The notes under the pieces are model-generated. The model was not told the origin of the DNA. It did no database searches and saw only the letters and a list, made by a program, of their open reading frames with translations. Position numbers and translations under genes: made by a program. This document shows, one piece after another, positions 1 through 28,796 of a stretch of 28,796 bases of DNA (the stretch's first letter is position 1; every line of letters begins with the position of its first letter). Source of the DNA: Ectocarpus siliculosus (lineage: Eukaryota; Sar; Phaeophyceae; Ectocarpales; Ectocarpaceae); contig FN649748.1 of the NCBI GenBank assembly GCA_000310025.1, positions 2,443,529-2,472,324 on the forward strand, written 5' to 3'.

Positions 1-512
1 TCCGCCCTCTCGTTCATCTTGTGCAGGACTTTCGTCAACTGGCGGTCAGGCAAGTTCTCGCTCTGGACATTCAAGAGGCCAGCTCCGAGGGCGTCCGCGT
101 TGTTCTTGAGGTCGTTGAGCTTGCCCGTGAGGCCCTCCTGGGTGTCTTGGATCTCCTGCTGCACTGTTGCCATCTCGTCAGCCAGCTTGGCTTGCCCCAT
201 TTCGAGCTGGCTCTGGAAGACGAGCTTCATCTTCTCCTCTGACGCGGCGATGGCGGCGGCGGTGGCGATCTCGGCCTCAGTCTGCCACCTCGCCCTCTCC
301 TCCTCGAGCTGGCTCTGGAAGACCAGCTGCATCTTCTTTTCCATCTTCTCCCCGGACGCGGCGACGGCGGCGGCGGTGGCAATATCGGCCTCAGTCTGCC
401 ACCTCCTGCTCTCCTCCTCGTGGTTGGACACAGCTCCGGCGAACTGCCGCGAACGCCGGCAGAGGGTCATCACCAGCCAGCAGCAGCTCAGCCCGCTGCA
501 CAGCGCCGTCAT
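1..512 (-). CDS. Coiled-coil protein, unit A copy (3' end outside window)
   Basis: The reading frame is open from an ATG at 510-512 to the window edge, giving 170 residues without a stop. The start was chosen by homology with the other two copies. Residues about 3-18 form a short hydrophobic stretch (LCSGLSCCWLVMTLC) followed by basic residues, which could be a signal anchor. After it come two tandem 34-38-residue repeats of the type EEER.RWQTEA.IATAAA.AAS.EKM..K.QLVFQSQL, predicted to be long amphipathic helix, then a helical region containing LADEMATVQQ and VLHKMNERAE. I do not recognise a family. It could be a membrane-anchored coiled-coil protein; function unknown. It differs from the unit B copy by only a few residues. 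Confidence 0.6.
   Translation of the reverse strand, partial: MTALCSGLSCCWLVMTLCRRSRQFAGAVSNHEEESRRWQTEADIATAAAVAASGEKMEKKMQLVFQSQLEEERARWQTEAEIATAAAIAASEEKMKLVFQSQLEMGQAKLADEMATVQQEIQDTQEGLTGKLNDLKNNADALGAGLLNVQSENLPDRQLTKVLHKMNERA
204..419 (-). repeat. Intragenic coiled-coil repeats, 2 units (102 + 114 bp)
   Basis: GAGCTGGCTCTGG recurs at 204 and 306, marking a 102-bp unit and a following 114-bp unit. The difference is 12 bp (four codons), so the frame is preserved. Each encodes one helical repeat of 34 or 38 residues. Confidence 0.85.
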
Positions 513-538
513 CGACCAGTCCCTGGATCAGCCGTCAT
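509..538 (-). promoter_or_regulatory. uORF overlapping the coiled-coil start codon (unit A)
   Basis: A 9-codon upstream ORF (MTADPGTGR) ends in a TGA that shares two bases with the main ATG (ATGA). The arrangement could favour termination-reinitiation. It is present in all three units. Confidence 0.4.
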
Positions 539-769
539 GAATGTTGAAACAATACGCACACCGGTGGCAGCAGTATCAAGTCTACAGCAGTAGTCACGGT
601 CGAATATGTAAATGCGCATCGATGAGAGCTCCATAAACAAACGGCGAAACTCATACCGAAACAGCGTTCGTCCGTACCCAGTTTACGAACACGCTGTGCC
701 ACACGTCAACCCACCGAAGGTCATGAGGACATATTTGGCAGCGACGCTGAGAATGAATCAAGCAATCGC
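539..769. other. Leader between exon-array stop and coiled-coil gene (unit A)
   Basis: No convincing gene. On the minus strand this is the presumed 3' UTR of the exon-array gene and the promoter/5' leader of the coiled-coil gene. The same stretch lies at about 11074-11304 (B) and 27404-27631 (C). Short ORFs on both strands (for example a 61-codon plus ORF at 612-797) are conserved only because the duplications are recent. Confidence 0.5.
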
Positions 770-1108
770 TCATCTGCAGAACAGAAAATACTGTTGAAAC
801 GGAACTCCTGTGATGGCAGGTAATCTTCTCCCTGAATGATGGCTGAGCACCGATTTTTCCAAAATCGCGGGTAACGTCAACACCAATGGCATGGCTCTCG
901 CCATCCACCCAACCGTTGGGCAAACGCGATGAACTCTGAGCTGACGGGGAAACGTATCGTCCGAAGAAACGACCTTCCGAAGAAGAACACTGCCATGCAC
1001 AAAGAACATGACCGAAGCATACCTGACAGGCATGGCAACAGGCACGCTGTAGTTCCACGAACGCCACCCTGCCTTCTGGACCAAGAACATGAGGCTCCAG
1101 AACCCGAA
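770..1108 (-). CDS. Candidate 3'-terminal exon(s) of exon-array gene, unit A
   Basis: A strong polypyrimidine tract ending TACCAG at 1109 marks an acceptor, and CAG|GTATGC (donor at 1022) a donor, giving an 86-bp exon 1023-1108. In phase 0 it reads FGFWSLMFLVQKAGWRSWN and on to AMPV. A second acceptor (TTCTGTTCTGCAG, ending at 774) would join it to A|TGA, so the protein ends AMPVR. The 249-bp intron is open in the same frame and reaches the same stop (TGA at 770-772), so it can be retained without a frameshift. The phase match to the upstream exons is the main reason to assign this to the exon-array gene. No family recognised. Confidence 0.4.
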   Translation of the reverse strand, partial: FGFWSLMFLVQKAGWRSWNYSVPVAMPVRYASVMFFVHGSVLLRKVVSSDDTFPRQLRVHRVCPTVGWMARAMPLVLTLPAILEKSVLSHHSGRRLPAITGVPFQQYFLFCR

Positions 1109-1329
1109 CTGGTATCAAAAAAGGGTGGGGTCGGAGGGGCAGGGAGGGGAAGGGTTAGCTGAGCGAAAACGCTGCAAAGGAGTGGTGCAGTTCTCGTCTG
1201 TCTCTGTCACGAGACGATGCGTGTTCGACAGCAGTTCTGGGCAACATCAACCGTGCCTATGATGCTCCGGAAATTTCGCCAACGAATAGCACCGCCTATG
1301 CCGTTCAACAAACTCGAATCGCCGGGGGG

Positions 1330-1330
1330 G

Positions 1331-1386
<56 letters not shown>

Positions 1387-1398
1387 GGTTGTTTGCCT
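1330..1398 (+). repeat. (GTT)n microsatellite, interrupted by GAT/GTG
   Basis: About 70 bp of GTT units with GATGTT interruptions, inside the presumed intron. Unit C has a shorter version (about 28193-28231), so the tract changed length after duplication. The Thr-rich minus-strand ORF through it is a by-product. Confidence 0.85.
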
Positions 1399-1559
1399 TC
1401 GCATGAAAAACCGTCCCGGTTTCCGCTCATTACCTTCTAGCATCCGTACTGGGCCAACTAACGCGAACGCCTTCCGTGTTCACAGCCCAACTACCTCCCA
1501 AAAGGGGATGCACCTTTCTAGAAAAACAAAATGTACACCGCGGATATTCCGGCTCTCAC

Positions 1560-1781
1560 GTGCTTCTTGTCGTCCGCAACGTCCACTATCGAAGCCTGCT
1601 CGGCTTCCCACTCGCGCACGATGCGGTGCAGTTGGGATACCTGCCGGACCATGTTAGTCTCGGCCAGAAAAGCGCGATCGACCATCTGGGTGAGGTCGAC
1701 GGGGGTCACGGACGACAAGGTCGCCACCACGCATGCTCCAGGCTCGTCGCACAAGGGCATGGGACTCGCCTCGTCGATTGC
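1560..1781 (-). CDS. Exon-array gene: internal phase-0 exon, 74 codons (unit A)
   Basis: The exon lies between acceptor GTGCTACAG (before 1781) and donor CAC|GTGAGAG (after 1560). It is 222 bp, phase 0 at both ends. The product starts AIDEASPMPLCDEPGAC, continues VVATLSSVTPVDL and a helical stretch (QMVDRAFLAETN, LHRIVREWEAEQ), and ends DDKKH. It is clearly paralogous to the B exon at 12316-12549 and, in its first half, to 13660-13821, sharing the core EPGAC.VA.LS. In this unit it is the only internal exon left. Its upstream partner exon is truncated at 2042, so it is probably not expressed as in unit B. The family is not recognised. Confidence 0.55.
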
Positions 1782-1895
1782 CTGTAGCACGCAATGGGAA
1801 GGTGACGCAGCGGGCGAACATGGCGAAGGCGGTGTAAGAGAGCAAAACAATGGGTAGTCCGCGCCAACCATCGTTGATCACCCACGAGAAACTGG

Positions 1896-2321
1896 CAGAC
1901 ACAGGATTTGCGCCACGGCACTCTGTGGTTTTCCCTCTAGCCAAGAGCTTCCAACAAGCGGCACAGCTGCCGATTGTGGGGCAACTCCGGTGGGGACATG
2001 TGGGCAACGAAGAAATGTACATTGCCCAGCCACTAAAGCCGCAGCATCCCGTGGCCCTTGAAGGCGTCCGCAAAAGGCAGCAGCGTGATAGCCACCAGTA
2101 GAAGCAGCATCGGCCACGCCGGAAACCACCTCATTATTCTCTCGCCTGTGTAGGGCATGAAAGCGGTAGGAGGCGCGGCTTTAGTGGCTGGGCAATGTAC
2201 ATTTCTTCGTTGCCCACATGTCCCCACCGGAGTTGCCCCACAATCGGCAGCTATGCTGCTTGTTGGAAGCTCTTGGCTAGAGGGAAAACCACAGAGTGCC
2301 GTGGCGCAAATCCTGTGTCTG
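1896..2321. repeat. 147-bp inverted repeat enclosing the signal-peptide exon (unit A)
   Basis: Arm 1896-2042 is the reverse complement of 2175-2321 with only 2 mismatches in 147 bases; the 132-bp spacer contains the signal-peptide coding sequence. Arm 2 is the normal 5' flank of the exon, as in unit B at about 15790-15936. Arm 1 is an inverted extra copy replacing the rest of the exon. The junction falls in GCCGCAGCAT, shared with the exon sequence of unit B, which suggests a microhomology or snap-back event. Any transcript through the block could fold into a long hairpin. Confidence 0.9.
2033..2158 (-). pseudogene. Truncated signal-peptide exon of exon-array gene (unit A)
   Basis: This is a 41-codon ORF from ATG 2156-2158, with an alternative in-frame ATG at 2132-2134. 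It has an N-terminal hydrophobic segment (PMLLLLVAITLLPFADA) typical of a signal peptide with an AxA-like cleavage site. The unit B counterpart continues for another 50 codons. Here the sequence diverges after GMLR and stops at TAG (2033-2035) exactly where the inverted 5' flank begins. No splice donor is visible before the break. It is a truncated exon or at best a secreted micropeptide. Confidence 0.65.
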
Positions 2322-3120
2322 GGTCTTGAATAATCTGACTCACACGATCCAAGGAGGGAAAACCGGGTCGGGCAATAAAGCTGTCCCTTGGAGGGAAAGT
2401 TATTTCATGGCTTACGCGGTGATCTATGTGTCTATCTCTCTTTCGAGTGTGACCAGCCTGAGCAGCAGCTGCATGGAGCAAGGGATATTCATCTGTGCGT
2501 GTACCGTAGCCACAACGAGAGAGAATCCGAGGGTCGACTTGGCTCCAGATCAAACAGCAAGCATGCTTTGTGGGATGATCATGCTCTTTCCGCCAGCGGC
2601 CTTGTGTGCGAGCAGAGCGCATCCACGGCGTGGCCCGTCGCCGAACATGTTGATAGACATGCACTGCGCACACCGGCAAACTCCAAACGCCCGGGCGCGC
2701 TCCTCCCCATCGAGTCTATCTGTTGGGTGTGTGCACTTCCCTCCTCCCCTCACAACAGCACACTTCTCTGTCCACACAAACAAACACACACTCCCGTACC
2801 TGCTTCTTGCCCCTCTCTCTGTGCTCCGCTTTCGCTCCTCTCTCGCGCACGATCTTGCTTCTTGTCCTCTCACTCAACAGCAGGATCGATCGGCGGCCGT
2901 TCTCCGAAAAGAGCCAGCAGCCGAGGTACGATCCGTTTGTGCCCTCTTCCAAAACCACCAGCTTTCCCTCTCTCCGCTCAACTTGCGACTCCAGCAAAAA
3001 AAGGCGGGAAGAGATGGGAGTGACACGGGTTCAGTCCTCTACAGGATCCGTCCCGGCTTTCTCTTAACGCTTCCAAGGGGTTTCGAATCTGTTACGCTTC
3101 GGCAGCCGGTAGCATGAAAA
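2322..3120. other. Upstream region with pyrimidine-rich tract (unit A)
   Basis: Lies upstream of the signal-peptide exon on the minus strand; copy in B at about 15937-16720. Long plus-strand ORFs cross it but have no domain or codon signal. A CT-rich tract (2790-2880) followed by GAG|GTACGA (about 2926) and a later CTCCAG|C acceptor (about 2994) could be a non-coding plus-strand exon boundary. In B the donor GT has become TT. Confidence 0.35.
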
Positions 3121-4236
3121 GATGAAAAGGCACGCCCACAACGAGCAACTTTAGCAGACATGTATCCATCCGCACGACCATATCTCCGATCAGATTAGGT
3201 CCGGCATTCTGCATTCATTCCGTTCTCGGTTCTCCCTTCCAGCATGCTGTCGTTGGCGGGACGTATCCCGTGATCTGGTTCCATCGCTCCCACCAGCACG
3301 GGCGCTACGATGTGGTGATGGTGGAGGTCGTGCGTCTTGGCAAGCTTGACCGAACGGGGCCCTGCGGAAGCTATCGATGTTTTGACCTGTTGTACCCCCG
3401 CCGTCATGTACCCCCCCGTCTGCCCGCACCATCTGAGGGCCCCTGCCTGATCTCCGCAATCTCCGAAGATTTCAAAACACCCAGCTCGTTCGTATATGTG
3501 TGTGTTGTGATTGCTGACAGCGCCGCGACCCTACTGCTGTGTACAGCGTTCGTATTTGTGTTGTGCGGTGTACCTGTCGTCATCTTCCCTGACTTATGAC
3601 TCGACGTCCCTCTCCGGGAAACGATCAATTGTTCCGCAGCTTCATCCGCGCTGCTGCAGCGCTGCAAGAGAGCCAGGCGTTGCTGATCGACGCGAGCTGT
3701 GAAGCACCCCGGGGACGACCATGAGCCAGGCCGAGTCAGGTGAGCTGGCCACGGGGGTTGATCACCTTTGCTGTCGATATATTTTATGGGTCATACACTG
3801 TCTACAGGAGCAAGGTTCTTCGTTACTCTAGACCGACGAGGCAATTCTAAGGCAGGTCCCCGACCATCAACGCCACTTCCAAAGTTGCAGGTTAAAATCT
3901 TATCTAACGGACTAGCAAGTTGTCACAAAGACACTGCGCCGTGTTCCCTGTGAAGGTTGAAGGTTACATTTTACAACACGCGACATGACGGAGGGTTTCT
4001 CCCCGATACCTTTGTCGTTGACCCAGTGTAGAGAACTACAGGGGATGTATTGCAAGATGTAGGCTACCTTGCAGATGTTTTTGTACTTGGCACCAGCTGG
4101 TATCACTGATATATATCATAATCATCTGTGTATAGACGTAGCTCGACTCGAAATGCGTCCAGTACCCAGCCGGTTTTCCCCCCACTCACTGCAAAGACTC
4201 CACCACATCCCGTTCGACTGTGGTTGTATCTCGAAT
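3121..4236. other. No gene recognised (unit A)
   Basis: About 1.1 kb, copied in B at about 16722-17845. Only short ORFs in competing frames. B contains a small tandem duplication (AGCTTGAC twice, near 16940) and C-run differences. I see no splice-bounded coding segment. Confidence 0.4.
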
Positions 4237-4344
4237 GGGCATGTTAGTGCACTGCCGCCCTCAGCGGTCTGTGGTGTTGAGACTGGGGACTATGTTATCC
4301 CAGGAACAGCTGATAAAAAAGGACCATGTATTGTATATATTCGT

Positions 4345-4429
4345 CACGCAAGCCCCTCAGGCAAGCTGGTATTCGACACGCAAGCCCCTCAGGCAAGCTG
4401 GTATTCAACACGCAAGCCCCTCAGGCAAG
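4345..4429 (+). repeat. 32-bp tandem repeat in LTR, 2.7 copies
   Basis: Units start at 4345, 4377 and 4409 (CACGCAAGCCCCTCAGGCAA...). Present in all three LTRs. On the minus strand it lies upstream of the TATA-like box, where U3 enhancer repeats would be expected. Confidence 0.9.
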
Positions 4430-4431
4430 TG

Positions 4432-4459
4432 CCGGGAGCACACCGCTGTGTGCTCCCGG
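4432..4459 (+). repeat. Perfect 12-bp hairpin in LTR
   Basis: Stem 4432-4443 (CCGGGAGCACAC) pairs with 4448-4459 across loop CGCT, followed by the self-complementary GGGGCCCC. Conserved in all LTR copies. Confidence 0.9.
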
Positions 4460-4576
4460 GGGCCCCGCACTTGGACCACAACGGCGTACATACCCTCACA
4501 CCCATACTTCCCATACGCGTATCCCCCACAGAGGATGCACAGATCGGACTCATATCCAAGTACCACAAACAGGGTA

Positions 4577-5086
4577 GCTTTTCTGTTTGTATATTTATTT
4601 TCCATAAGGCTTGAGTTACATAGAGCTGGCTCACGGTTGGGGCATCGTGAGAGTTACTCTTCTCTCTGGGGGGAGACATTGCCATCTGTGACGCAATTAC
4701 GAAACTATACCCAAAGAGGACAACCCATGTACTGCTTTGCAGAGTATAAGGGCTAGAAGACTACAGTACAGCAGTAGTCTTCTTCTGAAAGTCCAATGTA
4801 CTTGTGTTGTCGATTTGTTCTTGATTTGTGTTCGTGAAAGACAGCATCGCATCACATTGATTTCCGGTGATCATCACAACAGCTGGTCATGCACGAAAGT
4901 CTCCCAAGGGTTCAGAATAATCGAACAAAACCTCATTGGTAAGGATACCAAGGTCTGACAACGGTGGCATGTTCACGGCCATTGCCATTCATATCGGCGT
5001 GGGTTTGATTCATGGGAATCAGCCAACAGCATGCGCAGAGTTGCTTGACATGAGCACCACTCCACACTGCTGCAGTCCCAGTAAAC
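4577..5086. other. No gene recognised (unit A)
   Basis: Right flank of the solo LTR, copied at 20440-20950 in unit B. Only short ORFs; no splice-bounded coding segment seen. Confidence 0.4.
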
Positions 5087-5233
5087 ATGGCGTTTACACC
5101 CGCTGGCCTGAATATTGGTTCGGTGATGGGTCAACAACAAGTGCAATTTTTCCCAATATATTGCTTTGCCTATGCCACTGCAGGTGGAGCTGGCTTTGAC
5201 AACGCAGCACTTGGTCGCCTCCGTGAACCATGA
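5087..5233 (+). CDS. Small ORF or exon, 48 aa (unit A)
   Basis: A complete small ORF beginning MAFTPAGLNIGSVMGQQQ and ending AALGRLREP. Its composition is that of a real protein (no low complexity, balanced residues), and the reading frame is kept in unit B. The three base differences between copies are all non-synonymous, so purifying selection is not shown. It could be a free small protein or an exon; GCACTGCAG|GTGGAGC near 5183 could act as a donor. Product unknown. Confidence 0.3.
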   Translation: MAFTPAGLNIGSVMGQQQVQFFPIYCFAYATAGGAGFDNAALGRLREP

Positions 5234-5537
5234 GACCATGTACGCTACGCTCTTACCGCTGTTTATCGACAATCACACGACCGGAAGCATGTTTTGAGGG
5301 TGTGTATATTTTTATCCCGCCTCCTCTTCTGTCTACACCTTTCGACATGCTTCTTGATATTTTCGCGACCAGGCTGCGGAGTCGCACGCGAGGCAGGGCC
5401 GATTTCGGCATGGCTCTCCGTATGCCTGCCGCTCGTTTTGCTCTCTTTCCTGCCTGCATTATCTGTCGAACGCCCCCAGGGAACTTGTCGTTGGTTGGTT
5501 TGTGTCTGCCTTCCCTGCTAAATTCACTCCCTCACAG

Positions 5538-5793
5538 ATGCCACACCCGCTCATGTTGCGCTCCAGCTGCTGCTGCCGGTGCTGCCGCTGCCATTGCTCA
5601 ACCCCCGTTTGCTACCGCTGTGCGACAGTCTACATCTCCACGATGGTCACCCCTTGAGCTTTCCCTATTACGAACCAGCAGCACTGCTACTTGGGGGATA
5701 TTTGCACCACAGCGCTACGGAACTATTGTACGTAGCAGGAGAGCCGCTGCTGTGAATCCTGTGCCTCCTCCATTCACTTGTTCACACTTCCGC

Positions 5794-5835
<42 letters not shown>

Positions 5836-6681
5836 CAGATCCTTTGGATGGTACCTGGCAGGGACGAAGGAGGCGGGGGTCGTCAATCTGCCGGGGGGTG
5901 GGCGCCTCATGCTGATGCCCACAGCAGCGGATCCCGAGGGTGAGAGCATGGTTAGGTTGGCACAACATCAACAACAACAGGGTGGAGGTGGCTCGGTCCT
6001 CGCTGGGTATCCTGCTGCTGCCGTACGCTATTTAGCCGAGTTACGCTGGCGTGTTTATGTTTGGGGCACGTTGCGGGTGTGTGTGTGTGTTTTGTGTTTT
6101 TCTGTGGCCGGTTGGCTGGGGGCCTGATCGCTTCCTTCTCCCGCTTCTTGTCATCTTTCACTCACAAGAGTGTTGTCTTTGTCGAGATGTTGCTTGAGGG
6201 CATCGCATGCACCGGTGGTGTATATCCAGGTAATTTACTGGTACGCCTCCCGGGCACTAAAAATTGGTCAGGCATCGACTCGGGCTTTTAAGTCCCGACT
6301 CACTGCTATACTAGCCTCCATGTTGTCGGCCTCCGGGTGATGGCACTACACTAGTTTAGTTTCAGCGCCACTTCTTGAGCGCAATGCCTCTGTCCCTTCG
6401 TCGCCTCAATGCGGTTCATCTGTTCATTCGGACCAATGGATCATGCAAGCGTACGGTACGGTACAGTACGGTGCAGTACAGTCCAGTACGCTGTTCTTCA
6501 CTGTTGTATTGTCGTATTTTAGGATCTTTGGCCTCGATCCTCCATTTGCCTTTTCCATTTGTCGGGTGCCTCCGGACACAGGTACCGCCGCCGCTGCCGC
6601 CGCAGTCTTATATTCTTCGGCATGCAGCAATACTTCGGATGTGCCAACGCCTCCACGGCCACGCCCTGCGTAGAGGAGTGA
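5538..6681 (+). CDS. Candidate multi-exon gene, plus strand (unit A)
   Basis: Several consecutive segments look like exons. (1) 5538-5731, after acceptor CCCTCACAG, reads LLLPVLPLPLLNPRLLPL then YYEPAALLLGGYLHHSATEL. (2) From 5839, after a CTG-run acceptor, one frame reads AGVVNLPGGGRLMLMPTAAD then PEGESMVRLAQHQQQQ and on to AELRWRVYVWGTLR before GTGTGTGT at about 6078. (3) About 6168-6230 reads SVVFVEMLLEGIACTGGVYP before donor CAG|GTAATT. (4) 6610-6681 reads FFGMQQYFGCANASTATPC and stops at TGA. Exon phases do not all agree, so the model is tentative. No family recognised. Confidence 0.3.
5795..5837 (+). repeat. (TGC)n microsatellite (unit A)
   Basis: About 43 bp of TGC with one GTT interruption, ending in CTGCAG. 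The unit B copy (21659-21689) is shorter and uninterrupted. It may serve as the pyrimidine tract of a 3' splice site. Confidence 0.85.
6450..6494 (+). repeat. 5-bp tandem repeat GTACR
   Basis: A run of GTACG/GTACA units. Unit B (about 22300-22344) has an uninterrupted run, while here two units are degenerate (GTGCA, GTCCA). Confidence 0.8.
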
Positions 6682-7322
6682 AATCAGGTTTTGTAATAGT
6701 GATGGTGGTGGTGGTGGTGGCGGCGGAGAAGAGGAGGCAGCGGCATCGCTAGGAGGATTCTTAGGGTCGCTGACGGGCAGCATGCACCAGCCTAGGAAAT
6801 GCGTGGCCGGCACGGCAGCGGGTGAGCACCAGCAGCACCACTTTGTTGTCATTTGTCACTCTTCAGCTCTCCAGTCGAGCAAGCCCTGGCCGTTTACATT
6901 TGTTCATCGTCACCCTGAGGTCGAACTACGTACGCCTCGTAACGTACGTTACAAAATAGCCGTCGGAGGCCGTACACCCCAAATACCGCATGGAAGTGTG
7001 TACCCACCCTTTTGTGGGATAGGAGGCCTGTGACCACAGAAGGGTTGGATCGGTACTAGTGTCAGAAGGTACGGAGCAGAGAGAGACCCGTTTGCTTTTG
7101 TGTGAAGGTTTCGATTACGGCAACAAGGACAACGATGAAAACAAGAAGACTGTTTCTGCGAGAAATGACCGGGGAATACCTTGAGGCACAGACCACCATC
7201 TGCCCGAATATGTCGAAGCTAACCTTCTTTGTTTCTCTCTGCGCGTGCTCGTTGTCTGCCCGCCGCCGCGCACGCAGTCTGCCGGTGACCTGTTTGATTG
7301 TCTGGCACCTGGCCAGGATTGA
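6682..7322. other. No gene recognised (unit A)
   Basis: Contains a (GGT)n run at about 6703-6722 and ORFs in competing frames; copy in B at about 22532-23172. A Pro/Ala-rich minus-strand ORF across 6424-6852 is open in both copies but is low complexity. Confidence 0.35.
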
Positions 7323-7538
7323 GCAGAGTTTGGCTCGAAGAAGGCGGGAGTGGGCGCACGCATGGTGGCTTGGGGCATGGATACGATGGAAAAATGTGAG
7401 AGTTTGTCTCTCACGAACCGGTTGGCAGCAAGAATCATCGAAGATCAGGATTCGATGCTTGTCTGTGTCGCGCCCAAACCCAAGAGTGCACATTGGTTCT
7501 ACCGTGGCATGTTTATTGGTTTGGTTCGGTTCTCATGA
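7323..7538 (+). CDS. Candidate terminal exon (unit A)
   Basis: Open from after a TGA at 7320 to TGA 7536-7538, with a possible acceptor GAGCAG|A at 7326. It reads EFGSKKAGVGARMVAWGMD, then LTNRLAARIIEDQDSML and VCVAPKP.SAHWFYRGMFIG. This is protein-like and not low complexity. Compared with unit B there are four non-synonymous and two synonymous changes, which is what neutral drift would give. Family unknown. Confidence 0.3.
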   Translation, partial: AEFGSKKAGVGARMVAWGMDTMEKCESLSLTNRLAARIIEDQDSMLVCVAPKPKSAHWFYRGMFIGLVRFS

Positions 7539-7998
7539 CCGCATTCATACGACTACGGCCCGGAGACGTGTACAGCATATGCCGGCGTTGAGCGATCTAG
7601 CCCCCTACCCCTGGTCTCCCGTGATCGTATCCTCTCGACACACTGTGCTATCCTTCGGCGCATAGGTATCTAGTTGTCTTGTTTATGTCACGGGGTCACT
7701 GCCTTCCTCTCTCTCGCGCGCCACCTTTGCCATATTTTTCTTGTCCCGCGGGGGGGCTTGGCGTGTTGGGCTCGAAGCTGAAGTTCGAAAGGTTCCCCCA
7801 CGTTCTCGTATTCTTGCGTGAAGATCCCTGTTGCTTATGATGGTGACCATGGACCCAGGTCCCATAGGCGTAGGCGCACGTTGTCCCCGCCGCACCCCCA
7901 TTCCTTGCACAACCTACCAAGCAACGACGTCCCCGCGGCCCTGAGATGATGTTGATGCCCCTCAATGGTCAACACCACCCCTCCCCCGCATACTGCGC
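7539..7998. other. No gene recognised (unit A)
   Basis: Short ORFs only. In unit B a 36-bp insertion (about 23672-23708) falls inside the matching stretch. Confidence 0.4.
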
Positions 7999-8277
7999 TT
8001 GGCTTTCCGTCCCAAAAGCAGGCGAGAAAACGAAGAGGACCCAAGCTTCAAGCCCAGCTGCAACGGACCAAGAGCATCGTGTTCCGCTGGGGTGTGTGCT
8101 GCGGAAGCTGTCGGAGGTGCGGTGCCTGCAGTTTCAGCAAGGCCCTCGGCACGACCCCAGACGCAAGCCAGGGTCCCCGACGCCTCCCGGAACGCCGCCG
8201 AGGAGGAGAGGGCGTCGGTCGGGCAGCTGTACTCCGATCTGAGGAGAGACATGTGGGCCGGAGTCTGAAGTGGTAGT

Positions 8278-8746
8278 GAGGCTACTCCTTCCTCTTCCAC
8301 CTCGCGCGCCGGCGGCGGGAGCGGCGCTTTGGGCGGAGGCGTTCTGCACGTCGTCGTTCGCGGAAGCGGCGGTTATTTCGCGAGCCCGTCGTCGGCCAGC
8401 TCCGTCTCCAGGGGGCAGGGCGAGGCGCGCGCGAGAGCTCAAGAAGGTCGTGCTCGCGGAGGAGAGGGGAGGCGCCGCCGCTGGAACGCGCACCGTCGGC
8501 GGGCAGGGGTGGCAGGAGGTGGAGGCCGCCGATGCGTTCCTGCTGGGGAGGGTATCGGTGCTCTCGGCGCGGGAGTTCGACTCGCGGAGGGGGTACTGCG
8601 GCCGGGATCCCGACGTGTACGCTCAGCATTGCAAGTTCAGCTGCCACGGCCCAGGGATCCCCCAACTTGCGGACGGAAAAGTAGGAAGGCAGAGACTGGT
8701 TGCTGTTTGCCGTGCTCAATCTAGGTCTGGAGAATTCCGCTGCTAG
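8278..8746 (+). CDS. Candidate GC-rich exon (unit A)
   Basis: From about 8437 to 8680 almost every third codon position in this plus frame is G or C, which is far stronger than in the flanks and supports coding. The peptide includes LKKVVLAEERGG, then GQGWQEVEAADAFLLGRVS, then SRRGYCGRDPDVYAQHCKFS and CHGPGIPQLADG, before a possible donor AAA|GTAGGA near 8682; otherwise it runs to TAG at 8744. Upstream (7999-8268) another frame (EEERASVGQLYSDLRRDMWAG) appears coding but is cut by TGA and a 10-bp insertion relative to unit B. Family not recognised. Confidence 0.4.
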
Positions 8747-8749
8747 GAA

Positions 8750-10228
8750 CGTGCTTCCTTCTCGAGGTGTTGATGTTTTGCGTGTAGGTGTTGTGGTGTT
8801 CGTTTCGGCGTACATGTTCGTGTGGTCGCCTACGGGGCGTAGATAAGCCTGGAGGAGGCGGGCGATTTGACAGAGGCATTTCGGCAGTGATACCAGTAGC
8901 TGATCCGGCACGATCTTTGAAGAGTAGCCACGTATGAATTGTAATTGTTTCAGTCTACCGTTGCAGGGGTATGTTTGCCGAAGGCTTCAGGACCGCCCTG
9001 TCTTTTTATTTTTTTAATTCTGCCGGTGTCATTTTGCGCTTGCGGTGCCTGCCCGTGGTGGCCTCGTTGAAATTTGTAATGGAAAGGGTGAACTAATCGC
9101 GACAGGGACTGGGAGGGAGACAAACTCGTATCAGCACTTATGTTTTCCTCGGGGTCACCTCATCGTACCATCATGAGACAGGTCAAGGATAATCTTGGAT
9201 CACACGACAGTCACCATTCTTGGCACACAGCGATCATGAATCACCGGCGGCACAACGGTGAAGCCCAGGTCTAGTGGGCGACAGCACGCACGCCCTGCAG
9301 AGGCAGCACGGACATTGCACGCCAGTTCCATCGCAAGCTTGGTCCGTGAGTGCTGTCCACTCAATCTTCGAGCCGCTCGCTTGAAGTATGTACATGCATT
9401 TATTTGGCCTGAATGATTACTTTGGTCGTCATTCTTGTTTACTTGAATGTTTCATGCGACACACTCAGATTGCATTCCTTGTCACACTGCCGACCAAGGG
9501 CCGGAGCAAAACAAAATTACCACAAAATTCTGGCAGCACAACAGTCGGGTAGACTACCTCTGCTACAATCCATGCGCGCAAGCAAAAAGCAAGCCAACGC
9601 CACGTGACCCCTGCGGTGTGGCACGAAATGCAGCATCAACCAGGCACACAAGAAGGAGCCCGCAGGCACGCCTCCCCACAATTAAATTGTTGAGATCGAG
9701 TCAAGAACAGACGCAAGCTGGAACCGCAATGCTCCTCTCGCCGCTACACCCTTCAGCGAGAAGCGAAGCATGAAAAAAAAATACACATTTGCCCGATTTG
9801 CCCGATTGGCCCAAAAAAACAAAACGCAAACCGGGCAACGAGGGAAACAGCCGTTGATCGTGGAAACAATCTAGTTGTACATGGGCTCGAGTTTTTGCCG
9901 TTCATGGGAATACACCATCGGGGATAGGCAACAAGGACCACTAAAGTACGAAGTACATAGTAATCCGTGCCACATCCGTCGAAAGCAAACCCACTAGTGG
10001 ACCCGTGCCATAGCTGTACAACTGTTTCGCTTCCACGGCTTGACAGTACACCGCACTACCTTAGGCGGGCAAAGGGTCGGATGAACCGACACCTCGCTCA
10101 ACGCCTTCGAGAGCAAGATGACTGCCAAGAACAAAAAAAACAACACCAACGATAACCCGCTGCCACTCTAGGTGCCGGCGGAGAAGCCCTGTCCCCCCTC
10201 CCCTCCCCCGGACATCCCGTCACTGCTG
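8750..10228. other. No gene recognised (unit A to coiled-coil gene of B)
   Basis: About 1.5 kb, copied at about 24626-26072. Only short ORFs. B has about 25 extra bases near 24965-24995. Repeated GCCCGATT units lie near 9790-9815. On the minus strand it is downstream of the coiled-coil gene. Confidence 0.4.
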
Positions 10229-11047
10229 TCATCTCCCTCTCCCTCTCCCACCGGCTTCTTCTCCTTCTTTGCCTTGCCCCCGCGTTTTTTCCTCCTGGCC
10301 TTCCTGCCCTTCCCCCCCCCCCTCCTCCTCTTGCGGCGGCCCTGAGGGTTGGCCGCCCGCCTCCTCCTTCTGCTCCCCCTCCTGCTGGGACGGCCCCGAG
10401 AGATTTCCGCCCGCCTCCTCCTCGCGCCCGTCGTCGTCGCCACCCCCGCCTGCCTTGGGTAGCTGCTTGCCGACCTTCCAATGGGCGAAGTGTGAGCCTA
10501 GTTCGGACTCTTTGCCCCACACCCTGGCGGACTCCTCCGCCCTCTCGTTCATCTTGTGCAGGACTTTCGTCAACTGGCGGTCAGGCAAGTTCTTGCTCTG
10601 GACATTCAAGAGGCCAGCTCCGAGGGCGTCCGCGTTGTTCTTGAGGTCGTTGAGCTTTGCCGTGAGGCCCTCCTGGATGTCCTGGATGTCCTGCTGCACC
10701 GTTGCCATCTCGTCAGCCAGCTTGGCTTGCCCCATTTCGAGCTGGCTCTGGAAGACGAGCTTCATCTTCTCCTCTGACGCGGTGATGGCGGCGGCGGTGG
10801 CGATCTCGGCCTCAGTCTGCCACCTCGCCCTCTCCTCCTCGAGCTGGCTCTGGAAGACGAGCTGCATCTTCTTTTCCATCTTCTCCCCTGACGCGGCGAT
10901 GGCGGCGGCGGTGGCAATATCGGCCTCAGTCTGCCACCTCCTCCTCTCCTCCTCGTGGTTGGACACAGCTCCGGCGAACAGCCGCGAACGCCGGCAGAGG
11001 GTCATCACCAGCCAGCAGCAGCTCAGCCCGCTGCACAGCGCCGTCAT
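10229..11047 (-). CDS. Coiled-coil protein, unit B copy, 272 aa
   Basis: The reading frame is intact from an ATG at 11045-11047. The order is: hydrophobic N-terminus (about 3-18) with basic flank; two coiled-coil repeats (32-69 and 70-103); a helical segment (104-198) with VLHKMNERAEESARVWGKE; then a low-complexity Gly/Glu/Asp/Lys tail. Relative to the unit C copy, one extra base next to a run of 11 C's near 10311-10322 shifts the frame of the tail. This copy therefore ends GGRGRGR, while the alternative frame (down to 10168) would give the KKEKKPVGEGEG tail and the end FSAGT seen in unit C. Either this copy carries a frameshift or the homopolymer is miscalled. The 312-bp segment holding a stop in unit C is missing here, leaving the frame open. 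Function is unknown. Confidence 0.6.
   Translation of the reverse strand: MTALCSGLSCCWLVMTLCRRSRLFAGAVSNHEEERRRWQTEADIATAAAIAASGEKMEKKMQLVFQSQLEEERARWQTEAEIATAAAITASEEKMKLVFQSQLEMGQAKLADEMATVQQDIQDIQEGLTAKLNDLKNNADALGAGLLNVQSKNLPDRQLTKVLHKMNERAEESARVWGKESELGSHFAHWKVGKQLPKAGGGGDDDGREEEAGGNLSGPSQQEGEQKEEAGGQPSGPPQEEEGGGEGQEGQEEKTRGQGKEGEEAGGRGRGR
10739..10954 (-). repeat. Intragenic coiled-coil repeats, 2 units
   Basis: Same arrangement as in unit A: one 102-bp and one 114-bp unit, both in frame within the coiled-coil gene. Confidence 0.85.
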
Positions 11048-11073
11048 CGACCAGTCCCTGGATCAGCCGTCAT
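11044..11073 (-). promoter_or_regulatory. uORF overlapping the coiled-coil start codon (unit B)
   Basis: Identical 9-codon uORF ending in the ATGA overlap with the main start. Confidence 0.4.
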
Positions 11074-11304
11074 GAATGTTGAAACAATACGCACACCGGT
11101 GGCAGCAGTATCAAGTCTACAGCAGTAGTCACGGTCGAATATGTAAATGCGCATCGATGAGAGCTCCATAAACAAACGGCGAAACTCATACCGAAACAGC
11201 ATTCGTCCGTACCCAGTTTACGAACACGCTGTGCCACACGTCAACCCACCGAAGGTTATGAGGACATATTTGGCAGCGACGCTGAGAATGAATCAAGCAA
11301 TCGC

Positions 11305-11643
11305 TCATCTGCAGAACAGAAAATACTGTTGAAACGGAACTCCTGTGATGGCAGGTAATCTTCTCCCTGAATGATGGCTGAGCACCGATTTTTCCAAAAT
11401 CGCGGGTAACGTCAACACCAATGGCATGGCTCTCGCCATCCACCCAACCGTTGGGCAAACGCGATGAACTCTGAGCTGACGGGGAAACGTATCGTCCGAA
11501 GAAACGACCTTCCGAAGAAGAACACTGCCATGCACAAAGAACATGACCGAAGCATACCTGACAGGCATGGCAACAGGCACGCTGTAGTTCCACGAACGCC
11601 ACCCTGCCTTCTGGACTAAGAACATGAGGCTCCAGAACCCGAA
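11305..11643 (-). CDS. Candidate 3'-terminal exon(s) of exon-array gene, unit B
   Basis: Same structure as in unit A: 86-bp exon 11558-11643 between a pyrimidine-rich acceptor and a CAG|GTATGC donor, a 249-bp in-frame intron, and a stop at 11305-11307. It is the first plausible exon downstream of the array exon at 12316-12549, although the assembly gap lies between them. Confidence 0.4.
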   Translation of the reverse strand, partial: FGFWSLMFLVQKAGWRSWNYSVPVAMPVRYASVMFFVHGSVLLRKVVSSDDTFPRQLRVHRVCPTVGWMARAMPLVLTLPAILEKSVLSHHSGRRLPAITGVPFQQYFLFCR

Positions 11644-11745
11644 CTGGTATAAAAAAAGGGTGGGGTCGGAGGGGCAGGGAGGGGAAGGGTTAGCTGAGCG
11701 AAAACGCTGCAAAGGAGTGGTGCAGTCCTCGTCTGTCTCTGTCAC

Positions 11746-12315
11746 GAGACGATGCGTGAGTACGTGTTCGACAGCAGTGAGTGCCGGATATGGGCAACGT
11801 CAACCATGTTTACCATGCTCCAGGAATGTCGCCAAGTGCCCCCCCCCCCCCGCCCACCTACCCCAGCCGTTTAAAAAACTGGATATCGCCCCCCAACGAT
11901 ACTTCTCCCCAACCGCTTAAAAGAATCCCCCAAGGGGGGGCGGGGTAAAAAAACCTAGTTATGACCCTCACGNNNNNNNNNNNNNNNNNNNNNNNNNNNN
12001 NNNNNNNNNNNNNNNNNNNNNNNNNNNNNNNNNNNNNNNNNNNNNNNNNNNNNNNNNNNNNNNNNNNNNNNNCGTCTGTTTTTGTCACGAGACGATGCGG
12101 GAGTACGTTTTCGACACCAGTGAGTCCCGGATATGGGCAACCTCACCCATGTTTCCCATGCCCCAGGAAGGTCCCCAAGTGCCCCCCCCCCCCACGCCCA
12201 CCTACCCCAGCCGTTTAAGACACTGGATATCGCCCCCGATCGATACTTCTCCCGAACCGCTGAAAGGAATCGCCGAGGGGGGGGCGGGGTACAAGACGCT
12301 AGTTATGACTCTCAC
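11746..12315. other. Presumed intron with assembly gap (unit B)
   Basis: No gene seen. It contains poly-C runs (about 11837 and 12183), the gap, and two near-copies of the same intron sequence. Both copies carry GTGAGGGTC or GTGAGAGTC on the minus strand, that is, donors of array exons. Confidence 0.5.
11973..12072. other. Assembly gap (100 N)
   Basis: Exactly 100 N, the usual placeholder for a gap of unknown size. The 245 bases left of it (11728-11972) and right of it (12073-12316) are near-duplicates, both ending at the CAC/GTGAG donor of an array exon. Confidence 0.98.
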
Positions 12316-12549
12316 GTGCTGCGTGCTGTTGCGACCGGCGAAACAGACCATCGAGAGGTCCCAGTCGCGCAACATGCGTTGCGTCTGCGACACTCTGATG
12401 AGCTGCTGGAGGGCCGCCCGGCCAGTCTCCGCCAGCAGAGCTCGTTGAACCATCTGGACGAGGTCCAGGGGCTTCATCAACGACAAGCTCGCCACTGCAC
12501 ACGCCCCAGGCTCGTTGCACAAGGGCATGGGACTCGTCTGCTCTATTTC
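12316..12549 (-). CDS. Exon-array gene: phase-0 exon, 78 codons
   Basis: The exon is bounded by acceptor GTGCTACAG and donor CAC|GTGAGAG, the same splice contexts as 1560-1781. It is 234 bp, phase 0/0. The product starts EIEQTSPMPLCNEPGAC, continues AVASLSLMKPLDLVQMVQ and a helical tail (LQQLIRVSQTQRMLRDW), and ends RNSTQH. The core is shared with units A and C and with 13660-13821. About 150 bases of the upstream intron are also similar between these exons, so exon plus intron end moved as one cassette. Confidence 0.55.
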
Positions 12550-12818
12550 CTGTAGCACGTGACGGCATCGGGGGAACATAGCGAATGGGGGTGTGAGAGC
12601 AATAAACACAGGCCACTCGTGTCAACCATATCTCATCATTCACTAGCAGCAGCAGCAGCAGTAGCATGAGCAGCATGGGCAGCATCAATAGCGTAAGCGG
12701 GAGATTTCCGCAAAGTAAACGCCACAGCGAATCAAATCGATAGGTGTGCGACACATGAGCTGCTGGCAGTACACACATATTTGACAACAACAACAATATA
12801 CAAAAAGCGCTTGCTCAC

Positions 12819-12935
12819 CGCCACGCCCAAGAACGGGGGCCATACGCACAAGGCGCCACCGTCATCGAAGGGTGCCATGGTAGCCGGCGAGGTCGGGTGG
12901 CGAGCGGTGCCGACGCTTGCAGGTTCCAGGTCCTG
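12819..12935 (-). CDS. Exon-array gene: phase-0 exon, 39 codons
   Basis: Acceptor GTCTGCAACAG (before 12935) and donor GCG|GTGAGC (after 12819) give a 117-bp phase-0 exon. It reads QDLEPASVGTARHPTSPAT, then MAPFDDGGALCVWPPFLGVA. A paralogous but inverted copy (VGTTRHLTLPAT, then WPPFPGF) lies on the plus strand at about 14209-14313. Confidence 0.5.
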
Positions 12936-13659
12936 CTGTTGCAGACAGACATAGCATAGTAGGTAGGTGCGTGCACCGTCATGGGGGGAGAGGGGTAGAC
13001 TATGTGAGCCAACACTGTTTCGTCGGTGTCACTCATAGCTAGCCGATCATTCGTGAGACACTTGGCAGCAGCACCACCTGCATGAGCACCGGCAGCGTCG
13101 GGAAATGTCTGCAACGCACCGCATTTGAATCGATTCATACCAATCAAGGTGTCTGGCACATATGTGCGTTGTTTTCGTCCCGTTTATTATGGCGACAGTC
13201 CCCCATTTTTCATGGTGAGACGTGTACTACTCTTTTCAGTGTGTGTACCGTACTACACATATTTTCGTACAACTACAACCATCCAGGGCCACACAGGAGG
13301 GGGTAAACACAAGGGCTCTTTTCTTCTTTTCATGTATTTTCGTGCTCCACCTTTCTCCTGCGGTGCGGGCTGAAATATATTTTTATCGCGAGAAGGGTCC
13401 AGCCGTCCCTTTCCCTCGTCAACGGTGCTAACTAACGTCGAAGTTTGGTACTCACAAGAGCTTTTCCACCTGTATTTCGCTTTCACCTGCAAATGTTGTA
13501 CATGTTTTCACCCCAAGGGGATTCAAACTCACGACCATTACGACTAACGGTTTTCGGGTACCACAATAACGGACCACCGGGGCGACCATATACAACAGAA
13601 AAAAATATTTGGAGCAAACACGTTTCACAAGATAGAAAAAAAACATTTCCCACGCTTAC
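12936..13659. other. Presumed intron region between array exons (unit B)
   Basis: No gene supported. Holds a block on the minus strand around 12990-13070 (GACACCGACGAAACAGTG and neighbours) that resembles the intron ends upstream of the 13.8-kb and 12.5-kb exons, so cassette remnants are present. The rest is T- and A-rich. Confidence 0.4.
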
Positions 13660-13821
13660 CGGAAAGCCCAAGGACGGAGACCAAGGGCACGATGGAACAT
13701 GATCCACGCGGAATGCGGCCACGTCGAGCGGTGCCACAGACGACAAGGTCGCAACCGCGCACGCTCCAGGCTCCTGACAAACGGGCGTGCCGTCTGTCAC
13801 AACAACGGTCTCGTCCACAAC
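13660..13821 (-). CDS. Exon-array gene: phase-0 exon, 54 codons
   Basis: Acceptor CGTGCTGCAG (before 13821) and donor CCG|GTAAGC (after 13660) give a 162-bp phase-0 exon. It begins VVDETVVVTDGTPVCQEPGAC, continues AVATLSSVAPLDVAAF and ends PWSPSLGFP. The first half matches the EPGAC exons at 12316-12549 and 1560-1781. The second half matches the W.P..G..P exons at 12819-12935 and 14997-15098. It therefore looks like a hybrid of the two exon types. Confidence 0.55.
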
Positions 13822-13933
13822 CTGCAGCACGTTACGGGAAGTGTGTTTGTGGGCGGGGGGTAGCGAAGGGGGTGTAAGACGGACAAGACTGTTTTGACCG
13901 TGTCAGGCATAGCTGATGATTCATCAGACGCGT

Positions 13934-13963
13934 GGCAGCAGCAGCAGCAGCAGCAGCAGCAGA
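13934..13963 (+). repeat. (CAG)n microsatellite
   Basis: About nine CAG units. On the minus strand this is a CTG run in the intron upstream of the 13.8-kb exon. Shorter runs occupy the same relative place upstream of the 12.5-kb and 12.9-kb exons, so it is part of the duplicated cassette. Confidence 0.85.
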
Positions 13964-14040
13964 AATCGTTTGTAAAGCACCACATTGAACCGATTCATCA
14001 TGTGTGGCAAACGTGCAAGAGACAAAAGAGCATATTTTCC

Positions 14041-14371
14041 AAACGGAGCACTGCCGCCGTTGGCAAAAAAAGATTTAAAAAAACAAAACGGCAAGCCCAA
14101 GAACGGATGCCAAATGCACGATGAAAGAATGCCGCTACGTCCGTGGTGGACGTCGCGGAAGCCGGCAGGGTCGCGTGGGGTGTGGCACCGAGCTTGAAAC
14201 TTCGAAGGGTCGGCACCACTCGCCACCTGACCCTGCCGGCTACCGCGGTGTCCACAACGGACGTAGCGACGATCTTCCATCGCATTTGGCCTCCGTTCCC
14301 GGGCTTCAGAGGTGTTTTTTTTTTCGTTGTTGTGAAATCTTATTGTTGCCAACAGCAGCAGTGTTCCGTTT
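14041..14371. repeat. Palindrome carrying head-to-head array-exon copies
   Basis: Sequence 14041-14200 is an inverted copy of 14208-14371 at roughly 80 percent, centred on CTTCGAAG at about 14203, with essentially no spacer. Each arm carries an exon-like segment: minus strand TLPASATSTTDVAAFFHRAF, plus strand TLPATAVSTTDVATIFHRI followed by WPPFPGF. Both relate to the exon at 12819-12935. The minus-strand arm has lost a good donor and acceptor; the plus-strand arm keeps a possible donor near 14314. These are probably decayed cassettes left by a fold-back rearrangement. Confidence 0.75.
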
Positions 14372-14408
14372 GGGAAAAAGTATTTCAGCTCTCGTACCCG
14401 TCGCTTAA

Positions 14409-14685
14409 GAAACCACACAGCAGTGCTCTCGTTGCTGAACTGTTCCCTCGTCCGCCTTACTCGAAAAAATCTGTTCGCAACGCTTCGCCGATTTGACCAC
14501 GTGCTCCGCTTTCATGACTGCTCCTCTCATTCTCCCTCACCACGAGCACGCACCTACCTACCTATATCTGTCGTCTGCAACAGCTGGACCCCACGCGGTC
14601 AAATCGGCCAAGTGTTGCGGACACTTGTTCGAGTAAGGCGGACAAGGGAGCAGTTCAGCAAAACGAGACCACTTCTGTGTGGTTC
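14409..14685. repeat. Second inverted repeat, about 93-bp arms
   Basis: Arm 14409-14503 matches the reverse complement of 14594-14685 at about 85 percent (GCTGAACTG..CC.T.GTCCGCCTTACTCGAA). The 90-bp spacer holds a plus-strand copy of an array intron end (ACCTACCTAC...CTGCAACAG at about 14561-14586), that is, an inverted cassette fragment. Confidence 0.7.
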
Positions 14686-14692
14686 GGTATAC

Positions 14693-14811
14693 TGTAGGGG
14701 TGCGATATGCAACCGATCGTAACGTGCATGCCACAAATCAGCAACGGCGTACGCCATTTCTAGCCCAAAAGGGACTATCAACATGAGAACCATGGCCATG
14801 CACACACGCAT
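14693..14811 (-). CDS. Possible alternative first exon with signal peptide
   Basis: An ATG at 14809-14811 opens a peptide beginning MRVCMAMVLMLIVPFGLEM, then AYAVADLWHARYDR. This is a credible signal peptide resembling the one at 15.75 kb in its overall pattern (MR..., hydrophobic core, A.A). A donor GTATAC follows at 14692, but the phase would be 2, unlike the phase-0 array exons. This could be an independent first exon, a decayed duplicate, or chance. Confidence 0.3.
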
Positions 14812-14996
14812 CAGCTCTGCCTCATCAATCTGCTACACATTGGCGACCGCACTTTGGCAAAAAATGCAGCAACACTTTTGATCCCCGCTCGGGACGCGCT
14901 ACACTCAGGAAACTCCAGGAAATTCAACGTGCAAAACGCTCCAACCACACAAGACGCTGCCAGCGCAATACCACCATTACAAGATGTCGATCGTAC

Positions 14997-15098
14997 CGGC
15001 CAATCGCCGAAGACCACCGGAGACCAGTGCACGGCTTCCGGCACGATTGGTTCGGGAGGCGCTTCCACCGCCATCGCCGCTCGGGAGCGGACGACACG
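14997..15098 (-). CDS. Exon-array gene: phase-0 exon, 34 codons
   Basis: The exon is bounded by an excellent acceptor (C-rich tract ending CCCGGCAG) and donor CCG|GTACGA. At 102 bp it is phase 0/0 and reads RVVRSRAAMAVEAPPEP followed by IVPEAVHWSPVVFGDWP. The ending W.P..G..P just before the donor recurs in the exons at 12819-12935 (VWPPFLGVA) and 13660-13821 (WSPSLGFP), suggesting a common origin of the 3' halves. It is the first candidate exon after the signal-peptide exon. Confidence 0.5.
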
Positions 15099-15498
15099 CT
15101 GCCGGGAGCCGGGGCGGCGGGGCGGGAAAAGTGTGCACAAATAGGCGCGAGAAGAACAACTGGATGTGGCAGTCGAACGGATCGCTGGTGCTTTGATACA
15201 AAGCACGGCCATGGGGTTGGGCCCTTTGGCTTGAAATCACAGCGGTGTTGATGTATTGTGGTGGTACTCAAAACGCACCTTCTTTTTCCGCATGCCGGAG
15301 ACTCTCCCGAAAGTATAACGCAGGTAAAAACCTCAGGGAGAAAAGATGAGAAACACTTGTCATCCATGCCGCCCCCTCCCCACGCAGAGGCGTTCAACCA
15401 CATGAAATACCAGTTTCCTCGCTCCGTATCAATTTTCGAACCCGCCATTCCCCCCCTTTGCCAATCGATAATGACGTGCGTGTGCATATTTGTAGTAC

Positions 15499-15771
15499 CT
15501 CCAAAACCGGCTCTTTTTCAGGCTGGGTTGCCGTCCAAAACACCTCGGGGGCGGGCTCTGCGGTGCTCTCCTCGAGGATCACCCGGACATCGATGTCGTT
15601 AACGATGATCCGCAGCGCGGCGGGGATGCCCTTGACTACGGTCTTGGCTCGCCGCAGCATCTCCTGGCCCTTGAAGGCGTCCGCCAAAGGCAGCAGCGTG
15701 ATAGCCACCAGTAGAAGCAGCATCGGCCACGCCGGAAACCACCTCATTATTCTCTCGCCTGTGTAGGGCAT
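15499..15771 (-). CDS. Exon-array gene: first exon with signal peptide, 91 codons (unit B)
   Basis: ATG at 15769-15771 (MPYTGERI) with a second in-frame ATG at 15745-15747 (MRWFPAWP); the second gives the more classical signal peptide, with hydrophobic core PMLLLLVAITLLPLADA. The rest of the exon is soluble and helical/strand-like (LRRAKTVVKG, LRIIVNDIDVRVILEE) and ends QPEKEPVLE. Donor GAG|GTACTA at 15498 leaves phase 0, matching every candidate exon downstream. The product is likely secreted or enters the ER. The longer upstream extension of the frame (to 16011) is promoter sequence by comparison with unit A. No domain family recognised. Confidence 0.6.
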
Positions 15772-16721
15772 GAAAGCGGTAGGAGGCGCGGCTTTAGTGA
15801 CTGGCCAATGCACATTTCTTCGTTGCCCACATGTCCCCACCGGAGTTGCCCCACAATCGGCAGCTATGCTGCTTGTTGGAAGCTCTTGGCTAGAGGGAAA
15901 ACCACAGAGTGCCGTGGCGCAAATCCTGTGTCTGGGTCTTGAATAATCTGACTCACACGATCCAAGGAGGGAAAATCGGGTCGGGCAATAAAGCTGTCCC
16001 TTGGAGGCCAAGAGCTTTCACGGCTCACGCGGCGATCTATCTATCTATCTCTCTTTCGAGTGTGACCAGCCTGAGCAGCAGCTGCATGGAGCAAGGGATA
16101 CTCATCTGTGCGTGTACCGTAGCCACAACGAGAGAGAATCCGAGGGTCGACTTGGCTCCAGATCAAACAGCAAGCATGCTTTGTGGGATGATCATGCTCT
16201 TTCCGCCAGCGGCCTTGTGTGCGAGCAGAGCGCATCCACGGCGTGGCCCGTCGCCGTACATGTTGATGGACAAGCACTGCGTATACCGGCAAACTCCAAA
16301 CGCCCGGGCGCGCTCCTCTCCATCGAGTCTATCTGTTGGGTGCGTGCACTTCCCTCCTCCCCTCACAACAGCACAAACAAACACGCACTCCCGTACCTGC
16401 TTCTTGCCCCTCTCGCTTTGCTCCGCTTTCGCTCCTCTCTCGCGCACGATCTTGCTTCTTGTCCTCTCACTCAACAGCAGGATCGATCGGCGGCCGTTCT
16501 CCGAAAAGAGCCAGCAGCCGAGTTACGATCCGTTTGTGCCCTCTTCCAAAACCACCAGCTTTCCCTCTCTCCGCTCAACTTGCGACTCCAGCAAAAAAAG
16601 GCGGGAAGAGATGGGAGTGACACGGGTTCAGTCCTCTACAGGATCCGTCCCGGCTTTCTCTTAACGCTTCCAAGGGGTTTCGAATCTGTTACGCTTCGGC
16701 AGCCGGTAGCATGAAAAGATG

Positions 16722-17845
16722 AAAAGGCACGCCCACAACGAGCAACTTTAGAAGACATGTATCCATCCGCACGACCATATCTCCGATCAGATGAGGTCCG
16801 GCATTCTGCATTCATTCCGTTGTCGATTGTCCCTTCCAGCATGCTGTCGTTGGCGGGGCGTATCCCGTGATCTGGTTCCATCGCTCCCACCAGCACGGGC
16901 GCTACGATGTGGTGATGGTGGAGGTCGTGCGTCTTGGCAAGCTTGACAGCTTGACCGAACGGGGCCCTGCGGAAGCTATCGATGTTTTGACCTGTTGTAC
17001 CCCCCCGTCTTGTACCCCCCCCGTCTGCCCGCACCATCTGAGGGCCCCTGCCTGATCTCCGCAATCTCCGAAGATTTCAAAACACCCAGCTCGTTCGTAT
17101 GTGGGTGTGTTGTGATTGCTGACTGCTGACAGCACCGCGACCCTACTGCTGTGTACAGCGTTCGTATTTGTGTTGTGCGGTGTACCTGTCGCCATCTTCC
17201 CTGATTTTCGACTCAACGTCCCTCTCCGGGAAACTATCAATTGTTCCGCAGCTTCATCCGCGCTGCTGCAGCGCTGCAAGAGAGCCAGGCGTTGCTCATC
17301 CACGCGAGCTGTGAAGCACCCTGGGGACGACCATGAGCCAGGCCGAGTCAGGTGAGCTGGCCACGGGGGTTGATCACCTTTGCTGTCGATATATTTTATG
17401 GGTCATACACTGTCTACAGGAGCAAGGTTCTTCGTTACTCTAGACCGACGAGGCAATTCTAAGGCAGGTCCCCCCGTCCATCAACGCCACTTCCAAAGTT
17501 GCAGGTTAAAATCTTATCTAACGGACTAGCAAGTTGTCACAAAGACACTGCGCCGTGTTCCCTGTGAAGGTTGAAGGTTACATTTTACAACACGCGACAT
17601 GACGGAGGGTTTCTCCCCGATACCTTTGTCGTTGACCCAGTGTAGAGAACTACAGGGGATGTATTGCAAGATGTAGGCTAGCTTACAGATGTTTTTTGTA
17701 CTTGGCACCAGCTGGTATCACTGATATAAATCGTTTGTGTATAGACATAGCTCGACTCGAAATGCGTCCAGTACCCAGCCGGTTTTCCCCCCACTCACTG
17801 CAAAGACTCCACCACATCCCGTTCGACTGTGGGTGTATCTCGAAT
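16722..17845. other. No gene recognised (unit B)
   Basis: Counterpart of 3121-4236, with small indels only. Confidence 0.4.
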
Positions 17846-17850
17846 GGGTA

Positions 17851-18180
17851 TGTTAGTGCACTGCCGCCCTCAGCGGTCTGTGGTGTTGAGACTGGGGACT
17901 ATGTTATCCCAGGAACAGCTGATAAAAAAGGACCATGCATTGTATATATTCGTCACGCAAGCCCCTCAGGCAAGCTGGTATTCGACACGCAAGCCCCTCA
18001 GGCAAGCTGGTATTCAACACGCAAGCCCCTCAGGCAAGTGCCGGGAGCACACCGCTGTGTGCTCCCGGGGGCCCCGCACTTGGACCACAACCGCATACAT
18101 ACCCTCACACCCATACTTCCCATACGCGTATCCCCCACAGAGGATGCACAGATCGGACTCATATCCAAGTACCACAAACA
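17851..18180 (-). repeat. 3' LTR (minus orientation), 330 bp
   Basis: TGTTAG...AAACA ends; contains the 32-bp repeats (from about 17954) and the 12-bp hairpin. Preceded by GGGTA. Confidence 0.9.
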
Positions 18181-18191
18181 GCCCCCCTACT
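18181..18191 (-). promoter_or_regulatory. Polypurine tract of LTR element
   Basis: AGTAGGGGGGC on the minus strand, directly abutting the LTR. This is the place and composition expected for plus-strand DNA priming and it fixes the element orientation. Confidence 0.65.
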
Positions 18192-19478
18192 TGATACGAT
18201 GTACGATCTTGCAACCAATGCAAAAACGCAATCAGCAAACATAGAAAAACACCCCTTGAGAAAACTTATTCAACAAAACTGGCTACGCATCCAACACAAA
18301 GCGTCTCCATCAGTTTATTCACGAATCCAAAGCGTTCGTCTCTGGAAATAATCTCAAACCGTTGACACAAAAGAATCATCCTCAGAAAAGTACCCAACAA
18401 TTATTTGTGCTACATCAGAAAGGCGTCGGAACGAAAACGGACATTTCTGGAAAAAAAACAACTTCCAAAAGAGTTGGCACCAAATCCTCAAACAAAACAA
18501 AAACTCAACTTCTTGACCAATCAAAACGAGAATTCGGAAAGCACAATGGCCCCAACCATTAATCGTCAAAACATGTCAAACCCTTCCTCCAATACAGTGT
18601 CCGAGGACCAAATCCTAAACAGCGCGCACCCGCTAATCGGTACCGTCGCTGTTGTCCAAGAAACGATAGAAAATGTAAGCAAGCATCCACGCAAACAGCC
18701 CTCCTGCTGTCAGCTCCCAAAATTCACCCCGAGCTAATATCTCGATGTCAACAGTCCCCCCTGCTTTGCCGTTCACCTAAAACACAAATAGACAAGGCCA
18801 GAAAACGAACCAATTCGATTGCTGCTCACGCCCTCTAGAATCATGGTCATACATGACATCCCCCCCCATGATTTTCGATGCAAGAGCAGCAAAACATGCG
18901 ATACAAACCAAAAACATGAAAACACGTTACACTCATGGCATCAAACTCCGGAAAAATTCGTACCGTATGAAAACTGTATTTGCAACTAGAACTCCAAAAG
19001 CTACCCTGCTCCCTGAGCCACATGCCTTCACGCACGTCAAGCAACGCGCTATCATCCCATTTCTTGCGCGCGGCCAAAAACACACCGCAGAGAGCGACCG
19101 CTTAACTCAGGACCTAACATAAAAAAACAAACAAACCAAAAGTATCGAAACACCCTAAGCGCAAAACGCGACTGAACGTACTCCCGCCAAAGAATAGGGA
19201 AATAATATGAAGCATTCAGCTGCAAGGTAAAACGCGACTGAAAACATACGAAGAACCAAGGAAGAAAAAAAAAAAAAAATACCTACGTGCTGCTTTCTAT
19301 TCCACAGGTTGTGGCAATGCTTATCTTGTCGCAGCGTACATTTATTATCATGAAACCAAGTACAGAAAAAAAAAACATGGCGAAGCTAAAACGTCCATGC
19401 CTGCTCACAATACCGAACAAAGTCGTAAACGTTTCACATGATTTCCCACTTGGCTGTAACAAGGTGAGGTCGTCGCTG
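18192..19478. other. Internal non-coding part of LTR element
   Basis: AT-richer than the surroundings, with A-runs and a 14-bp direct repeat (AAAACGCGACTGAA at 19163 and 19229). A plus-strand 110-codon ORF (18405-18737) is antisense to the proposed element and has no recognisable domain. Confidence 0.5.
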
Positions 19479-20057
19479 TCACCGTGTCCTCCCCGTTCCC
19501 GGTCGACTCGAGGGCGCCACCGCTGCTGCCGCCGCTGTCATCGCCGCCGTTGCCGTTCCCCCGCCGCCACGACCGCCATGAGTTCCAGCGCCAACACGGC
19601 TGCCGGTAACGTCGCTGCTGCCGCCTCTACCACCGCCGCCGTTGTCGCCGCTGCCGCCGACGGGGCTCTGGCCAAAACCGCCGCTGCCGTCTTCTGCTGC
19701 CGTCGGAGCTCTGGCCGAAGCCACCACTCTCGTCGCTGCTCCTGCTGCCGCCGGTGTCGCCGCCGGAGCTCTGGCCGAAGCCACCACTCCCGTCGGGGCA
19801 GCCGCCGTTGCCGCCGTCGGAGCTGCCACTCCCGTTCCTGCCCCTATCGAAGGGGTACGCCACCCCTGGTACCGCCCCCCGTCTCCTCCACCCCTATAAT
19901 ACCCCGACGCATACCCAGCGCCATCCACCATATCTCTAGTATCATCCCCCGCTGAAATGCGCTCCTCTGCCTGCTCAAGTTTCCTCCGTAACTCCGCATT
20001 CTCGGCTTCCGCTTTCTTCATTCCTTCTTCAAACTCTCTCTTCTCTCTTTCCGTCAT
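19479..20057 (-). CDS. Gag-like ORF of LTR element, 192 aa
   Basis: The ATG at 20055-20057 lies 43 bases inside the 5' LTR. Residues about 1-34 are strongly coiled-coil (TEREKREFEEGMKKAEAEN, ELRRKLEQAEERI). After a Gly/Tyr-rich stretch (GYYRGGGDGGRYQGW) the rest is Ala/Gly-rich low complexity. The motif GGFGQS occurs once in this frame and twice, as GGFGQSS, in another minus frame at about 19700-19830, so the repeat tract has probably been read in a different frame before two compensating shifts. No zinc knuckle. The position suggests a Gag or a packaging/assembly protein, but homology is not established. Confidence 0.45.
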   Translation of the reverse strand: MTEREKREFEEGMKKAEAENAELRRKLEQAEERISAGDDTRDMVDGAGYASGYYRGGGDGGRYQGWRTPSIGAGTGVAAPTAATAAAPTGVVASARAPAATPAAAGAATRVVASARAPTAAEDGSGGFGQSPVGGSGDNGGGGRGGSSDVTGSRVGAGTHGGRGGGGTATAAMTAAAAAVAPSSRPGTGRTR

Positions 20058-20100
20058 CGCTGTACCAACACCTGGCCTAGGTAGGCTCCACTCGATATCG

Positions 20101-20434
20101 TGTTAGTGCACTGCCGCCCTCAGCGGTCTGTGGTGTTGAGACTGGGGACTATGTTATCCCAGGAACAGCTGATAAAAAAGGACCATGCATTGTATATATT
20201 CATCACGCAAGCCCCTCAGGCAAGCTGGTATTCGACACGCAAGCCCCTCAGGCAAGCTGGTATTCAACACGCAAGCCCCTCAGGCAAGTGCCGGGAGCAC
20301 ACCGCTGTGTGCTCCCGGGGGCCCCGCACTTGGACCACAAACGCATACATACATACCCTCACACCCATACTTCCCATACGCGTATCCCCCACAGAGGATG
20401 CGCAGATCGGACTCATATCCAAGTACCACAAACA
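20101..20434 (-). repeat. 5' LTR (minus orientation), 334 bp
   Basis: Same ends, followed by GGGTA. A TATA-like AATATATACA on the minus strand (20200-20191) lies about 90 bases before the LTR/internal border, consistent with an R-U5 segment of normal size and transcription into the internal ORF. Confidence 0.9.
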
Positions 20435-20950
20435 GGGTAGCTTTTCTGTTTGTATATTTACTTTCCCTAAGGTTTGAGTTACTTAGAGTTGGCTCACGGT
20501 TGGGGCATCGTGAGAGTTACTCTTCTCTCTGGGGGGAGACATTGCCATCTGTGACGCAATTACGAAACTATACCCCAAAGAGGACAACCCATGTACTGCT
20601 TTGCAGAGAATAAGGGCTAGAAGACTGCAGTACAGCAGGAGTCTTCTTCTGAAAGTCCAATGTACTTGTGTTGTCGATTTGTTCTTGATTTGTGTTCGTG
20701 AAAGACAGAATCGCATCACATTGATTTCCGGTAATCATCACAACAGCTGGTCATGCACGAAAGTCTCCCAAGGGTTCAGAATAATCGAACAAAACCTCAT
20801 TGGTAAGGATACCAAGGTCTGACAACGGTGGCATGTTCACGGCCATTGCCATTCATATCGGCGTGGGTTTGATTCATGGGAATCAGCCAAAAGCATGCGC
20901 AGAGTTGCTTGACATGAGCACCACTCCACACTGCTGCAGTCCCAGTAAAC

Positions 20951-21097
20951 ATGGCGTTTACACCCGCTGGCCTGAATATTGGTTCGGTGATGGGTCAACA
21001 ACAAGTGCAATTTTTCCCAATAAAATGCTTTGCCTATGCCACTGCAGGTGGAACTGGCTTTGACAACGCAGCACTTGGTCGCCTCCGTGAACCATGA
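20951..21097 (+). CDS. Small ORF or exon, 48 aa (unit B)
   Basis: Copy of 5087-5233 with two residue changes (Tyr to Lys, Ala to Thr) and the same start and stop. Confidence 0.3.
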   Translation: MAFTPAGLNIGSVMGQQQVQFFPIKCFAYATAGGTGFDNAALGRLREP

Positions 21098-21401
21098 GAC
21101 CATTTACGCTACGCTCTTACCGCTGTTTATCGACAATCACACGACCGGAAGCATGTTTTGAGGGTGTGTATATTTTTATCCCGCCTCCTCTTCTGTCTAC
21201 ACCTTTCGACATGCTTCTTGATATTTTCGCGACCAGGCTGCGGAGTCGCACGCGAGGCAGGGCCGATTTCCACATGGCTCTCCGTATGCCTGCCGCTCGT
21301 TTTGCTCTCTTTCCTGCCTGCATTATCTGTCGAACGCCCCCAGGGAACTTGTCGTTGGTTGGTTTGTGTCTGCCTTCCCTGCTAAATTCACTCACTCACA
21401 G

Positions 21402-21657
21402 ATGCCACACCCGCTCATGTTGCGCTCCAGCTGCTGCTGCCGGTGCTGCCGCTGCTATTGCTCAACCCCCGTTTGCTACCGCTGTGCCACAGTCTACATC
21501 TCCACGATGGTCACCCCTTGAGCTTTCCCTATTACGAACCAGCAGCACTGCTACTTGGGGGATATTTGCACCACAGCGCTACGGAACTATTGTACGTAGC
21601 AGGAGAGCCGCTGCTGTGAATCCTGTGCCTCCTCCATTCACTTGTTCACACTTCCGC

Positions 21658-21688
<31 letters not shown>

Positions 21689-22531
21689 AGATCCTTTGGA
21701 TGGTACCTGGCAGGGACGAAGGAGGCGGGGGTCGTCAATCTGCCGGGGGTGGGCACCTCATGCTGATGCCCACAGCAGCGGATCCCGAGGGTGAGAGCAT
21801 CGTTAGGTTGGCACAACATCAACAACAACAGGGTGGAGGTGGCTCGGTCCTCGCTGGGTATTGCTGCTGCCGTAAGCTATTTAGCCGAGTTACGCTAGCG
21901 TGTTTTTGTTTGGGGCACGTTGCGGGTGTGTGTGTGTGTTTTGTTTTTTTTCTGTGGCCGGTTGGCTGGGGGCCTGATCGCTTCCTTCTCCCGCTTCTTG
22001 TCATCTTTCACTCACAAGAGTGTTGTCTTTGTCGAGATGTTGCTTGAGGGCATCGCATGCACCGGTAGTGTATATCCAGGTAATTTACTGGTACGCCTCC
22101 CGGGCACTAAAAATTGGTCAGGCATCGACTCGGGCTTTTAAGTCCCGACTCACTGCTATACTAGCCTCCATGTTGTCGGCCTCCGGGTGATGGCACTACA
22201 CTAGTTTAGTTTCAGCGCCACTTCTTGAGCGCAATGCCTCTGTCCCTTCGTCGCCTCAATGCGGTTCATCGGTTCATTCGGACCAATGGATCATGCAAGC
22301 GTACGGTACGGTACAGTACGGTACAGTACAGTACAGTACGCTGTTCTTCACTGTTGTATTGTCGTATTTTTGGATCTTTGGCCTCGATCCTCCATTTGCC
22401 TTTTCCATTTGTCGGGTGCCTCCGGACACAGGTACCGCCGCCGCTGCCGCCGCAGTCTTATATTCTTCGGCATGCAGCAATACTTCGGATGTGCCAACGC
22501 CTCCACGGCCACGCCCTGCGTAGAGGAGTGA
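21402..22531 (+). pseudogene. Unit B counterpart of the plus-strand exon cluster, degraded
   Basis: Same segments as 5538-6681 but with one G lost in the run near 21745, two bases lost near 21862, and CTGGCG changed to CTAGCG (TAG) near 21897 in the frame that is open in unit A. If the unit A frame is real, this copy is broken; if not, neither copy is constrained. Confidence 0.3.
21659..21689 (+). repeat. (TGC)n microsatellite (unit B)
   Basis: Shorter, pure allele of the tract at 5795-5837. Confidence 0.85.
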
Positions 22532-23172
22532 AATCAGGTTTTGTAATAGTGATGGTGGTGGTGGTGGTGGCGGCGGAGAAGAGGAGGCAGCGGCATCGCT
22601 AGGAGGATTCTTAGGGTCGCTGACGGGCAGCATGGACCAGACTAACAAATGCGTGGCCGGCACGGCAGTGGGTGAGCACCAGCAGCACCATTTTGTTGTC
22701 ATTTGTCACTCTTCAGCTCTCCAGTCGAGCAAGCCCTGGCCGTTCACATTTGTTCATCGTCACCCTGAGGTCGAACTACGTATGCCTCGTAACCTACGTT
22801 ACAAAATAGCCGTCGGAGGCCGTACACCCCAAATACCGCATGAAAGTGTGTACCCACCCTTTTGTGGGATAGGAGGCCTGTGACCACAGGAGGGTTGGAT
22901 CGGTACTGGTGTCAGAAGGTACGGAGCAGAGAGAGACCCGCTTGCTTTTGTGTGAAGGTTTCGATTACGGCAACAAGGACAACGATGAAAACAAGAAGAC
23001 TGTTTCTGCGAGAAATGACCGGGGAATACCTTGAGGCACAGACCACCATCTGCCCGAATATGTCGAAGCTAACCTTCTTTGTTTCTCTCTGCGCGTGCTC
23101 GTTGTCTGCGCACCGCCGCGCACGCAGTCTGCCGGTGACCTGTTTGATTGTCTGGCACCTGGCCAGGATTGA

Positions 23173-23388
23173 GCAGAGTTTGGCTCGAAGAAGGCGGGAG
23201 TGGGCGCACGTATGGTGGCTTGGGGCATGGATACGATGGAACAATGTGAGAGTTTGTCTCTCACGAACCGGTTGGCGGCAAGAATCATCGAAGATCAGGA
23301 TTCGATGCTTGTCTGTGTCGCGCACAAACCCAAGAGTTCACATTGGTTCTACCATGGCATGTTTATTGGTTTGGTTCGGTTCTCATGA
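23173..23388 (+). CDS. Candidate terminal exon (unit B)
   Basis: Copy of 7323-7538, frame intact, with K to Q, P to H, A to S and R to H changes. Confidence 0.3.
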   Translation, partial: AEFGSKKAGVGARMVAWGMDTMEQCESLSLTNRLAARIIEDQDSMLVCVAHKPKSSHWFYHGMFIGLVRFS

Positions 23389-24136
23389 CCGCATTCATAC
23401 GACTACGGCCCGGAGACGTGTACAGCATATGCCGGCGTTGAGCGATCTAGCCCCCTACCCCTGGTCTCCCGTGATCGTATCCTCTCGACACACTGTGCTA
23501 TCCTTCGGTGCATAGGTATCTAGTTGTCTTGTTTATGTCACGGGGTCACTGCCTTCCTCTCTCTCGCGCGCCACCTTTGCAATCTTTTTCTTGTCTCGCG
23601 GGGGGGCTGGGCGTGTTGGGCTCGAAGCTGAAGTTCGAAAGGTTCCCCCACGTTCTCGTATTCTTGCGTAAAGGTGTAACGTTGTCGTTTGCTTGCACGT
23701 GCCCACCGATCCCTGTTGCTTATGATGGACCGTCCACAGTCCAGGTCCCATAGGCGTAGGCGCACGTTGTCCCCACCGCACCTCCGTTCCTTGCACAACC
23801 TACCAAGCAACAACGTCCCCGCGGCCCTGAGATGATGTTGATGCCCCTCAATGGTCAACACCCCCCCCCTCCCCCAGACTGCGCTTGGCTTTCCGTCCCA
23901 AAAGCAGGCGAGAAAACGAAGAGGAACCAAGCTTCAAGCCCAGCTGCAACGGACCAAGAGCATCGTGTTCCGCTGGTGTGTGTGCTGGGGAAGCTGTCGG
24001 AGGTGCGGTGCCTGCAGTTTCAGCAAGGCCCTCGGCACGACCCTAGACGCGAGCCAGGGTCCCCGACGCCCCCCGGAACGCCGCCGAGGAAGAGAGGGCG
24101 TCGGTCCGGCAGCTGTGCTCCGATCTGAGGAGAGAC

Positions 24137-24622
24137 ATGTGGGCCGGAGTCGGGGGTGGTATCCTTCCTCTTCCACCTCGCGCGCCGGCGGCGGGAGCGG
24201 CGCTTTGGGCGGAGGCGTTCTGCACGTCGTCGTTCGCGGAAGCGGCGGTTATTTCGCCAGCCCGTCGTCGGCCAGCTCCGTCTCCAGGGGGCAGGGCGAG
24301 GCGCGCGAGAGAGCTCAAGAAGGTCGTGCTCGCGGAGGAGAGGGGAGGCACCGCCGCTGGAACGCGCACCGTCGGCGGGCAGGGGTGGCAGAAGGTGGAG
24401 GCTTCCGATGCGTTCCTGCTGGGGAGGGTGTCGGGGCTCTCGGCGCGGGAGTTCGACTCGCGGAGGGGGTACTGCGGCCGGGATCCCGACGTGTACGCTC
24501 AGCATTGCAAGTTCAGCTGCCACGGCCCAGGGATCCCCCAACTTGCGGACGGAAACGTAGGAAGGCAGAGACTGGTTGCTGTTTGCCGTACTCAATCTAG
24601 GTCTGGAGTATTCCGCTGCTAG
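24137..24622 (+). CDS. Candidate GC-rich exon (unit B)
   Basis: Copy of 8278-8746. Here the upstream DLRRDMWAG segment is in the same frame as the main segment, because the 10-bp insertion and TGA of unit A are absent. However, further upstream a CAG codon of unit A is TAG (about 24043). Each copy therefore has a different lesion. Confidence 0.4.
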   Translation: MWAGVGGGILPLPPRAPAAGAALWAEAFCTSSFAEAAVISPARRRPAPSPGGRARRARELKKVVLAEERGGTAAGTRTVGGQGWQKVEASDAFLLGRVSGLSAREFDSRRGYCGRDPDVYAQHCKFSCHGPGIPQLADGNVGRQRLVAVCRTQSRSGVFRC

Positions 24623-26072
24623 GAACGTGCTTCCTTCTCGGGGTGTTGATGTTCGTGTGTAGGTATTGCGGCGTTCGTTTCGGCGTGCATGTTCGTGTGG
24701 TCGCCTACGGGGCGTAGATAAGCCTGGAGGAGGTGGGTGATTTGACAGAGTCATTTCGGCAGTGATACCAGTAACTGATCCGGCGCGATCTTTGAAGGGT
24801 AATCATATACCATGGTATGTATTTTTCAGTCTACCGTTGCAGGGATATGTTTGCCGAAGGCTTCAGGACCGCCCTTTTGTTTTTTTCATTCTTCCGGTGT
24901 CATTTTGCGCTTGCGGTGCCTGCCTGTGGTGGCCTCGTTGAAAGTGTAATGGAAAGAGCAAACTAAAACTGGTCCAAATGTAACCAACCTGTCGTGATTA
25001 GCGCAAGGGACTGGGAGGGAGACAAACTCGAAGTATCAGCACTTATGTTTTCCTCGGGGTCACCTCATTGTACCATCATGAGACAGGTCAAGGACAACCT
25101 TGGGATCACACGACAGTCACCATTCTTGGCACACAGCGATCATGAATCACCGGCGCCACAACGGTGAAGCCCAGGTCTAGTGGGCGACAGCACGCACGCC
25201 CTGCAGAGGCAGCACGGACATTGCACGCCAGTTCCATCGCAAGCTTGGTCCGTGAGTACTGTCCACTCAATCTTCGAGCCGCTCGCTTGAAGTATGTACA
25301 TGCATTTATTTGGCCTGGATGATTACTTTGGTCATCATTCTTGTTTCCTTGAATGTTTCATGAGACACACTTAGATTGTATTCCTTGTCACACTGCCGAC
25401 CAAGGGCCGGAGCAAAAAACAATTACCACAAAATTCTGGCAGCACAACAATCGGGTAGACTACCTCTGCTAAAACCCATGCGTGCAAGCAAAAAGCAAGC
25501 CAACACCACGTGACCCCTGCGGTTTGGCACGAAATGCAGCATCAACGAGGCACACAAGAAGGAGCCCGCAGGCACGCCTCCCCACAATTAAATTGTTGAG
25601 ATCGACTCATAGACGCACGCTGGAACCGCAATGCTCCTCTCGCCGCTACACCCTTCAGCGAGAAGCGAGGCATGAAAAAAATATATGCATTTGCCCGATT
25701 GGCCCGATTTGCCCGAGAAAAAAAACGCAAACCGGGCAACGAGGAAAAAAAGTCGTTGATCGTGGAAACAATCTAGTTGTACATGGGCTCGAGTTTTTGC
25801 CGTTCATGGGAATGCACCATCGGGGATAGGCACCAAGGACATCTAAAGTACGAAGTACATAGTAATCCGTGCCACATCCGTCGAAAGCAAACCCATTAGT
25901 GGACCCGAGCCATAGCTGTACAACTGTTTCGTTTCCACGGCTTGACAGTAAACCGCATCACCTCAGGCGGGCAAAGGGTCGGATGAACCGACACATCGCT
26001 CAACGCCTTCGAGAGCAAGATTACTGCCAAGAACAAAAAAAAAAACAACAACAACAACAACCCGCTGCCGCT

Positions 26073-27377
26073 CTAGGTGCCCGCGGAGAAGCCCTGTCCC
26101 CCCTCCCCTCCCCCGGACATCCCGTCACTGCTGTCATCTCCCTCTCCCTCTCCCACCGGCTTCTTTTCCTTCTTTGCCTTGACCCCGCGTTTTCCCCTCC
26201 TGGTCTTCCTGCGCTCCCCCCCCCCCTCCTCCTCTTGCGGCGGCCCTGAGGGTTGGCCGCCCGCCTCCTCCTTCTGCTCCCCCTCCTGCTGGGACGGCCC
26301 CGAGAGGTTTCCGCCCGCCTCCTCCTCGCGCCCGTCGTCGTCGCCACCCCCGCCTGCCTTGGGTAGCTGCTTGCCGACCTTCCAATGGGCGAAGTGTGGG
26401 CCTAGCTCGGACTCTTTGCCCCACACCCTGGCGGACTCCTCCGCCCTCTCGTTCATCTTGTGCAGGACTTTCGGCAACTGGCGGTCAGCCAAGGTCTTGT
26501 TCTGGACCTTCAAGAGGCCAGCTCCGAGGGCGTCCGCGTTGTTCTTGAGGTCGTTGAGCTTGGCCGTGAGACCCTCCTGGATGTCCTGGATCTCCTGCTG
26601 CACTGTTGCCATCTCGTCAGCCAGCTTGACTTGCCCCATTTCGAGCTGTTCGGTGCCGAGGCGGAATATCTCGTCCATCACCGCCTTCTCCATGGCAGTA
26701 GGCATGTCGGCAGCTTGCTTCTTCAGCTGGAGGACGCCTGCGCGGAGGGAGGCGATGGTGGAAGGCGTGTCACCAAGCTCGTGCTCCACGCGACCGAGAA
26801 GCCTGGCCTCAACGCCGTCGAGCATATTTTTTCACTTGCCGTCCTTGGTCTCCCTGTTGTCCTGGACCATCTTCCCGATGGCCAGAACCGCCTCCTTTCG
26901 GGAGTCCGCGATGACGCTCTCGAACAACTGCTTGGCCTTTCCCCTCTCCTCGTCGAGCTGGCTCTGGAAGACGAGCTTCATCTTCTCCTCTGACGCGGCG
27001 ATGGCGGCGGCGGTGGCAATATCGGCCTCAGTCTGCCACCTCCTCCTCTCCTCCTCGAGCTGGCTCTGGAAGACCAGCTGCATCTTCTTTTCCATCTTCT
27101 TCCCGGACGCGGCGGCGGCGGCGGTGGTGGCGATCTCGGCCTCAGTCTGACACCTCCCCATCTCCTCCTCGAGCTGGCTCTGGAGGACGAGCTTGATCTT
27201 GTCCTCCATCTTCTTCCCTGACGCGACGACGGCGGCGGCGGTGGCAATCATGGCCTCTCGCTGCCACCTCCTCCTCTCCTCCTCGTGGTTGGACACAGCT
27301 CCGGCGAACAGCCGCAAACGTCGGCAGAGGGTCATCACCAGCCAGCAGCAGCTCAGCCCGCCGCACAGCGCCGTCAT
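26073..27377 (-). pseudogene. Coiled-coil protein, unit C copy, interrupted by an in-frame TGA
   Basis: Two stretches in the same frame, 27377-26835 (181 codons) and 26825-26073 (250 codons), are separated by one TGA at 26832-26834. The first part has the hydrophobic N-terminus and three coiled-coil repeats (residues about 32-69, 70-107, 108-141), one more than in units A and B. The sequence on both sides of the stop (GKMVQDNRETK before, MLDGVEARLLGRVEHEL after) is equally coding-like and helical, so this looks like one gene broken by a point mutation. It ends in a Lys-rich then Gly/Glu/Asp-rich tail (KAKKEKKPVGEGEGDDSSDG). A second start at the MLD codon (26823-26825) or stop readthrough cannot be excluded. 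Confidence 0.6.
26955..27284 (-). repeat. Intragenic coiled-coil repeats, 3 units (102 + 114 + 114 bp)
   Basis: The marker GAGCTGGCTCTGG or a close variant starts at 26955, 27057 and 27171, giving three in-frame units. The third is the most divergent (QREAMIATAAAVVASGKKM). Units A and B have two. Confidence 0.85.
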
Positions 27378-27403
27378 CTACCAGTTCCTGGATCAGCCGT
27401 CAT
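27374..27403 (-). promoter_or_regulatory. uORF overlapping the coiled-coil start codon (unit C)
   Basis: Same 9-codon peptide. Base changes (GGG to GGA, CGA to AGA) are synonymous, and the ATGA overlap is kept. Confidence 0.4.
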
Positions 27404-27631
27404 GAATGTTGAAACAATACGCACACCGGTGGCAGCAGAATCAAGTCTACAGTAGTCACGGTCGAATATGTAAATGCGCATCGATGAGAGCTCCATAAAC
27501 AAACGGCGAAACTCATACCGAAACAGCGTTCGTCCGTACCCAGTTTACAAACACGCTGTGCCACACGTCAACCCACAGAAGGTCATGAGGACATATTTGG
27601 CAGTGGCGCTGAGAATGAATCAAGCAATCGC

Positions 27632-27970
27632 TCATCTGCAGAACAGAAAATACTGTTGAAACGGAACTCCCGTGATGGCAGGTAATCTTCTCCCTGAATG
27701 ATGGCTGAGCACCAATTTTTCCAAAATCGCGGGTAACGTCAACACCAATGGCATGGCTCTCGCCATCCACCCAACCGTTAGGCAAACGCGATGAACTCTG
27801 AGCTGACGGGGAAACGTATCGTCCGAAGAAACGATCTTCCGAAGGAGAACACTGCCATGCACAAAGAACATGACCGAAGCATACCTGACAGGCATGGCAG
27901 CAGGCACGCTGTAGTTCCACGAACGCCACCCTGCCTTCTGGACCAAGAACATGAGGCTCCAGAACCCGAA
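27632..27970 (-). CDS. Candidate 3'-terminal exon(s) of exon-array gene, unit C
   Basis: Copy of the same block: exon 27885-27970, donor CAG|GTATGC, stop at 27632-27634. It differs from unit A by about 2 percent, more than A differs from B here. Confidence 0.4.
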   Translation of the reverse strand, partial: FGFWSLMFLVQKAGWRSWNYSVPAAMPVRYASVMFFVHGSVLLRKIVSSDDTFPRQLRVHRVCLTVGWMARAMPLVLTLPAILEKLVLSHHSGRRLPAITGVPFQQYFLFCR

Positions 27971-28393
27971 CTGGTATAAAAAAAGGGTGGGGTCGGAGGG
28001 GCAGGGAGGGGAAGGGTTAGCTGAGCGAAAACGCTGCAAAGGAGTGGTGCAGTCCTCGTCTGTCTCTGTCACGAGACGATGCGTGTTCGACAGCAGTTCT
28101 GGGCAACATCAACCGTGCCTATGATGCTCCGGAAATTTCGCCAACGAATAGCACCGCCTACGCCGTTCAACAAACTCGAATCGCCGGGGGGGGTGTGTTG
28201 TTTGTTGTTGTTGTTGTTGTGGTTGTTTGCCTTCGCATGAAAAACCGTCCCGGTTTCCGCTCATTACCTTCTAGCATCCGTACTGGGCCAACTAACGCGA
28301 ACGCCTTCCGTGTTCACAGCCCAACTACCCCCCAAAAGAGGATGCACCTTTCTAGAAAAACAAAATGTACACCGCGGATATTCCGGCTCTCAC

Positions 28394-28615
28394 GTGCTTC
28401 TTGTCGTCCGCAACGTCCACTATCGAAGCCTGCTCGGCTTCCCACTCGCGCACGATGCGGTGCAGTTGGGATACCTGCCGGACCATGTTAGTCTCGGCCA
28501 GAAAAGCGCGATCGACCATCTGGGTGAGGTCGACGGGGGTCACGGACGACAAGGTCGCCACCACGCACGCTCCAGGCTCGTCGCACAAGGGCATGGGACT
28601 CGCCTCGTCGATTGC
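28394..28615 (-). CDS. Exon-array gene: internal phase-0 exon, 74 codons (unit C)
   Basis: Near-identical to 1560-1781 with the same acceptor, donor, length and phase; offset 26834. As in unit A it is followed upstream (to the right) by an inverted copy of the 5' flank, which the window end cuts. Confidence 0.55.
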
Positions 28616-28729
28616 CTGTAGCACGCAATGGGAAGGTGAAGCAGCGGGCGAACATGGCGAAGGCGGTGTAAGAGAGCAAAACAATGGGTAGTCCGCGCCA
28701 ACCATCGTTGATCACCCACGAGAAACTGG

Positions 28730-28796
28730 CAGACACAGGATTTGCGCCACGGCACTCTGTGGTTTTCCCTCTAGCCAAGAGCTTCCAACAAGCGGC
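28730..28796. repeat. Start of the same inverted 5'-flank arm (unit C, cut by window end)
   Basis: Matches 1896-1962, including the A-arm-1 variant reading AAGCGGC where arm 2 and unit B read AAGCAGC. Unit C therefore inherited the same rearrangement. Confidence 0.8.

Follow-up and report, generated by a model that had tools for sequence, protein, structure and literature searches.

A cluster of cassette genes in Ectocarpus siliculosus is, on balance, best read as coding for a family of brown-algal proteins predicted to cross the membrane once, with intron-mediated exchange of cassette exons. The cluster lies in the window, the 28,796-nucleotide stretch of genomic DNA analysed here. The product would comprise, in order, a signal peptide, an ectodomain of phase-0 cassettes, a linker (E6), a transmembrane (TM) segment, a cytoplasmic long helix, and a charged tail. 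For the predicted genes, the genomic sequence establishes how the exons are laid out, that phase and splice sites are conserved, that the EPGAC exon is constrained, and that the genes are mosaics; splicing as drawn and orientation in the membrane are predictions.

Exon anatomy of the cassette gene

Unit B, which carries the full cassette array, lies on the minus strand. E1 (15499–15771) contains the start codon and a signal peptide, with a cleavage site placed by eye, followed by 59 residues, and ends in a phase-0 donor (GAG/GTACTA). The internal exons are E2 (14997–15098; 102 nt, phase 0), E3 (13660–13821; a short EPGAC exon with a W.P..G.P motif at its end), E4 (12819–12935; a W-type cassette, CVWPPFLGVA), and E5 (12316–12549; a full EPGAC exon, donor CAC/GTGAG), the last three being phase 0-0. 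An earlier note on this DNA was right that the signal-peptide exon precedes a series of phase-0 exons and that some of these are tandem duplicates. All five segments have lengths divisible by three, are open in frame 0 and have GT at their ends, and each of the four internal segments directly follows an AG.

The cassette array is not terminal. E6 (11643–11558; 86 nt, phase 0 to phase 2, FGFWSLMFLVQKAGWRSWNYSVPVAMPV) and then an exon from 11057 continue in frame, the latter (E7, 10229–11057) being the last exon, with a TM-like segment, long helix, charged tail, and stop codon. The final reading frame of E7 in unit B differs from that of the L007 copy. The span originally assigned to the array, 11305–15771, includes a run of 100 N (11973–12072) within the E5–E6 intron; the flanks of this run are 88.5% alike over 244 nt, and the intron measures 672 nt in unit B versus 328 nt in L007. 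A W-type cassette fragment (14089–14126, minus strand) has no GT at its end and gives blastn matches to E3 and E4, and an inverted copy (14190–14244, plus strand) adjoins it. The window as a whole consists of large repeats.

Open phase-0 segments by themselves are weak evidence for exons. The same stretch holds 350 open segments on the minus strand and 178 on the plus strand that are bounded by AG and GT, 100–280 nt long and divisible by three, of which 10 and 3, respectively, have good splice sites. The abundance of minus-strand segments of suitable length speaks for an array of random open segments in GC-rich DNA that form no gene, a reading we consider highly improbable given that E1–E6 and the last exon together read through 620 residues in frame, without a stop in two copies (L007 and L012), and that diverged loci carry the same exon with in-phase splice sites and a synonymous excess. 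The earlier note had allowed that the segments might be random reading frames lacking homologues; the EPGAC exon of the diverged loci, with splice sites in phase, speaks against this. It is conservation, and not open frames alone, that supports E1–E5 as exons.

Conservation across copies and diverged loci

Seven B-type copies contain E1–E5. Of the resulting 35 exon copies, 34 retain the reading frame and the splice dinucleotides, and a contig end truncates the other, E5 of L009. Alignment of these copies contains no gap interval in 888 exon columns compared with 24 in 2620 intron columns, a contrast with P of about 0.001 if gaps are evenly spread (calculated by hand; the introns hold simple repeats). 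Substitutions among the B copies, 7 synonymous and 16 non-synonymous, look close to neutral. E2 is present in seven copies in the genome and E1 in seven full copies, two cut at nt 121, and one diverged (L014); E6 is damaged in L010. Wherever they can be read, the seven B-type genes carry the same cassettes, so nothing points to a system in which exons are freely used in any order or subset, and this part of the earlier proposal is not borne out.

Relatives of E5 in C484 and C27 are 38–42% identical, preceded by AG, and share the GTGAG donor and phase 0. For pairs of EPGAC exons, dN/dS values are 0.055/0.168, 0.328/0.662, and 0.44/1.69 (ratio about 0.3–0.5), and the predicted exon is demonstrably under constraint across loci. 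The signal-peptide exon of L014 keeps phase 0 at 67% DNA identity to B, and its W-type cassette shares 59.8% DNA identity with E4; here dN/dS falls no lower than about 0.6 in the signal-peptide exon and about 0.8 in the cassette, the latter measured against E4. Helix exons of diverged members give about 0.8–0.9, and that of L014 has a stop after 158 residues. L017 is a broken copy with a relative of E4 and a 106-nt stretch related to E2 that contains stops. No signal-peptide exon was found in L001–L004; neither hydropathy nor third-position bias between L001 and L002 yielded a convincing first exon for these two loci. Searches of L003 and L004 turned up none of E1, E5, and E6, although part of the 5′ region of each is related to B.

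Kinship and probable exchange of cassettes

Shuffling tests relate the exon sequences of E3, E5, and the unit-A exon to one another (0 of 300 shuffles for each pair), and E3, E4, and E5 have 5′ intron flanks in common (again 0 of 300 for each pair, with CTG runs in the flanks that dinucleotide shuffles control incompletely). Within the exon alone, the likeness of E3 and E4 is weak (12 of 300). The middle of the domain is missing from E3, and the EPGAC start from E4. The best match of E2, to E3, is at chance level (10 of 300) and its flank matches no other, leaving the assignment of a W module to E2 unsupported. The modules said to be shared among the internal exons are thus found in E3, E5, and the unit-A exon, weakly between E3 and E4, with none confirmed for E2. 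Likewise, the reported duplication of intron ends along with exons holds for E3, E4, and E5, whose 5′ intron flanks are alike, and is not confirmed for E2. Some cassettes probably arose by tandem duplication of an exon plus its 5′ intron flank.

Comparison of one copy per type (L007, L008, and L014) for the B, A, and D types reveals genes that are mosaics. The EPGAC exon is 99.1% identical between A and D versus 64.9% between B and A, while the 5′ 600 nt are 97.2% identical between B and A versus 63.5% between A and D. From E6 onward, the parts compared are 95–100% alike between gene types (E6, 97.7–98.8%; E6–helix intron, 98.3–99.0%). Breakpoints lie in introns, with the exception of the A-type 5′ breakpoint, which cuts the signal-peptide exon. 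The same exon is therefore found in different gene contexts with intron breakpoints, as exon shuffling would have it, and symmetric 0-0 phases are found in E2–E5, the L014 W-type exon, and the L001 and L002 EPGAC exons. Since the genes are mosaics of near-identical and diverged parts, exchange of cassettes between paralogs is supported, and more strongly than the earlier note could see. If tandem paralogs recombine unequally or undergo conversion, with the breaks falling in introns, a cassette can be swapped, gained, or lost; as cassettes are phase 0-0 and their neighbors meet them in phase 0, none of these changes would shift the frame.

Unit A (minus strand) has, as claimed, a single such exon, an EPGAC exon at 1560–1781 (phase 0-0), but its signal-peptide exon (2038–2158) is broken after 121 of 273 nt, with an immediate stop. 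There is no GT between signal peptide and stop, the only earlier GTs being inside the signal peptide, and A-type genes are without a usable first exon. An inverted repeat (1896–2321; arms 1896–2042 and 2175–2321, 147 nt, 99%) sits at the break. The E6 equivalents of unit A (1023–1108, minus strand) and unit C (27885–27970, minus strand) are 98.8% and 97.6% identical to E6 over 85 nt, with their ends transferred from E6 of unit B. Unit C has an EPGAC exon (28394–28615, minus strand) and a longer TM/helix exon (26073–27377, minus strand) interrupted by a TGA at 26832–26834; an N gap begins at the window end and hides the remainder of this unit (L013).

Damage of this kind would also suit an orphan gene that was amplified not long ago and is now largely in decay. 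In this reading, segmental and unequal duplication produced the copies, E2–E4 are chance-open leftovers of duplicated exons, and the mosaics, serving no adaptive purpose, simply reflect neutral turnover of the array. The nearly neutral exons of the B copies, the incomplete E3 and E4, the further dead cassette fragment, the broken A-type first exon, the broken L017, and the repeats that make up the window all agree with such a history. We regard it as possible, if somewhat doubtful, in view of the contrast in gaps between exons and introns, five exons kept in frame in seven copies (one exon cut), and an EPGAC exon that is constrained across loci. For the favored membrane-protein model, the points that count against it are the damaged copies (A-type E1, E6 of L010, the helix exons of L014 and unit C, and L017), constant cassette content and near-neutral changes among B copies, L001–L004, in which no signal-peptide exon was found, the rather high dN/dS of the signal-peptide, W-type, and helix exons given above, and the modest TM score of the B protein.

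Predicted protein and its family

The earlier note envisaged a secreted protein. With a TM-like segment and a long helix in frame after the cassettes, the B protein is probably not simply secreted. Its TM score is modest. A type I membrane protein would have a signal peptide, one TM segment, and basic residues on the inner side; by simple hydropathy, the values here are 2.05 and 1.57, a third window scores 1.5, and RRSR follows the TM segment. TM hydropathy is 1.57 in L007 and 2.15–2.48 in L001, L003, and L004. The predicted helix spans 153 residues (2–154), with pLDDT of 84–96 by blocks over residues 41–150, from two sequences. In L007, two of four Asn residues in the predicted ectodomain lie in sequons versus one of eight after residue 365. 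Sequons elsewhere are NVT in L014 and NRT and NDT in L017, with none in E4 of B.

The start of the mature chain raises another possible destination, the plastid or its surrounding membranes, where the helix part would function instead of at the cell surface. Phe at +1 and the mostly basic stretch after it resemble the bipartite signals that direct proteins to secondary plastids of the red lineage: ADA is followed by FKGQGMLRRAKTVVKG in B and VDA by FEGKPGLLGRATTLL in L014, so that one of the expected residues (F/W/Y/L) occupies +1 in both, at a site placed by eye, and the Phe is retained at 67% DNA identity. Diatom data in the excerpted text of PMC4329603 describe Phe at +1 as common and crucial for plastid import; cryptophytes and dinoflagellates are named in that excerpt, and Ectocarpus is unmentioned. 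The stretch after the cleavage site is more basic in B than in L014 and contains few Ser/Thr. We consider plastid targeting unlikely, as hydroxylated residues are few, Glu is at +2 in L014, sequons occur in the predicted ectodomain, and the cleavage site was chosen by eye.

No Pfam match at its cut-off was obtained with nine window products (seven of the cassette gene and two other ORFs), or with the 620-residue spliced model and five diverged products. The strongest match, HMG_box_5 on the helix half of unit C (E 0.0053), scores 17.1 bits against a cut-off of 25 and was rejected as an identity; the next are EAD10 and Ribosomal_L30 on the L002 EPGAC exon (both E 0.027) and TOC159_MAD (E 0.03). 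NCBIfam searches with four products (best E 0.028) stay far below cut-off. A profile of four sequences gives a single PDB match (E 0.63), and a PDB fold search with the EPGAC exon (model mean pLDDT 66.8) gives none. Among viral contigs, 82 pattern matches yielded 0 confirmed, and no mobile-element or virus domain occurs among the products given to Pfam. The EsV-1-7 domain (PF19114) gave 880 candidates, of which 150 were scored and 150 matched, with 0 of 14 control genomes, in line with a likely brown-algal setting. In agreement with the earlier note, the Pfam matches up to E 1 include no LRR or TPR model, and no described family was found in Pfam, NCBIfam, or the literature, the last covering listed titles and abstract beginnings, with most subscription journals outside the search.

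Returning to the membrane-protein model, an ectodomain that changes over a constant membrane and helical part would fit a role in surface recognition or adhesion. In its fullest form, the proposal would be a brown-algal surface recognition family, unrelated to LRR/TPR receptors, in which recombination through the introns of tandem genes on one chromosome reshuffles the ectodomain in the germ line and at the same time homogenizes the membrane–helix part; we hold this complete version to be decidedly unlikely. Long-read assemblies from several strains would make it possible to follow intronic cassette exchange in this compact cluster.

Comparison with known systems

Animal modular surface proteins built from symmetric exons are, as a rule, phase 1-1 and composed of known domains. 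The genes described here resemble them in that exons of one symmetric phase are exchanged through introns, and differ in being phase 0-0, with no known domain found.

Brown-algal exon shuffling has been reported, in the portion of PMC11378527 drawn on here, for ROCO and NB-TPR genes, candidate immune receptors. The NB-TPR genes share repeated exons and a proposed immune role (PMC11378527, same portion). They differ in that no NB-ARC or TPR model is among the Pfam matches listed for the present products.

ROCO (LRR-ROC-COR) exons are described in the same excerpt as 72 bp long and phase 2, encoding one LRR each, with positively selected sites and known splice variants (PMC11378527). By contrast, the cassettes here are 102–234 nt and phase 0. 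Taken over whole exons rather than single sites, dN is below dS in the EPGAC pairs, and changes among B copies are near-neutral. A signal peptide and a TM-like segment are present, and the Pfam matches up to E 1 contain neither an LRR nor a ROC-COR model. As with ROCO in that account, the genes belong to brown algae, repeat symmetric exons within the gene, and vary in domain content between genes. Such a family, having its own cassettes as well as a signal peptide and a TM-like segment, would extend brown-algal exon shuffling to proteins that face the outside or a lumen.

Conservation of the unit B exons

The five segments of unit B reported in an earlier note, E1 (15499-15771), E2 (14997-15098), E3 (13660-13821), E4 (12819-12935) and E5 (12316-12549), are 273, 102, 162, 117 and 234 nt in length; frame 0 is open throughout each, and each ends at a GT. 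E1, the signal-peptide exon, begins with ATG, and the cassettes E2-E5 are preceded by AG. Comparable open segments on the minus strand of the window number 350, of which 10 have good sites; in this DNA they arise commonly by chance. The case for E1-E5 as exons rests on conservation.

Readable E1 sequences occur at ten places, seven B-type, two A-type (unit A and L008) and one D-type (L014). All seven B-type copies (the window, L005, L007, L009, L010, L011 and L012) have an identical set and order of the five exons. The family is less dynamic than the secreted protein diversified by exon shuffling that was first proposed. E5 of L009 is cut by the contig end; in the uncut B-type exon copies, frame and splice dinucleotides are intact in 34 of 34. 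Variable sites among these copies amount to 23/888 in exons and 165/2937 outside, a count that misplaces the linker exon E6 by one or two bases and in which simple repeats inflate the outside figure. Gap intervals number 0 in 888 exon columns versus 24 in 2620 intron columns. The 23 exon changes (7 synonymous, 16 non-synonymous) do not differ clearly from neutral.

Cassette kinship and mosaic genes

Each pair of cassettes was compared with 300 dinucleotide shuffles. Within the exon, E3, E5 and the unit A exon are related (0/300 per pair), as are E4 and the unit A exon (1/300) and, weakly, E3 and E4 (12/300); E3 aligns to the full EPGAC domain without its middle. In the 200 nt of intron 5' of the exon, E3, E4 and E5 are mutually related (0/300 per pair), and E3 and E5 are each related to unit A (0/300), while in the 150 nt 3' of the exon the sole pair at 15/300 or fewer is E1-E5 (2/300). 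No relative of E2 emerges from these tests, its best values being 10/300 (E3) and 15/300 (E1). Another cassette fragment, dead, lies at window 14089-14126.

The D-type gene, L014 (C23:2012500-2018500), has a signal-peptide exon with 67% DNA identity to E1 (donor GAG|GTAAGT, phase 0; dN/dS 0.397/0.657, 81 codons) and a 135-nt, phase 0-0 W-type cassette with 59.8% DNA identity to E4 (0.496/0.603, 39 codons; versus E3, 0.725/1.952, 45 codons), after which come the EPGAC exon of A type, then E6 and finally the helix exon. Taking one copy per type (B, L007; A, L008; D, L014), B-A, B-D and A-D identities are 97.2, 64.7 and 63.5% in the 5' 600 nt; 64.9, 65.8 and 99.1% in the EPGAC exon; 64.2, 63.3 and 97.5% in its 5' flank; 90.1, 89.5 and 96.9% in the 190 nt before E6; 98.8, 97.7 and 98.8% in E6; 98.6, 99.0 and 98.3% in the E6-helix intron; 98.0, 100.0 and 97.8% at the helix exon start; and 96.4, 97.3 and 94.9% at its end and beyond, the middle, in which repeat number differs between A and B, being omitted. 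B homology to both A and D resumes at one same point between E5 and E6 (L007:4526), and A-D homology resumes approximately 120 nt 5' of the EPGAC exon. No single tree is seen to explain this pattern; exchange does explain it. The sequences show a symmetric-exon gene family whose cassettes have been duplicated and whose copies have undergone exchange.

Diverged and damaged members

EPGAC exons in contigs C484 and C27 share 38-42% identity with E5 and can be read in phase 0 with an AG acceptor and a GTGAG donor; a single C27 exon contains the domain twice (L002 4064-4465, minus strand). For this exon, dN/dS is 0.055/0.168 between C484 and C27 (78 codons), 0.328/0.662 between E5 and A (71 codons), 0.44/1.69 between A and C484 (67 codons) and 0.125/0.266 (about 0.5) between the two C27 repeats (46 codons); dS is saturated between E5 and C484. 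Helix exons evolve faster (0.271/0.314 for L001-L002; 0.363/0.464 for L003-L004). L003 and L004 each contain a TM-helix exon related to that of the family, and their 5' regions are partly related; searches of both for E1, E5 and E6 found none. In L001, a 301-aa open frame (3-905, plus strand) presumably resembles the end of a copia-type polyprotein.

In A types, the 5' break falls within the signal-peptide exon, at nt 121, after which the frame stops, and the L014 helix exon has a stop after 158 residues; both count against a working product. The unit A break coincides with an inverted repeat (arms at window 1896-2042 and 2175-2321, 147 nt, 99%, 132 nt apart), which may be a trace of how the A-type gene was disrupted. 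L017 (C23:2059000-2068900) has two W cassettes (6634-6566 and 5893-5819, minus strand), the first of which, judged by eye, sits at the expected place of E1, and a 106-nt E2 relative containing stops. This gene looks broken, its remainder being hidden by an N gap.

Predicted product

E6 (window 11643-11558, phase 0 to 2) continues the frame after E5, and an exon from 11057 completes it, the junction reading ...MPV-R-DWSMTALC.... Spliced models are stop-free over 620 residues in L007 and L012, and reach 600 residues with a different C-terminal frame in the window copy and L011; L010 has one additional base in E6, and the models of L005 and L009 run into N and the contig end, respectively. A TM-like segment opens the last exon and is followed by basic residues; its hydropathy in L007 is 1.57 (19 residues), against 2.15-2.48 in L001, L003 and L004. 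Structure prediction from an alignment of two sequences gives a single helix over residues 2-154, then a disordered tail. In the unit C helix exon, a TGA at window 26832-26834 (minus strand) separates two long open halves.

The product would be a type I membrane protein, with the cassettes forming the ectodomain and a helical inner part. L007 has sequons (NST, NYS) at 2/4 Asn in the predicted ectodomain versus 1/8 after residue 365, and diverged W cassettes carry NVT, NRT and NDT; E4 of B has none. These sequons are compatible with a lumenal side, but are few. Plastid targeting fits equally well with the Phe that follows the signal peptide at +1 and is retained in L014. From the architecture of the putative membrane protein, a role in recognition or adhesion is a guess.

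Genomic organization

The window lies at C23:2443529-2472324 in a genome of 189 Mb and 492 contigs. Large repeats compose the window. The distance between its two A-type EPGAC exons (1570-1810 and 28404-28644) is 26,834 nt, a B-type gene lies between them, and the A-type and B-type gene pair is a higher-order tandem unit. A and B types also adjoin each other in contig C264. Approximately 2.3 kb at window about 18240-19980 is assigned to unit B and missing from unit A, judging by the rise in repeat spacing from 13.6 to 15.9 kb. A 207-aa ORF in this stretch (19479-20102, minus strand) has no Pfam match at cut-off. The E5-E6 intron is about twice as long in the window as in L007 and contains 100 N (11973-12072) between flanks that match each other at 88.5% over 244 nt; therefore, a scaffold join probably doubled it.

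Relation to known families

At least 150 matches to the EsV-1-7 domain (PF19114) occur in this genome (880 candidates, 150 scored), against 0 in 14 control genomes. PMC7457493 describes the family as expanded in brown algae, which makes such an alga the likely source, although the domain is also described there as patchily distributed in other groups and present in viruses. The window gene family reached no curated family cut-off. Brown-algal ROCO genes, according to PMC11378527, undergo shuffling of 72-nt phase-2 LRR exons, which have positively selected sites and splice variants. The two systems have setting and principle in common, but differ in domains, exon length and phase. The family described here is distinct from ROCO, uses another phase, and has a signal peptide and a TM-like segment.
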